A stretch of DNA of 64,000 bases from positions 124,001 to 188,000 of the forward strand of contig NZ_CP032101.1 of NCBI RefSeq assembly GCF_003544855.1. Direction: 5' to 3'. The translations under genes were made by a program, and so were the position numbers. Below are positions 1 through 64,000 of the stretch, piece after piece. The notes under the pieces were generated by a model. The model did no database searches, was not told the DNA's origin, and worked only from the letters and a program-made list of their open reading frames with translations. The DNA comes from Malaciobacter marinus. GTDB taxonomy: Bacteria; Campylobacterota; Campylobacteria; Campylobacterales; Arcobacteraceae. Position 1 is the first letter of the stretch. The number at the start of each line of letters is the position of its first letter.

Positions 1-1323
1 TAATCTTTTATTATAAACTCGGGCACTTACTTTTGAAATAATCTGTAACTCTTCATATCCTTTTATAAATGCATATTTGTGTTGATTTTCTTTAAATGCT
101 TGAGTTAAAGTTTTATTTATCTCTTTTGATTTTATAGTATTTGATTCGATTTTATCTTTTAATTCTTGAATATATTTATCAAGTACATTTAGTTCTTCTT
201 CTTGTAAATCTCTTGATTCTACTAAAGAACGCATCATTTCTTGTTCCATTATTGAGTCTTGTGCTATTTTAATCTTTTCTTCTATTTGAACAGTTATAAG
301 TTTTAAGTCTTTCATCTCTTCAATAAGTTTTTTAAAATCATTGTTAGACATTGAAAGTTGAATTTTTGGTGAATTGTTAATCATAGTTGATTTAAATAGT
401 TCTAAAATTTTATTTTCTTCAAGTGGTGAATTTATTTCTTGAATAAACTTGTGAAACTTATTTGAAAAAAGTGATTCATCTTCTATTTTTAAAGCACTAG
501 AAGTTCTATCTTGTATACCATTAAATATTCTTTTATTCAAAAGCAAAGGCATCTGCCAAAGAATAATCTCTTTTAATTTCGATGCCTTTTCATCAAGTAT
601 TGCTTTTGTTTTATCTAATTCTTCATGTAGTTTATTGACCTTTTTACTCTTATTTCTTATTTGAGTATTTGATTTTTGTAAATTCATTTTTTGAATTTTA
701 AACTCTTTTTCTTTTTCTATTAACTCTTCTTTTTGATTTGATATTAAGTCCAATATATCCAATCTTTGATTTTCAAGAACTAGAAGTTCTTTTGTAGAGT
801 CATCATTATTTTTTTCAAGTAATCTTTTTGAAACTGCTTGTGAGTCCTTTTGAGTGTTTACTAAAAGATCTAAATCAAATATATAATCAAATATTGATTT
901 TAGTTTTATATTTGATAATAAAAGTAAATTATTACCTATCTCACCATCATAAAATAAAAAATCAATCAAAAACTCAGGTATTTTATTCTGAATAAAATGT
1001 TCTGCTTCATCATCTTCATATTTCTCACCATCTTTTAATATAACTGAAAGTGACTCTTCAAATTTAGAAGTAAAATTCCAAGTCCTTTTAATATTAAACT
1101 CATCAAAATCAAGATTTACCCAACATTTTTTTTCTTCTGCATTATTATTAAGTACAGAATCAATATCTATTTTTGATTGACCTAAACATAATTTGATAGA
1201 ATTTAGAATTGATGTTTTACCATACCCATTAGCTCCTATTATGCATGAGATATTATTAAATAATATACTATTTGTTCCATGATAAGAGAACATATTGTTC
1301 AATGTGATACTAGTTAGTTTCAC
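1..1323 (-). CDS. dndD: DndD-like SMC-type ATPase of the DNA phosphorothioation system (C-terminus cut by window edge)
   Basis: The 441 visible residues are the N-terminal two thirds of an SMC/Rad50-like ATPase; the frame stays open to base 1. A Walker A motif (GANGYGKTS) lies near residues 30-38, an 'LFYDGE' motif like the DndD 'FFxDGE' signature lies near residues 128-133, and long charged coiled-coil stretches follow. The start is a GTG at 1323 inside the end of dndC (14-base overlap), chosen because a strong GGAG ribosome site sits about six bases upstream and because the N-terminus then begins KLTSITLNN as in this family. In known Dnd systems DndD is the ATPase that works with DndC and DndE to put sulfur into the DNA backbone. 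The assignment rests on both the motifs and the dndC neighbour; another SMC-like defence ATPase is possible. The Walker B/signature end is not visible. Confidence 0.75.
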   Translation of the reverse strand, partial: MKLTSITLNNMFSYHGTNSILFNNISCIIGANGYGKTSILNSIKLCLGQSKIDIDSVLNNNAEEKKCWVNLDFDEFNIKRTWNFTSKFEESLSVILKDGEKYEDDEAEHFIQNKIPEFLIDFLFYDGEIGNNLLLLSNIKLKSIFDYIFDLDLLVNTQKDSQAVSKRLLEKNNDDSTKELLVLENQRLDILDLISNQKEELIEKEKEFKIQKMNLQKSNTQIRNKSKKVNKLHEELDKTKAILDEKASKLKEIILWQMPLLLNKRIFNGIQDRTSSALKIEDESLFSNKFHKFIQEINSPLEENKILELFKSTMINNSPKIQLSMSNNDFKKLIEEMKDLKLITVQIEEKIKIAQDSIMEQEMMRSLVESRDLQEEELNVLDKYIQELKDKIESNTIKSKEINKTLTQAFKENQHKYAFIKGYEELQIISKVSARVYNKRL

Positions 1324-2638
1324 GAAACTCTCCTTTATAGAAGTCAACAACTCTTTTTTCTATATCATTTAATACACCATATCTATTTGATATGTTTTTT
1401 CTATAAGCTTGAATCTCATGAATCCTTTCAAATAAATCAATGTTAAAATTCTCTTCATCTAAGACTTCTAAGTCTTCTCTTAATTCAGTTTTTACAGGTT
1501 TATTTAGCAATTTATCAAATTTTTGAGCTATTCTATATGCAGTATTTGAAATATCACCATCTTTATTCCAGTTTTCTTGAATCAATTCAATCTCTTCATC
1601 TTTGATTAAAGCAATTTTTTCACTTGGATTATAATCAGCATCGTTTATTTTCATAGAATGATAATTTTCATTTACTTTAACTTCTGTTTTAAGTAAATCT
1701 TCTAAAAGTTCTTTTCTTGTTTCCATTAAAAATGGTCCAGCCCCCACTTGACCACTTCTTCTTCTTGTATCTCTTTTCTCTAAATCGTTTCTATATGTAT
1801 ATATTTTTTCTCTATAATGCCAAAGTGGACTCATCCACTCTTCACCATTTTTAAGCATCCCTTCCATTGAACGGTCACTTTCAACAACGGTACAAACCCA
1901 ACAACCAAACCTAGTTTTTCCACAAGTTGCCGCATCAGGATGTAATGCAATATTGCAATCAGCTTCACCTGAACCTTTGTCATATAAGCTCATCATATAA
2001 CTATGGTCACCCCATGGAAAAGGATTTTTAGTTAAATAAGTCCAAACTTCTGCATTTGACCAAAATTTAATTGGAGATAATACATACGCATTTGGAATAC
2101 TATCATGTACTGATAATCCTCTATGATTTAAAACTCTTCCCTCAATTGAATTAGATCTTGAAATAGACTCATCTTTTCTTACACCTAAAAGCATAAGAAT
2201 TGATTGATGTTTATTTACTAAACTTTTTAGAAATTCTGTAGCTGGATCTATTTTCATTCTTTCCGTACACCATCTAAATGAACTCGTTGGTGCAGGATAA
2301 CCTTTTCCTAGCATCAGTGTCCAAAATGATTCTTCAACTTTTGGTTCTAGCTTATGACATGATATTTTTAAATCTGTTTCATTTGAAAATTTTGTAATTT
2401 GATTTAATCTGGTATTCGTATAGTTTTCTATTACTGGCATTTCAACTGTTGTATCAGATGATACAACATAAATATGCTTAGTATCTTTTCCCTCAGTATG
2501 TAGTTCTTGTATCATAGTAATCACAAGATGCAATACTGTAGTAGAATCTTTTCCCCCAGAATATGTCACTACCCAAGGTCTATTGTCTGCAAAATATTGT
2601 TCTTTTAATGCATCTATTGTTTGTCTTGCTATTTCCAT
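1310..2638 (-). CDS. dndC: DNA phosphorothioation sulfurtransferase DndC
   Basis: This 442-residue protein belongs to the PAPS-reductase/PP-loop family. The PP-loop SGGKDST is at residues 27-33, RWCTERMK at about 122-129, and a cysteine cluster (C228, C239, C246, C249 in the CGKTRFGCWVC region) matches the Fe-S-binding part of DndC. DndC activates the DNA backbone and receives sulfur from a cysteine desulfurase (IscS or DndA). It is somewhat shorter than the roughly 500 residues common for the family. It overlaps dndD by 14 bases, so the two are translationally linked. No dndB-like repressor gene lies upstream: the next gene is an unrelated CBS protein after a 188-base AT-rich gap that presumably holds the promoter. 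The family call is firm; activity of the system cannot be judged without the rest of the cassette. Confidence 0.92.
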   Translation of the reverse strand: MEIARQTIDALKEQYFADNRPWVVTYSGGKDSTTVLHLVITMIQELHTEGKDTKHIYVVSSDTTVEMPVIENYTNTRLNQITKFSNETDLKISCHKLEPKVEESFWTLMLGKGYPAPTSSFRWCTERMKIDPATEFLKSLVNKHQSILMLLGVRKDESISRSNSIEGRVLNHRGLSVHDSIPNAYVLSPIKFWSNAEVWTYLTKNPFPWGDHSYMMSLYDKGSGEADCNIALHPDAATCGKTRFGCWVCTVVESDRSMEGMLKNGEEWMSPLWHYREKIYTYRNDLEKRDTRRRSGQVGAGPFLMETRKELLEDLLKTEVKVNENYHSMKINDADYNPSEKIALIKDEEIELIQENWNKDGDISNTAYRIAQKFDKLLNKPVKTELREDLEVLDEENFNIDLFERIHEIQAYRKNISNRYGVLNDIEKRVVDFYKGEFRETN

Positions 2639-2826
2639 AATTATATCTTTTTAAAATTTATTAATATCTATATTATTTTTGAGATAATATCTAAAAATTA
2701 ATTTGATTGTGGTTATATTAATATATTAGTTTTATTAAATTAAAATAAATAAAATTTTATTTAATAACCTTACTAGTTTTAGAAAATCTGTTAAAAGAAT
2801 ATAGTTTTATACTTTTATTCTTTTAT

Positions 2827-3468
2827 TCAAGACCAAAGCTGTAATTTTGGCAGATGTGAAACTGCTTTGATTATATCTGTTTTTGAAACTATTCCTACTA
2901 TTACATCCTCTTCATTTACAACTGGAATTGCATCAATTTTAAAATCAAGCATAATTTTACAAACACTTCTAATATCTGCTGTTGGATCAGCTGTGATTAC
3001 TTCTTTTAAAATTAAGTCCTCAAGATTTCTATTTAATATATTTTGATAGTTTTCAATATCCTCTATTAATAGATTTAGAATAGTTTTTTTGTTTATTATT
3101 CCTATGATTTTTTTTCCAAAAGAGACTATTGGTATATGACTTACACTCTCTTCTTTTAGCTTTTCATAAGCTTGTTCTACAGAAGCTTTATTATCAATAT
3201 AAATTATATCTTTTGTCATTATATCTTGTACTTGATAAACCTCTTCAGAGATATCTAAATTGGCCATTTTTTTATAAGCATTTACTGCTTTTTGATTTTT
3301 TTGTTCTGTTTGCTTATCTTCTTTTTCATGTTCTAAGTAGTCTTGAAAAAGTGTATCATCATCAGGTTTCAATCTAGCCTCAGCAGGAGCATCAAGATTT
3401 TTTAATTCATATAGATTATCAGCAGTACTTCTAAATCCTACACTTCCATTATTATATATAGCAAACAT
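2827..3468 (-). CDS. Tandem CBS-domain protein
   Basis: The 213 residues comprise a charged N-terminal segment of about 75 residues (rich in E, K and Q at 45-65) followed by two CBS domains at about 79-140 and 148-210. The 'MTKDIIYIDNKASVEQA' and 'VITADPTADIRSVCKIM' starts and the 'IPVV..ED.IVGIVSKTDII' ending are typical. CBS pairs bind adenine nucleotides or related ligands and normally regulate an attached or partner protein; here no catalytic domain is attached. There are no membrane segments. It is monocistronic in appearance, with 72 bases to the downstream-ending neighbour. The partner and ligand cannot be told from sequence. Confidence 0.85.
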   Translation of the reverse strand: MFAIYNNGSVGFRSTADNLYELKNLDAPAEARLKPDDDTLFQDYLEHEKEDKQTEQKNQKAVNAYKKMANLDISEEVYQVQDIMTKDIIYIDNKASVEQAYEKLKEESVSHIPIVSFGKKIIGIINKKTILNLLIEDIENYQNILNRNLEDLILKEVITADPTADIRSVCKIMLDFKIDAIPVVNEEDVIVGIVSKTDIIKAVSHLPKLQLWS

Positions 3469-3540
3469 CTTATATCCTTTATGTTGTTATTATATAATAA
3501 TATATTTGATTTAATGATTGTTTAATAAAAAACATAAATT

Positions 3541-5334
3541 TTATGGTAAAACTGTATTTCTTCCATTTTCTTTTGCTTTATATAATTGTTCATCAGCTTT
3601 TTTATATAAAATATCAACAGAGATAATATCTTTTGCTTTTGTACAAACATATCCAAAAGAAGCTGTCACATAAGGTGAAACATTGTTTTTTTTATGGGGA
3701 ATTTTTAGTTCTTCAATATTATTTTTTATTTTTTCTAAAAATTTCTTTGATTTTTCAGGATTTGAGTCTTTAAATACAACTCCAAACTCTTCTCCTCCTA
3801 ATCTAAAGCAAAAATCATCTGCTCTATTTAAATTACTCATTACTTCTTTTGTAACTTTTCTTAGCGCACTGTCACCTTTTAAGTGACCATATGTATCATT
3901 GTATAGTTTAAAATAGTCAATATCAAATATTGAAAATGTTATATATTCATTTTTTCTTTTTATACTATTTAAAAGTTTTGGCATTAATTCATTAAAATAT
4001 CGTTTGTTATAAGTTTTGGTAAGTTCATCTGTTATAGATAATCTTTCTAATTTCTTTTTTATTGTAATATTTTCTTTTATTGAGGTATAGCCAACTTTTA
4101 TACCATCTTCATTGAATGTAGGAGAGATAATTGCTTTAACCCAAAAACAATCTCCTTCTTTTGTCTTATTTTTTATTTCTCCTTGCCAAATTTTATCTTT
4201 TGAAATAGTTTCCCAAAGTTCTTTATATATTTTTTCATCCATTTTCTCATGTTTTAAAATAGAATGTGTTTTACCTAATAACTCTTTTTTTGAGTATTTT
4301 GAAACTTTACAAAATGCATTTGAGACATGAATTATATTACCTTTTAAATCAGTAGTTGCCGATATTATATTTTCATCTACGATTTTGATATATGATTTAA
4401 GCTCTTTTTCTATTTTTCTTCTATTTTTTATCTCTTTGTTTAATTTTCTATTTGCTCTAATTATTATGAAAAAAATTGTAAAAAAGAAGATACTAATTGC
4501 TCCTAGCCATCTAAAAATATATCCATAATTTGCATTTGTTTCATACTTTACACTTATCCATTTATTTAAGATAGATTGATGTTCTTCTTGTGAAATTTTT
4601 ATAAGTGTTTTATTGAAAATAGAGTTCAAAAGTGGCATATCTTTTCTTGTTCCAATACTTAAATCCCAAAAATTACCAAATTTTGCAGAGATTTTAAGTT
4701 CACCAAAATAGTGTTGTTGTATTTGATATCCTGCTGCTGTAACTGTATCTATAAAACCAAATAACTTATTGTTCTTAACTTTATTTAATCCCTCTTTTAA
4801 GTTATTAACTTCAACTACTTCTAGATTTGGATAATCTTTTTTTAGTTGTTCTATAAATGCATAATCTTTTACAATACCTACTTTTTCATTGATTTTTTTT
4901 AGATTTGCAATATATAGTTTTTCGATTTTTGTAACAAGTACTAAAGGTATTGAAAGATAAGGCTCTGTAAAATTCAAGTACTGTTGCCTAGTATCTGTTG
5001 GCATTACAAGTGAAAGAATATCACATTTTTTTTGTTTTGAATACTTCAAAGATTGTGACCATGAGTCTGTTTTTATTGCTTTTATTTTAATATCCAATTT
5101 CTTTTGGAATATTTTCATATAATCAGAAGTAATTCCTATATATTTATCTTTTTCAAACTTTTCAAGTGGCATCCAGTTTGGATCAATACAAAGTTTTAGT
5201 GTATCGTGTTTTTTTAAAAAATTAAGCTCTTTTGTTGTTAGATTTGTATCAAATTTTTTATCAATAGGAAGGTTCTCAATATTTTGAGAATATGCATAAT
5301 AAAATAAGAAAAGTATTATAAATATAGCTTTCAT
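3541..5334 (-). CDS. Periplasmic-sensor PAS/GGDEF diguanylate cyclase
   Basis: The 597 residues run: signal peptide (1-16), a type-3 extracellular solute-binding domain (about 35-270, with 'WMPLEKFEKDKYIGITSDYMKI'-like ligand-fold features), one membrane segment (about 276-295), a PAS domain (about 310-425) and a GGDEF domain (about 430-597). The active-site motif is intact GGEEF (513-517), and an RxxD inhibitory site (R504-D507) stands five residues before it, so a c-di-GMP-producing enzyme with product inhibition is expected. The periplasmic domain resembles amino-acid-binding proteins, suggesting that a small extracellular ligand controls c-di-GMP. It lies on the same strand as the following kinase gene, 60 bases away, but each may have its own promoter. 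Confidence 0.9.
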   Translation of the reverse strand: MKAIFIILFLFYYAYSQNIENLPIDKKFDTNLTTKELNFLKKHDTLKLCIDPNWMPLEKFEKDKYIGITSDYMKIFQKKLDIKIKAIKTDSWSQSLKYSKQKKCDILSLVMPTDTRQQYLNFTEPYLSIPLVLVTKIEKLYIANLKKINEKVGIVKDYAFIEQLKKDYPNLEVVEVNNLKEGLNKVKNNKLFGFIDTVTAAGYQIQQHYFGELKISAKFGNFWDLSIGTRKDMPLLNSIFNKTLIKISQEEHQSILNKWISVKYETNANYGYIFRWLGAISIFFFTIFFIIIRANRKLNKEIKNRRKIEKELKSYIKIVDENIISATTDLKGNIIHVSNAFCKVSKYSKKELLGKTHSILKHEKMDEKIYKELWETISKDKIWQGEIKNKTKEGDCFWVKAIISPTFNEDGIKVGYTSIKENITIKKKLERLSITDELTKTYNKRYFNELMPKLLNSIKRKNEYITFSIFDIDYFKLYNDTYGHLKGDSALRKVTKEVMSNLNRADDFCFRLGGEEFGVVFKDSNPEKSKKFLEKIKNNIEELKIPHKKNNVSPYVTASFGYVCTKAKDIISVDILYKKADEQLYKAKENGRNTVLP

Positions 5335-5394
5335 AATATACTCCTATTTTAATTTTAGCATAAAAAGGACACTTTTTTACTAAAATAGCTTATA

Positions 5395-7044
5395 TTAATT
5401 AAGTTTCTTATTTTCTTTTACTGAAATAGGTACTTTAATAGTAAAACAAGCACCAAGATTAATGTTTTCTACAATAATAGCACCACCCATACTATTTTCA
5501 ATAATGGTTTTTGTCATATATAATCCTATACCTGTTCCTTTTCCCTCTTCTTTTGTTGTAAAATATGGCTCAAATATTTTATCTTTTATATCTTCACTTA
5601 TGCCTTTTGCATTATCTTCTATTTGTACTATTGCACTATTTTTATCTTTATAGACTCTTATTTTTACCTTTGCATCTTCTACTTTTTTTTCTATTAATGC
5701 ATCTTTTGCATTTGATAATATATTTAATATACTTTGTGAAAACTCATTTGTATATCCATATACTTCTATATCTTCTTTGCTAAACTCTTTTTCTATTTCT
5801 ATATAGCTATGTTCAAATGTTGATTCTATTAAATATATCGCTTTTTTTACTGTTTTATTTATCTCAAAATACTCTTTTGTTTTATTTGGTTTAAAAAAGT
5901 TTCTAAAATCATCTATTGTTTTTGACATACTTGATGTTAATATATTTGTCTTTTTTATACTTCTTTCCATAAACTTATCATCCAAATCACCCATACTATA
6001 TGCAAACTGCATATTTTGCATTACTAATCCCAATGCATTTAGTGGTTGTCTCCATTGATGGGCTATATTTCCTATCATCTCTCCCATTGCTGCTAATTTA
6101 CTTTGTTGTATCAATAACTGCTCTTGTTTTCTTTGTTTCTCTATCTCTTCTCTTACTTTTTCATGTAACTGCTTTTTTAGTTTTTCTTGATAAGAAGTAT
6201 GTATATATAAAATATAAAGTAACACAATAAATAGTGAAGAAATTATTGTATTAAAAATTAGAATCTGTTTTTGACCTTTTATATATATCTCTTTTTTTTG
6301 AGATACTTTAAGGGAAAACTTTATTTGTTTATTATGGTTATAAAAATATAAGTATGAGTTTATATTTTTATCTTTTAATGTTGCAAAAATATCTATTTTG
6401 TGAAGATATCTACTATTTAAAGAGTCATTAAACTTTTTCTCTTTTTTAGAGTTTATTTTTATCTTATCAAAAATTGCTGCATTATCTAAATCTTTAATAG
6501 TTATTTCTTTTCCTGCAAAAAGATAACCTCTTATTTTTCCTGTAGAATCAGTTTTTAATATATTAGTTTTTACAGTATAAAAGTATTTATTCTCAAATGT
6601 TAAAATTGTTGCATGTTCTTCTTTATTGTATTTTTGAATAATTTGATTAATAAATTCATTAGTATCTTTTTTTAATTCAAAGTTTTTATTGAAATTTGAG
6701 TAAATAGTCTCATAGTTTAGGTTTTGAAATATCATAAAATCCAAACCCAAATCAGCTAATGTATTACTATTACTTCTAAAAAGTTCATAAATATATTGTT
6801 TATTTTTTGTAAGAATAAAATCGTAAGTTTTATCCCATTTTGCATAATCATTTGTAATATTATATATGTTTTCTAAGTTATTATCTATTTTATTTATTAA
6901 AGATGATAAGTTTTTTTTATTCTCTTTTATTTCTAAGTTTTTAAAATCTTCTAAGAAGTAGTTATAACTTAAAATATTAAATGTTAATAAATATAATATA
7001 AATATTATGAGTACTAAATATCGATTTTTAAATAGTGTTTTCAC
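5395..7044 (-). CDS. CHASE4-type membrane sensor histidine kinase (orphan)
   Basis: The 549 residues have a membrane segment (about 8-28), a periplasmic CHASE4-like domain (about 45-250; 'YAKWDKTYDFI' is characteristic), a second membrane segment (about 259-282), a coiled coil and a kinase core. The phospho-acceptor is H329 in NIAHQWRQPL; the N-box (NILSNAKDAL, 441-450), G1 (DNAKG) and G2 (GKGTGIGLYM, 501-510) are all present, so it should be an active kinase. No response regulator lies beside it. Its core is closely similar to three other kinases in the first 17 kb of this window. The ligand is unknown; CHASE4 is a predicted extracellular ligand-binding domain. Confidence 0.88.
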   Translation of the reverse strand: MKTLFKNRYLVLIIFILYLLTFNILSYNYFLEDFKNLEIKENKKNLSSLINKIDNNLENIYNITNDYAKWDKTYDFILTKNKQYIYELFRSNSNTLADLGLDFMIFQNLNYETIYSNFNKNFELKKDTNEFINQIIQKYNKEEHATILTFENKYFYTVKTNILKTDSTGKIRGYLFAGKEITIKDLDNAAIFDKIKINSKKEKKFNDSLNSRYLHKIDIFATLKDKNINSYLYFYNHNKQIKFSLKVSQKKEIYIKGQKQILIFNTIISSLFIVLLYILYIHTSYQEKLKKQLHEKVREEIEKQRKQEQLLIQQSKLAAMGEMIGNIAHQWRQPLNALGLVMQNMQFAYSMGDLDDKFMERSIKKTNILTSSMSKTIDDFRNFFKPNKTKEYFEINKTVKKAIYLIESTFEHSYIEIEKEFSKEDIEVYGYTNEFSQSILNILSNAKDALIEKKVEDAKVKIRVYKDKNSAIVQIEDNAKGISEDIKDKIFEPYFTTKEEGKGTGIGLYMTKTIIENSMGGAIIVENINLGACFTIKVPISVKENKKLN

Positions 7045-7248
7045 TTTTTTCCTTTTTGTTTATTTATTCTATCTCAAATAAATGTGTATTTTATAAATTA
7101 AACATAAATATTCTTTGAATAAAGCCCAAAATACAGTACTTTATTTAATAAACATAATTTTAAGATTATTTTTAGGATATATTGCTTTTAATAGAATATA
7201 ATTACATACTAAATAATATAATTTATCTAATTTAATAATAGAGTTAAT

Positions 7249-7938
7249 ATGTATCAAATCAGTAACAAAATATATTGTCCAAAAGATATTATGCAGTTAG
7301 AACTGCCAACTAAGCTTTTGCCAAATCCTTATTATGAGTATCCTTTTTTAGTTATAAAAGATTTCTTTTCAAAAGAGAATTTAGAACAATTAAATGAAAT
7401 TCTAAGAGTTGATGATGATGTCGAACAAGCAAAAGTTAGAAAAAAAGATATCAATATAATAAATAGAAAAATTGATAAGAGTATTAGAGAAACAAAAATT
7501 CATAAACTACCAAAAGAGTATATAAATCTTTATAAAAAGCAGTTTATATTTTTTCAAAAGAAAATAGAGGATTACTTTTGTTTAGCTTTGACAACTTCAA
7601 CAAAACCACAAGTTTTAGAGTATACAAAAGGAAGTTTTTATAAAGCACATAGTGATGATTCAAATATGATATTAAAAGATAATAAGCTTGTTGGATTTAC
7701 AACAGTTGCACATCAAAGAAGAGTTACAACAGTACTTTTTTTAAGTGATGATTACACTGGAGGAGAGCTTGTTTTTAACTATTTGTATGATGAAAATAAA
7801 CAAGTAGTAAAACTTAGAGTAAATAGTGGTGATATGGTAGTGTTTTTAAGTAATCCTGTATTTACTCATGAAGTTTTAGAAGTAACAAGTGGAAATCGCT
7901 TCACACTTGTTCAATGGCATGATGCTATTATAAATTAG
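7249..7938 (+). CDS. 2-oxoglutarate/Fe(II)-dependent oxygenase (prolyl 4-hydroxylase-like)
   Basis: The 229 residues carry the double-stranded beta-helix signature of 2OG oxygenases: iron ligands H134 and D136 (KAHSDD), the 'YTGGEL' strand, the distal ligand H207 (FTHEVLEV) and the 2-oxoglutarate-binding R217 (GNRFTLVQW). The catalytic set is complete, so an active dioxygenase is expected; the substrate (a protein side chain, peptide or small molecule) is not evident. It has no signal peptide. It is transcribed away from the CHASE4 kinase across a 204-base divergent intergenic region and converges with trxB, 12 bases from its stop. A TATAAT-like -10 lies about 55 bases upstream of the ATG. 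Confidence 0.85.
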   Translation: MYQISNKIYCPKDIMQLELPTKLLPNPYYEYPFLVIKDFFSKENLEQLNEILRVDDDVEQAKVRKKDINIINRKIDKSIRETKIHKLPKEYINLYKKQFIFFQKKIEDYFCLALTTSTKPQVLEYTKGSFYKAHSDDSNMILKDNKLVGFTTVAHQRRVTTVLFLSDDYTGGELVFNYLYDENKQVVKLRVNSGDMVVFLSNPVFTHEVLEVTSGNRFTLVQWHDAIIN

Positions 7939-7950
7939 GATAGAAAAACT

Positions 7951-8880
7951 CTATCCTAAAAATTCAATAATATCAACAGCAGCAGTAGCACCATCACCAG
8001 CAGCACAAACCACTTGTTTAGCAGCATCAATTCTAACATCACCAGCAGCATATAAACCAGGTAATGAAGTTTTCATTTTTAAATCAACAATAACCTCACC
8101 TTGCTTGTTTGTTTCACATATAAATGTTCCATCTTCATTCTTTATTGGCTCATTTAATACATCTCTTCCTACAAATACAAATACTCCTGGTACAGCTAAG
8201 TCTTTGATACTTCCATCAATCTTACTTTTTACTTTTAATCCTGTAACTCCTGACATATCTCCATATACTTCTTCTACATCTACATTTGTTACTTCTTCTA
8301 TATTTTTTGTATTTTTCATATGCTCTATTGTTGTAGGTGCTGCTCTATATGTATCTCTTCTATGTACTACATATACTTTTGAACATATCTTTGATAAGTA
8401 TACTGCTTCTTCTAATGCTGAATCTCCTCCACCAATAACTGCTACTTCTTTTCCTTTATAAAAAAATCCATCACAAGTAGCACAAGTTGATATCCCTCTT
8501 CCAAAAAACTCATTTTCACCTTTAAATCCAGCACGTCTTGGAACTGAACCTGTTGCTAATAAAACAGCTTTAGCTTCATATGTATTTCCATCTTCTGTAG
8601 TTAATGTAAAAATATCATTATTTTTAACAACTGATGTTGTTTTTTTCATTTCATGTTTTAAACCAAATTTCATTGCTTGTTCTGGCCATGTTTGCATCAA
8701 ATCTAATCCTGACATTACTTTTTCTTGTCCTGGATAGTTCTCTATTTCTGAACTTCCTGTGATTTGTCCTCCTGGCATCCCCATCTCAAACATTACTACA
8801 TCTTTTAATCCACCTCTTGTGGCGTATAATCCAGCTGTTAATCCTGCTGGCCCTCCACCTATTATCGCTAAATCTAACAT
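7951..8880 (-). CDS. trxB: Thioredoxin-disulfide reductase
   Basis: The 309-residue flavoprotein has the N-terminal FAD-binding GGGPAGL motif (about 8-14), the redox-active CATC disulfide (C133-C136), the NADPH-binding [10 protein letters not shown] motif (about 150-159) and the C-terminal AAGD motif of FAD-dependent reductases. It transfers electrons from NADPH to thioredoxin in the cytoplasm. The length is typical. It stands back to back with ahpC across 206 bases, a common arrangement for a thiol-redox regulon; the shared region contains a candidate operator described separately. Confidence 0.96.
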
Positions 8881-8947
8881 ATTTTATTCCTTACTTTGTT
8901 TTATATTGTATAATTATGATGAGATTATATAATTTAAAGGATAAAAA

Positions 8948-8990
8948 TTTTCTTAAGAAAAAGATTATAAATAAATAAATATTTTCTTAA
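8948..8990. promoter_or_regulatory. Candidate redox operator: perfect palindrome plus half-site between trxB and ahpC
   Basis: TTTTCTTAAGAAAA at 8948-8961 is a perfect 14-base palindrome in the divergent trxB/ahpC intergenic region, and its left half (TTTTCTTAA) recurs at 8982-8990, about three helical turns away. The position between two thiol-redox genes suggests a binding site for a shared regulator. In such AT-rich DNA a palindrome of A/T can arise by chance, so this is only a candidate, and no known box is matched with certainty. Confidence 0.35.
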
Positions 8991-9035
8991 ATTTTTTTAT
9001 TAACAAAATTAGTCAAATATAGATTAAAATGATTT

Positions 9036-9044
9036 GTATATAAT
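9036..9044 (+). promoter_or_regulatory. ahpC promoter, extended -10
   Basis: TGTATATAAT (with TATAAT at 9039-9044) stands 42 bases before the ahpC ATG and has no recognisable TTGACA partner, which fits the weakly conserved -35 of Campylobacterota vegetative promoters. A strong AAAGGA ribosome site follows before the ATG at 9087. Confidence 0.5.
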
Positions 9045-9086
9045 TTCACCAACAAAACAAAAAAAATTATTAATAAAAGGAAAAAC

Positions 9087-9683
9087 ATGTTAGTAACAAA
9101 CAAAGCAAAAGATTTTACAGCAGCAGCAGTTTTAGCTGATGGACAAATTGTTGAAGATTTTAATTTATATGAAAATATCGGAGAAAAAGGTGCAGTTGTA
9201 TTCTTTTATCCACTAGACTTTACATTTGTATGCCCATCAGAAATTATTGCATTTTCTAAAAGAGCAGATGAGTTTAGACAAAGAGGCGTAAATGTAATTG
9301 GTGTATCTATTGATTCTCAATTTTCACACTTTGCTTGGAGAGAAACACCAGTTGATCAAGGTGGTATTGGAAGAGTTAAATTCCCATTAGTTGCTGATAT
9401 TACAAAACAAATTTCAAGAGATTTCGATGTATTATTTGATGAATCAGTAGCTTTAAGAGGTTCATTCTTATTAGATGCAGATGGAACTATTAGACATGCA
9501 GTTATTAATGACTTACCATTAGGTAGAAATATTGATGAAATGATTAGAATGGTTGATACAATGATTTTCACAAACGAAAATGGTGAAGTTTGCCCAGCTG
9601 GATGGAATAAAGGTGATGAGGGTATGAAAGCAGACAAAGAAGGTGTTGCTGAATATCTTGCTAAAAACGAAGATAACTTATAA
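9087..9683 (+). CDS. ahpC: Typical 2-Cys peroxiredoxin (alkyl hydroperoxide reductase AhpC)
   Basis: The 198 residues match AhpC/TSA peroxiredoxins closely: the peroxidatic C49 lies in FTFVCPSE, the resolving C169 in GEVCPAGW, and 'DLPLGRNIDE' and 'GGIGRVKFPL' are typical. It reduces hydrogen peroxide, alkyl hydroperoxides and peroxynitrite, in this group with thioredoxin as the likely donor, which agrees with trxB being divergently adjacent. The C-terminal tail ends near the length of the Campylobacter AhpC. It is followed by a bidirectional terminator. Confidence 0.96.
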   Translation: MLVTNKAKDFTAAAVLADGQIVEDFNLYENIGEKGAVVFFYPLDFTFVCPSEIIAFSKRADEFRQRGVNVIGVSIDSQFSHFAWRETPVDQGGIGRVKFPLVADITKQISRDFDVLFDESVALRGSFLLDADGTIRHAVINDLPLGRNIDEMIRMVDTMIFTNENGEVCPAGWNKGDEGMKADKEGVAEYLAKNEDNL

Positions 9684-9692
9684 TATTTTATT

Positions 9693-9723
9693 AAAAGAGT
9701 AAGCCTAAGTCTTACTCTTTTAT
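9693..9723. terminator. Bidirectional hairpin terminator between ahpC and the converging kinase
   Basis: AAAAGAGTAAG pairs with CTTACTCTTTT across a seven-base loop, with a T run on the ahpC side. It overlaps the stop of the converging kinase gene and probably serves both. Confidence 0.75.
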
Positions 9724-11592
9724 ATTCTTAGGAATTATTACTTTTACCTCCACAAAATTTTTAATACTTTTTATTTCCATTGTTCCTTTTAGGCTATTTT
9801 CAACTAGATTTTTACATACAAAAAGACCATTACCTTTACCTTGTTGTTTATATTTTGTAGTAAAGTATGGTTCAAAAACTCTTGAAAGTGTCTTTTTACT
9901 TATGCCAAGAGCATTATCCACTATAGTTATCTCAAGGTTTTCATCTTTATTTTTCATCTTTATATCTAAAATCTTATTATTAATAATAGATTCAGAAAAA
10001 GCCTCTTTTGAATTTCTAAAAATATTAATTAAGACTTGTATTAAATCAGATTTATAACTACTTAAAGTTATAGAATCAATAGATGTTTTTATTAATATTT
10101 GTTTATCAAACTTTACGATATTAAAACATTTATCCAAAAGTTCATCACTACTAAATGTAGAGATTATATCTTGGCTTTTAAAGAGTGTATTAAATTCATC
10201 AATAGTTTTAGATAGTTGTTGTGTTGTATTATTTATAGTATCAAGGTTTCTTATTAGATCTTTATCATCTAAGCAATCAAGTTGCTTTTGAACTTGCATA
10301 GAAGTTGAAATAGTACTGATTATTGATAAAGGTTGTCTCCATTGATGAGAGATATTAACTAGCATCTCTGCTAAGGCAGTTGTTTTTGCTTGAAAAGCAA
10401 TATTTTTTTGTTGTTTTGTTTTTTCATTAATATATTTTTGAATAGAGTTTTTATATTTTTTAAATATTTCTTCAAAATGTTTAGATAAATAAAGACTAAG
10501 TCCTAAAAATATTAGCATTATGAAAAATAAAATTACAAATAATGTTTGTATATTTTCATTAAATTGATCATCTAAAAAATCTTTTCTAGTTTTTAATTGT
10601 TTCTCTATATCACTTCTATAAAAACCTTTTCCTATTATCCAGTCCCACTTAGGAATATATTCAAAGTAGCTTGTTTTTGTTAAATTTTTTTTATTGTCAA
10701 ATCGAATTTTTTGTTTGTAAGTAATATACCCTTTACTACTCTTTTTTGCTTCATTTATTATAAAATCGATACTATCTTTTTCTACATTATTTACTGTTTT
10801 TATATCTTTATTTATATATTTTTTAATAGGATGGCTTAAATAGTGTGCTTTTGAGTTTATTACAAAAATATAATCTTTTTTATACTGTAATTTACTAATA
10901 TAATCTAAAACTTTATTTTGTTGTTTTTTTTCAAAGTCATCTATGTACTCACCTGTTCCAATATACCAATTAAATGGTTCAAATGATTTATTAAAGCCAA
11001 TCTTTTCATATTGATTTTTCATATCATTAGGTTTGTGATACCACCATTTTAAAAAACTTTCTTTTTTATTTTGTAGTGATTTAATAATCTCTCTTGTTAG
11101 ATATTTACCTTTTCCTTCTTTAAAATAATAAAAGTTTGAACCTTCCATACTTCTATTTACAGGAAGTAAAATGCATTCATAATCAAATGAATAGATATAA
11201 AAATAACCTCTTCCATCTAAAAATCTAATATTTACAAGGGCATCTTTAATCATCTTTTTTATTTCTTCTTTAGGTCGTTTTTTATTTAAATTATAGATAC
11301 TTAGTGCAATATTATATGCTTCATAAACTCTTTGCTGAAGATTTATTTTTAATTCATTTTCTGTTTCTTTTTGAATTTTATTTATATAACTATGGATATG
11401 TTCTACATCATTTTTAATATTTTTTTTATTTGAATTTATAAAATTTTCTTCTAAAACTTTTTTATCATCTTCAAAATTTTTTTTATTTTGAGAGTATAAA
11501 AAAAGACTAATAGTTATAAATATAAGAAAAATAAAAATTAAAGGAGAATATTTAAGTAAATTAATAAGCTTTTTTTCATCTTTGTAAGTCAT
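9712..11592 (-). CDS. Double-Cache membrane sensor histidine kinase (orphan)
   Basis: The 626 residues have a membrane segment (about 17-33), a large periplasmic double-Cache domain (about 35-345; 'RFLDGRGYFYIY' at 123-134 and 'GTGEYIDDFE' at 212-221), a second membrane segment (about 350-370), a linker and a kinase core with H416 in NISHQWRQPL. The G2 box reads GKGNGLFV (585-592) where relatives have GTGIGLYM, a mild divergence; G1 is DNALG. It is head-to-head with another Cache kinase (11723-13582) with which it shares the domain order and many sensor residues, pointing to an inverted local duplication followed by divergence. No response regulator is adjacent. Double-Cache domains usually bind small organic molecules such as amino or carboxylic acids. 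Confidence 0.87.
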   Translation of the reverse strand: MTYKDEKKLINLLKYSPLIFIFLIFITISLFLYSQNKKNFEDDKKVLEENFINSNKKNIKNDVEHIHSYINKIQKETENELKINLQQRVYEAYNIALSIYNLNKKRPKEEIKKMIKDALVNIRFLDGRGYFYIYSFDYECILLPVNRSMEGSNFYYFKEGKGKYLTREIIKSLQNKKESFLKWWYHKPNDMKNQYEKIGFNKSFEPFNWYIGTGEYIDDFEKKQQNKVLDYISKLQYKKDYIFVINSKAHYLSHPIKKYINKDIKTVNNVEKDSIDFIINEAKKSSKGYITYKQKIRFDNKKNLTKTSYFEYIPKWDWIIGKGFYRSDIEKQLKTRKDFLDDQFNENIQTLFVILFFIMLIFLGLSLYLSKHFEEIFKKYKNSIQKYINEKTKQQKNIAFQAKTTALAEMLVNISHQWRQPLSIISTISTSMQVQKQLDCLDDKDLIRNLDTINNTTQQLSKTIDEFNTLFKSQDIISTFSSDELLDKCFNIVKFDKQILIKTSIDSITLSSYKSDLIQVLINIFRNSKEAFSESIINNKILDIKMKNKDENLEITIVDNALGISKKTLSRVFEPYFTTKYKQQGKGNGLFVCKNLVENSLKGTMEIKSIKNFVEVKVIIPKNIKE

Positions 11593-11722
11593 AGCCCTTT
11601 ACCTCTTAACTAATTATAACTAAAAAGTGTTAAACACTAAAGATTATATTAGTATAGTTTTGAAAGTTAAATATAAAAATAATTTTATATTATGTATAAT
11701 CAATAAAAACAAAAGTAGAATC

Positions 11723-13582
11723 ATGTTATCAAAAAAAGAAAAATATATCATTAGAATTATAAGATTTTTTCCTTTCTTTTTAATATTTGCAATTGCAATT
11801 ATTGGAATGTATCTATTTTTAGTTGAACATGAAAGACACTATTATAAAGAAATAACAAATCTAAAGTCAAAGTTTATAAATAGAGAAAAACAAAGAATAA
11901 AAAATGAAGTAAATAGAGTTTATGAGTATATACAGTTTCATAAACAAAATAGCGAGAATAGATTAAAAAAATTGATTAAATATCAAGTTTATGAAGCCCA
12001 CTCAGTTATGCAAGGACTTTACAATGAATATAAAAATCAAAAATCAAAAGAAGAGATAATTCATATGATGAAAGCTGCATTACAAGAAATGCGCTTTCTA
12101 GATGGAAGGGGATATTTTTATATTTACGATATGAAAGGCAATAATATTTTTCATCCTATTATGAAATCATTAGAAGGGCGCTCTTTATGGAATTATAAAG
12201 ATATAACTGGAAAATCAATAATTCAAGAGGGGATTAAAGCATTAAAGTTAAAAAATGAAATTTATGATGATTGGTATTGGGAAGAACCAAAAAGTAAAAA
12301 GATTAAAAGAAAAATAGGTTTTCATAAAATATTTGAACCTTACAATATTTTTGTAGGAACAGGTGAATATACACAAGAGTATGAAAAAGAGTTGAAAAGT
12401 TATATCTTAAGATATATTTCAAAAATTAAATATTTAGATAAGAAAATAATTTCAGTAATTGATTATGATGGGATACTTCTTACTTCAAGAAACAAAAAAA
12501 ATCAAAAAACATACAAACAGTTATTAAATATTGCAAAAAGTAAAAATCATCAAGGTTTTTTCAGTTATGTTAACAATAAAGATGAATATGAAGAAAAAAT
12601 TACTTTTGTTAAAGGTTTTGATCATTGGCAGTGGGCAATTTATGCCTCATTTCATAAAGATTCATTAAAAAAAGAGCTTGATTTAAGACTTGAAACTTTA
12701 GAAAAAGAAGATAAAGAAACAATAAAATCCTTTCTTTTTTTATGCGCAGTTTTAACTATAATAATGTTGGCAATTTCATTTTATGTAATAAAATTATTGG
12801 AAAAAAGTTTTTATGAATATAGAGAAAAGATATTAGAAGAAGCGCAAAAAAATAGACAAAAAGATACTATTTTGGCACAGCAGTCAAAAATGGCAGCAAT
12901 GGGAGAGATGATTGCAAATATCACTCATCAATGGAGACAACCTTTATCTGTAATATCAACAGCAGTTACAGGACTTAAGTTTGAAAAAGAAATGGATATA
13001 TTAAAAGATGATAACTTTTATAGAGGAATGGATAGTATTCATAACTCTGTTATGCATTTGTCTAAAACAATTGATGATTTTAGAAACTTTTTTAAGCCAA
13101 ATAAAGACAAAATCAATTTTAATTTAAAAGATGTTGTAGAAAAAACTTTAAAACTATTAAGCTCTCAGTTTGATATAAATAATATATATTTTATAAAAAA
13201 TTGTGAAAATATAAAAATTCATGGTGCAGAGAATGAACTGGTTCAAGTGCTTATAAATATCATAAATAACTCAAAAGATGCTCTTAAAAATACAGATAAT
13301 AAAAGATTAATATTTATAGATGTTTTTAAACAAGATAATAAAGTTATTTTATTAATAAAAGATACAGCTGGTGGAATAAATAAGAGTATTATAAATAAAG
13401 TTTTTGAACCATATTTTACTACAAAAAAAGACAAAGGTACAGGAATAGGGCTTTATATGTCAAAACAGATAATAGCTGATAGTTTAAATGGTGAAATTGC
13501 AGTATCTAATGAAACCTTTGTACATGAAAATATTCAATACAAAGGTGCATGTTTTAAATTAACTTTTGATTTAGTTGATTAG
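11723..13582 (+). CDS. Double-Cache membrane sensor histidine kinase (orphan, paralogue of the divergent neighbour)
   Basis: From the ATG at 11723 the protein has 619 residues: a membrane segment just inside the N-terminus, a periplasmic Cache region containing 'RFLDGRGYFYIYD' and 'GTGEYTQEYE', a second membrane segment, then a kinase core with H402 in NITHQWRQPL, an N-box NIINNSKDAL and an intact G2 box (DKGTGIGLYM). An earlier in-frame ATG at 11627 would add 32 residues that place charged sequence before the membrane segment and would leave only 34 bases between two divergent genes, so 11723 is preferred; its ribosome site is weak either way. It ends in a 4-base overlap with the converging gene. 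No response regulator is adjacent. Confidence 0.86.
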   Translation: MLSKKEKYIIRIIRFFPFFLIFAIAIIGMYLFLVEHERHYYKEITNLKSKFINREKQRIKNEVNRVYEYIQFHKQNSENRLKKLIKYQVYEAHSVMQGLYNEYKNQKSKEEIIHMMKAALQEMRFLDGRGYFYIYDMKGNNIFHPIMKSLEGRSLWNYKDITGKSIIQEGIKALKLKNEIYDDWYWEEPKSKKIKRKIGFHKIFEPYNIFVGTGEYTQEYEKELKSYILRYISKIKYLDKKIISVIDYDGILLTSRNKKNQKTYKQLLNIAKSKNHQGFFSYVNNKDEYEEKITFVKGFDHWQWAIYASFHKDSLKKELDLRLETLEKEDKETIKSFLFLCAVLTIIMLAISFYVIKLLEKSFYEYREKILEEAQKNRQKDTILAQQSKMAAMGEMIANITHQWRQPLSVISTAVTGLKFEKEMDILKDDNFYRGMDSIHNSVMHLSKTIDDFRNFFKPNKDKINFNLKDVVEKTLKLLSSQFDINNIYFIKNCENIKIHGAENELVQVLINIINNSKDALKNTDNKRLIFIDVFKQDNKVILLIKDTAGGINKSIINKVFEPYFTTKKDKGTGIGLYMSKQIIADSLNGEIAVSNETFVHENIQYKGACFKLTFDLVD

Positions 13583-14430
13583 TATAAATATTTTTCAATA
13601 TCTTCTGGTGTCTCTAAGACAAATGCACTATTTTTATTTATATTAGTTCCTATTTTTGCTTCATGAATTAAGATAGTTCCCTCAATACAGTTATCAAGAG
13701 AGATATTACCTTTTTCAAACTCTTGTGCATCTATAATTGAAAAGTCATTATGTTCTTTTTGATTTAAAAGTTCTTCTTTTATTTTATTTGTACAAACAAT
13801 TGCAATATTTATTTTATTTTTTAAATAGTTTTGTAAATCTTCCCATGAATCTACTAATTTTCCTTTGTGCAATCCAGCTCGTGAATAAATAAGTGTATAG
13901 TTTTTAGGAGTTTTTTTTCTACTTTTTAATATATTATATTTTGTATAATCAAAAAACTTTACATCATCAAAGTATTCCATGATATTTTTGTACTCTACAT
14001 CTTTATAAATAAAGTTTTCTTTTTCCCATAAAATATCAGAAGTTTTGTTAAGTTGAATATGTAATTTTAAATTTTCTTTTTTTGCTTTTCTTTTTAAGGC
14101 ATTTATCTCTTTTATTAATTGTTCGAAAAATTGTTCTTTTTGAAGTAAGAATTTAAATGTTCTTTTGATTCTAGCTTGTTTGATTTTGTTTTTACTAAAG
14201 TGTGAATTCTGAAATAGACCGTTATGATAAATACAGGCTGTGACACACCCATTTGTAGCATTTTTACATAGATTCACTTTATTTAAATTAAGAGCATTTT
14301 TATCATGTTCTATGCCATACATAGGAGCATGCATTATATTTTTTTGCGCTGCTAGATATAAAGTACCTACTATAGTTGTTTCATTTATTTTTTTAGATAG
14401 TAGATTAGTTGTGTTGTAATTGTATTGCAA
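13579..14430 (-). CDS. Phage 'gene product 88'-like protein with CX6CX3C cluster, function unknown
   Basis: The 283 residues resemble a family known mainly from phages (gp88/DUF7227-like), in which 'NLCxxAxxGCxxxCxx' is followed by 'F....KARIKRT.FF', a basic helix, 'LNKTSDI.WE', 'FYDYTK' and a late 'G.L......D'. Here the cysteines are C55, C62 and C66 (CX6CX3C), then 'IKQARIKRTFKFLLQ' (about 83-97), 'IQLNKTSDILWEK' and 'VKFFDYTKYN'. The cysteine spacing could bind metal or an Fe-S cluster, but no function is known to me. No phage genes flank it; it sits between two sensor kinases and overlaps the converging one by 4 bases. Base composition is like that of its neighbours. The family resemblance is from memory of the motif pattern and needs a profile search. 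Confidence 0.6.
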   Translation of the reverse strand: MQYNYNTTNLLSKKINETTIVGTLYLAAQKNIMHAPMYGIEHDKNALNLNKVNLCKNATNGCVTACIYHNGLFQNSHFSKNKIKQARIKRTFKFLLQKEQFFEQLIKEINALKRKAKKENLKLHIQLNKTSDILWEKENFIYKDVEYKNIMEYFDDVKFFDYTKYNILKSRKKTPKNYTLIYSRAGLHKGKLVDSWEDLQNYLKNKINIAIVCTNKIKEELLNQKEHNDFSIIDAQEFEKGNISLDNCIEGTILIHEAKIGTNINKNSAFVLETPEDIEKYLY

Positions 14431-14633
14431 AAGTATTCCTTTAGATTAAATAAGGCGGGTATTATATAAAGATAAAGATTAAATAACATATAATAAGAAA
14501 AAGGTATTTTTATAAATAACTCAATTAAAAGCTTTTAGACTATACGCAAACGTGAGAAAATATAATTAGAACTTTACTTTAACTAAATAAACAAATATAA
14601 TATAAACAACAACAAATATAAAAGGTAAACCAA

Positions 14634-16535
14634 ATGCAAAAACAGATTGACAGTAATATTTTAGAGTATTTAAATATTACAAAAGGTCTATATTTAATAT
14701 TGGATGAAAATTCTAATATTATTTTTGCAAATGAACAAGCCTGCAAAATATTAGGCGTATCACAAGAAAAAATTGTCTCTATGAATTGGGTTGATAGTTT
14801 TATTCCTCAAGAACTAAAATCTTATATTGCTAATATTATAAAAGAGATTGCAAATAAAAATATGCAAATAAATAGATATGTAGAAAATGAAATATTAACA
14901 CTAAATGGAGAAAGAAAATTTATTTCTTGGAAAAACTCTTTTGTAGAAAGACAAGGAAAAGTTACTCAAGTAATTTGTTCAGGAGAAGACATAACTGAAA
15001 AAAGAGAAATTCAAAAATACATTGAGGAAAAAGAAGAGAGATTAAAAGCAATTTTTGATTTTTCTCCTTTAGGAATTTTAATTTCAGATAAAACAGGAAA
15101 GATGATAGAAGCAAACTTGGCTTTTTTAAATATGCTTGGATATGCACAAGATGAAATCTTAGGAAAATCATATCTTGATATAACTCACTCTGATTATTTA
15201 GATTTAAATGAAGATCATTTTAATAGACTTATTGATAATGAAATAGGAATGTATAAAATCACTAAAAGATATATTACAAAAAATAATAAACTTTTATGGG
15301 GAAATGTTACAGTTTCAACTATAAAAGATGAGTTTAATGAAATACTTTATGTTTTAGCAATTATTGAAGATATCACACAAATGAAAAAAAGAGAAGAAGA
15401 TATTATTGCACAAAGAAAGTTTCTTCATACAATAATCGATGAAAATCCAAATATAATAATAGTAAAAGATTATGAAGGAAGATTTGTATTGGTAAATCAA
15501 GCCATAGCAAGACTTTATAATACAACAACTGAGGATATGATAGGAAAAAGTGATGGAGATTATAATCCAAATGAAGATCAAGTAAAACACTATTTACAAA
15601 GTGTTCAAGAGATTATGGATTTAGATGAGACGAAGTTAGTTTATGAAGAATCAACTGATATATTAACTGGAAAAATAAGATATTTCCAATCTATTAAAAA
15701 ACCAATAACTGATAGGTATGGAAATAAACAACTTTTAATTATAGCAAATGATATTACAGATATTAAAGAAGCTCAAAAGAAACTAAAAGATAATGAAGAG
15801 ATGATTCATCACCAATCAAAAATGGCTGCAATGGGAGAAATGCTTGAAAATATTGCACATCAATGGAGACAACCTTTATCAGTTATAACTACTAGTGCAA
15901 GTAGTGTAAAAATACATAAAGAAATTGGAACTTTAAGTGATGACTTTTTGGATGAGGTTTTAGATGCAATAGTAAAATCTGGTAACCATCTTTCTCAAAC
16001 TATTGATGATTTTAGAGACTTTTTTAAACCTGATAAAGAAAAAGTTAGATTTAATATAAAAAATACATATAAAAAAGCACTTTTCTTAGTTAGCTCAAAA
16101 TTAAAAAATAGAGAAATTGATATAATTGAAAATATTGAAGATATAGATTTATATGGTTTTGATAATGAGCTTGTACAAGTAATAATGAATTTAATAAATA
16201 ATGCAAGAGATGCACTAGAAGAGTCTTCATTAGAGTATAAATATATATTTATTGATATATATAAAGATAAAGAGAATAATATTATTTTAAAAATATGTGA
16301 TAATGCAGGAGGAATACCTGTAAATGTAATAGGAAAGATTTTTGAACCATATTTTACTACAAAACATAAAAGTTTAGGTACAGGAATAGGACTTTATATG
16401 TGTGAAGAGATTTTGGTAAAACATATGAATGGTGAAATTGCTGTAAAAAATAAAGAGTTTGAATATGAAGGAAATAGTTTTAAAGGAGCAGAGTTTACTC
16501 TAAAGATTCCTATTTTAGAATCTTTAGAGGATTGA
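14634..16535 (+). CDS. Cytoplasmic multi-PAS histidine kinase (orphan)
   Basis: The 633 residues contain three PAS domains in series (about 8-125, 130-250 and 262-385) and no membrane segment, followed by a kinase core with H409 in NIAHQWRQPL, the N-box NLINNARDAL, G1 DNAGG and G2 GTGIGLYM, all intact. PAS domains here may sense redox state, oxygen or metabolites; no haem or flavin-binding signature can be called. The core is of the same subtype as the three membrane kinases upstream. No response regulator is adjacent. It converges with purT, with one base between the stops. Confidence 0.88.
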   Translation: MQKQIDSNILEYLNITKGLYLILDENSNIIFANEQACKILGVSQEKIVSMNWVDSFIPQELKSYIANIIKEIANKNMQINRYVENEILTLNGERKFISWKNSFVERQGKVTQVICSGEDITEKREIQKYIEEKEERLKAIFDFSPLGILISDKTGKMIEANLAFLNMLGYAQDEILGKSYLDITHSDYLDLNEDHFNRLIDNEIGMYKITKRYITKNNKLLWGNVTVSTIKDEFNEILYVLAIIEDITQMKKREEDIIAQRKFLHTIIDENPNIIIVKDYEGRFVLVNQAIARLYNTTTEDMIGKSDGDYNPNEDQVKHYLQSVQEIMDLDETKLVYEESTDILTGKIRYFQSIKKPITDRYGNKQLLIIANDITDIKEAQKKLKDNEEMIHHQSKMAAMGEMLENIAHQWRQPLSVITTSASSVKIHKEIGTLSDDFLDEVLDAIVKSGNHLSQTIDDFRDFFKPDKEKVRFNIKNTYKKALFLVSSKLKNREIDIIENIEDIDLYGFDNELVQVIMNLINNARDALEESSLEYKYIFIDIYKDKENNIILKICDNAGGIPVNVIGKIFEPYFTTKHKSLGTGIGLYMCEEILVKHMNGEIAVKNKEFEYEGNSFKGAEFTLKIPILESLED

Positions 16536-16536
16536 T

Positions 16537-17703
16537 TTAATCATTGAAATTTTCAATTAACTCTTTTGCTTGTTGTAAAGCTTTATCACTACTATTTTTG
16601 TCAAATGTTAAAGAAACTGCCATTCTTCTTCCTTCATGGCTTTGAGGCTTTCCAAAAACTCTTACGTAAGATGTATTAGTAAAAGCTTCATCTTTAATAT
16701 CTATTGTAGGATTAAAGCTATCATTTTTTGCTTTGTAAGCAGCACTTGCACCTGCTCCGTAATCAATAAAATTTAAAGGAAGTCCAAGTACTGCTCTAAT
16801 ATGAAGGGCAAATTCACTTTGAGATTGTGTAATCATTGTAACCATACCAGTATCATGAGGTCTTGGACTTACTTCACTAAAATAAACTTCATCACCTTTT
16901 ACAAATAATTCAACACCAAAAATACCTCTTCCACCTAAACCATCAGTGATTTTTTTTGCAATCTCTTGAGATTTTTCTTTTGCAGTTTCACTCATATTCA
17001 TTGGTTGCCACGAAAATATATAGTCACCATCTTGTTGTATATGACCTATTGGTTCACAAAATACAGTTTGATTCTCATTTCTTGCTGTTAAAAGTGTAAT
17101 CTCATAATCAAATGTAATAAACTCTTCAACTATTAGTTCACTAGCATCTCCTCTAGCTTCCTTCGCAAGTTCCCAAGATGAAGCTAAATCATCTTCACTT
17201 TTTGCAATACTTTGACCATGTCCAGATGAACTCATAACAGGTTTAATTACACAAGGAAATCCTATGTTTAAAGCTGCACTTTGCAAAGCTTCAAATGTAG
17301 ATACAAATTCATATTTTGAAGTTGGAAGTTCTAAATCAACTGCTGCAAATTCTCTTATATTTTTTCTATTCATTGTTTTATTAACAGCATCTGCATTTGG
17401 TATTACATGGTAACCTTCTTTTTCAGCTGTAAATAAAGCATCAATATTTATAGCTTCAACTTCTGGTAAAATAAAATCTGGTTTTTCTCTTCTTATTACA
17501 TCTAAAATCTCATTTTTATTTTTCATATTGATTGTATAAGCTTTATTTGCAACAAGTTGAGCAGGCGCATTATTATAACTATCAACTGCAACTGTTTCAA
17601 CTCCTAATCTTTGAGCTTCAATTACTACTTCTTTCCCTAATTCTCCACTTCCAAGAAGCATAACTTTTATTGAATCTGATTTTAATGGTGCGCTAAATTT
17701 CAT
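16537..17703 (-). CDS. purT: Formate-dependent phosphoribosylglycinamide formyltransferase
   Basis: The 388-residue ATP-grasp enzyme starts with '[15 protein letters not shown]' (nucleotide-binding fold), has the ATP-grasp region '[13 protein letters not shown]' (about 154-166) and the PurT signature '[13 protein letters not shown]' (about 276-288). It makes formyl-GAR from GAR, formate and ATP in the third step of purine synthesis, independently of formyl-tetrahydrofolate. The length is typical. The next gene on the same strand, dapF, ends 15 bases upstream, so purT is probably the last gene of a coaE-dapF-purT unit. Confidence 0.96.
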
Positions 17704-17718
17704 ATTTTCCCTCTTATA

Positions 17719-18459
17719 TTAATTGATTGATGTTGTAAAAACTTTTTTTACAGCACCTTTGAAGTATAGTTTTTCATCTTTTTTTGTAAGTGTTAACTCT
17801 TCTTTACTTTTTGGATAAACATTTGCAATATCTTCTACTAATCCCAAGTTATTAGCTCTTAAAAAACAAGCTGCCATTCCAGTTCCACAAGCTAATGTTT
17901 CACCCTCAACACCTCTTTCGTAAGTTCTAACATATATTTTACCATCTTCAATTTTTGCAAAGTTTACATTTGCGTTATACTCATATCTCATTTTAGAAGC
18001 TAAATTATTATCATACTTTTCTAAGTCATCAACTATACTTACAAGATGAGGTACTCCTGTATCAACTAAATACCAAGTAAATCCATCTTGACTAAACTCA
18101 TCTTTAATTAATATAGGTTTTGTAAGTTGTGTTTGTACAACATCATCTTCAACAATAGATTCAATAGCTCCAGCACCTGTCAAAAACTTCATATTAGATG
18201 ATGCTAAATTATTAGTATAAGCATAGTGTGCACAAGCTCTTGTGCCATTTCCACACATTGCTGCGTGGCTTCCATCACTATTATAAAATAACCACTCAAA
18301 ATCATAATCACTATTTGGAATTAGTACTATTAAGCCATCTGCTCCAATTCCCTCAGTTCTATTACACAAAGCAATTGCTTCCTTTGAATAATCTTTTTTA
18401 ATAAATGAGTGAAAAATTACAAAGTCATTTCCACTTGCACTATATTTTGTATATGTCAT
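17719..18459 (-). CDS. dapF: Diaminopimelate epimerase
   Basis: The 246 residues show both catalytic cysteine motifs of DapF: AAMCGNGTRA (about 66-75) and ETLACGTGMAA (near 187-197), plus the N-terminal 'KYSASGNDFV'. It interconverts LL- and meso-diaminopimelate for lysine and peptidoglycan synthesis. It is a little shorter than the 270 residues of E. coli DapF, as is common in Campylobacterota. Its ATG overlaps the stop of coaE by 4 bases (ATGA), indicating translational coupling. Confidence 0.96.
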   Translation of the reverse strand: MTYTKYSASGNDFVIFHSFIKKDYSKEAIALCNRTEGIGADGLIVLIPNSDYDFEWLFYNSDGSHAAMCGNGTRACAHYAYTNNLASSNMKFLTGAGAIESIVEDDVVQTQLTKPILIKDEFSQDGFTWYLVDTGVPHLVSIVDDLEKYDNNLASKMRYEYNANVNFAKIEDGKIYVRTYERGVEGETLACGTGMAACFLRANNLGLVEDIANVYPKSKEELTLTKKDEKLYFKGAVKKVFTTSIN

Positions 18460-19046
18460 ATTATCTCCCCCATAATTTTTTCAACTTCTTTTTGAAGATG
18501 TTTTAAATTTTTTGAATTATCAATTACCATATCTGCTAACTCTTTTTTCTTTTCAATATCCATTTGATTAGAAATTTTAAGTTTAGCTTCTTCTTTGCTA
18601 ATATTATCTCTTTTCATAAGTCTTTGTATTTGTATATCTTTTGGTGTATAAATAACTAAAGATTTAGGAATAGGATAGTGCATTTTTTCGAAAAACAAAG
18701 GTATATCAATAAAATAGGGTTTATTTGCTTCTTCAAATACTTTTGATTCTTTTATTATCTCTTCTTTAATTAAAGGATGAAGTAAAGCTTCAAGTTTTAG
18801 TTTATTCTCTTCATTTGAAAAAATAATTTTTCCAAGTTCTTTTCTTAAAACTTTTCCATTTTCTACATATTGTGCACCAAACATCTCTTCTACTTTGTGG
18901 CTGTTTTTATCAAGAAGCTTGTGGGCAATTTTATCTGCATCAATAGTTAAAAAACCGTGAAGTTTAAATAGATTACAAACTGTACTTTTTCCTGTTGAAA
19001 TTCCGCCTGTTAAGGCAATTGCATTTTTAAACAAATCATTATTCAT
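18456..19046 (-). CDS. coaE: Dephospho-CoA kinase
   Basis: The 196 residues begin with the P-loop GGISTGKST (about 14-22), followed by 'DADKIAH' and the lid region 'RLMKRDNISKEEAKLKISNQM', which are diagnostic for CoaE. It phosphorylates dephospho-CoA in the last step of coenzyme A synthesis. It is the first gene of the coaE-dapF-purT unit and lies 57 bases after the start-proximal end of the speE-like gene's coding region on the same strand. Confidence 0.95.
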   Translation of the reverse strand: MNNDLFKNAIALTGGISTGKSTVCNLFKLHGFLTIDADKIAHKLLDKNSHKVEEMFGAQYVENGKVLRKELGKIIFSNEENKLKLEALLHPLIKEEIIKESKVFEEANKPYFIDIPLFFEKMHYPIPKSLVIYTPKDIQIQRLMKRDNISKEEAKLKISNQMDIEKKKELADMVIDNSKNLKHLQKEVEKIMGEII

Positions 19047-19103
19047 AGTAAAATATTACTATAATAATGATTTATTTTAGTTTTAATTGTAGATTATTAA
19101 AGT

Positions 19104-19658
19104 TTATCTTTTAGCTATTGTAGTTAAAGCTTTATGTATTGCTGCTGGAAAAACAAATGATGCATGATGTATCTCTGTTGAATAATACTCTAAATCATCT
19201 AATATATCAGATCTTTGAAGTATAATATCAGCAGTTGGATGATATTGTTTTGAAGCTAAAATAGCTGTGCTATGACTAAATTTAAATGGCATTGCAATCC
19301 AAAATTTTGTTCCAACTAATTGTAAATCTTCTTTTAGTCTATTTTCATCATTTTGAAAACTTTCAGTTTTAAAAGTTATAAGACCATCATCTTTTAATAC
19401 TCTATTGATATTTGCCAAAATTAACTCACTAATTTTTATATTAGTTAAAATTATTATATCAATATTTTTTTCATCTTTAGAGTTTAATAAAGCTTCATCT
19501 CCAAACTCAATATTAAATGGGTGTTTTTCTAACTCTTTTTTTAATTCAGGGCTAGTTTCTCCGATTACTAAAATATTTTCAGGCTCTTTATGTGTGCATA
19601 AAGGTACATGTACCATCATTTCATTAAAAGCTTGGTTATCATTCATTGAACATGACAT
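19104..19658 (-). CDS. Short spermidine-synthase-like protein
   Basis: The 184 residues match the catalytic half of spermidine synthase: 'NEMMVHVPLCTHKEPENILVIG' corresponds to the 'YNEMLVHVPLFTH...VLVIG' region, and the C-terminal 'YYSTEIHHASFVFPAAI' matches 'YYNxxIHxAxFxLP'. The N-terminal beta-strand domain is absent, and the glycine-rich AdoMet loop (GGGDGG in most relatives) is replaced by 'GETSPELKK'. Spermidine synthases of Helicobacter also lack the glycine loop. The start has a good GGA ribosome site and no homologous coding sequence upstream, so this looks like a genuinely short protein and not a truncation. Whether it still makes spermidine is uncertain. Confidence 0.7.
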   Translation of the reverse strand: MSCSMNDNQAFNEMMVHVPLCTHKEPENILVIGETSPELKKELEKHPFNIEFGDEALLNSKDEKNIDIIILTNIKISELILANINRVLKDDGLITFKTESFQNDENRLKEDLQLVGTKFWIAMPFKFSHSTAILASKQYHPTADIILQRSDILDDLEYYSTEIHHASFVFPAAIHKALTTIAKR

Positions 19659-19840
19659 AAAATCCGTCCTTTTGTTTTATTAAATTTTCGATATAATACC
19701 ACAAAAAATTTAAATTACATAGATATATTTGTATGTGCTAAAAAATTACAGAAGTTTTTAAACATATTTGTGTTAGAGGTAACATTTTAATAGATACAAG
19801 TATATATTGCTTTAAACTTTAAAACATAAAAAGGGAAATA

Positions 19841-20836
19841 ATGTCTACAGTAAGTTATAAAGATGCTGGTGTTGATATAGACGCAGGAAATCAGTTTGTT
19901 GAGAATATAAAACCACATGTAAAATCGACTTTAATACCAGGTGTATTAGGAGGTATTGGTTCTTTTGCAGGTGCATTTGAGTTACCAACTGGTTATAAAA
20001 ACCCAGTATTACTTTCAGGAACAGACGGAGTTGGAACAAAATTAAAACTAGCAATTGATTCTAAAAAGTTTGATACAGTTGGAATAGATTTAGTTGCTAT
20101 GTGTACAAATGATTTATTATGTAACTTTGGTGAGCCACTATTTTTCCTAGATTATTATGCAACAGCTAAACTTGAAGTTGATGAAGCAACAGATGTTGTA
20201 AAAGGAATTGCTCAAGGATGTATTCAAAGTGAGTGTGCTTTAGTTGGTGGAGAAACTGCTGAAATGCCAGGTATGTACAAAGAAGGTGATTTTGATTTAG
20301 CAGGTTTTTGTGTAGGAATTGCAGAAAAAGAAGAGTTAAATAGAATTGAAAAAGTAAATGCAGGAGATGTATTACTTGCTCTTCCAAGTTCAGGTATCCA
20401 TTCAAATGGTTTCTCACTTGTTAGAAAACTTTTATTAGAAAAACTTGAAATGAGTTTAGAAGATGAGTTTGATGGAAAAGCATTAAAAGATGTTTTATTA
20501 GAACCAACAAGAATTTATGTTAAAGAGTTTAAAGCAAATAAAGAAAATATTAATGCTTTAGCTCATATTACAGGCGGTGGAATTACAGAAAATCTTCCAA
20601 GAGTTTTACCTGAAAATTTAAAAGCAATTGTTTACAAAGATAAAATTAAAACTTTACCAATTTTTGATTTTATGAGTAAATATGTAGAATCTGAGGAGAT
20701 GTATAGAACATTTAATATGGGTGTTGGTATGGTTCTTGTTGTAAATCCTGCGAATGTAGATGCTATTTTAGCAAATACAGATGCTTATGTAATTGGAGAA
20801 TTAGCAAAAGGAGAAAAAGAAGTAGAATATAAATAA
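19841..20836 (+). CDS. purM: Phosphoribosylformylglycinamidine cyclo-ligase (AIR synthetase)
   Basis: The 331 residues carry PurM signatures: 'SYKDAGVDIDAGN' at the N-terminus, 'LLSGTDGVGTKLKLA' (about 57-71), 'GGETAEMPGMY' (about 137-147) and 'HITGGGITENLPRVLP' (about 242-257). It converts FGAM to AIR, the fifth step of purine synthesis. It has a strong GGGA ribosome site and is divergent from the speE-like gene across 182 bases. A long hairpin follows its stop. Confidence 0.97.
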   Translation: MSTVSYKDAGVDIDAGNQFVENIKPHVKSTLIPGVLGGIGSFAGAFELPTGYKNPVLLSGTDGVGTKLKLAIDSKKFDTVGIDLVAMCTNDLLCNFGEPLFFLDYYATAKLEVDEATDVVKGIAQGCIQSECALVGGETAEMPGMYKEGDFDLAGFCVGIAEKEELNRIEKVNAGDVLLALPSSGIHSNGFSLVRKLLLEKLEMSLEDEFDGKALKDVLLEPTRIYVKEFKANKENINALAHITGGGITENLPRVLPENLKAIVYKDKIKTLPIFDFMSKYVESEEMYRTFNMGVGMVLVVNPANVDAILANTDAYVIGELAKGEKEVEYK

Positions 20837-20850
20837 TAATCTACTTCCAT

Positions 20851-20884
20851 AAGATACTATATACCTTAAAAGGTATAGTATCTT
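20851..20884. terminator. Hairpin between converging purM and CDGSH genes
   Basis: AAGATACTATA...CCTT and AAGG...TATAGTATCTT form a near-perfect stem of about 14 pairs. There is no T run on either side, so termination is less certain. It overlaps the last codons of the CDGSH gene. Confidence 0.5.
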
Positions 20885-21333
20885 CCTGCAATATCATTAT
20901 GTGAACGATCACAAAATGGCATATACCTAGAACTACCACACCTACACAAATTAAAATTTCTTTTATTTATTATTTCTGGAATATTATTTATTTTTAAAGA
21001 AATATTACCCTTTGCAAGAATGGGAGAGTTTTCTTTTATAATTAGTTGTGCACAATTATGCAACTCATTATTAGTTGAAGTTAATGAGTTATTTTTAAAT
21101 GTTTGAGAAAACTTCTCTTTTGAAGTTTTACATCTTGTATCAAAGCTACTATTTGAATGGGAGCCTTCACAAAAAGGTTGTTTTTTGCTTCTTCCGCATC
21201 GACAAATAAAAGTACACTTATTCAAATCAAAACTTTTGCCCTCATAAATAATACTATTTTCTAGTAAAAAATTTGAGTCATTAATTAGTTTGATTGGACC
21301 ATTCTTAAAAAACCTGAGTGAAAGCTTCTTCAT
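20866..21333 (-). CDS. Two-motif CDGSH iron-sulfur domain protein
   Basis: The 155 residues hold two complete CDGSH-type [2Fe-2S] sites with the three-cysteine, one-histidine pattern CX1C-X8-C-X3-H: C44, C46, C55, H59 and C130, C132, C141, H145. The motif cores are CRCGRSKKQPFCEGSH and CRCGSSRYMPFCDRSH. Such clusters are redox-active and transferable in mitoNEET/Miner relatives; bacterial functions are mostly unknown. There is no signal peptide or membrane anchor. It appears to be monocistronic, 176 bases downstream of the end of yceI with a strong terminator between. Confidence 0.88.
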   Translation of the reverse strand: MKKLSLRFFKNGPIKLINDSNFLLENSIIYEGKSFDLNKCTFICRCGRSKKQPFCEGSHSNSSFDTRCKTSKEKFSQTFKNNSLTSTNNELHNCAQLIIKENSPILAKGNISLKINNIPEIINKRNFNLCRCGSSRYMPFCDRSHNDIAGRYYTF

Positions 21334-21438
21334 ACTAACTTCCTTTATTAAAGTTGTAGTATTTAGCTTTTAAGTAAGAAAAGCACCATGTTTAAAGACT
21401 AATATTTATCTTAACATAACAAAGTGACAAAAACAGAA

Positions 21439-21483
21439 GAAAAAGGGGCATAAATAAGTTTTAATTAAAACTTATTTTACCCC
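21439..21483 (-). terminator. Strong intrinsic terminator of yceI
   Basis: On the minus strand GGGG and CCCC close a stem containing the perfect 26-base palindrome at 21452-21477 (AAATAAGTTTT / AAAACTTATTT, loop AATT), followed by a T5 run. This is one of the clearest Rho-independent terminators in the window and lies directly after the yceI stop. Confidence 0.85.
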
Positions 21484-21509
21484 TTATTTTAAAAAGTTAA
21501 AATACTTAA

Positions 21510-22079
21510 TTATTTACTTAGTATTCCCTCAAGTTCTACTGTTAATTTTACTTTTTCTCCAACAGCAACGCCACCTGCTTCTAAGATTGAATTATATTTG
21601 ATTCCATAATCCATTCTATTAACTTTTCCTTCTAATATTAAACCTGTTCTTGTATTTCCCCATGGATCTTTAATTGTTCCATTTACTTCTACATCTAAAA
21701 CAACATCTTTAGTAACACCTCTCATTGTTAGCTTTCCATATGCTTTGTCATCTTCAACTTTATTAAGGTCAAATTTAATCTGTGGATATTTATTTGCTGC
21801 GAAAAAGTCTGATTCTTTTAAGTGCTTATCTCTTTTTTCATCAGAAGTATTAATTGATGAAACTTGAATTACTCCATTTAAAGATTTTAATGTTTTTGTT
21901 TTTTCATCATATTCAAATGAACCTGCGAATTTATCAAATTTACCAGCAACATTCGAAATCATCATATGTTTCACTTTAAATCCTACATTTGAGTGACTTG
22001 CATCAACATTGTATGTTCCTGCAAATAATGCACCTGCACTTAAAACTGAAACTAATCCAAGTTTTACTAATTTTGTCAT
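21510..22079 (-). CDS. YceI-family periplasmic protein
   Basis: The 189 residues start with a signal peptide (cleavage likely after ALFAG, about residue 21), followed by 'TYNVDASHSNVGFKVKHMMIS' lipocalin-like sequence and the family endings 'YGKLTMRGVTKDVVLDVEV' and 'GLILEGKVNRMDYGIKYN'. YceI proteins are periplasmic, bind isoprenoid-type lipids in some species and are often stress- or pH-induced. Its own promoter, with a palindromic operator in the spacer, lies in the 50-base gap after marR, and a strong terminator follows. The pairing with the adjacent MarR regulator indicates dedicated control. Confidence 0.93.
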   Translation of the reverse strand: MTKLVKLGLVSVLSAGALFAGTYNVDASHSNVGFKVKHMMISNVAGKFDKFAGSFEYDEKTKTLKSLNGVIQVSSINTSDEKRDKHLKESDFFAANKYPQIKFDLNKVEDDKAYGKLTMRGVTKDVVLDVEVNGTIKDPWGNTRTGLILEGKVNRMDYGIKYNSILEAGGVAVGEKVKLTVELEGILSK

Positions 22080-22095
22080 TTTCTTTTATCCTTTT

Positions 22096-22124
22096 ATTGT
22101 ACTAATTAGTACTATTGGTCTAAA
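22096..22124 (-). promoter_or_regulatory. yceI promoter with internal palindromic MarR-type operator
   Basis: On the minus strand TTTAGA (22119-22124), a 17-base spacer and TACAAT (22096-22101) precede the yceI ATG. The perfect 14-base palindrome GTACTAATTAGTAC (22099-22112) fills the spacer and overlaps the -10. Its 12-base core TACTAATTAGTA is identical to the centre of the palindrome at the marR promoter. A repressor bound there would block RNA polymerase. Confidence 0.8.
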
Positions 22125-22129
22125 TTTTT

Positions 22130-22582
22130 TTAGTTTGCTTTATAAAGCTTATTTAAAAGCTCATATAAAGTATCAAGTTCTTCATCATTTAAAACTTCCA
22201 TCCAATTGTATAGATTTTTTGCATGAAGAGGAAATACTTCTTCAATAACTTCTTGACCTTTATTTGTAAGAGTTAAAATTGAAGCTCTTTTATCTTTTTT
22301 ATCAGGAATTGTAGCAATCCAACCATCTCTTTTGAGATTTTTAATTACAACAGTTATATTTCCTGGAGTACTCATAGTTAGTTTTGTAATAGAGCTAATA
22401 TTTAAATCACCTCTGTGATATAAAACTTCTAAAACTTTAAACTGATTAAATGTAAGGTTAAAATTATTTAAATAATTTACAGTTTTATTATGAATTTTTA
22501 ATCTTAATCTTTCTAGTCTTACGACAGCTTTCATAGATTTGTCAGTTCTTTTTCCATAACTTTTTGTAGTTTTATTCTTCAT
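22130..22582 (-). CDS. MarR-family transcriptional regulator
   Basis: From the ATG at 22582 the protein has 150 residues with a MarR winged helix: 'LTFNQFKVLEVLYHRGDLNISSITKLT' then 'TPGNITVVIKNLKRDGWIATIPDKKDKRASILTLT', where the wing motif DKRA is typical. A longer frame back to 22630 exists but would begin inside the promoter, upstream of the -10, so it cannot be the start; 22582 also has an AAGGGG ribosome site. Palindromes with an identical 12-base core lie in its own promoter and in that of yceI, so autorepression and control of yceI are strongly suggested. The inducing ligand is unknown; MarR members answer to phenolics, oxidants or lipids. Confidence 0.92.
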   Translation of the reverse strand: MKNKTTKSYGKRTDKSMKAVVRLERLRLKIHNKTVNYLNNFNLTFNQFKVLEVLYHRGDLNISSITKLTMSTPGNITVVIKNLKRDGWIATIPDKKDKRASILTLTNKGQEVIEEVFPLHAKNLYNWMEVLNDEELDTLYELLNKLYKAN

Positions 22583-22601
22583 ATTAAAACCCCTTGGCGA
22601 A

Positions 22602-22630
22602 ATTATACTACTAATTAGTAGTAATGTCAA
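22602..22630 (-). promoter_or_regulatory. marR consensus promoter with internal palindromic operator
   Basis: TTGACA (22625-22630), a 17-base spacer and TATAAT (22602-22607) form a perfect vegetative promoter on the minus strand. The spacer is almost entirely the perfect 16-base palindrome ACTACTAATTAGTAGT (22607-22622). Full consensus -35 elements are rare in Campylobacterota, so a strong promoter held down by an operator is the natural reading. Confidence 0.9.
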
Positions 22631-22668
22631 GTTAAAAATTGATATGGGATTTTTTAAATTTTAATTCT

Positions 22669-23292
22669 TTATACCCTTTTTGCAGTTGATACAAGAAAAG
22701 CTGCTAGTGCTAGAAAAAAACCTGTGATTCTATTTTGGATTTTCATTGCTTTTACATCTTTAACTAAAAATTTGAGTTTTGAAGCAAGAGTTGAATATCC
22801 TGTCATTACAATAGTATCAATAATACATAAGGTTAAAGATATAATTGTAAACTGCATTATCATAGAGTATTGCGTACTTAAAAACTGAGGAATAAATGCA
22901 ACTAAAAATACAGTTGATTTTATATTTGTAAGATTTATCAATGTAGCACTAATATAAGCTTTTTTGAAACTATAAGTATTAATTACCTCTTCTTCTTTAA
23001 CAAGTTCGACTTTTTCGAAAATTTTTGTAAAAGCTAAATATAATAGATATAAAACTCCAAGCCATTTTATTATAGTAAAAAGCATAACTGATTTTGAGAT
23101 AATAGTTCCAAGACCAATAACAACAATAAAAGTCTGTAAAAATAGTCCTGTTTGTAAACCTAAAATTGCACCATAAGATTTTTTAAGGCCATATTTTAAT
23201 CCGTAATTCATAGATACTACTGCTCCAGCGCCTGGAGAAATAGATAAAAAAATTGAAGCAATAACTAGTGTAAGCCAAATATCTAAATTCAT
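22669..23292 (-). CDS. LysE/RhtB-family amino-acid exporter
   Basis: The 207 residues form about six membrane helices and start with 'LTLVIASIFLSISPGAGAVVSMNYGLKYG', which holds the 'PGP/PGA' hallmark of the LysE/RhtB family near residue 20. Members export amino acids such as homoserine, threonine or lysine; the substrate here cannot be told. Its stop is 38 bases before the marR promoter on the same strand, and no shared operator is seen at its own start, so co-regulation with marR is not evident. Confidence 0.88.
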   Translation of the reverse strand: MNLDIWLTLVIASIFLSISPGAGAVVSMNYGLKYGLKKSYGAILGLQTGLFLQTFIVVIGLGTIISKSVMLFTIIKWLGVLYLLYLAFTKIFEKVELVKEEEVINTYSFKKAYISATLINLTNIKSTVFLVAFIPQFLSTQYSMIMQFTIISLTLCIIDTIVMTGYSTLASKLKFLVKDVKAMKIQNRITGFFLALAAFLVSTAKRV

Positions 23293-23401
23293 AATAATCC
23301 TTGATAAATTTTTACTTTGTGTTGTATGTTTTAAATATTAAGTATTTGAATTTGAAATTATAACTTTTTTTTTATTTGTAAAGAGTAAGTCTTTGTAGTA
23401 T

Positions 23402-23429
23402 AAAAAGGCTAGTATTAAACTAGCCTTTT
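23402..23429 (-). terminator. Intrinsic terminator of the H1-like gene
   Basis: AAGGCTAGT pairs with ACTAGCCTT around a short loop, with a T run on the minus strand after the stem, directly downstream of the H1-like stop. Confidence 0.8.
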
Positions 23430-23430
23430 A

Positions 23431-23619
23431 TTATGAAGCTTTTTTAGCAGCTTTTTTAGCAGCTTTTTTAGCAGCTTTTGGTTTAGTTAATTTTAATTTG
23501 TTTACTTTTTTTGCAACTTTTTTTGCAACTTTTTTAACATCTTTTTTCTTTTCTACTACTTTTTTAGCAGCTTTTTTAGCTATTTTAGCAACTTTTTTTT
23601 CTTTTAATTCTTTTGCCAT
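23431..23619 (-). CDS. Lysine/alanine-rich histone H1-like small protein
   Basis: From the ATG at 23619 (GGAAGAAG ribosome site) the protein has 62 residues, almost all K, A and V: 'AKKAAKKVVEKKKDVKK', 'AKKVAKKVNK' and a C-terminal 'AAKKAAKKAAKKAS' tail. There are no acidic patches or cysteines and no fold signature. Lysine-alanine tails of this sort occur in bacterial H1-like proteins (Hc1/HctB, AlgR3-type), which bind DNA or RNA by charge. The DNA encoding the tail is a 12-base near-tandem repeat on AGC TTTTTT AGC. A longer frame to 23661 adds a non-basic leader without a ribosome site and is rejected. The consensus promoter and terminator show an independent, probably well expressed gene. 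Confidence 0.8.
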   Translation of the reverse strand: MAKELKEKKVAKIAKKAAKKVVEKKKDVKKVAKKVAKKVNKLKLTKPKAAKKAAKKAAKKAS

Positions 23620-23672
23620 GTCTTCTTCCTTTAAATTAATTGACTTTATACTAAAAGTCATAAATTATGGTC

Positions 23673-23701
23673 ATTATACATAATAATTATGTCAATGTCA
23701 A
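23673..23701 (-). promoter_or_regulatory. Consensus promoter of the H1-like gene
   Basis: TTGACA (23696-23701), a 17-base spacer and TATAAT (23673-23678) on the minus strand match the vegetative consensus exactly. A second TTGACA directly abuts the first (23690-23695). Confidence 0.85.
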
Positions 23702-23818
23702 TAGCTAATCTGTAAAAATTCAATTTTTTTGTAAAGAGGAAATTAACCTCTTCATAATATAAATTTGGATAAAATATTGAGTTTTACTAAATAAAGATAT
23801 TTTTTAAGGATATTAAAT

Positions 23819-24925
23819 ATGTTATTAACACCAGGTCCAACTCCTGTACCAGAGTTTGTAAGAAAAGCTATGGCAGATACTACAATCCACCATAGAACAC
23901 CAGAGTTTGAAAAAATATTTGAGCAAACAAGAGAACTATTGTTTGAGTTATATAAAATGGATGAGGTAGTAATGCTAGCATCAAGTGGTTCAGGTGCTAT
24001 GGAAGCTTGTGTTACTAATCTAACTCATAAAAAAGCTTTAACAATAAATTCAGGAAAATTCGGTGCACGATTTGGAAAAATCTGCGAAGCTTTTGAAATA
24101 GATTATACTGAAATAAAAAATGAATGGAATACTCCTGTGAGTGTCGAATCAATAGTTGAAGCAGTAAAAAATGATAAAAATATAGATGCGATTTTTATTC
24201 AACTTTGTGAAAGTGCTGGAGGATTAAGACATCCAGTTGAACAAATAGCAAGTGAAGTTAAAAAACTAAACAAAGATATTATGATAATTGCAGATGGAAT
24301 TACTGCTGTTGGAGTAGAAGAAATTGATACTTCAAATTTAGATGCTGTTATTACGGGAAGTCAAAAAGCACTTATGCTTCCTCCAGGACTTGCTGTAATT
24401 GGTTTTAGTAATGATGCAGTAGCAAAAGTAGAAAAAAAATCAAGAGGTTTTTATTTTAACTTAGCAACTGAAATTAAAAAGCAAAAAACAAATACAACTG
24501 CTTGGACAGCTGCAACTACACTAATTATTGGACTTAAAGAGATTTTAACTCATATAAAAGAGAATATAGGTTTTGATAAACTTTATGAAGACACTAATAA
24601 AAGAGCAGAAGCTACAAAAGAAGCCTTAAAAGCAATTGGATTTGAAATTTATCCAAAAGTTCCAGCAAAAGCAATGACAGCAGTTTATACAGAACAATCA
24701 AATGAAATTAGAAAAATTTTAAAAACAAAGTATAATGTAAATATTGCTGGTGGACAAGATCATTTAAAAGGAAAAATTTTTAGAATTAATCATATGGGAT
24801 TAGTTGAAGATTATGAAGCATCTTGGGTTGTAAATACAATCGAACTTGCATTAGATGAGCTTAAAATTAGAACTTTTGATGGAACAGCAAATAAAATATT
24901 TTTATCAAAAATGTTTGGGGTATAA
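23819..24925 (+). CDS. Class V PLP-dependent aminotransferase (alanine/serine-glyoxylate type)
   Basis: The 368 residues show the class V fold: N-terminal 'LLTPGPTPVPEFV', the 'SSGSGAMEA' cofactor-phosphate loop (about 55-63), 'ADGITAVGVEEID' with the PLP-binding Asp (about 158-170) and the Schiff-base K183 in TGSQKALMLPPG. Relatives are alanine-glyoxylate, serine-glyoxylate or phosphoserine-type aminotransferases; the exact substrate is not resolved. It starts a run of five closely spaced same-strand genes (2-5 base gaps) ending with carA, so it is probably cotranscribed with hisZ-like, purA, DUF507 and carA. Confidence 0.9.
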   Translation: MLLTPGPTPVPEFVRKAMADTTIHHRTPEFEKIFEQTRELLFELYKMDEVVMLASSGSGAMEACVTNLTHKKALTINSGKFGARFGKICEAFEIDYTEIKNEWNTPVSVESIVEAVKNDKNIDAIFIQLCESAGGLRHPVEQIASEVKKLNKDIMIIADGITAVGVEEIDTSNLDAVITGSQKALMLPPGLAVIGFSNDAVAKVEKKSRGFYFNLATEIKKQKTNTTAWTAATTLIIGLKEILTHIKENIGFDKLYEDTNKRAEATKEALKAIGFEIYPKVPAKAMTAVYTEQSNEIRKILKTKYNVNIAGGQDHLKGKIFRINHMGLVEDYEASWVVNTIELALDELKIRTFDGTANKIFLSKMFGV

Positions 24926-24928
24926 TAT

Positions 24929-27030
<2,102 letters not shown>

Positions 27031-27033
27031 GTT

Positions 27034-27585
27034 ATGAGAATAAAGTTACATCATACAAAATATATTGCAAGAAGAGTTACAAGAGACTTAATAAATTGTG
27101 ATTTTGTTGAAGTTAGAAAAACAAAAGAAGAAATTGTTCAAGAAATTGAGAGAATATTACTTGAAGATATGGATAAAGAACACGATTTAGATGAAAAAGT
27201 TGCAGATATTTTAGAAGAACAAGAGTCTGAAATAGAGTTTTTAAATGCAGATTATAGACAACTTTTTTGGATGACAAAAAAAAGAATGGCAAATGAATTT
27301 GGTGTAATTTTAAATAATGAAGACAGGTTTTCAGATATTGCACATAGTATATTAGACTATTTATGGGAAGAAGATTATATTCATTATACTTGTTCAGACA
27401 ATCAAGTTAAAAATGTGATTTTTACTTCAATTGATGAATTTTTAAAAGGTTTTGAAAAAGCAGATGAAGTGGTATTTGAAAAAATAAAACATTATAAAAG
27501 AAGATTGATACCTGGTACAGATGAGTATGATATTGTTTACAATAGATTGTATGAAGAAGAATTAATAAAAAGAGGGTTAATGTAA
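27034..27585 (+). CDS. DUF507-family protein
   Basis: The 183 residues match DUF507 proteins: 'MRIKLHHTKYIARRVTRDLIN' at the N-terminus and a C-terminal 'IKHYKRRLIPGTDEYDIVYNRLYEEELIKRGL'. It is highly charged, with many E, D and K, has no membrane segment and has no known catalytic motif. Its place between purA and carA is conserved in Campylobacter, suggesting a housekeeping role, but none is known. The spacing is 3 bases after purA and 1 base before carA. Confidence 0.85.
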   Translation: MRIKLHHTKYIARRVTRDLINCDFVEVRKTKEEIVQEIERILLEDMDKEHDLDEKVADILEEQESEIEFLNADYRQLFWMTKKRMANEFGVILNNEDRFSDIAHSILDYLWEEDYIHYTCSDNQVKNVIFTSIDEFLKGFEKADEVVFEKIKHYKRRLIPGTDEYDIVYNRLYEEELIKRGLM

Positions 27586-27586
27586 C

Positions 27587-28711
27587 ATGCAAAAAGTTTG
27601 GGTTTATTTAGAAAATGGGATTTTTTTAGAGGCAAATTCTTTTGGTGCAACAGGAACAAGTGTTGGAGAAATAGTATTTAATACATCAATGACTGGCTAT
27701 CAAGAAATCATCTCTGATCCTTCTTATGCTGGTCAGTTTATAACATTTACAATGCCAGAAATTGGAAATGTAGGTATAAATAGTGATGATATGGAAAGTA
27801 AGTCATGCCATTGTAAAGGTGTATTAGTTAGAAACTATCATCATGAATATTCAAACTTTAGAGCCAAAGGTGATTTAGATGCACTTTTAAAAGAGCATAA
27901 TGTATTAGGTATTTGTGATATAGATACTAGATATTTAACTAAAATTGTAAGAGATGAGGGTGCTATGATGATGATAGCATCAACAAAAATCCATGATAAA
28001 GATGAATTAAAAAAATTACTAGAGCAAAGTCCTAGAATTGAAGATATTAATTATATAGAAGAAGTTACAACTAGTGAGCCTTATATTCATAAATATGGGG
28101 CATGGAACCATAAAGAAATGGCTTATAATAAAGCAGTAATGAGTGATAAAAAAGTTATTGTTGTTGACTTTGGAGTAAAAAGAAATATCTTAAATGAATT
28201 AGTTGAATCAGGTCTTGAAGTTGAAGTTGTGCCATCAAGTTTTAAAGCTGATGATCTAATAGCAAGATTTGAAGCTTCAGAAATAGGTGGAGTATTTTTA
28301 TCAAATGGACCAGGTGATCCATTAACTTTAACAAATGAAAAAGAAGAAGTTCAAAAATTAATCAATACAAATATTCCTATATTTGCGATTTGTTTAGGGC
28401 ATCAAATGTTATCAATAGCTCATGGATATGATACATATAAACTTAAATTTGGACAACATGGAGGTAACCATCCAGTTGCTAATCCAGAAACTAAAGTTGT
28501 AGAAATAACTGCACAAAATCATAACTATAATGTACCTGATAATATTGTAGAAATAGCTAATATAACACATATGAATCTATTTGATAATACTATTGAGGGT
28601 GTTAAATATAAAAATAAAGATATTTTTTCAGTTCAACATCATCCAGAGGCAAGTCCAGGTCCTCATGAGTCGAAGTATATATTCTCAGAATTCGCAAAAA
28701 TTGTAAAATAA
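27587..28711 (+). CDS. carA: Carbamoyl-phosphate synthase small subunit
   Basis: The 374 residues have the N-terminal CarA domain ('LENGIFLEANSFGATGTSVGEIVFNTSMTGYQE' region) and a class I glutamine amidotransferase domain with the nucleophile Cys in FAICLGHQML (about 262-271), the 'LKFGQHGGNHPV' segment and the His-Glu of QHHPEASPGP. It hydrolyses glutamine to supply ammonia to CarB for arginine and pyrimidine synthesis. carB is not in the window. A hairpin with a TTCG-containing loop follows. Confidence 0.97.
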   Translation: MQKVWVYLENGIFLEANSFGATGTSVGEIVFNTSMTGYQEIISDPSYAGQFITFTMPEIGNVGINSDDMESKSCHCKGVLVRNYHHEYSNFRAKGDLDALLKEHNVLGICDIDTRYLTKIVRDEGAMMMIASTKIHDKDELKKLLEQSPRIEDINYIEEVTTSEPYIHKYGAWNHKEMAYNKAVMSDKKVIVVDFGVKRNILNELVESGLEVEVVPSSFKADDLIARFEASEIGGVFLSNGPGDPLTLTNEKEEVQKLINTNIPIFAICLGHQMLSIAHGYDTYKLKFGQHGGNHPVANPETKVVEITAQNHNYNVPDNIVEIANITHMNLFDNTIEGVKYKNKDIFSVQHHPEASPGPHESKYIFSEFAKIVK

Positions 28712-28724
28712 AATAGCTATTTAT

Positions 28725-28754
28725 ATTCATCTTCTTCGTTGAAGATGAATTTTA
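28725..28754 (+). terminator. Hairpin terminator after carA
   Basis: ATTCATCTTC (28725-28734) pairs with GAAGATGAAT (28741-28750) around TTCGTT, followed by TTTT. It ends the five-gene operon. The region 28755-28870 beyond it holds nothing I can recognise. Confidence 0.65.
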
Positions 28755-28871
28755 GCTCAGTCATTTACTACTTGTAAACTCCTTCGCAAAAATTAATCTC
28801 CGCTTTTAATCTAAATATAACTAGCTATTTTTAGACTTTAAAAGTTATTCATCAATTTCTCTTTGTTTGAT

Positions 28872-29009
28872 TTATTTTTGCATGTAAATTATACCAAAAA
28901 CAGATGCTCCAATTGTAACCATAGTACCAAGTATAGTTACTGAAGTTTTAGAATCGATTTCTTTTAATGCAGATATAAAGAAATCAAAAATAACTGAAAT
29001 AAATATTTA
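28872..29009 (-). other. Possible small coding remnant with one membrane segment, no usable start codon
   Basis: In the 365-base gap between carA and pgpA the minus strand encodes a coherent stretch of about 44 residues, including 'VTILGTMVTIGASVFGIIYMQK' split as a membrane-like helix with a lysine end, closing at a TAA (28872-28874). An in-frame stop lies directly upstream, and no ATG, GTG or TTG with a ribosome site opens it except internal ATGs that would give 17 residues or fewer. It may be the decayed 3' end of a membrane-protein gene or chance. Confidence 0.3.
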
Positions 29010-29050
29010 AATTAGGATAAAGATAGTTAATACTACTTAAGTTACAAAAT

Positions 29051-29078
29051 TAAACAAACGAAATTAATCGTTTGTTTT
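29051..29078 (-). terminator. Intrinsic terminator of the ispDF-regulator-pgpA unit
   Basis: AAACAAACGA and TCGTTTGTTT form a 10-pair stem with a six-base loop directly at the pgpA stop, with T-rich sequence following on the minus strand. Confidence 0.7.
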
Positions 29079-29556
29079 AGATAATAGGTAAAAGATACTT
29101 TTCAATTAAAAAATAAGTTCCAGCAGTTGATATCCCAGCGAAGATACCAGCTATAATATCATCTCCCATTACTCCCCAACCACCTTTAACATCTCTATCA
29201 ATCTTACCTATAATTGAGGGTTTCCAAATATCAAAAAGTCTAAAAAAGAAAAATGCTAAAATAGACATTATTACTATATTTGAACTGTTTATTCCACATA
29301 TAGAAAGTGTTATCCACATTCCTGCTAATTCATCGATTACAATTTCTTTGCTATCATGAATACCAATCTCTTTTTCATATAAATCTATTTGTTTTACTGC
29401 AATAGCACTAATAAATAATGCTATTAGAAAAAAAGTTGAAGCTGGTATATACTGAATTAAAAATATACCAATAATTAATGACACAAAACTACCTGCTGTG
29501 CCAGGTGCGATTGGACTTAATCCACTAAATCCAACTGTTAAGAAAAATTTTCTCAA
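29077..29556 (-). CDS. pgpA: Phosphatidylglycerophosphatase A
   Basis: The 159 residues have the PgpA pattern 'GFSGLSPIAPGTAGSFVSL' at the N-terminus, 'DSKEIVIDELAGMWI' (about 83-97) with the conserved acidic residues, and 'WGVMGDDIIAGI' near the C-terminus, with about four membrane helices. It dephosphorylates phosphatidylglycerol phosphate in the inner membrane. It follows the regulator gene by 9 bases; the order ispDF-regulator-pgpA is also known from Campylobacter. Confidence 0.93.
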   Translation of the reverse strand: MRKFFLTVGFSGLSPIAPGTAGSFVSLIIGIFLIQYIPASTFFLIALFISAIAVKQIDLYEKEIGIHDSKEIVIDELAGMWITLSICGINSSNIVIMSILAFFFFRLFDIWKPSIIGKIDRDVKGGWGVMGDDIIAGIFAGISTAGTYFLIEKYLLPII

Positions 29557-29565
29557 ATATATTCC

Positions 29566-30450
29566 TTATTTCTTTTTTTCAATTCCAAGTTTTTTTCTTT
29601 TTTCCCATAAAGATTTTCTTGAAATACCAAGTTTTTTACTAAGTTCTGTATCTGGATACTTAGATTGGAATGATAGCACCATTAGCTTTACATAATCATT
29701 TATTGTCATTATATTATTGTTTAAAACAACTAAATCGGATTTATTAAACTCAATTTTTTTGTATGGAAATGACTCTTCTTTTTCTAGTGAAGTTAAAATA
29801 CAGTTTTTATCTTCTATTATTTTTACTAAATTATCTTTTGCATTCTTTTTCAAGGTATGGTAATCTGTTAAGTAAATAATCCCTTTAAAAGGTGTATTTA
29901 ATTCTTTTTGCCAGTTATCACTACTAAAAGAGATAAACTTTACTCCCATATCTAGTTTTTTTGAAAGTTCAAAAACTAATTTGTCAGCACATTTTTGTGA
30001 ATTTGTTTCAATAAGTATTGGAAAAGATGGAGGTAATGTAGTCTCTTCTAACTCAATATCTTTAAACATAAAATCAAGATATCGTCTCATTGTATTTAGT
30101 TCTTGTTTTAATGTTCTGCACTCTTTATAATGATAAATTTTTCTTACTAACTCATCCATTATAAATGGTTTCATAATATAATCTTTTGCACCATCTTTAA
30201 TTGGGTTCGTAACTGTTTCATCTGATATATATGAAACAAGAAGAATAATAATTGAATCTTTGTATCTTTTAATTATATTTTTGCATTGTAATGCAGGTAA
30301 AGATGTTGATAAAAGTATAATATCATACTCTTTTGTTAAACTATCTAAATTTGGCGATTCTACATAATCACAGCTATGTCCATCATCAAGTAATCTTGAA
30401 ACAACTTTTTGTGCTAAATAAATTTCGCTTTCTATAATTAATATATTCAT
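29566..30450 (-). CDS. HP1021/Cj1608-type atypical response regulator
   Basis: From the ATG at 30450 the protein has 294 residues: a receiver-like domain (1-120) and a C-terminal Fis-type helix-turn-helix ('LSKKLGISRKSLWEKRKKLGI'). The phospho-acceptor Asp of true receivers is replaced by S48 (ILLSTSLP), while the conserved Lys (MKPF, K94) remains, exactly the atypical pattern known for HP1021. In Helicobacter and relatives that protein is a redox-responsive regulator that also binds at oriC. Synteny with ispDF and pgpA supports orthology. An in-frame TTG at 30462 lacks a ribosome site; the ATG follows GGAAG and overlaps the ispDF stop by 4 bases. It probably does not depend on a kinase. Confidence 0.88.
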   Translation of the reverse strand: MNILIIESEIYLAQKVVSRLLDDGHSCDYVESPNLDSLTKEYDIILLSTSLPALQCKNIIKRYKDSIIILLVSYISDETVTNPIKDGAKDYIMKPFIMDELVRKIYHYKECRTLKQELNTMRRYLDFMFKDIELEETTLPPSFPILIETNSQKCADKLVFELSKKLDMGVKFISFSSDNWQKELNTPFKGIIYLTDYHTLKKNAKDNLVKIIEDKNCILTSLEKEESFPYKKIEFNKSDLVVLNNNIMTINDYVKLMVLSFQSKYPDTELSKKLGISRKSLWEKRKKLGIEKKK

Positions 30451-31571
30451 CTTTTCTTCCAATCGTAGTATTTTAATGTTGCTATACTTTGCACAGCTAC
30501 TCCTTCTTTTCTTCCTATGAAACCTAATCTCTCAGCAGTGGTTGCTTTTATATTTACAAAGCATTTTTCTAAATTTAAAAGATTTGCTATTTTTGACTTG
30601 ATTTCATTTTTATATGGATTGATTTTAGGTTGTTGTGCAATAATTGTTAAATCAATATTTACAATTTCATAGCCAACCGCATAGATAAACTTAACAATAT
30701 TTTCTAGTAAGATTTTAGAATCAACTCCTTTGTATTTATTATCTGTATCTGGGAAAAATTCACCAATATCTCCTGCACCACATGCTCCAAGTAGTGCATC
30801 AATAACTGAATGTATCAATACATCACCATCACTATGGGCTTTAAAACCATAAGGTGCATCTATTTTTATTCCACCTAAGAACATATCTTTATTATCTTCA
30901 AATGGATGAATGTCAAAGCCTGTTCCTGTAAAAAAGTTTTTACTTGGTGATTCAAGCTTTTCTATAATACTTAAATCATGACTAAACGTTAGCTTTTTAC
31001 TTCTTTGGTTACCTTTTATATATTTAATAGAGCCACCAATTGATTTAATAGCTGAGCTATCATCTGTAAAGTCTGTATTTGTCTTTAAAGCTTGAGTTAA
31101 AATTTTTGTTTTTGAAAGTTGAGGGGTTTGAATAAGTTTAATATTGTCTCGATTGATAGTTTCATCTTCATAAACAACTGTATCAGAAACAGTTAATATA
31201 GGGACAATACAATCTGCTTCATTCTTGAGTTGAATGAGGTTTTTTATAACTTCAATAGGGATATCAACTCTTGCAACATCTGTAATCATTACAAAGTCAG
31301 TTTCTACTTCTTTTAAAGCATTTTTTATAGAATTCTGCCTTGTATCTCCACCTTCTATAAAAGTTATATCATCATTAAAGTTTTTCATGTAATTAATCTC
31401 ATTTTTATGAGAGGTAACAATAACTTTATCAAAATCATGATATGAAGTGAGCTTTTTTGAAACATAAAGCCAAACAGGATCATTATCCACTCTAAGCCAT
31501 TGTTTCTTAGCTTTTAGACTAAATCTAGATGAATTTCCTGCACAAAGAATAACCAGTGTTACATTAGACAA
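30447..31571 (-). CDS. ispDF: Bifunctional IspD-IspF isoprenoid enzyme
   Basis: The 374 residues join an IspD domain (about 1-210; 'VILCAGNSSRFSLKAKKQW' and 'MITDVARVDIP') to an IspF domain (about 215-374; metal ligands in GTGFDIHPFED, then 'AHSDGDVLIHSVIDALLGA', 'GDIGEFFPDTD' and 'NIKATTAERLGFIG'). The protein makes CDP-ME from MEP and CTP and the cyclic diphosphate MEcPP from CDP-MEP, two non-adjacent steps of the non-mevalonate pathway. Fusion of the two is normal in Campylobacterota. It is the first gene of the ispDF-regulator-pgpA unit. Confidence 0.96.
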   Translation of the reverse strand: MSNVTLVILCAGNSSRFSLKAKKQWLRVDNDPVWLYVSKKLTSYHDFDKVIVTSHKNEINYMKNFNDDITFIEGGDTRQNSIKNALKEVETDFVMITDVARVDIPIEVIKNLIQLKNEADCIVPILTVSDTVVYEDETINRDNIKLIQTPQLSKTKILTQALKTNTDFTDDSSAIKSIGGSIKYIKGNQRSKKLTFSHDLSIIEKLESPSKNFFTGTGFDIHPFEDNKDMFLGGIKIDAPYGFKAHSDGDVLIHSVIDALLGACGAGDIGEFFPDTDNKYKGVDSKILLENIVKFIYAVGYEIVNIDLTIIAQQPKINPYKNEIKSKIANLLNLEKCFVNIKATTAERLGFIGRKEGVAVQSIATLKYYDWKKR

Positions 31572-31628
31572 ACTTTCCCCTTGTGTAAAAAAGTTACAAA
31601 TTATAGTCTAATGTAACTTATGTGTAAT

Positions 31629-32444
31629 TTAAGCATTGTTACTAGTTTTTACTTTCAAGCTATCAATAGTATTCATTAATGGTTCTATATCAAAATTATA
31701 TTCAATCGCCTTATTAATTGCTTTTTGTATATTATTATCATCTAATGGATTAACAATATCACATGAAATTTTTGTTATTTCAAGAACTTGGCATTTTTTT
31801 ATAAACTCTTTTGGACATGTATCTAAATCTTGTACAAAACCAATTGAAAAAATTAGATTTGGATCAAGTTTCCAATGTTTAAAAATATTTGCAGTGATTT
31901 TTGCACAAGTGAAACCAACAAACTCATTTTCAGCTTTTGAAGTATCTGTTTTAAGTGCTTTTTGAAATTCATTAATTTCATTATTTTCTATTACTACATC
32001 TGAAATAATAAATTTACCTACTTCTTGTAAAAAGGCAGCTAGAACTAATTCATCTTTATCTTCAAAATTAATAGTACTTAACCAATTATTTACAAAAGAT
32101 GAAGCAAGGTTTGAGTTTTCCATAAAATCATCAGTTGTTATATTGTAAGCTTCAAGATTAGATTTAATTAAATCTTGAACAACTGAACCTAATGCAATAG
32201 AAATACAAAAATTTACTCCAAGCAAAGAAATTGCTCTATGTACAGTATCTACTTTACTTCTAAAAGCAAACATTGATGAATTTGCTACTCTTAATAATGT
32301 TGTTACAATTAAAGGATCTTTTTGAATTATTTTTAATAGTTCTTCAGGATCTTTATCCGGAAGTTTTCTAAATTTCTCAAGTTCGATTACACTTTTTGGT
32401 AAAGGTGGCAGTGAATCTATTTTTTCAATAATTTTTTTACTCAT
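31629..32444 (-). CDS. HDOD-domain signalling protein
   Basis: The 271 residues comprise essentially one HDOD domain: 'LPPLPKSVIELEKFRKLPDKDPEELLKIIQKDPLIVTTLLRVANSSMF' fold at 12-60 and 'VHRAISLLGVNFCISIALGSVV' next. The HD metal-binding residues of active phosphohydrolases are absent, as usual for HDOD. Such proteins act as regulators in taxis, biofilm and c-di-GMP networks. It has no membrane segment and no attached output domain, and it stands alone, 57 bases from the ispDF start. Confidence 0.86.
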   Translation of the reverse strand: MSKKIIEKIDSLPPLPKSVIELEKFRKLPDKDPEELLKIIQKDPLIVTTLLRVANSSMFAFRSKVDTVHRAISLLGVNFCISIALGSVVQDLIKSNLEAYNITTDDFMENSNLASSFVNNWLSTINFEDKDELVLAAFLQEVGKFIISDVVIENNEINEFQKALKTDTSKAENEFVGFTCAKITANIFKHWKLDPNLIFSIGFVQDLDTCPKEFIKKCQVLEITKISCDIVNPLDDNNIQKAINKAIEYNFDIEPLMNTIDSLKVKTSNNA

Positions 32445-32505
32445 ATATTTCCCTATATTAAAACTAATTTTTATTATACAAAAAAACTATGAAAAATCGA
32501 AACGT

Positions 32506-33947
<1,442 letters not shown>

Positions 33948-33970
33948 AATTATATTTATAAAAATAATTT

Positions 33971-34000
33971 AAAAGAGTGGTATTCCCACTCTTTTTTTTT
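33971..34000 (+). terminator. Intrinsic terminator of thiC
   Basis: AAAGAGTGG pairs with CCACTCTTT around a short loop, followed by an uninterrupted run of nine or more T. Confidence 0.9.
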
Positions 34001-34127
34001 GTCTAGTTTTTTAGGTAAAAAATATTTTACTTTCTGTACAATACAATATTAGATATTCTGAATATAATTAAGACAATAATTATCCTATTTAGAATATAAT
34101 ATCGTAAATTTAAAATAAGGAATTAAT

Positions 34128-35288
34128 ATGGCAACAGTAGCAGATATTAAAAGTGCATTAGAAAATGTAAAATATCCTGGTTTTGCTAAATCAATTATAG
34201 AATTTGGTTTTGTAAAAGATGTTCAAATTGATGGTTCTGCCTGTATATTAACACTTGATATTACATCAAGTGCTAAAGAAGTTGAATCAAAATTAAGAGA
34301 AGATATTACTCAAACTCTATCAGGAATTGTTGAAGAAGTTATAATAAATATTAAAAAACCTGAAGAAGAAAAACAACAAAGTAATAGTACTAGTGGAAAA
34401 AATATAGCACCACATATTAAAAACTTTGTAATGGTAAGTTCTGGAAAAGGTGGAGTTGGAAAATCAACTACAACTGTTAACTTAGCAGTAGCAGCAGCAA
34501 TGCAAGGTAAAAGAGTTGGTATTTTAGATGCTGACATTTATGGTCCAAATATTCCTCGAATGATGGGATTACAAGGAAGAGAGGTTGAAGTTATTGGAAA
34601 CAAAGCAAAACCTTTTAGAATTCATGGTGTTGATGTAATGTCAATGGGTTCATTAATGCAAGAAGGACAAGCACTAATTTGGAGAGGTGCTATGATTATG
34701 AAAGCAATTGAGCAATTATTAAGAGATATTTTATGGGAAAATTTAGATATTTTATTTATTGATATGCCTCCTGGAACTGGTGATGCACAATTGACTCTTG
34801 CTCAAAGTGTACCTGTAACTTGTGGTGTTAATGTAACAACTCCACAGCATGTTGCTCTTGATGATAGTAGAAGAAGTTTAGATATGTTTGAAAAACTTCA
34901 TATTCCAATTGGTGGGATTATCGAAAATATGAGTGGTTTTATTTGTCCAAAATGTAATGAAGAATCAGATATTTTTGGAATGGGAACTTGTGAAGCTTTA
35001 GCTGAACAATATAATACTCAAGTTCTAGGAAATTTACCAATTGAACCTGCAATTAGAGAAGGTGGAGATTCAGGTAAGCCTGTAGTATATTTCCAACCAG
35101 AATCTGAATCTGCAAAAAGATATATGATAGCTTCACAAAAACTTATTGAATATGTTGATCAAGTAAGTGATAATGTTTCAAATGAAGAGATTCAACCAAC
35201 TACACCTCCTGGTGTTAGTGCTTGTAGTACAGCAGGCGCATCAACACAAGCTAAAAGCTCTAATGGCGGAGGATGCGGCTGCCATTAG
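34128..35288 (+). CDS. mrp: Mrp/NBP35-type iron-sulfur carrier ATPase
   Basis: The 386 residues contain an N-terminal DUF59/MIP18-like domain (about 1-85), a deviant Walker A 'GKGGVGKSTTT' (about 105-115) and the ATPase core with 'DADIYGPNIPRMMG', 'DMPPGTGDAQLTLAQ' and the CPKC metal site. The C-terminal tail is unusual: a Ser/Thr/Pro-rich linker ending in GGGCGCH, a possible extra metal-binding site. Mrp proteins transfer [4Fe-4S] clusters to target enzymes. It is close to ispDF, as in Campylobacter. A perfect hairpin follows the stop. Confidence 0.93.
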   Translation: MATVADIKSALENVKYPGFAKSIIEFGFVKDVQIDGSACILTLDITSSAKEVESKLREDITQTLSGIVEEVIINIKKPEEEKQQSNSTSGKNIAPHIKNFVMVSSGKGGVGKSTTTVNLAVAAAMQGKRVGILDADIYGPNIPRMMGLQGREVEVIGNKAKPFRIHGVDVMSMGSLMQEGQALIWRGAMIMKAIEQLLRDILWENLDILFIDMPPGTGDAQLTLAQSVPVTCGVNVTTPQHVALDDSRRSLDMFEKLHIPIGGIIENMSGFICPKCNEESDIFGMGTCEALAEQYNTQVLGNLPIEPAIREGGDSGKPVVYFQPESESAKRYMIASQKLIEYVDQVSDNVSNEEIQPTTPPGVSACSTAGASTQAKSSNGGGCGCH

Positions 35289-35318
35289 TTAAGTAAAGAG
35301 TTTTAACTCTTTACTTAA
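35289..35318. terminator. Perfect 14-pair hairpin after mrp
   Basis: TTAAGTAAAGAGTT and AACTCTTTACTTAA are fully complementary across a two-base loop directly after the mrp stop. The following sequence is only moderately T-rich. Confidence 0.65.
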
Positions 35319-35350
35319 TATAAACTTTCTATTTATCATAAAGGTTTTTT

Positions 35351-35695
35351 ATGAACATGACAAAAATACAAGAAATAATAAAAGAGTTTTCAAAACAAAG
35401 AGATTGGGACAAACATCATAATCCAAAAAATTTAGCTATGGCACTTAGTGTAGAAGTTTCAGAACTTGTAGAAATTTTCCAATGGTTAGATTTAGAAGCT
35501 TCAAAAAATTTAGATAATCATAAACAAGAACACTTAAAAGAAGAAATAGCAGATATTGCAATATATTTAATTAGAATATGTATGGCTTATGATATTAATT
35601 TAGAAGATGCAATATATGAAAAAATGGAAAAGAATAAAAAGAAATATCCTTTATTTGATAAAGATGAAAATAGAATAATATATAAAAAGAAGTAA
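35351..35695 (+). CDS. MazG-like nucleotide pyrophosphohydrolase
   Basis: The 114 residues match the small MazG/RS21-C6 family: 'LAMALSVEVSELVEIFQW' (about 27-44) and 'HLKEEIADIAIYLIRIC' (about 61-77) provide the EExxE and ExxD metal ligands of the four-helix fold, and the N-terminal 'EFSKQRDWDKHHNPKNL' is characteristic of the dCTPase/iMazG-type branch. It likely hydrolyses non-canonical or excess dNTPs. A good AAGG ribosome site precedes the ATG. Confidence 0.88.
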   Translation: MNMTKIQEIIKEFSKQRDWDKHHNPKNLAMALSVEVSELVEIFQWLDLEASKNLDNHKQEHLKEEIADIAIYLIRICMAYDINLEDAIYEKMEKNKKKYPLFDKDENRIIYKKK

Positions 35696-35762
35696 TCTTA
35701 AACTTTAAATTTCTACTTACTTGAACTAATATATAATAGTACAATAACTAAAGGAATTAATA

Positions 35763-35870
35763 ATGTCAATTTCAGAAATAATATCTATAATAGTTGGTGT
35801 ACTATTTATATTTATAGGATTAAACTTTATTATTAAGGTTTTTAGAAAAGATAAACAAGAAGAGCTTTAA
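35763..35870 (+). CDS. Small single-membrane-helix protein (35 residues)
   Basis: An ATG preceded by a well-placed AAAGGA ribosome site opens a 35-residue frame that begins MSISEII, continues with a strongly hydrophobic helix (about 5-24) and ends in a charged tail (KVFRKDKQEEL). The charge pattern is that of a single-pass inner-membrane peptide with its basic tail in the cytoplasm. It lies in the gap between the MazG-like gene and the converging hisIE, ending 2 bases before the hisIE stop. Its function is unknown; coding is supported by the ribosome site, the start and the membrane pattern only. Confidence 0.6.
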   Translation: MSISEIISIIVGVLFIFIGLNFIIKVFRKDKQEEL

Positions 35871-35872
35871 CT

Positions 35873-36556
35873 CTACTCTTGTTTTCTTGAATTTTTTTCT
35901 TCTATTCCAGAAATTCCAAATCTTTTAGCTAATTCTTGTTTTACTCTGTCTGGACTAATATTTTTACTAGCCATTGCTACTAAACAATGATACATTAAAT
36001 CAGCAGCTTCATAAACAATCTCTTCTTCATTGTCATCTTTTATTGCAAATGTTAATTCTCCTGCTTCTTCTACAATCTTTTTTAGCATAGAGTTCTCTTT
36101 GCCTTTTAATAACTTTGCAGTATATGATTTTTTTGGATCATCATTTTTTCTTTCACAAATAGTATGATAAAGAGTATCAACTATTCCATATGCAGAACTT
36201 GTATCAACTTGGATTTTAGAAACTTCTTCATTTGTTTCTAAATTAGTAAAAAAACAAGATTTTCTTCCTGTATGACAAGCTACACCAATTTGCTCAACTT
36301 TTAAAAGTAATGTATCATTATCGCAATCTAATAAAATCTCTTTTACATTTTGAAGATGACCAGAACTTTCTCCTTTTTTCCATATTCTTTGTTTACTTCT
36401 ACTAAAATAGTGGGCAATTTTTGTTTCTAGTGTTAAGTTTAATGCTTCTTTATTCATATATGCAAGCATCAAAACTTCATTTGTTTTTGCTTCTTGAGTA
36501 ATTACTGGAATTAAATTATCCATTTTTTTCCAGTCAATATTTTCTTTTATACTCAT
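35873..36556 (-). CDS. hisIE: Bifunctional phosphoribosyl-AMP cyclohydrolase / phosphoribosyl-ATP pyrophosphatase
   Basis: The 227 residues contain a HisI domain (1-115; '[11 protein letters not shown]', '[17 protein letters not shown]', '[11 protein letters not shown]', '[10 protein letters not shown]' with the zinc cysteines) and a HisE domain (about 128-215; '[29 protein letters not shown]' and '[13 protein letters not shown]'). It performs steps 2 and 3 of histidine synthesis. It is monocistronic here. A weak AAGAG/CTCTT hairpin near its stop may be shared with the converging small gene. Confidence 0.96.
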
Positions 36557-36647
36557 TTGTAATTTCCTTTTCCCTCTTTGCTGGGCGAATTTTACAACAA
36601 TATAATTAGGGTGTCAAGTTAGTAAAGTGATTTTAAGTTTGTAGATA

Positions 36648-36680
36648 AAAAAAGAAGTAGTTTCCTACTTCTTTTTTTTA
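36648..36680. terminator. Bidirectional terminator downstream of the prohibitin-type gene
   Basis: AAAGAAGTAG and CTACTTCTTT form a 10-pair stem with four-base loop and A/T runs on both sides. It overlaps the stop of the SPFH gene on the minus strand. Confidence 0.8.
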
Positions 36681-37757
36681 TTTGTTTATTGAAGTGTCTC
36701 TTGATTTATTTTTTGTATCAACCCAAATATTTGGAGTTGAACCACCAGGTGTTAAGAATATCTTAGCATCTTTATTTTCTCTAAGTGCTTCATTAAACTT
36801 ACCTTGAACTTGAATTTGTTGCATTTGAAGTAAGTTCGGAGTTAAAGATTTTGCAATCTCTTTATTTGCTTGAGATTGTGCTTTTGCTTCAATAGTTACA
36901 GCATCTGCTCTACCTTGAGCTTCAATTCTGTTTTTATCAGCCTCACCTTTTGCAAGTGCAGCTTTTTTCTCAGCTTCTTGTTTTGCTCTTAAAACTTCGT
37001 ATTTTACTCTTTCTGATTCTTGATTTGCAATTTGAACTCTTTCAATTTGCTCTTTAATTTTTACAGGTAAAACAATCTCTCTTAATTGTACTGATTCAAC
37101 TGATACAGGCATACCGTCTAAAGCTTCGATTTTTGTTCGAACACCATTTTCAATCATAACTGCAATTTCATTTCTTTTTGTTGGTAATGTTTCTGCATTA
37201 AATTCACCAACTACATTTCTTACAATATTTCTAACAACTGGATCAACAATTTTATTTTCCCAACCAAGACCCCATGTAGAAATAGTCTTAGGTGCACCCT
37301 CTGCTGTTAATCTATATTGTACGGTAAGTTCAATAGATACAGGTAAACCTCTTGCATCTAAGATATTAATAGCAGGATTCATTCTAATACTTCTATCAAA
37401 TTGACCATTAACTTGTTCAACTGACATATAATTAATAAGTCTAACTTTTGTATCAACAATAATTACTTTTTGAAATACTGGAATATATAAATGAAAACCA
37501 GGTCTTAGTGGAGTTTCAGTATATTTACCTGTTGTAACTTTAATACCAACTTGTCCAGATTCAATTATAACAAATGGTTTGAATACAAACATCATTATTA
37601 CAATAATGATAATTGCATATAAAAAACCAGCTTTTTTCCCGAAATTTTTAAAAAATTCAGGTGGCTCAAAAGGAGGTTGATAGTTTCCTTTACCTCCACC
37701 ATTTGAATTATTGTTGTTTTGTTGTCTATTCTTAAAATAGTCATTATCTATTGGCAT
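36678..37757 (-). CDS. Prohibitin/SPFH-domain membrane protein
   Basis: The 359 residues have a glycine/asparagine-rich cytoplasmic N-terminus (10-30), one membrane helix (about 44-64), an SPFH domain (about 65-240; 'ESGQVGIKVTTGKYTETPLRPGFHLYIPVFQKV') and a long Ala/Glu/Lys coiled coil (about 235-300). The family includes HflK/HflC, which modulate FtsH, and prohibitins, which scaffold membranes. No ftsH or partner SPFH gene is adjacent. It is preceded on the same strand by ilvE with a 10-base gap and is therefore probably cotranscribed with it. Confidence 0.88.
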   Translation of the reverse strand: MPIDNDYFKNRQQNNNNSNGGGKGNYQPPFEPPEFFKNFGKKAGFLYAIIIIVIMMFVFKPFVIIESGQVGIKVTTGKYTETPLRPGFHLYIPVFQKVIIVDTKVRLINYMSVEQVNGQFDRSIRMNPAINILDARGLPVSIELTVQYRLTAEGAPKTISTWGLGWENKIVDPVVRNIVRNVVGEFNAETLPTKRNEIAVMIENGVRTKIEALDGMPVSVESVQLREIVLPVKIKEQIERVQIANQESERVKYEVLRAKQEAEKKAALAKGEADKNRIEAQGRADAVTIEAKAQSQANKEIAKSLTPNLLQMQQIQVQGKFNEALRENKDAKIFLTPGGSTPNIWVDTKNKSRDTSINK

Positions 37758-37767
37758 ATTTTTCCTT

Positions 37768-38688
37768 TTAATTTATATATGTCAAATATTGTAAATACTT
37801 TTCATTTTTACCACTTACTGCATCAAAATATGCAGTTTGTAGTTTTTCTGTAATTGGTCCTCTTGAACCACCTCCGATTATTCTTGCATCAACATCTCTT
37901 ATTGGTGTTACTTCAGCAGCAGTTCCAGTAAAAAATGCTTCATCTGCAATATAAATCTCCTCTCTTGTTACTCTTCTTCTTTCAACTTCAATTCCTAAAT
38001 CTTTTGCAAGATCAATAACTGTTGCTTGTGTAATTGATTCTAGTGAGTTGTCATTTGGTGGTGAAATTAAAACTCCATCTCTTACAATAAAAAAGCAAGC
38101 TCCACTAGCTTCTGCTATATACCCTTGGTCATCTCTTAAAAGTGCTTCATCATAACCAGCCTCTACAGCTTCAAATTTAGCCATTTGTGAGTTTAAGTAA
38201 TTAGCAACTGCTTTTGCTTTTCCCATACCTGAAGTATTTGGAGTTCTACTCATAGATGAAATTTTTACTCTAACACCTTTTTTAAGTCCCTCTTCTCCTA
38301 AGTATGCTCCCCACTTCCAAGCAGCAACTGAAACTTTAACTGGAGCTTCTTTATGATAAAGCCCCATTACTCCATAGCCTAAGTATACAAGAGGTCTTAT
38401 ATAAGCACCATCAAAAAGCTCATTTTTTTGAAGTAACTCTACTTGTGCATTATTTAGTTCTTCTGCACTAAATGGTACATCAATAAGGGTCATCTTTGAT
38501 GAATTAATTAATCTTTTTGTATGCTCATTAAGTTTAAAAATAGCGCATCGTCCATCAACTGTTTTGTACGCTTTTGTTCCCTCAATAGCACCATTCCCAT
38601 AATGTAAAGTATGACTTAAAACATGCGTTTTCGCATCATTCCAGTTTACATACTCTCCATCCATCCAGATGTATTTAGCTTCTGTCAT
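37768..38688 (-). CDS. ilvE: Branched-chain amino-acid aminotransferase
   Basis: The 306 residues are a fold-type IV PLP enzyme with 'LSHTLHYGNGAIEGTKAY' (about 25-42), 'YIRPLVYLGYG', the catalytic Lys in 'GMGKAKAVANYLNSQMAK' near residue 160, 'EASGACFFIV' and 'TGTAAEVTPI' (about 255-264). It catalyses the last step of leucine, isoleucine and valine synthesis. The length is typical, and the start follows a clear initiation pattern of 'TEAKYIWMDGEYVNW'. Confidence 0.95.
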   Translation of the reverse strand: MTEAKYIWMDGEYVNWNDAKTHVLSHTLHYGNGAIEGTKAYKTVDGRCAIFKLNEHTKRLINSSKMTLIDVPFSAEELNNAQVELLQKNELFDGAYIRPLVYLGYGVMGLYHKEAPVKVSVAAWKWGAYLGEEGLKKGVRVKISSMSRTPNTSGMGKAKAVANYLNSQMAKFEAVEAGYDEALLRDDQGYIAEASGACFFIVRDGVLISPPNDNSLESITQATVIDLAKDLGIEVERRRVTREEIYIADEAFFTGTAAEVTPIRDVDARIIGGGSRGPITEKLQTAYFDAVSGKNEKYLQYLTYIN

Positions 38689-38836
38689 CTTAAATTATCC
38701 TGATTGAAATTTTAATTGTTAGTGTAGCTAAGATTATATTAAACAAAAGTGAAGATATTTTATTTAGTAGTATTAAAATTTATCTTTAAACTTTTTTTGC
38801 TACTATTTTGCTAATTTTAAAAGAGGTATTATAATA

Positions 38837-39439
38837 ATGACACAACAAGAATTATGGAATAAAAAATTTTCAAGAGATGATTACTTTTATGGTACAAATG
38901 TAAATGAATTTTTAAAATCTTGTGAGCATTTATTCTCAAATTCAAAGAGTATTCTTTGTTTAGGTGAGGGAGAAGGTAGAAATGCAATATATTTTGCAGA
39001 AAAAGGCTTTAATATAGAAGCTATTGATGCATCTAATATAGGTTTAGAAAAACTAAGAAAAAATGCATTGTCAAAAAATTTAGAAATTGACATATTATGT
39101 ATGGATTTGCAAGATTGGGCACCACTTAAGAAACATGATGTTGTAATAGCTTCTTATTTGCATATATATGAAAATCAAAGAGATAAACTTTTTGATAAAA
39201 TTGAATTGTCTTTAGAAAAAAATGCTTATTTCGTAGGAGAATTTTTTTCAAAAAATCAAATAAATTATTCAAGTGGTGGTCCTAAAGACTTAGAGCTTTT
39301 ATATGATAAAAGTGATTTTGAAAATAGATTTAAAGCATGTAAAAAAATAAAAGTAGAAGAAGAAATAGTTCATTTAAATGAAGGGTCGGGTCATCGAGGT
39401 GAAGCTAGTGTTATAAGGGTTGTTTTACAAAAGCAGTAG
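38837..39439 (+). CDS. Class I SAM-dependent methyltransferase (TehB-like)
   Basis: The 200 residues start with 'LWNKKFSRDDYFYGTNVNEFL' and contain the AdoMet motif I 'ILCLGEGEGRNAIYFAEKG' (about 39-57) and 'DLQDWAPLKKHDVVIASYLHI', the arrangement of TehB/thiopurine-type small-molecule methyltransferases. The substrate is unknown; tellurite or thiol methylation is possible for the family. It has its own short intergenic regions on both sides and is not obviously part of an operon with metH. Confidence 0.82.
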   Translation: MTQQELWNKKFSRDDYFYGTNVNEFLKSCEHLFSNSKSILCLGEGEGRNAIYFAEKGFNIEAIDASNIGLEKLRKNALSKNLEIDILCMDLQDWAPLKKHDVVIASYLHIYENQRDKLFDKIELSLEKNAYFVGEFFSKNQINYSSGGPKDLELLYDKSDFENRFKACKKIKVEEEIVHLNEGSGHRGEASVIRVVLQKQ

Positions 39440-39514
39440 AAAGAACTAACTACTTCTTAATAAGCATTTATATATACTACAAATTAATAATAATAACTAT
39501 AACTAGAGAAAAAA

Positions 39515-42500
39515 ATGAGAGAAAAAATCGAAGAAATTATAAAAAATAGGGTTTTAGTAATAGATGGAGCTATGGGAACACAGCTTCAACTTGCTGATAT
39601 AAAAGATGAAGATTGGTTTTTTGAAAATAATAATTTAGAAGGATGCAATGAGTTATTAAATCTTACTGCACCTGATGTAATTAAAGGTATTTATAATGCT
39701 TATGCAAAAGCTGATGCAAACTTAATAAGTACAAATACCTTTGGTTCTATGCCATGGGTACTTGATGAGTATGGTATTGGGCATATGTCTTATGAACTTT
39801 CAAAAATAGGTGCAAGCTTGGCAAAAGAAGTTTGCCAAGAGTATCAAAGTGAAGATAAACCAAGATATGTTTTAGGTTCAATAGGACCAGGAACTAAACT
39901 ACCCTCATTAGCTCATATTGAATATGATGAGATGTATGAGGGATATAAAACAATGGCAAAAGGCTTAGTTGATGGAGGAGTAGATATATTTCTTCTTGAA
40001 ACTTGCCAAGATCCCCTTCAAATAAAAACAGCACTTCATGCACTTCAAGATGTAGCTTCACATATACCAATTATGGTCTCTGTTACTATTGAACTTAGTG
40101 GAACAATGCTAATAGGAACTGATGCTTCTACTATTGCAACTATTTTAGAACCTTTTAATATATTATCTTTAGGTTTTAATTGTGGTACAGGACCAAAACA
40201 AGTACTTAAGCATGTAAAAACATTAAGTGAAGTGTCAAAATTTCCCATATCTGTTCATGCAAATGCAGGTTTACCACAAAATAAAGGTGGATATACTTAT
40301 TATCCAATGGGACCTAAAGAGTTTGTTCAATTGCAAGAAAAGTTTTTAGATATTGATGGAGTTGCTTTTTTAGGTGGATGTTGTGGAACTACTCCTCAAC
40401 ACATAAAAGCATTAGCAGATGCAGTTAAAGATAAAACTGTAAAAAAACCAATAGGAACTCATGAAGCTTCTCTTGCTTCATTGTTTAATAGTGTTGCTTT
40501 AAGACAAGAGTCATCTGCTTTATTAATTGGAGAAAGAAGTAATGCAACAGGAAGTAAAGCTTTTAGAGAATTACTTAAAGCTGAAGATTATGAAGGTACT
40601 TTAAGTGTAGGACAACAACAAGTAAGAGCAGGAGCACATGTAATTGATGTTTCTGTTGGCTTTGCTGGACGAGATGAAAGTAAAGATATGCATAAAGTTA
40701 TATCTTTATATACTCAAAAAATACCATTGCCTCTTATGCCTGATTCAACTCAAATAAAAGCCTTAGAAGTAGCACTAAAAAAAATCGGTGGAAGACCTAT
40801 TATTAATTCTGTAAATCTTGAAGACGGTGAAGAAAAGTTTGATGAGGTTTGTAAATTAGCAAAAAGATTTGGTGCAGCATTAGTTTGTTTAGTAATTGAT
40901 GAAGTTGGAATGGCTAAAACTAGCCAAAGAAAAGTAGAAGTTGCCCAAAGAATATATGATCTAGCAGTAAATAGACATGGCTTTAGACCTGAAGATTTAG
41001 TTTTTGATATGCTTGTATTTACAGTAGGTTCTGGAGATGATGAGTATAGAACTGCTGCTATTGAAACAATAGAAGCAATAAAAGAGTTTCAAAAAAGACA
41101 TCCAAATGTTGGAACAACACTAGGTTTATCAAATATTTCATTTGGATTAGATTCAAAAGCTAGAGTCTATTTAAACTCTATGTTTTTACATTATTGTGTA
41201 CAAGCTGGACTTACAAGTGCAATTGTAAATGTTAAACATATACTACCAATAAATAAGATTTCACAAGAAGATAAAAAAGCGTGTGATGATTTACTTTTTA
41301 ATAATCAAAAAGATGGTGACCCTTTATTTAAATTTATTGACCACTTTTCAAATTTAGAAGAACAAGAAGATCAAAGTGATGAAGAGTTTCAAAAATTAGA
41401 ACCAATAGAAAAAGTTAAAAAATTACTTTTAGATGGTGATAAAGAAAGAATGCTTCCTTTAGTTGAGGAATTAAGACATGAGATTAAACCAGAAATAATT
41501 GTAAATGAATGGTTAATTGATGGGATGAAAATAATTGGTGATTTATTTGGAAGTGGACAAATGCAGTTACCATTTGTACTTCAAAGTGCAGAAACAATGA
41601 AAGCTACAGTTGATAGTTTAAATCCTTATTTACCAAAAGAAGATAAAGCAACTGAAACTGTTCTTGTTCTTGGAACAGTTAAAGGTGATGTGCATGATGT
41701 AGGTAAAAATCTTGTTGATATTATTTTAAGTAACAATGGTTTTAAAGTTATAAATATTGGTATTAAAGCAGATATAAATGACTTTGTTATTGCTGTACGC
41801 GAACATAAAGCACAAGCAATAGGAATGAGTGGACTTTTAGTTAAAAGTACAGCAGTGATGAAAGAAAACTTAGAAGAGTTACAAAGACAAGGTATTGATA
41901 TTCCTGTATTATTAGGTGGTGCTGCATTAACTAAATCATTTATTAATGATTTTTGTAGACCTATTTATGATGGACCAATTTTTTATTGTAGGGATGCTTT
42001 TGATGGAGTAGTATCTATGAAAAGAATAGAAGATGGGGAAGAAAACAATACTGCATTAGCTGCTGATTTAATTCAAATAAAAGATACAAGTCCTAAAAAA
42101 GAAGAAAAAGAGATTATTATTCCACCTTATGAAGATATAAAACTTCCAAGTAAAGCTGAATTTACTTTTCCTCCATATTGGGGACGTCAGGTAAAAACAT
42201 CTAAAGATATAGATAATGAATTAGTATTTAAATGGATAAATCATAGGGTATTATTTAGACAAAGATGGGGATATAAAAGAGCTGGACAAAAAACAGAAGA
42301 TTTTATAAAACATGAAGAAGAAGTAGTTAAGCCCTTATATGAAAAATTAAAAGAAGAATTAATTCAAAAAAAGGTTTTTGAACCAATTTCAATACAAGCA
42401 TATTACCCTTGTATGTCACATGATAATAAACTATATATATTTGATTATGAAAAACATGGATTTAACTCATTAGATGAAGCAAAAAAAGTTCCAAACTTAG

Positions 42501-42994
42501 ATGAAGCAATAAAAGTACTAGAGTTTCCAAGACAAAAAAGAAAACCACATAGATGTATATCTGATTTTTTTGCAAATGATAGATTAGATGTAGTTGGATT
42601 TACTCTTGCAAGTGCTGGATTAAAAATTACGTCATATGAAAGAGAGTTATATGATCAAGGAAAATTTAGTGAATATTTTCAAGTACATGGATTAGGAGTA
42701 GAATTAGCCGAATCTTTAGCAGAAGTTATTCATAAGCAAATTAGACTTGATTTAGATATAGTTCCAAAAGAAGGACCAACTCTTTATGATGTTCAAATGA
42801 AACAATATGTTGGTTGTAGATATTCTCCTGGTTATGCTGCTTGTCCTGAACTTAGTCAAAATAGAGATTTTTTTGATTTATTGAACCCTGAAGAGTTTGG
42901 AATCACACTAAGTGAAACTTTTCAAATGGATCCTGAACAAACAACTTGTGCTATAGTTGTGCCTCATCACGAAGCTAATTACTATAATATTTAG
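39515..42994 (+). CDS. metH: Cobalamin-dependent methionine synthase
   Basis: The 1159 residues hold all four MetH modules: homocysteine-binding (about 1-305; zinc cysteines in GFNCGTGP and GGCCGTTP), pterin-binding (about 330-590), B12-binding (about 640-850; the axial histidine is H727 in GDVHDVGKN) and the SAM-dependent activation domain (about 880-1159; 'RYSPGYAACPE'). It methylates homocysteine from methyl-tetrahydrofolate. The length is close to typical. There is no cobalamin riboswitch in the 75-base leader. The enzyme implies B12 uptake or synthesis by the organism. Confidence 0.97.
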   Translation: MREKIEEIIKNRVLVIDGAMGTQLQLADIKDEDWFFENNNLEGCNELLNLTAPDVIKGIYNAYAKADANLISTNTFGSMPWVLDEYGIGHMSYELSKIGASLAKEVCQEYQSEDKPRYVLGSIGPGTKLPSLAHIEYDEMYEGYKTMAKGLVDGGVDIFLLETCQDPLQIKTALHALQDVASHIPIMVSVTIELSGTMLIGTDASTIATILEPFNILSLGFNCGTGPKQVLKHVKTLSEVSKFPISVHANAGLPQNKGGYTYYPMGPKEFVQLQEKFLDIDGVAFLGGCCGTTPQHIKALADAVKDKTVKKPIGTHEASLASLFNSVALRQESSALLIGERSNATGSKAFRELLKAEDYEGTLSVGQQQVRAGAHVIDVSVGFAGRDESKDMHKVISLYTQKIPLPLMPDSTQIKALEVALKKIGGRPIINSVNLEDGEEKFDEVCKLAKRFGAALVCLVIDEVGMAKTSQRKVEVAQRIYDLAVNRHGFRPEDLVFDMLVFTVGSGDDEYRTAAIETIEAIKEFQKRHPNVGTTLGLSNISFGLDSKARVYLNSMFLHYCVQAGLTSAIVNVKHILPINKISQEDKKACDDLLFNNQKDGDPLFKFIDHFSNLEEQEDQSDEEFQKLEPIEKVKKLLLDGDKERMLPLVEELRHEIKPEIIVNEWLIDGMKIIGDLFGSGQMQLPFVLQSAETMKATVDSLNPYLPKEDKATETVLVLGTVKGDVHDVGKNLVDIILSNNGFKVINIGIKADINDFVIAVREHKAQAIGMSGLLVKSTAVMKENLEELQRQGIDIPVLLGGAALTKSFINDFCRPIYDGPIFYCRDAFDGVVSMKRIEDGEENNTALAADLIQIKDTSPKKEEKEIIIPPYEDIKLPSKAEFTFPPYWGRQVKTSKDIDNELVFKWINHRVLFRQRWGYKRAGQKTEDFIKHEEEVVKPLYEKLKEELIQKKVFEPISIQAYYPCMSHDNKLYIFDYEKHGFNSLDEAKKVPNLDEAIKVLEFPRQKRKPHRCISDFFANDRLDVVGFTLASAGLKITSYERELYDQGKFSEYFQVHGLGVELAESLAEVIHKQIRLDLDIVPKEGPTLYDVQMKQYVGCRYSPGYAACPELSQNRDFFDLLNPEEFGITLSETFQMDPEQTTCAIVVPHHEANYYNI

Positions 42995-43009
42995 TTTTAA
43001 CTATAAAGA

Positions 43010-43030
43010 AAGTGCTCATTTTGAGCACTT
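43010..43030. terminator. Hairpin between metH and the rRNA promoter
   Basis: AAGTGCTCA and TGAGCACTT form a perfect nine-pair stem with a TTT loop, 15 bases after the metH stop. The tail is AT-rich without a long T run, so it would insulate the rRNA promoter that follows only partly. Confidence 0.6.
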
Positions 43031-43073
43031 GATAATATTTCCCAAAATTTAAGCCAAAATTAAGACTAAACCC

Positions 43074-43102
43074 TTGACAAAGGGAAAGAATTTGTCTATA
43101 AT
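43074..43102 (+). promoter_or_regulatory. rRNA operon promoter
   Basis: TTGACA (43074-43079), 17 bases and TATAAT (43097-43102) match the vegetative consensus perfectly. AT-rich sequence lies upstream as in UP elements, and C-rich sequence (CCCGTCC) just follows the -10. The distance to the 16S start is about 230 bases. Confidence 0.93.
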
Positions 43103-43156
43103 TCCCGTCCAAATTCGCTGAGGCAAACAAGAGATTGAGAGCTGAAGAAGGGATTG

Positions 43157-43168
43157 AGTTCTTTAACA
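43157..43168 (+). promoter_or_regulatory. rRNA antitermination boxA in the 16S leader
   Basis: AGTTCTTTAACA differs from the E. coli rrn boxA (TGCTCTTTAACA) only in its first three bases. In the nascent RNA it recruits NusB/NusE for antitermination of the rRNA operon. Confidence 0.8.
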
Positions 43169-43190
43169 CAAAGTAAGTTTGTAAGAGAAG

Positions 43191-43220
43191 TAACTTTTAT
43201 AAACTGAATATATATATGAC
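43191..43220 (+). promoter_or_regulatory. 5' arm of the 16S precursor processing stem
   Basis: These 30 bases (core TTATAAACTGAATATATA) are complementary to 44891-44919 after the 16S gene with only a bulge and a G-U-type difference, forming a long stem that loops out 16S for RNase III cleavage. The leader between this arm and 16S holds two small hairpins (GAAGAAT...ATTCTTC and ATCATAC...GTATGAT). Confidence 0.8.
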
Positions 43221-43335
43221 AAGAAAAAAAAGAAGAATACAAATTCTTCGTCTATAATATCATACAAAAAAGTATGATAAAACAATGAGTAATTAATTTT
43301 GTATAGAAATACATAATTAGTCAGAGAACAAACAC

Positions 43336-44850
<1,515 letters not shown>

Positions 44851-44890
44851 CAGAGAAAAGATTAAGAGAGTCAAAACTCTTAATCAAAAA

Positions 44891-44919
44891 GTCAATATAT
44901 ATTCAGTTTATAAAGGTTA
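44891..44919 (+). promoter_or_regulatory. 3' arm of the 16S precursor processing stem
   Basis: This segment pairs with 43191-43220 (see that entry). It lies between the 16S end and tRNA-Ile. Confidence 0.8.
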
Positions 44920-44937
44920 TTTAAAAGATAGGTGAGA

Positions 44938-45014
44938 GGGCCTATAGCTCAGCTGGCTAGAGCGCTCGACTGATAATCGTGAGGTCCCAGGTTCAAGTCC
45001 TGGTAGGCCCACCA
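44938..45014 (+). tRNA. tRNA-Ile (GAT)
   Basis: The 77 bases fold as a cloverleaf: acceptor stem GGGCCTA/TAGGCCC, anticodon loop CTGATAA with anticodon GAT, GGTTCAAGTCC T-arm and an encoded CCA end. It is in the standard 16S-23S spacer position. Confidence 0.98.
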
Positions 45015-45050
45015 TGATTAAATAATCTTAAAAGAAGAGATTAAAAAGTT

Positions 45051-45126
45051 GGGGAATTAGCTCAGCTGGGAGAGCGCCTGCCTTGCACGCAGGAGGTCAG
45101 CGGTTCGATCCCGCTATTCTCCACCA
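45051..45126 (+). tRNA. tRNA-Ala (TGC)
   Basis: The 76 bases form a cloverleaf with acceptor stem GGGGAAT/ATTCTCC, anticodon TGC in CTTGCAC, GGTTCGATCC T-arm and an encoded CCA end. Confidence 0.98.
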
Positions 45127-45140
45127 ACAAATAAGAAGAA

Positions 45141-45187
45141 GTTAAATATAAGTTCAATGAAGATTGAATTTATATTTAATTTTTTCA
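45141..45187 (+). other. Terminator-like hairpin inside the rRNA operon spacer
   Basis: TTAAATATAA.TTCAAT (45142-45158) pairs with ATTGAA..TATATTTAA (45164-45179) around a GAAG loop, followed by TTTTTT. It sits between tRNA-Ala and the 23S processing stem, so either antitermination carries transcription through or it acts as a processing hairpin. The rest of the 234-base spacer up to 23S is A-rich without recognised genes. Confidence 0.6.
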
Positions 45188-45277
45188 GAGATGAGAAGAT
45201 TAAAGAGTTATTTAAAAATATAATGTTAAAGTCAAAAATTTTTCTAAGAAAAGAAAGCAATTTCAAGAAAAGAAGAA

Positions 45278-45316
45278 GAACACAACTATTTTATTAAATT
45301 TAATAAGATAGTAGCC
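45278..45316 (+). promoter_or_regulatory. 5' arm of the 23S precursor processing stem
   Basis: GAACACAACT (45278-45287) and TAATAAGATAGTA (45301-45313) are complementary to the sequence after 23S at 48289-48325, giving a two-part stem that loops out 23S. Confidence 0.75.
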
Positions 45317-45360
45317 AAGGAATAATTATCAAAAAAGGTTAGAGTAAGATCTAATTAAAA

Positions 45361-48283
<2,923 letters not shown>

Positions 48284-48287
48284 TACT

Positions 48288-48325
48288 TGGTTTACTATCT
48301 TATTAAGTTTACTAAAGTTGTGTTC
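48288..48325 (+). promoter_or_regulatory. 3' arm of the 23S precursor processing stem
   Basis: This segment pairs with 45278-45316 (see that entry). Confidence 0.75.
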
Positions 48326-48353
48326 AAAGAGACTTTAACATTAATATACTCAA

Positions 48354-48399
48354 AATATGAGTATAGAGTGAATAATAAAATTCATTGTATACTCATATT
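48354..48399 (+). other. Hairpin abutting the 5S rRNA
   Basis: AATATGAGTATA (48354-48365) pairs perfectly with TATACTCATATT (48388-48399), with a further TGAAT/ATTCA helix inside. It ends exactly where 5S begins, so it is probably a maturation signal. Confidence 0.6.
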
Positions 48400-48514
48400 G
48401 CTGGTGGATATAGCGAAGTGGAAATACCCAGATCCATACCGAACCTGGAAGTCAAGCACTTCTGCGCTGATAATACTGCACCTTTCAGGTGTGGAAACGT
48501 AGGCCTCTGCCAGC
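48400..48514 (+). rRNA. rrf: 5S ribosomal RNA
   Basis: The closing helix GCTGG (48400-48404) / CCAGC (48510-48514), the 'CCGAACCTGGAAGTCAAGC' block (48439-48457) and the 'GGTGTGGAAACGTAGG' region identify 5S rRNA of about 115-118 bases. Ends may shift by one to three bases. Confidence 0.93.
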
Positions 48515-48528
48515 TCTTGAGTTTTTTT

Positions 48529-48584
48529 AAGCCCTTATCTATTTTAACTTTTTACAGTTATCTTAGTTATGGGCTTTTTTTTTG
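48529..48584 (+). terminator. rRNA operon terminator
   Basis: AAGCCC (48529-48534) and GGGCTT (48571-48576) close a loop of about 36 bases that itself can pair partly, followed by nine T. It lies 15 bases after 5S. Confidence 0.8.
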
Positions 48585-48612
48585 CCTTTTTTATCCTATA
48601 TTTTTTATAGTT

Positions 48613-50007
48613 TTAATGTCTTAATGCTTCTCTTTTATATTTTCTCCACTTTTTAAAGTATTCTTCATTATTTAAATTATTATCATGACTATAATCAGCA
48701 GCAAAGTTCATTAATGCTTGTTCTAAAAAAGTACTATAATCAAGTGCTATTACATCTTTTTGTTTACTTTGTGGTTTATCTCCCCATCTATTTTGAAACC
48801 ATTGATTCCATTGTTTTGATCCAGGTATATGCATATCCCACATACCATCTGAACTAATATTCTTTACTGGATAGAAAAATGTAATCATATCAGAATCATA
48901 AGGTACATAACTTGATGTTCCATGGCAACTTAAACATGATGAGCTTCTTAGTTTTTTTACTATTTTATCATCTACTTTTACATCATATTTTACTGCAATA
49001 TCAAAAGGGCCTGATAATCTATTTCCATATCCTAATGTAACTTTTGCAAATTTAGGTGCATTTGGATTTATATATGTTTGTTTTAACTTTTGCTTTGGAT
49101 TTTTTACAGAGTTAATATTTGGATCATTTCCCCAAATTGCACCTAATGGAACCATTCTATCCCAAGCAGTTTCTCCTTTTGCATCTTTGTCATAAACTAA
49201 TGTAGTAAATACCCAACCAGTTTTAGGTGCTGCAATAGAGTCTTTTACTATAATATCAAATATAGTAACTCTTGTATTCATAACTTTTGGTTCTTTAGAT
49301 TTAATTGTTCCATTTATATTAAAAGGTTTTCTATATATTTTCCAAATGGCAGCATCTTTTAGTACAGGCCACTGTTCTGGTGTAGCAGAAGCAGAAGCTG
49401 CTTTTATAATTATTGAACCTTCTTCAAATTGAGCTTCATTATTATCTATATTTGGAATGCACTCTTTTGTATTTTTTTTACAGTCTTTAAAAATTTTATA
49501 TAAAGTATATGCAGCTATTTTATCATAATATATTGCTGCATAATTTCTTACAGGCACTGTTAATCCAGAATCTTTATATACACCTGCTTCTTGTATTTGA
49601 CCTGTATATGTGCCATATATTGCTTCTCTTCCCTCCCAAGAAGTTAAAGGTACACTTTCTCCTGCCCAAAGCATACTATACCAACCTTTTTGCTTACTTT
49701 TATTCCATTTATCTTGATTTATAATAAAGGTTTTCATTGATGGAGCAACATACTGTTTTAATGCCAAAATATAGTCATATGCATTTTTTCTTGTTAATGG
49801 CTTATTATTTCTTACTTTAAACCATGGTCTATTTATTGGTTTTTTATATTCATTTGGATAATCATAATTGAATCTAAATAACTCTTTTGAATATTCACTT
49901 TTTGTAGGAATATAACCATTGTTAACTGCAAATGGATTAATATCTTTAGCAAATAAACTATTTGCTAAAAATACAGGTACTAAAATAGCTAAATTTTTTT
50001 TAATCAT
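48613..50007 (-). CDS. Periplasmic monohaem c-type cytochrome-like protein, uncharacterised
   Basis: The 464 residues start with a signal peptide (cleaved after SLFA, about residue 20) and contain a single haem c site, CLSCH at 358-362, late in the chain. Upstream blocks such as 'TGWVFTTLVYD' (264-274), 'WDRMVPLGAIWGNDP' (282-296) and 'YINPNAP' (312-318) look like conserved family motifs but not like any named enzyme I can assign. Two further cysteines (C176, C183) could form a disulfide. There is no membrane anchor, so the protein is probably soluble in the periplasm. It begins 12 bases after the stop of the 1661-residue signalling gene on the same strand, so the two are almost certainly cotranscribed. 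Confidence 0.75.
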   Translation of the reverse strand: MIKKNLAILVPVFLANSLFAKDINPFAVNNGYIPTKSEYSKELFRFNYDYPNEYKKPINRPWFKVRNNKPLTRKNAYDYILALKQYVAPSMKTFIINQDKWNKSKQKGWYSMLWAGESVPLTSWEGREAIYGTYTGQIQEAGVYKDSGLTVPVRNYAAIYYDKIAAYTLYKIFKDCKKNTKECIPNIDNNEAQFEEGSIIIKAASASATPEQWPVLKDAAIWKIYRKPFNINGTIKSKEPKVMNTRVTIFDIIVKDSIAAPKTGWVFTTLVYDKDAKGETAWDRMVPLGAIWGNDPNINSVKNPKQKLKQTYINPNAPKFAKVTLGYGNRLSGPFDIAVKYDVKVDDKIVKKLRSSSCLSCHGTSSYVPYDSDMITFFYPVKNISSDGMWDMHIPGSKQWNQWFQNRWGDKPQSKQKDVIALDYSTFLEQALMNFAADYSHDNNLNNEEYFKKWRKYKREALRH

Positions 50008-50019
50008 TTTTTTCCTTTT

Positions 50020-53000
50020 TTATATGATTTGGTTTCTACCTTTTTTCTTTGCTATGTATAGTTTTTCATCTGCTATTTTAATTAAGTTCTTTGGAGTAAT
50101 AGTTTTTAATTCTTTTGTGCAAGCAATCCCCATACTTAATGTAATATATGAACTTACCTTAGACTTTTCATGAGTAATTTCAATTTTTCTAATATTGTTC
50201 TTTATTTCAGTGGCAATTTTTAGTGCATTTTCAATTGAAGTATTAGGAAGAATCATTGCAAACTCTTCTCCTCCATATCTTGCAACTAAATCATTTGTTC
50301 TTTTTAGACTACTATTTAAAGTTTTTGCAACATATTTCAAACACTCATCGCCTTGTAAATGACCATAATAATCATTATATAGTTTAAAGTAATCAATATC
50401 ACACATAATTAAACATAAGCTTTCATTTGTTCTTTGTGCTCTTGCAGACTCTTGTTCTAAAGTAAGATCAAAAACTCTTCTATTATTAATATTTGTAAGG
50501 GAATCTGTTGTTGCGAGCATATCTAGCTTTTTTATTGCTTCTTGGAGTTCTTCTTCGACTTTTTTTCTTTTTTTATTCTCTTTTATAATATCTGAATTTA
50601 ATTCTAAAATTTTTTTATTTTGTACTTGTAATTTAATATTTTGATTTTCTAATTCATCATTTTTTTTATCTAGTGCTTGTGTTCTTTCAGCTACTTTTTC
50701 TTCAAGATTTTTATACATTATAGTATTTTCAATAGAGATAGCAATTTGACCACTTAAATGTTTTAATAATTCTATTTGTTCTTTTGAAAATACTCCTGAC
50801 ATTGCATTGTTTTCTAAATAGATTAAACCTCTTATTTTATTATGAAAGATTAAAGGTAAACATAAAACAGATTTAACACCTCTATTAATTGCATCATCCT
50901 CTCTTATAAAAATTGAGTCACTATTTAAATCATTAATAACAATTGGTTTTTTAGTTCTTAAAACATAATTAATTACATTATGAACAACATTATTAGATTT
51001 TTCAAACTCAATATTTTGCATAACCTCAATGGTCGTTGATTTATATGATGCAGTAGCTTGTATATAATACTTTTCATTGTCTTCTAATAATACATTTGCA
51101 TATTGAGCACCAGAGTTTTCTAATATAATATATAGTAAGCTTTTTAATAAATTTGGTAACTTTTGTTCTTTAACAATAGCTTCAGCAGCTTTTGTTAAAG
51201 TATCAAGATTTATTGCTTTTGAAAAATTAATTGTACTATTTGAATGGTTTTTTATTGAAACTCCCCATTGTATAAGTGCTTCTTCCTCTTCATTTTTTAA
51301 TAATTTTGATACTCTTTCTTGATTAATTTTTTTATAGATATTTGATAATAGTCTATTTGCTATAGCTTTTAAGTGTATTTGAGAATAGATTTCTGCTGCT
51401 TCAATTGCTTTCTCAAAATATTTAAATGCTTCATTAATTTTATTTTCAATTCTATATAATTCTGCTTTTATTAGATTTTTTCTTACTATGAAATTTTCTG
51501 GACACTCAAGGCTATATTTTTCAAACTCTATTAGGTTTTCTTTGATTGTTTTTAGATATTTTTTCTTTAACCCATCATTTACTTTTTCATACAAATTTGA
51601 AAATATTAATGATTCATAAAAATAATGTTCTATTCCATGTATAGTACCTTTAGAATTTTCCAAAAATCTTTTACTTTGTAAATAGTATTCATAAGCTTGT
51701 TTATAATCTTCATAAATATATAGAGTAATCATTTTATTAATATAATAGTAATGTGCAAAATGTAAAGAGTTATAGTTTTCTAAATCTTTTACATACTCAT
51801 CTTCATCAAAAAATTTATTACAAAAAGAGTTTTTATTTATTGTATTTGCTTTTAATTTGCAAATTGCTTGTTTTACACTTAAAATAGCTCCTAATTGTTC
51901 ATGAGCCTTAATTCTTCTAAGTTTTTTTTCAAAAATTTCAATTTGATTATTTATATTATCTAAGCAAACACCTCTTAAAAACATACTTTGTATAATTCCC
52001 GCTGCTGCACAGCCACTATGAAAAAGATCACCTATTAATAAACCTTTATTATACGATTCAAACCACTTTTGCTCAGTTATTGCTGTTGGTAAGAGCCATG
52101 AAAATGCAAAATAACCAGATACAAAATTAACTTCTGGATATAAAACACTGTTATTGTATTTTTTTATCATCTCTAAAGAGAGATTTGCATATTTATAACC
52201 TAATTTATGATTTTGTTTTATTGCTCCTTGAAAAATAACTCCAAAAACCATAAATCCAATGACAGCATCTTTTGTATCACCATATTTTAAACACAATTTT
52301 ACTAATTTCATTGATACAAGTACACACAATTTTGGATCAATTTGATAGGCAGCTTTTAATAATGCAGATAATAGTTTTATCATAATTATGATTTTTTCAT
52401 CTTTTGTTTCTTGTAATGAAATTAGGTTATTTGGGTTTTTGTTTTTAAGTTTGTAATTTAAATACATAGAATCTTTTGTGTATACAATTTTGCTAAACTC
52501 TTTTGGTATATTTAAGTCAAATAATTCTAAAGCCTCTTTTCCTGTTTCATAAGCTTTTTTAAACTCTGAAAAATCAGAATAAAGTTTTATTATCTGTTCA
52601 TAAATATAAGCTTTCTCAAGATTTGTATTAGCCACGCTAATTGCTTTATTATAATATTTTAATGCAGTTTTTTTATTTAGAATCATATGTTCACAAATTG
52701 CATAATCTTTTAATATTTCACTATAATTATCTTTTGATTTTATATCATTGAAGAGAGATAAAGCCTCTTCCATATATTTTTGTGCCATAATAAAATCTGC
52801 ATTTTCTCTTGCATTAATTGAAGCTTTGTGATTAAGAGTTGCTAAATAATCTTTCTGTTCTTTTGTTTTAAATAGTGATTTTGCATTATTATAATGATTT
52901 ATATAAGTTAAAAAGTCATTATTTTTTTTATGAAAATTTAAACTTAATATTGAATCTGCAATTTGTTTATGATATAGACTTCGTTCACTTAATATTATAG

Positions 53001-55005
53001 AGTTATATATAACTTGTTGTATTCTATCATGTGAAAATTTGTATTTTTCATGTTTACTATTGTTGATGTTTTTACTTTTAATTATCCATTCATTTAATAT
53101 AGTTTTATTTAGTGTTTGTTTAAAACTTTTTTCATCGTTATAAACCTTTTTTAAAAGCACTTCATCAAACTTATTTCCAATACATGAGGCTATTTTTAAT
53201 AATTTAGTTTCATTTATTTCAAGTTTATTTATTTTATTTTCTAAAAGTTCAATGATATTATTACTTGCTGAAACTGTATTTAATTGTGTCAAGTCACATT
53301 TCCATTTAAATTCTTTATAATTGAAATATATAATGTTTTCATCTAATAGTTGTTTTAAAAGTTGAATGATAAAAAAACAATTTCCTAAGGTTTTGCTAAA
53401 AATTAGTTTTGCTACTTCGCTACTATTTTCTAGCTTTATATTTGTTTTTAGTATATTTTTTATATCTTCAAGTTTTAAAGCTTGTAAATGAAACGTTTTT
53501 AATTTTATATCTTCTTTTGTTAACTTATTTAAAAGTTTGTATAATCTTGAGTTCTCTTTTACTTCATTATCTCTATATGAAATGATTGTAATAGTGTTTT
53601 TTAATTGGTAAAGTGAAGTTTCTAGCCAAGTTCTTGTAATTTCATCACTCCATTGCATATCATCTATGAAAATAAGTAAAGGAGATTTTTTTGTTGCAAA
53701 TAGTTGCAAATATTTAAATAAATAATTATCAAATTTTATTTTAGATACTTCTTCATTATTTATTGTTTTATTACTTTTATCATCTAAGATAATCTTTAAT
53801 TCAGGAATTAGTTCATAAAGTATATTTGCTTCATTTCCAAGTGCATTTGATATGTTTATTCTCCATAATTTTAATGTATGAGAGTCTTTTGTTAATAGTT
53901 GTTTTGAAAGTTCTCTTATTTTTTCATATAATATTTTGTAAGCAATATTTTGTTTATAGTTATCTAATTTTATTTCTAAGGAGTTAGAAATATCTATATT
54001 TGAATGTTTTAAAGCTGTTTTTACAAATGATGTTTTACCTACTCCTGAGACACCTTTTATAATTATAAGTTCATTACTAATATTATCTATTTCTTCTTTT
54101 AATTCCTGTAGTTCTTTTTCTCTTCCAAATAGTTTTTTGTTACTATTAATTAAAAAGTTTTTTTGAAATTGATCTATTTCAAATTCATCAATATTTCTAT
54201 TATTTAAAAGTTGATCTTCTATTTTTTTTAAATCAATTAAAACAGATAAGATATTACTATATCTATCAATAGGGTTTTTTTGAATCATTTTATCAATTAT
54301 ATTTGATATAACCTTTGGTATTTTAAGTTCAAGTTCATATAAAGATAAAAACTCTTTGGTAATAATCGTATGAGATAATGATAATAAATCTTTCGAATCA
54401 TAAGGAATTATTCCAGATAACATTTCATAGAAAACTATTCCCAATGAGTATATATCTGTTTGTTCAGTAATTGAAAAATTAACTCTATTAGTTTGTTCTG
54501 GAGCTTTATATATATCAGTGTTGTTAGTTTTTTCTTTATTGTTTTTTCTTTTAGATATTTCTTTAGTTTCACAAAAATCAAAAAGTTTGACTCTATTTGT
54601 TTTTTCATCAAAAAGAATTGAATCGCTTGAAAAATTTTGATATATCATTTGATTTTCATGTAAGTAGTAGCAAGTTTCACAAAGTTCAATTGCAATAATT
54701 AAAAAAGTATTTAAATCAAATTTTTTATTTTTTATTTGATGTTTTAAAGTACTTAGACTAAAGTTTTCTAATATTAGAAAATATTTATTACCTTGTTTTT
54801 CAACTTTTTTTGCTTTAATAATATTCTCATGTTTTAAGTTCTGTAAAATTAAATACTCATCTTCTAAATTTTTTTGATTAGATAAAATCTCTTTATTGGT
54901 TTTTATAAAAACCTCTTCTTTACTATTTAATTGTTGTGCTAAAAAAAAATCAGATTCTTGTGAAAATTCTAGTTTTTTAATTAGTTTATAGTTTTTAGTA
55001 ATCAA
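50020..55005 (-). CDS. Giant signalling protein: degenerate Ser/Thr kinase - AAA ATPase - helical repeats - GAF - GGDEF
   Basis: The 1661 residues run: a kinase-like domain (1-265), an AAA_16/NTPase (about 292-560; Walker A GVSGVGKTS 318-326, Walker B LLIFIDD 443-449), about 600 residues of TPR-like helices, a GAF domain (about 1225-1390), a coiled coil, and GGDEF (about 1490-1661) with intact GGEEF (1578-1582) and RxxD (1569-1572). The kinase keeps K35 and D143 but its catalytic loop reads YQNFSSDS where HRDxKPxN is expected, so Asp is N124, Lys is S126 and Asn is S129; the glycine loop is also lost. It is therefore likely a pseudokinase sensing or scaffolding for c-di-GMP output. Relatives of this layout usually end in a histidine kinase or a LuxR domain. 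No membrane segment is seen. Confidence 0.9.
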   Translation of the reverse strand: MITKNYKLIKKLEFSQESDFFLAQQLNSKEEVFIKTNKEILSNQKNLEDEYLILQNLKHENIIKAKKVEKQGNKYFLILENFSLSTLKHQIKNKKFDLNTFLIIAIELCETCYYLHENQMIYQNFSSDSILFDEKTNRVKLFDFCETKEISKRKNNKEKTNNTDIYKAPEQTNRVNFSITEQTDIYSLGIVFYEMLSGIIPYDSKDLLSLSHTIITKEFLSLYELELKIPKVISNIIDKMIQKNPIDRYSNILSVLIDLKKIEDQLLNNRNIDEFEIDQFQKNFLINSNKKLFGREKELQELKEEIDNISNELIIIKGVSGVGKTSFVKTALKHSNIDISNSLEIKLDNYKQNIAYKILYEKIRELSKQLLTKDSHTLKLWRINISNALGNEANILYELIPELKIILDDKSNKTINNEEVSKIKFDNYLFKYLQLFATKKSPLLIFIDDMQWSDEITRTWLETSLYQLKNTITIISYRDNEVKENSRLYKLLNKLTKEDIKLKTFHLQALKLEDIKNILKTNIKLENSSEVAKLIFSKTLGNCFFIIQLLKQLLDENIIYFNYKEFKWKCDLTQLNTVSASNNIIELLENKINKLEINETKLLKIASCIGNKFDEVLLKKVYNDEKSFKQTLNKTILNEWIIKSKNINNSKHEKYKFSHDRIQQVIYNSIILSERSLYHKQIADSILSLNFHKKNNDFLTYINHYNNAKSLFKTKEQKDYLATLNHKASINARENADFIMAQKYMEEALSLFNDIKSKDNYSEILKDYAICEHMILNKKTALKYYNKAISVANTNLEKAYIYEQIIKLYSDFSEFKKAYETGKEALELFDLNIPKEFSKIVYTKDSMYLNYKLKNKNPNNLISLQETKDEKIIIMIKLLSALLKAAYQIDPKLCVLVSMKLVKLCLKYGDTKDAVIGFMVFGVIFQGAIKQNHKLGYKYANLSLEMIKKYNNSVLYPEVNFVSGYFAFSWLLPTAITEQKWFESYNKGLLIGDLFHSGCAAAGIIQSMFLRGVCLDNINNQIEIFEKKLRRIKAHEQLGAILSVKQAICKLKANTINKNSFCNKFFDEDEYVKDLENYNSLHFAHYYYINKMITLYIYEDYKQAYEYYLQSKRFLENSKGTIHGIEHYFYESLIFSNLYEKVNDGLKKKYLKTIKENLIEFEKYSLECPENFIVRKNLIKAELYRIENKINEAFKYFEKAIEAAEIYSQIHLKAIANRLLSNIYKKINQERVSKLLKNEEEEALIQWGVSIKNHSNSTINFSKAINLDTLTKAAEAIVKEQKLPNLLKSLLYIILENSGAQYANVLLEDNEKYYIQATASYKSTTIEVMQNIEFEKSNNVVHNVINYVLRTKKPIVINDLNSDSIFIREDDAINRGVKSVLCLPLIFHNKIRGLIYLENNAMSGVFSKEQIELLKHLSGQIAISIENTIMYKNLEEKVAERTQALDKKNDELENQNIKLQVQNKKILELNSDIIKENKKRKKVEEELQEAIKKLDMLATTDSLTNINNRRVFDLTLEQESARAQRTNESLCLIMCDIDYFKLYNDYYGHLQGDECLKYVAKTLNSSLKRTNDLVARYGGEEFAMILPNTSIENALKIATEIKNNIRKIEITHEKSKVSSYITLSMGIACTKELKTITPKNLIKIADEKLYIAKKKGRNQII

Positions 55006-55132
55006 AATAAACCTTAATTTTTTAATATTTTAGTTAAATTGAACTTTAGTATATTTTATAAAATATAATTAAGTTCAATAATTATAGTAAAAATATAAAT
55101 AATAGTAAATTTTATTATCTTAATAATATTTT

Positions 55133-55930
55133 CTAGGAGTGAATTCTTTTGTATTTTTCTTTTAAATTTAATCTATAACACATTTTAATTCCATAAAGAT
55201 AAATAATCCAAGAAATATAAATCCAGAAAAAAGAAAAAAGTAGTGTTGACAATGAACCATATATTGTTGAGTAAGTTTTATTATATATTACATAATAGAC
55301 AAACAGATTTTTAGTAATAGATAATATTAGAAGAGTAAAAAATGATGAAATTAATGCAGCTTTTTTATATACAAATTTATTTATACTAAATTTAAAAAGT
55401 AAGAAAAATATAAACCATGCAATAGTAAATGCAGTTATACTATTTACAATAGAGTTATTATACAAAGATAAAATAATATCTGATATAGTAAATAAAAAAG
55501 GAAGAGCAACTAAGAAGATTAAATAAAGAAAAAAAAGTTTATACATTGGTCTTCTTTTAGCTTTATGTATTTTATTAATAATATATTCATAATCTTTAAA
55601 AAACATAATAAATACAAAAAACATATATATAATTCCTATATAACCTAATTTAGTAGAATTTGATATGAAATCTTTAAATGAATTAATAAAGTCTTGTGAG
55701 TGAGTGGGATTTAAGATATCAAAAATATTTGTTATAAAGATATTTAAATAACTTTGAAATATCTCCATTGTTGAAATAATTGCTATTAAAAGAGTAATTA
55801 TTGGTAATATAGAAAATATTGTGAAAAAACTAAGACTTGCAGCATAATATGTTGTATCATCATTAAAAAATGAGTCAAGTAACTTAATAAACTTTTTAGA
55901 ATATTGTGTTACAAGACTTTGTTTTTCCAT
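55133..55930 (-). CDS. YihY/BrkB-family inner-membrane protein
   Basis: The 265 residues have about six membrane helices and the N-terminal family signature 'DDTTYYAASLSFFTIFSILPIITLLIAI'. The family was once called RNase BN by mistake; its function remains unknown, with suggested roles in envelope integrity and export. Its ATG lies 1 base after the glcD-like stop, so it is the last gene of the operon running from tlyA or cmoA leftward. Confidence 0.87.
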   Translation of the reverse strand: MEKQSLVTQYSKKFIKLLDSFFNDDTTYYAASLSFFTIFSILPIITLLIAIISTMEIFQSYLNIFITNIFDILNPTHSQDFINSFKDFISNSTKLGYIGIIYMFFVFIMFFKDYEYIINKIHKAKRRPMYKLFFLYLIFLVALPFLFTISDIILSLYNNSIVNSITAFTIAWFIFFLLFKFSINKFVYKKAALISSFFTLLILSITKNLFVYYVIYNKTYSTIYGSLSTLLFSFFWIYISWIIYLYGIKMCYRLNLKEKYKRIHS

Positions 55931-55931
55931 T

Positions 55932-57320
55932 TTATAAACCCATTTTAAAAGGATTTAAAATATTATTTGGATCAAAAGCTTTTTTGATACTTCTAAATAG
56001 TTCAAGTTCAGCTTCATTAAATGCAATGTTCATAAAAGGTGCTTTTGAAAGTCCAATTCCATGTTCTCCACTTAATGTCCCACCCATATCTACAACAAGT
56101 TGGAAAATCTCTTCAATAGCTTTATGACCATCTTCCATCTCTTTTTCATTTGTTTTGTCTTTAACCATTACATTTACATGAATATTACCATCACCTGCAT
56201 GGCCAAAACAAGGAACATTGAATCCGTATTTTTCCCCAATTTTGTAAATTTCATCAAGAGCTATTGGTAGTTTACTTCTTGGAACTGAAATGTCTTCATT
56301 TAATTTTTTTGTTCCATAAATGGCTGTTGCAGGACTAGCATTCTTTCTTGCAAACCATAATGCATTTGAGTGTTCTTCATCTTTTGCACTTATAAAATCT
56401 ACTGATCCATATTCAGCAAATGCATCTTTTAGTGTTTGTATTTGAGAATCTATTTCTGCTTGGCTACTTCCATCCACATCTCCAACTAAAATTCCACCTG
56501 CATTTTGAGGAAGTTCTACTTGAGGAAATTTTTGTTTTAATGCTTTTATTACTAAAGCATCTAAAAATTCCATTGCAACAGGATTTGCTCCACTTGCAAG
56601 TGATTTAAATACTGCATTCATTGCTTTATTTACATCAGGAAAAACACCCATATATGTTTGTTTAAATTTTGGTTTTGGAATTAGTTTTAAAGTAATTTCT
56701 GTAATAACTGCTAATGTTCCCTCACTTGCAATCAAAATACCAGCAGTGTTATATCCTGCAACATCTTTAATTGTTTTTTTACCAGCTGTAATTATTTCAC
56801 CATTTGGTAAAACAGCTCTTAATGCAACTACATAATCTTTTGTAATTCCATATTTTGCAGCTCTCATTCCACCTGCATTTTCACTTACATTCCCACCAAG
56901 TGTTGAATATTGTTCACTTGCAGGATCTGGAGGATAAAATAGTCCTACCTCTTCAACAGCTTTTTGAAATTCCATATTTATAAGTCCTGGTTGAACAACA
57001 CCTACCATATTTTCCATATCAATTTCAAGTAGTTTATTCATGTGTCTTTCTAAACTTAAAATAATACCACCATTTGAAGGAAGTGCTCCTCCTGTAAAGC
57101 CTGAACCAGCACCTCTTGGAACAATTACTATTTTTTCTTCATTACAATATTTTAATATTTTAGATATATCTTGTTCATTTTTTGGAAAAACCACCGCATC
57201 TGGTTCAAATCTCTCTTTTGTAGCATCATAGCAATAAGCAATTAAGTGAGCTTTATCAGCTTTTACATTTTCACTTCCTACAATACTTTCAAAGTGTTCT
57301 AAATGTTTTTTATCTATCAT
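55932..57320 (-). CDS. FAD-linked oxidase (glycolate oxidase GlcD / D-lactate dehydrogenase type)
   Basis: The 462 residues have the PCMH-type FAD-binding domain ('VVPRGAGSGFTGGALPSNGGIILSL' near 66-90) and the FAD-oxidase C-domain with 'CFGHAGDGNIHVNVMV' (near 375-390) and 'SGEHGIGLSKAPFM'. It oxidises a 2-hydroxy acid such as glycolate or D-lactate and passes electrons to a partner protein or quinone; no glcE/glcF genes adjoin. The stop of the upstream exported-protein gene overlaps its start by a base. The same neighbour pair is known in Campylobacter jejuni. Confidence 0.9.
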   Translation of the reverse strand: MIDKKHLEHFESIVGSENVKADKAHLIAYCYDATKERFEPDAVVFPKNEQDISKILKYCNEEKIVIVPRGAGSGFTGGALPSNGGIILSLERHMNKLLEIDMENMVGVVQPGLINMEFQKAVEEVGLFYPPDPASEQYSTLGGNVSENAGGMRAAKYGITKDYVVALRAVLPNGEIITAGKKTIKDVAGYNTAGILIASEGTLAVITEITLKLIPKPKFKQTYMGVFPDVNKAMNAVFKSLASGANPVAMEFLDALVIKALKQKFPQVELPQNAGGILVGDVDGSSQAEIDSQIQTLKDAFAEYGSVDFISAKDEEHSNALWFARKNASPATAIYGTKKLNEDISVPRSKLPIALDEIYKIGEKYGFNVPCFGHAGDGNIHVNVMVKDKTNEKEMEDGHKAIEEIFQLVVDMGGTLSGEHGIGLSKAPFMNIAFNEAELELFRSIKKAFDPNNILNPFKMGL

Positions 57321-58402
57321 TACTTTAATCCTAAAATTGATTTGTAATAATCATTATACATATCATTTTTATTTACTATTTCATCTTTTTTCATTTCACC
57401 CTCAAGTAAAATTTCTTCTTCTGATCTTTCATCATCACCAAAAATATCTTTTAAGAAACTAAGTTCAGTAATACTTTTAATTATACCTTCAAATGGAGCT
57501 TCTTCTATTCCACTAATTCTTGTATAAAAAGGCATTTTTTCTGTATCTAGGTAGTTATAAGCTAAAGTATAAAAATCTAAAATAGCAAATGTTTTACTAT
57601 CAACTACATAAGCTTTATTTTTTATTACAACAAAAATTGTTCCTAGGTTTTGTTCAATTGCAAAATCTTGAATTGTACTTTTAGATGGTAAAGGTTCTCT
57701 TTGTGATTTTAAATTTGCTGCAAAAATATCAGAGTGTAAAAATGTATTTAATCTAAATTTTCCCCTTGCAACTTGAAAAGCATCTTGTGAAGGAGCAATT
57801 AAAAGTGATTTATCATACATGTAGTTTAAAATTAATGTATCACCGTTTTTAGGATTTGCATTAGAAGTTGGTATTGCATTTTGTTTTAAATCCATAAATG
57901 GAATAAATTTGATTTCAGAAGAGTTTTCTGAAGTTTTTGTAACATAAGCATTAGATACGATTAGTTTTTGTCCATCTTCATATTTCTTTAAAACTATACC
58001 ACTTTGTCCAACTCTTAAATTCCCAATATCAACAGTAGCAGTTTTATTATTAACATTTTTTATACTAGTTTTAATCTCTTTAAAAGATAAAGGTTTTTGA
58101 TTTTGAATTTTTAATGCAGCATTATTATCTACTTTTATTATATCATCAGTTGTTAAAACATATTGATAATTTAATCCCTCATCAGAACTTGTTATTTTTA
58201 TATCTTTTAGTTTCCAACCATTTTTCTTCATGTCAAGTAGTGATAGTTCACCCTTACAAACACCACCATCTAGTTTTGTTTTTTCTATAGTTGAAGGACT
58301 TGTCCAGTCTTTTTTATAGCAAATCGTAGTATCAGCACTTACACTGTTTGCAAATAATAAAGCACTTGATGCTAATAATAGTTTAATTGAAGCTTTTTTC
58401 AT
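57320..58402 (-). CDS. Exported PgbA-N-type protein
   Basis: The 360 residues begin with a signal peptide (cleavage after SVSA, about residue 23) and continue with 'TICYKKDWTSPSTIEKTKLDGGVCKGELSLLDM', which resembles the N-terminal domain of the Helicobacter plasminogen-binding proteins PgbA/PgbB. Two cysteines (near 28 and 49) may form a disulfide. The C-terminus is acidic and charged (DDERSEEEILLEGEMKKD). The domain is widespread in non-pathogenic Campylobacterota, so plasminogen binding should not be inferred. It is translationally linked to glcD and lies 12 bases after bcp. Confidence 0.75.
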   Translation of the reverse strand: MKKASIKLLLASSALLFANSVSADTTICYKKDWTSPSTIEKTKLDGGVCKGELSLLDMKKNGWKLKDIKITSSDEGLNYQYVLTTDDIIKVDNNAALKIQNQKPLSFKEIKTSIKNVNNKTATVDIGNLRVGQSGIVLKKYEDGQKLIVSNAYVTKTSENSSEIKFIPFMDLKQNAIPTSNANPKNGDTLILNYMYDKSLLIAPSQDAFQVARGKFRLNTFLHSDIFAANLKSQREPLPSKSTIQDFAIEQNLGTIFVVIKNKAYVVDSKTFAILDFYTLAYNYLDTEKMPFYTRISGIEEAPFEGIIKSITELSFLKDIFGDDERSEEEILLEGEMKKDEIVNKNDMYNDYYKSILGLK

Positions 58403-58413
58403 TATTGTTTTCC

Positions 58414-58884
58414 TTATTTTGATTGTAACTCTTTTAATTTTTCTTTTACTGCTTCAACATGACCTTTTACTTTTACCTTAGTCCATAAAGCTGCAATTTC
58501 ACCTTTTGGGTTAATAATAAATGTTGATCTTACTACTCCCATATACTCTTTCCCCATAAATTTTTTAAGTTGCCATATACCAAAGTCTTCACACATTTTT
58601 TTATCTTCATCAGATAAAAGAGTAATTGTTAACTCTTTTTTTTCAATAAATTTTCTATGTTTTGCAGTATCATCAGGACTTACTCCTAAAATCACTGCAT
58701 CTAAATCATCAAACTCTGGTTCGTTCGCAGTAAACTCACAAGCTTCAGTAGTACAACCTGGAGTTAAATCTTTTGGATAGAAGTACAATACAATCCATTT
58801 GCCTTTTAAATCTCTTGAATGAATTTCAACATCATCTTGATTTTTTGCACAAAATTCAGGTGCTTTTGATCCAATTTCTAACAT
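58414..58884 (-). CDS. bcp: Bcp/PrxQ-type thiol peroxidase
   Basis: The 156 residues contain the peroxidatic C44 and resolving C49 in TPGCTTEACEF, preceded by 'WIVLYFYPKDL', the pattern of atypical 2-Cys Bcp enzymes. The conserved Arg is in 'VVRSTFIINPKGEI'. It reduces hydroperoxides with thioredoxin. It sits in the middle of a compact same-strand gene set from tlyA to yihY. Confidence 0.94.
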   Translation of the reverse strand: MLEIGSKAPEFCAKNQDDVEIHSRDLKGKWIVLYFYPKDLTPGCTTEACEFTANEPEFDDLDAVILGVSPDDTAKHRKFIEKKELTITLLSDEDKKMCEDFGIWQLKKFMGKEYMGVVRSTFIINPKGEIAALWTKVKVKGHVEAVKEKLKELQSK

Positions 58885-58898
58885 TTAAATCCTTTTAT

Positions 58899-59606
58899 TT
58901 ATTTTATTGCTATAAATGTTGCAAAGTTTACCCACTTAAATAGTACTTCGCAGTGGGAAAAACCTGCATCTAATATCATTTTTTTATTTTCATCATCAGT
59001 ATATGGTATTAAAACATTTTCTAATGCTTCTCTTTTTTGTGAAATCTCAAATTCACTATAACCTTGTTTTTTCTTAAAATCATAATATGTATCAATGCAT
59101 TGTTTATTTAAAACTTTGTTTGATGATATTACTTTTTCACTAAATATAAAAATACCATCATCTTTTAAAGAGTCATGTATTTTTTTAATAAGTTTTTCTC
59201 TTTGTAGGGGTCTAATAAATTGTAATGTATAGTTTGAAATAACTAATTTTGCATCATCATAAGATGTATCAAGTAAATCTTCATTTTTAAGTTTTATATC
59301 AATACCAAATGCTTTACATTTTTTTGAAGCCCTAGAAAGCATTGCACTTGAGTTATCAATACCTACTAAATTTAAATCAACATTTGATTGTTTTCCTAAT
59401 TCTATAAGTGTTGATGCTGTTGAGCAACCTAAATCATATACCGTATCAGCTTCTTTTAAATAATTTAATGCAAAATCTATAGTTAATTCTTGCATTTGTT
59501 TATAAAAAGGAATTGAGCGATTTAGCATATCATCAAATACAGATGCTACATCTTCATCAAACTCGAATTGTTTTTTTATCGATTTTTCAAATATTTTATC
59601 TACCAT
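58899..59606 (-). CDS. cmoA: Carboxy-SAM synthase CmoA
   Basis: The 235 residues match CmoA: '[23 protein letters not shown]' (about 17-39), AdoMet motif '[16 protein letters not shown]' (about 56-71), '[12 protein letters not shown]' and '[18 protein letters not shown]'. It converts SAM plus prephenate to carboxy-SAM, which CmoB uses for uridine-5-oxyacetic acid at the wobble position of tRNA. cmoB is not in the window. It starts 32 bases after ribF ends. Confidence 0.93.
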
Positions 59607-59637
59607 AAGTATATTTTATCTAAATGAATATTAATTA

Positions 59638-60483
59638 TTATTTATCAAAATACTTAAGTGCGTTATTTATATCTTTATCAATTTGCTTTTTTAAATCTTC
59701 AAAGTTATCAAATTTTTGATTCTCTCTTATTTTATCAATAAATTCAATTTGAATTTTACCCATAATATTTATTATATCTTCACCAATTAGATGGGTTTCT
59801 ATAGCATAGCTACCATCTGTTGTTACTCTATGGCCTAAAAAAGTTACTGAATTATAAGATTTATCTTTTATTATTGTTTTTGTAATATAAACACCTTCAT
59901 TTGGAAGAAGAAAGTTTTCAACTGTAAGATTAATAGTAGGAACAAAACTTTTTTTCCCTAAGCCTTGACCTTTTGTAGTTTGACCTATTATTTTATAATT
60001 TTTTCCTAAAAGTTCATTTGCTTTTTTTATATTTCCAACTCTAATGAATTCTCTTATATATCTTGAATGAATTGCAAGATTATTATCACATATTTCATCA
60101 ACAACAATTACCTCTCCCTCAAAAAGTTTCTTAAGTCCTAAAGTATTGTATTTTCTATTTTTACCAAAACAAAAATCAAAACCAACAATAATCTTTTTAA
60201 GATTAGGAAACTCTTCTTTTAAAAGCTTTATAAACTCTTCTCCCTCAAGATGTTTAATATTATCAAGAACATAATAGTAAACAGGAAAGTGAGTGTATTC
60301 TTGTCTGTTACTTTTAGGAGTAAGATTTGAATGCCCAGATTCAATTACAACAATTGCACCATTTTGATCAAGCTTTTTAAAAAGTTGTTGATGAGCAATA
60401 TGCATGCCATCAAAGCCACCAATTGCAATAGATGTAATATTTTTTTTATTTATCAAAGTAGAATAACTCTTCTTCATTACCAT
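59638..60483 (-). CDS. ribF: Riboflavin kinase / FAD synthetase (RibF-type)
   Basis: The 281 residues have the nucleotidyl-transferase part with 'SIAIGGFDGMHIAHQQLF' (about 17-34) and 'VGFDFCFGKNRKYN', and the riboflavin-kinase part with 'TTKGQGLGKKSFVPTINL' and 'GVYIT', making FMN and FAD from riboflavin. It is a little shorter than the usual 300-310 residues and the kinase domain is compact. It overlaps tlyA by 38 bases; the ATG at 60483 has an AAGGA site in front, and a second ATG at 60477 is also possible. Confidence 0.9.
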   Translation of the reverse strand: MVMKKSYSTLINKKNITSIAIGGFDGMHIAHQQLFKKLDQNGAIVVIESGHSNLTPKSNRQEYTHFPVYYYVLDNIKHLEGEEFIKLLKEEFPNLKKIIVGFDFCFGKNRKYNTLGLKKLFEGEVIVVDEICDNNLAIHSRYIREFIRVGNIKKANELLGKNYKIIGQTTKGQGLGKKSFVPTINLTVENFLLPNEGVYITKTIIKDKSYNSVTFLGHRVTTDGSYAIETHLIGEDIINIMGKIQIEFIDKIRENQKFDNFEDLKKQIDKDINNALKYFDK

Positions 60484-61153
60484 CTTTTCCTTGTATTTTA
60501 CTATATGAACTATACTTTAAATTCCAATCAAAAATTTTTGTAGTATCTATAAATCTTTCTCTTGCTCTTAAAATGGCTTTTTTATCTTTTACAACACCTT
60601 TTTTATCTCTTTTTATATTTTTACCAACTTCAAATTGAGGTTTAAAAAGTATAATAATTTTATCTTTTGCCAATCTATTTATATCCTCAAGAATATTTAA
60701 AATAGATATAAAAGATACATCACAAGTTACTAAATCAAATTCTTTTTCAGATTTAAAATCTCTAATGTCTGTTTTTTCATAAAATAAAATTTTTCCATTA
60801 TTTTTTATTTTTTCATGTAGTTGATTTGAACCAACATCAACACATGTTACACTATTTACATAATTATTTAGTAAAGTTTGTGTGAAACCACCTGTGCTAC
60901 TTCCAATATCTAAAGCATTTAAATTTTTTATGTTTATATTTATTTCATCTAAAAAGTATTTAAGTTTATAAGCAGCTCTACTTACAAAAAAATCATCTTC
61001 TAAAATCTTTATATCTATTGGTTCTTCTACAATAAAAGAAGGCTTTGTAATTATTTTATTATCTACTTGAACTTTTTTTGATTTAATAAGTTCACTTGCT
61101 TTATTTCTACTTTGAATATCAAATTTTTTTGTAAGGTATTGGTCTAATCTCAT
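60446..61153 (-). CDS. tlyA: TlyA-family rRNA 2'-O-methyltransferase
   Basis: The 235 residues combine an N-terminal S4 RNA-binding domain ('MRLDQYLTKKFDIQSRNKA', about 1-60) with an FtsJ-like methyltransferase ('ALDIGSSTGGFTQTLL', about 81-96, and 'DLVTCDVSFISI'). TlyA methylates 16S (and sometimes 23S) rRNA at cytidines and its activity affects capreomycin sensitivity; it was once misnamed a haemolysin. It is the first gene of the leftward operon. Confidence 0.93.
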   Translation of the reverse strand: MRLDQYLTKKFDIQSRNKASELIKSKKVQVDNKIITKPSFIVEEPIDIKILEDDFFVSRAAYKLKYFLDEININIKNLNALDIGSSTGGFTQTLLNNYVNSVTCVDVGSNQLHEKIKNNGKILFYEKTDIRDFKSEKEFDLVTCDVSFISILNILEDINRLAKDKIIILFKPQFEVGKNIKRDKKGVVKDKKAILRARERFIDTTKIFDWNLKYSSYSKIQGKDGNEEELFYFDK

Positions 61154-61254
61154 AAAGATATTATAATATAAAAATATTCAAAAAATGATTATTTATTCTT
61201 ACATAAGAGAAAAAATGCTTTAATAAAAAAGAATACAAATAAAAAGAGTTAAGA

Positions 61255-61827
61255 TTGAAATATGTAAAAAAAGAGTTTTATGAAATCTTTGAAGAGAAAA
61301 AATCAAAATTTATTGCACACCTTTTTCCCTCGAAAAATTTTGATGAAGTAATGAACAGATTAAAAAAAGAACACCCAAAAGCTAGACATCATGTATATGC
61401 ATATAGATATTTAAATGAATTAGAACAAATTGTTGAAAATAGTAGTGATGATGGAGAACCAAAAGGTACAAGTGGAAAACCATCTTTAAATGTTTTAGCA
61501 GGAAATGAACTTATTAATAGTGCAGTAATAATTGTTAGGTATTTTGGGGGAGTTAAATTAGGAACAGGAGGCTTAGTAAGAGCTTATTCTGATTCTGTAA
61601 ATAAAGTTATAAAAAATAGTGAACTTTTTATATATGAAAAACTTGAAAATTTAACTATAAGGTGTGATTATAGTGAACTTTCAAAGTTGGAGTATGACTT
61701 GCAACTTTTAGAAATAAATATCTTAAATAAAGAGTTTAATACTGATGTAACACTTTTTTTGCAAGCTACAAAAGAGAAATTGAATATATTAAAATCAAAA
61801 CTAGGAAGAAATATAATAACAATTTAA
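61255..61827 (+). CDS. YigZ/IMPACT-family protein
   Basis: The 190 residues have the signature 'HHVYAYRY', 'DDGEPKGTSGKPSLNVL' and 'IVRYFGGVKLGTGGLVRAYSD' of the UPF0029/IMPACT family, plus the C-terminal alpha/beta domain. The role is unclear; IMPACT relatives touch translation control. The start is a TTG at 61255 with only a weak ribosome site; no ATG in frame precedes it. It is divergent from tlyA and ends 55 bases before the secretin gene. Confidence 0.88.
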   Translation: MKYVKKEFYEIFEEKKSKFIAHLFPSKNFDEVMNRLKKEHPKARHHVYAYRYLNELEQIVENSSDDGEPKGTSGKPSLNVLAGNELINSAVIIVRYFGGVKLGTGGLVRAYSDSVNKVIKNSELFIYEKLENLTIRCDYSELSKLEYDLQLLEINILNKEFNTDVTLFLQATKEKLNILKSKLGRNIITI

Positions 61828-61882
61828 ATATATAAGCTTTTAAAAGATATAATTTTTAATATTATTTTTTTAAGGCATTAGT

Positions 61883-63292
61883 ATGAAATATTTTGTTTTA
61901 TATTCACTACTTATTTTTAATACTTTTTTATTTGCGGAAGATTTAAAAAAAGAGGTTAAGTTTAAAAATTTGGACTTAAATGAATTAATAAAAGTAAGTT
62001 CAAAAGTCTTAAATAAGAACATACTTGTAAAAGCTGATATAAAAGGAAAAGTAGATTTTATCTCAGTAAAACCAATATCAAAAAATCAATTGCTTGAAGT
62101 ATTAAAAAACTCATTAGAATCTTTTGGATATGAACTAATCAATAAAAATAGTTTTTATATAATAAATGAGAAGAAAGAAGAAGAGAAAGAAGAAAAAACA
62201 GAAGAAAAGATTGAACCTAAAGTAATCACAAAAGTAATTGCTTTAAAAAATATTGAAGTAAAACAGTTAAAGAAAATTTTACAAAAATTCAAGTCTATAA
62301 ATAAATATGAAAAACTTTTTATTTCAAGTGATGATGAATCAAACTCTTTGATTTTGATTGGTAAAGTGCATATTATTAAGAAAATAGAATCATTAGCAAA
62401 AAAATTAGATAAAGATGAACCCCAAATATTTTTGAAAGCAAAAATTGTTGAACTTAATAGTAATCTTGTAAATAAAATCGGATTAAAGTATGGCTTACTT
62501 TCAGGTAAAACTTCAAATAGTGGAATTTTTACAATGGCATCAAATTTAAACTCAAACGAAGCAGTAGATTTTGATATAAGTAGTATTGGTTTATCTATTC
62601 CCACTTTAAAATCTTCAATATCATTAGGAGCTACATTATCTTTGTTACATCAAAATTATGCATTAAAAATTGTATCTGAACCCTCTATTTTATGTATAAA
62701 TAATAAAAAAAGTACAATATATGTAGGGCAGAGTATATCTTTAAAGACTTCTTCTACTACAACAAGTGGAGGAAATACAAGTTACTCTTTTGAAAGAAAA
62801 GATGTTGGTTTAAAACTAGAGGTTAAACCAAAGTTAAAAAGAGATGATAATAAAGTTAGACTTTATATAAATACTGTTTTAGAGGGGATAAAAAATAGTA
62901 CAACAAATAACCAACCAGATACAACTAAAAAAAGTGTTTCAACTTTTGCAGTAGTTTCAAATGGAGAGAGTATTATCTTAGGAGGATTAGTTGAAAATAG
63001 AAATGAGAAATTAGATGATGAGGTGCCTTATTTCTCCTCTTTACCTATAATTGGTAACTTATTTAAACATAAAAATAATTCTAGTAAACAAAGTAATCTT
63101 GTAATTGTAATAACTCCTTATATTATTCCAAAAAATAAAGATATAACTTTTATAAGAGAAGAATTGGCAAAATTAAAAAGATTAGAAGATTTATTACTTA
63201 TAAAAAGTACACAAAATAAAAATGTTCACAATGAAAATAAATATTTAAAGCTACATAATCAAAGAGTAAAGAATCTTCTTGAAGGAAGATAG
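61883..63292 (+). CDS. GspD/CtsD-like outer-membrane secretin
   Basis: The 469 residues have a signal peptide (about 1-18), an N0-like domain (about 25-100), a charged Glu/Lys linker (about 97-112), an N1/N3 domain (113-180) and the secretin channel (about 240-415; ending 'VPYFSSLPIIGNLFKHKNN' near 375-392 and 'LVIVITPYIIP'). The length resembles the compact secretin CtsD used for natural transformation in Campylobacter better than full-length GspD. A coiled C-terminus follows. No other type II secretion or competence genes are in view, so the assignment to a machine is open. Confidence 0.85.
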   Translation: MKYFVLYSLLIFNTFLFAEDLKKEVKFKNLDLNELIKVSSKVLNKNILVKADIKGKVDFISVKPISKNQLLEVLKNSLESFGYELINKNSFYIINEKKEEEKEEKTEEKIEPKVITKVIALKNIEVKQLKKILQKFKSINKYEKLFISSDDESNSLILIGKVHIIKKIESLAKKLDKDEPQIFLKAKIVELNSNLVNKIGLKYGLLSGKTSNSGIFTMASNLNSNEAVDFDISSIGLSIPTLKSSISLGATLSLLHQNYALKIVSEPSILCINNKKSTIYVGQSISLKTSSTTTSGGNTSYSFERKDVGLKLEVKPKLKRDDNKVRLYINTVLEGIKNSTTNNQPDTTKKSVSTFAVVSNGESIILGGLVENRNEKLDDEVPYFSSLPIIGNLFKHKNNSSKQSNLVIVITPYIIPKNKDITFIREELAKLKRLEDLLLIKSTQNKNVHNENKYLKLHNQRVKNLLEGR

Positions 63293-63293
63293 A

Positions 63294-63908
63294 TTATTTT
63301 ACAGTTGTCTTTGTTAGTAATGCATCTTCTATTAGTGAAGATTTAATACTTTTTATTTGAGAGTTTAATATCTTATTACAATCTGAACATAGTGTAATTA
63401 AATTTTCAAAATTATAACCACCTCCATTTGCTAAAGGTCTAATAAGAATGATTTGTGCATCTATTAGTTCAATATTTAATCCACATCTTTTACATTTACA
63501 ATTATCTCTTCTATATGTAAACTCTTTTCTTTTTGACCAATCATTTGGTAGTTTTTCTTTTATTGGTTTACAGTTTTGTTCATAAGTACTCCAAAGAAAA
63601 TCTTTGTGAATACATTTTTGAGTTTCAAGTTCATACTCAAAATCAAAAAATTGAGAAACTAAATCTTCAATAACTAATATTTGTCTAAGTTTTGCATCTT
63701 TTTCCATTTTAGTTTTTTGAATAATTGAATAGTCAAATTCTATTTTAGGATAGTATGTGTGTAAATAGTTTTTTATATTCTCTTCGAAGGTTTCAAAGTC
63801 ACCTTGTCTTGTAAAAAAATTATATACTTTTTTTCTATAAATATATAATGGAGTCAATAAAATAATTATTATACTTCCAATGATAATAAAATCTGTATCA
63901 AGTATCAT
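63294..63908 (-). CDS. Membrane-anchored HNH-like protein with lost catalytic histidine
   Basis: The 204 residues have an N-terminal membrane helix (about 7-24), a charged middle and an HNH-type zinc core with CxxC at 139-142 and 174-177. The consensus 'DHIIP' position reads I154-L155-I-R-P, so the catalytic His is Leu, while 'NGGGYNFENLITLC' remains. An intact nuclease is therefore unlikely unless another residue substitutes. It ends 1 base from the converging secretin stop. The adjoining partial gene's stop codon abuts its ATG, so it is in an operon with it. Confidence 0.8.
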   Translation of the reverse strand: MILDTDFIIIGSIIIILLTPLYIYRKKVYNFFTRQGDFETFEENIKNYLHTYYPKIEFDYSIIQKTKMEKDAKLRQILVIEDLVSQFFDFEYELETQKCIHKDFLWSTYEQNCKPIKEKLPNDWSKRKEFTYRRDNCKCKRCGLNIELIDAQIILIRPLANGGGYNFENLITLCSDCNKILNSQIKSIKSSLIEDALLTKTTVK

Positions 63909-64000
63909 CTATACTAACTTTGGATTAATTAAGTGATTATTTAAAGACTTTTTGGCTTCTTCAAAATTTCCTGCGGCAAGATTTTTTAGTTCATCTATGT
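63909..64000 (-). CDS. Partial CDS, C-terminus only
   Basis: The last 29 codons of a gene entering from the right end are seen (ending NHLINPKLV, then TAG). The TAG is immediately followed by the ATG of the HNH-like gene. The 'LAAGNFEEAKKSL' segment looks helical. Nothing more can be said of its function. Confidence 0.6.
   Translation of the reverse strand, partial: IDELKNLAAGNFEEAKKSLNNHLINPKLV

Follow-up and report, generated by a model that had tools for sequence, protein, structure and literature searches.

A predicted exported P460-type cytochrome encoded beside a pseudokinase-STAND-GGDEF protein in Malaciobacter marinus and other bacteria

In the window analysed here, a 64,000-nt stretch of the Malaciobacter marinus genome, the gene of a predicted exported cytochrome P460-superfamily protein adjoins that of a giant protein combining a degenerate kinase domain, a STAND-type ATPase and a predicted diguanylate cyclase. 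Wherever we found a close cytochrome homologue, the same pair was present, which argues that the adjacency is more than chance. We infer that the pair is a conserved unit for signalling, its proteins acting in one pathway.

Both genes, like all features located below, lie on the minus strand. The giant gene (50020..55005; 1661 aa, TTG start) was delineated by its ORF and Pfam domains, and the cytochrome gene (48613..50007; 464 aa) by its ORF, the Pfam match of a homologue and fold matches. These ORF positions place the cytochrome gene 12 bp downstream of the giant gene, exactly where an earlier reading of the window (the original prediction) had put a gene for a CLSCH protein.

Distribution of the gene pair

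About 17 genomes, from Campylobacterota and Gammaproteobacteria, carry a close cytochrome homologue, and a giant gene adjoins each time. This adjacency, seen in Arcobacteraceae, a Helicobacteraceae-labelled MAG, Nitrincola, Marinomonas and Methylobacter/Methylococcaceae, spans two phyla, and we therefore reject the idea, raised as a check on the original prediction, that it is private to this genome. Individual loci vary. Most operons are giant-first, the order being reversed in G073 and SZUA-545, and G073 additionally carries an HK-REC output instead of GGDEF with the cytochrome still adjacent. In G046, the contig edge leaves just the C-terminus of the cytochrome, adjoining the giant, and in G069 a giant of the clade is kept while the cytochrome is missing. 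The cytochrome-linked giants constitute one clade in the giant-core tree (support 1.0), and the cytochrome tree broadly matches it, with groups of Methylobacter, of Marinomonas plus Nitrincola, and of Campylobacterota.

The distribution is patchy, the pair being present in 6/104 Arcobacteraceae genomes. This patchiness, the total of about 17 genomes and the loss of the cytochrome in G069 would suit a scenario in which the genes are neighbours through a shared history of transfer only, with no common function. We consider such a scenario very improbable, however, given that the adjacency survives two phyla, a reversal of gene order and a swap of output, and that parallel pairs of P460 and cyclase-STAND proteins exist.

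The giant protein and its degenerate kinase domain

Five Pfam domains of the giant score above cut-off: Pkinase (residues 27-250; 54256..54927; PF00069, E 1.4e-26), AAA_16 (291-462; 53620..54135; PF13191, 66.5 bits vs a cut-off of 32.6), TPR_12 (721-792), GAF (1286-1425; 50731..51150; PF01590) and GGDEF (1498-1659; 50029..50514; PF00990, E 2e-52). Motif reading located a Walker A (GVSGVGKTS, residues 318-326; 54028-54054) and a Walker B motif (LLIFIDDMQW, residues 443-452; 53650-53679), the ATPase motifs being conserved in the clade; together with the AAA_16 profile, they mark the giant as a STAND-type AAA_16 ATPase with TPRs. In the Nitrincola homologue, the nSTAND1 profile also exceeds its cut-off. 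The long helical/TPR region around TPR_12 (residues about 700-1280; 51166..52908) may be the ligand-sensing part of the STAND switch. As for output, the presence of both a GG(D/E)EF active site (GGEEF, residues 1578-1582; 50260-50274) and an intact RxxD inhibitory site (RTND, 1569-1572) predicts a diguanylate cyclase. The original description of a 1661-residue protein with intact ATPase and GGDEF sites thus held up. A convincing transmembrane segment was not found in the window protein, whose 19-residue hydropathy peaks at just 1.48, and we rejected the giant as a membrane protein on this basis.

The kinase-like domain is a different matter. Where a kinase would read HRDxKxxN, the giant reads YQNFSSDS (residues 122-129; 54619..54642), so that N124, S126 and S129 stand at the positions of the HRD Asp, Lys and Asn, the very residues named in the original prediction. 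The catalytic Asp which an active Hanks-type Ser/Thr kinase requires is absent from all aligned clade giants whose kinase region could be read (16/16), yet from none of eight kinase-AAA-TPR-GAF relatives outside the clade (0/8). The loss is thus a property of the clade, and not a sequencing error in one of many homologues with an intact HRD loop, which would have undone the original claim. Could the domain nevertheless be an active kinase using unconventional catalysis? The window protein does keep a VAIK-type Lys (Lys35), as do most clade members, and its DFG motif, although reading DFC, retains the Asp. But no clade member read has the catalytic Asp, most have also lost that of DFG, and L092, L093 and L039 (HK-type or cytochrome-first members) lack the entire kinase N-lobe, which makes residual kinase activity a very improbable reading.

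The scaffold itself has known counterparts. The "multi-sensor hybrid multi-kinases" of cyanobacteria, rhizobia and Pantoea share the kinase-AAA-TPR-GAF order, with identities of 22-30% across the first 700 residues, but those examined retain the HRD-type Asp and none adjoins a P460 protein. Fungal Mak2/Mak3/Chk1 have the same N-terminal order, judging by published domain layout alone (PMC5383687). Where such multikinases end in a C-terminal histidine kinase, the window giant has GGDEF; the G073 homologue has the histidine kinase. The original prediction was right that the layout here ends in a c-di-GMP output, but this has a counterpart elsewhere: WP_252582722, encoded on a plasmid of Legionella lytica and arranged as kinase-AAA-GAF-GGDEF-EAL, places the same type of output on the same scaffold, differing from the window giant in its intact HKD kinase loop, an additional EAL domain and the lack of a cytochrome neighbour.

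The exported protein as a member of the P460 superfamily

A signal-peptide-like N-terminus (MIKKNLAILVPVFLANSLFA; 49948..50007) predicts export of the cytochrome, as originally proposed. Its one CXXCH motif (CLSCH, residues 358-362; 48922..48936), the presumptive haem c attachment site, is invariant in all relatives aligned. The motif lies within a P460/c'-beta-like haem domain (residues about 150-372; 48892..49560), the equivalent region of which scores above the PF16694 cut-off in the homologue L081 (29.0 bits vs 27); the window protein falls below the cut-off, and other relatives match weakly in the same region. Fold comparisons with a model of the cytochrome (pLDDT 61) pointed the same way. 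In Foldseek, ranks 1-17 were all cytochrome P460 (prob up to 0.99; E between 1e-3 and 4e-2), and in VIA the top 17 were all P460/c'-beta (Z 6.5-5.0; next unrelated row 4.5). The models are of moderate confidence, with pLDDT 48.6 for the whole protein and 61.1 for the core. In the alignment, Lys202 (49402..49404), invariant in 20 relatives, takes the position of the Lys that cross-links the haem in cytochrome P460, and Asp251 (49255..49257) that of the distal carboxylate which accepts a proton (Asp102 in McP460); the P460 positions are those of Table 2 in PMC11928373.

The cytochrome profile found no match among PDB sequences, and phmmer with L081 returned chance matches only. Aligned by hhalign to two Methylobacter P460s, the full 16-row cytochrome alignment scored poorly; the core region did align the key motifs, yet at a low probability (2.8%, p 0.016). 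With hhalign scores this low, it is the Pfam, fold and motif evidence taken together that supports a P460 assignment, by which the exported protein is predicted to belong to a large branch, so far undescribed, of the cytochrome P460/c'-beta superfamily. The "monohaem cytochrome" of the original prediction is thereby kept as to its single CXXCH and refined as to its family. The profile of Tll0287-like c-haem Cache domains (PF11845) did not match the window cytochrome up to E 10.

Like the known P460/c'-beta proteins (McP460, NeP460, NsP460, McCP-beta), the window protein has a CXXCH haem c motif after a predicted beta-rich domain, with a modelled fold that matched theirs, and retains the cross-link Lys and distal carboxylate positions. 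It is far longer, however (464 aa vs about 135-196 for PDB chains), with additional sequence at the N-terminus, an insertion of ~65 residues ahead of CXXCH and an extended C-terminus. The single CXXCH would also fit a plain electron-transfer cytochrome, with the giant reading respiratory state and no ligand chemistry involved. We think this improbable in view of the matches to the P460-superfamily fold and the haem-pocket residues, members of this family being known to bind or turn over ligands (PMC11928373). The sections of that review consulted here describe no signalling partner for P460/c'-beta proteins.

In a second P460 branch, from three Paracoccus plasmids and one other genome, the neighbour is a protein joining a class III cyclase to AAA_16; in Paracoccus, the gene of a Crp regulator that binds cNMP comes next. 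Here too, an exported P460-type protein sits beside an AAA_16/STAND second-messenger cyclase. The Paracoccus Crp/Fnr-containing clusters differ, however, in that the class III cyclase is N-terminal, in lacking kinase, GAF and GGDEF domains, and in an Ala at the distal carboxylate position, which the alignment shows for the cyclase-linked P460s. A STAND neighbour was absent beside P460 relatives in G761, G816, G720, G765, G1026, G949, G1131, G1142 and G1084, and in Bradyrhizobium, Variovorax, Rhizobium and Sinorhizobium; the pairing is thus confined to two branches of the family. What these share is an exported haem protein of P460 type, partnered in the cytoplasm by a second-messenger switch of the AAA_16/STAND kind.

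A possible route from haem chemistry to second messengers

We infer, in line with the original prediction, that haem chemistry outside the membrane is coupled to c-di-GMP inside. As a whole, the explanation we favour, which we hold at about an even chance, is that a periplasmic P460-type reaction feeds a cytoplasmic STAND/GGDEF switch. The open distal haem site of the exported protein would react with a periplasmic small molecule; by analogy, NO, hydroxylamine or peroxide are speculative candidates. The giant would act as a cytoplasmic STAND-type ATPase switch, with the dead kinase domain serving for regulation or docking, and its GGDEF domain would make c-di-GMP once the switch is on. The likeliest membrane link, again speculatively, would be a diffusible molecule consumed or produced by the haem reaction, e.g., NO, sensed by the GAF or TPR/STAND region. 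Behaviour controlled by c-di-GMP would then follow periplasmic reactive-nitrogen or redox chemistry. Ligand, signalling direction and mode of membrane crossing are all speculative parts of this explanation.

Several observations speak against it: the giant has no transmembrane segment; the window genome yielded no link that spans the membrane; no third gene common to the pair loci and able to carry a signal across the membrane was found; G069 does without the cytochrome; and the window cytochrome stays below the Pfam P460 cut-off, with models of moderate confidence. HAO-type multihaem proteins (PF13447), present in 4/12 genomes tested, were not found in the window genome, so that a hydroxylamine source is not evident, and HAO was rejected as an obligatory companion supplying it.

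The signal might also run the other way, the giant sensing a cytoplasmic cue and controlling how the cytochrome is made or used; the cytochrome would then be a periplasmic enzyme detoxifying hydroxylamine or NO and no sensor. The giant gene does come first in most operons, and the c-di-GMP clade retains Lys202 and Asp251, at positions tied to hydroxylamine oxidation in known P460s (PMC11928373). Against this stand the reversed gene order of G073 and SZUA-545 and the cyclase-linked P460s, which have Ala for the distal carboxylate, the state of the non-oxidising NsP460, and still have a STAND cyclase partner. We regard the reverse direction as unlikely, though the most serious competitor of a periplasmic reaction feeding the switch.

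Extracytoplasmic c-type haem is already tied to c-di-GMP or HK output in Tll0287-like/DUF3365 c-haem Cache sensors, but there sensor and output reside within one protein of a different domain family (PMC12889525). Our literature search did not find "cytochrome P460" joined with GGDEF or adenylate cyclase; cytochrome P460 co-occurs with c-di-GMP in a review on NO in bacteria.

Taken more widely, the two branches may represent an undescribed class of trans-envelope signalling, a reading to which we give slightly less than even chances. Here, an exported P460-type haem protein would be dedicated to one partner, a second-messenger cyclase built on a cytoplasmic STAND ATPase. The output of that partner would be exchangeable between c-di-GMP made by GGDEF, a phosphorelay through a histidine kinase, and a class III nucleotide cyclase whose product is read by a Crp-type protein, the kinase domain of the c-di-GMP version being a non-catalytic regulatory module. 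The eight active-loop relatives and the pseudokinase clade, with three output types and one partner loss, offer a natural series for probing what bacterial pseudokinases do. If true, cytochrome P460-type proteins, so far studied as hydroxylamine-oxidising or NO-binding, would gain a role in signalling, and periplasmic nitrogen/redox chemistry would be tied, via STAND ATPases, to control by c-di-GMP and cyclic nucleotides.

The giant gene and its pseudokinase domain

The giant gene (50020-55005, minus strand) encodes 1661 residues in which Pfam places a kinase domain (residues 27-250), AAA_16 (291-462), TPR, GAF (1286-1425) and GGDEF (1498-1659), the TPR falling between AAA_16 and GAF; no transmembrane segment was found in it. 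Just 12 bp separate it from the gene of a 464-residue exported protein on the same strand (48613-50007). A complete rRNA operon (16S, two tRNAs, 23S, 5S; 43336-48515) ends ∼100 bp from the latter gene, and rRNA genes also lie near the giant or the pair in G010, G054 and G069. Elsewhere in the window, a second GGDEF-containing ORF (3541-5334, minus strand, 597 aa) has a match at G000:C1:127550-128062.

As originally predicted, the kinase catalytic loop has lost Asp, Lys and Asn while the ATPase and GGDEF sites are intact: the loop reads YQNFSSDS, with N124, S126 and S129 at the HRD Asp, Lys and Asn positions, and Walker A and Walker B are present, as are the GGEEF active site and an inhibitory RxxD site. 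DFG reads DFC, and Lys35 is kept. Sequencing error, with homologues regularly carrying an intact HRD loop, is contradicted by the clade of cytochrome-linked giants, where every readable kinase region has N, Q, S or R in place of the HRD Asp; the kinase N-lobe is absent in three histidine kinase (HK)-type or cytochrome-first members. The kinase-AAA-TPR-GAF relatives examined outside the clade retain the Asp in 8/8 cases (HKD, HRD, HLD or HGD). Since two more distant Arcobacteraceae HK giants lacking the cytochrome (G091, G095) have likewise lost it, its absence is not confined to cytochrome-linked giants.

Probable relationship of the exported protein to cytochrome P460

The exported protein, predicted to be a monohaem cytochrome, does have a signal-peptide-like start and a single CXXCH, and can be refined to a predicted P460-type haem protein. 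While it gave no Pfam match over cut-off, a homologue of about 36% identity passed that of Cytochrome_P460, and other relatives matched weakly in the same region. For two structure models of modest pLDDT (48.6 and 61.1), every one of the best PDB matches was a cytochrome P460 or c'-beta, with a clear gap to the matches ranked after them. In alignment with a genuine Methylobacter P460, PDGSVLAK faces EEGSIIIK of the window protein and IKDS...GGWGF faces VKDS...TGWVF; with the numbering in Table 2 of PMC11928373, Lys202 falls at the position of the lysine cross-linked to haem and Asp251 at that of the distal carboxylate (Asp102 in McP460). All 20 relatives compared share Lys202, and all but those of the cyclase-linked branch described below share Asp251. 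In that branch the residue is Ala, as in NsP460, which retains the cross-link without oxidising hydroxylamine (PMC11928373). We judge a relationship of the exported protein to P460 highly probable.

Recurrence, co-inheritance and output of the pair

The cytochrome occurs in 6/104 Arcobacteraceae genomes, adjoined by the giant in all six, and was met in this family alone in a 397-genome sample of the phylum. Family searches yielded two further pair genomes (G904, G1109). Scanning GTDB brought in a MAG labelled Helicobacteraceae, three Nitrincola, Marinomonas ostreistagni and Methylobacter/Methylococcaceae, with the giant adjoining the cytochrome wherever the contig permits. The G046 contig begins inside the cytochrome, its first bases encoding the C-terminus (...SMFLKYKTYRDFKKHY*), and the giant follows directly. 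The proposed two-gene unit recurs as an adjacency in about 17 genomes and is not a peculiarity of this one. Among these is Nitrincola sp. A-D6, where the giant is broken up into several frames of a draft contig (L041:4966-9931), through either decay or an assembly error, and the cytochrome is intact. The sole exception in the clade is G069, whose giant lies at the same place as in G054 but whose cytochrome is lost; this intact giant (L090 versus L089 of G054) offers a natural deletion for comparison. We are nearly certain that the two genes form a real unit.

Cytochrome-linked giants group in a single clade (support 1.0), separate from relatives in cyanobacteria, rhizobia, Legionella, Pantoea and Rufibacter. 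The cytochrome tree recovers the same main groups, although several inner nodes disagree and have weak support. Gene order is reversed in the branch of G073 and SZUA-545, with the cytochrome first. A c-di-GMP output where an HK is usual, as predicted, fits the window giant with its GGDEF but only in part the clade: the G073 giant carries HisKA-HATPase-REC instead, and the giant of G046 is likewise of HK type, with a separate REC-GGDEF protein after it. The relative from Legionella lytica has a GGDEF-EAL end, which means that c-di-GMP output by itself is no novelty on the kinase-AAA scaffold. One base upstream of the G073 cytochrome gene lies a hybrid histidine kinase containing two stretches of SBP_bac_3 (L092:13647-17144, minus strand), a candidate that could carry the signal across the membrane in that genome; it is not conserved beside the pair in other genomes.

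A cyclase-linked pairing and a possible mechanism

A tblastn search against plasmids returned P460 relatives in three Paracoccus strains (L111, L112, L113), in each case with a class III cyclase-AAA_16 protein of 985-1003 aa next in line and a Crp/Fnr regulator after that, the genes overlapping or <50 bases apart; the one regulator scanned has a cNMP-binding domain. In G650 (L074), a class III cyclase-AAA_16 gene adjoins a P460 relative at the contig end. These cyclase-linked P460s form one branch (support 1.0) and may therefore go back to a single association; the other P460 relatives examined had no such neighbour. On a Sinorhizobium mexicanum plasmid (L131:6566-9430), a caspase-family protein is encoded two genes downstream of a distant P460 relative, which also lies near an endonuclease gene.

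None of the papers searched links cytochrome P460 to GGDEF or to adenylate cyclase, and a review of c-di-GMP sensing (PMC8846402) mentions neither P460 nor pseudokinases. HAO-type multihaem proteins are absent from the window genome. Two parts stay constant across the pairings: an exported haem protein of P460 type, and a cytoplasmic AAA_16/STAND protein whose output is a second messenger or a phosphorelay. We think it likely that haem protein and giant are functionally coupled; NO/hydroxylamine as the cue is a more tentative suggestion. In the likeliest mechanism, the exported haem protein would sense or process a small reactive molecule, and the STAND protein would set the c-di-GMP level in response to a reactant or product that diffuses.
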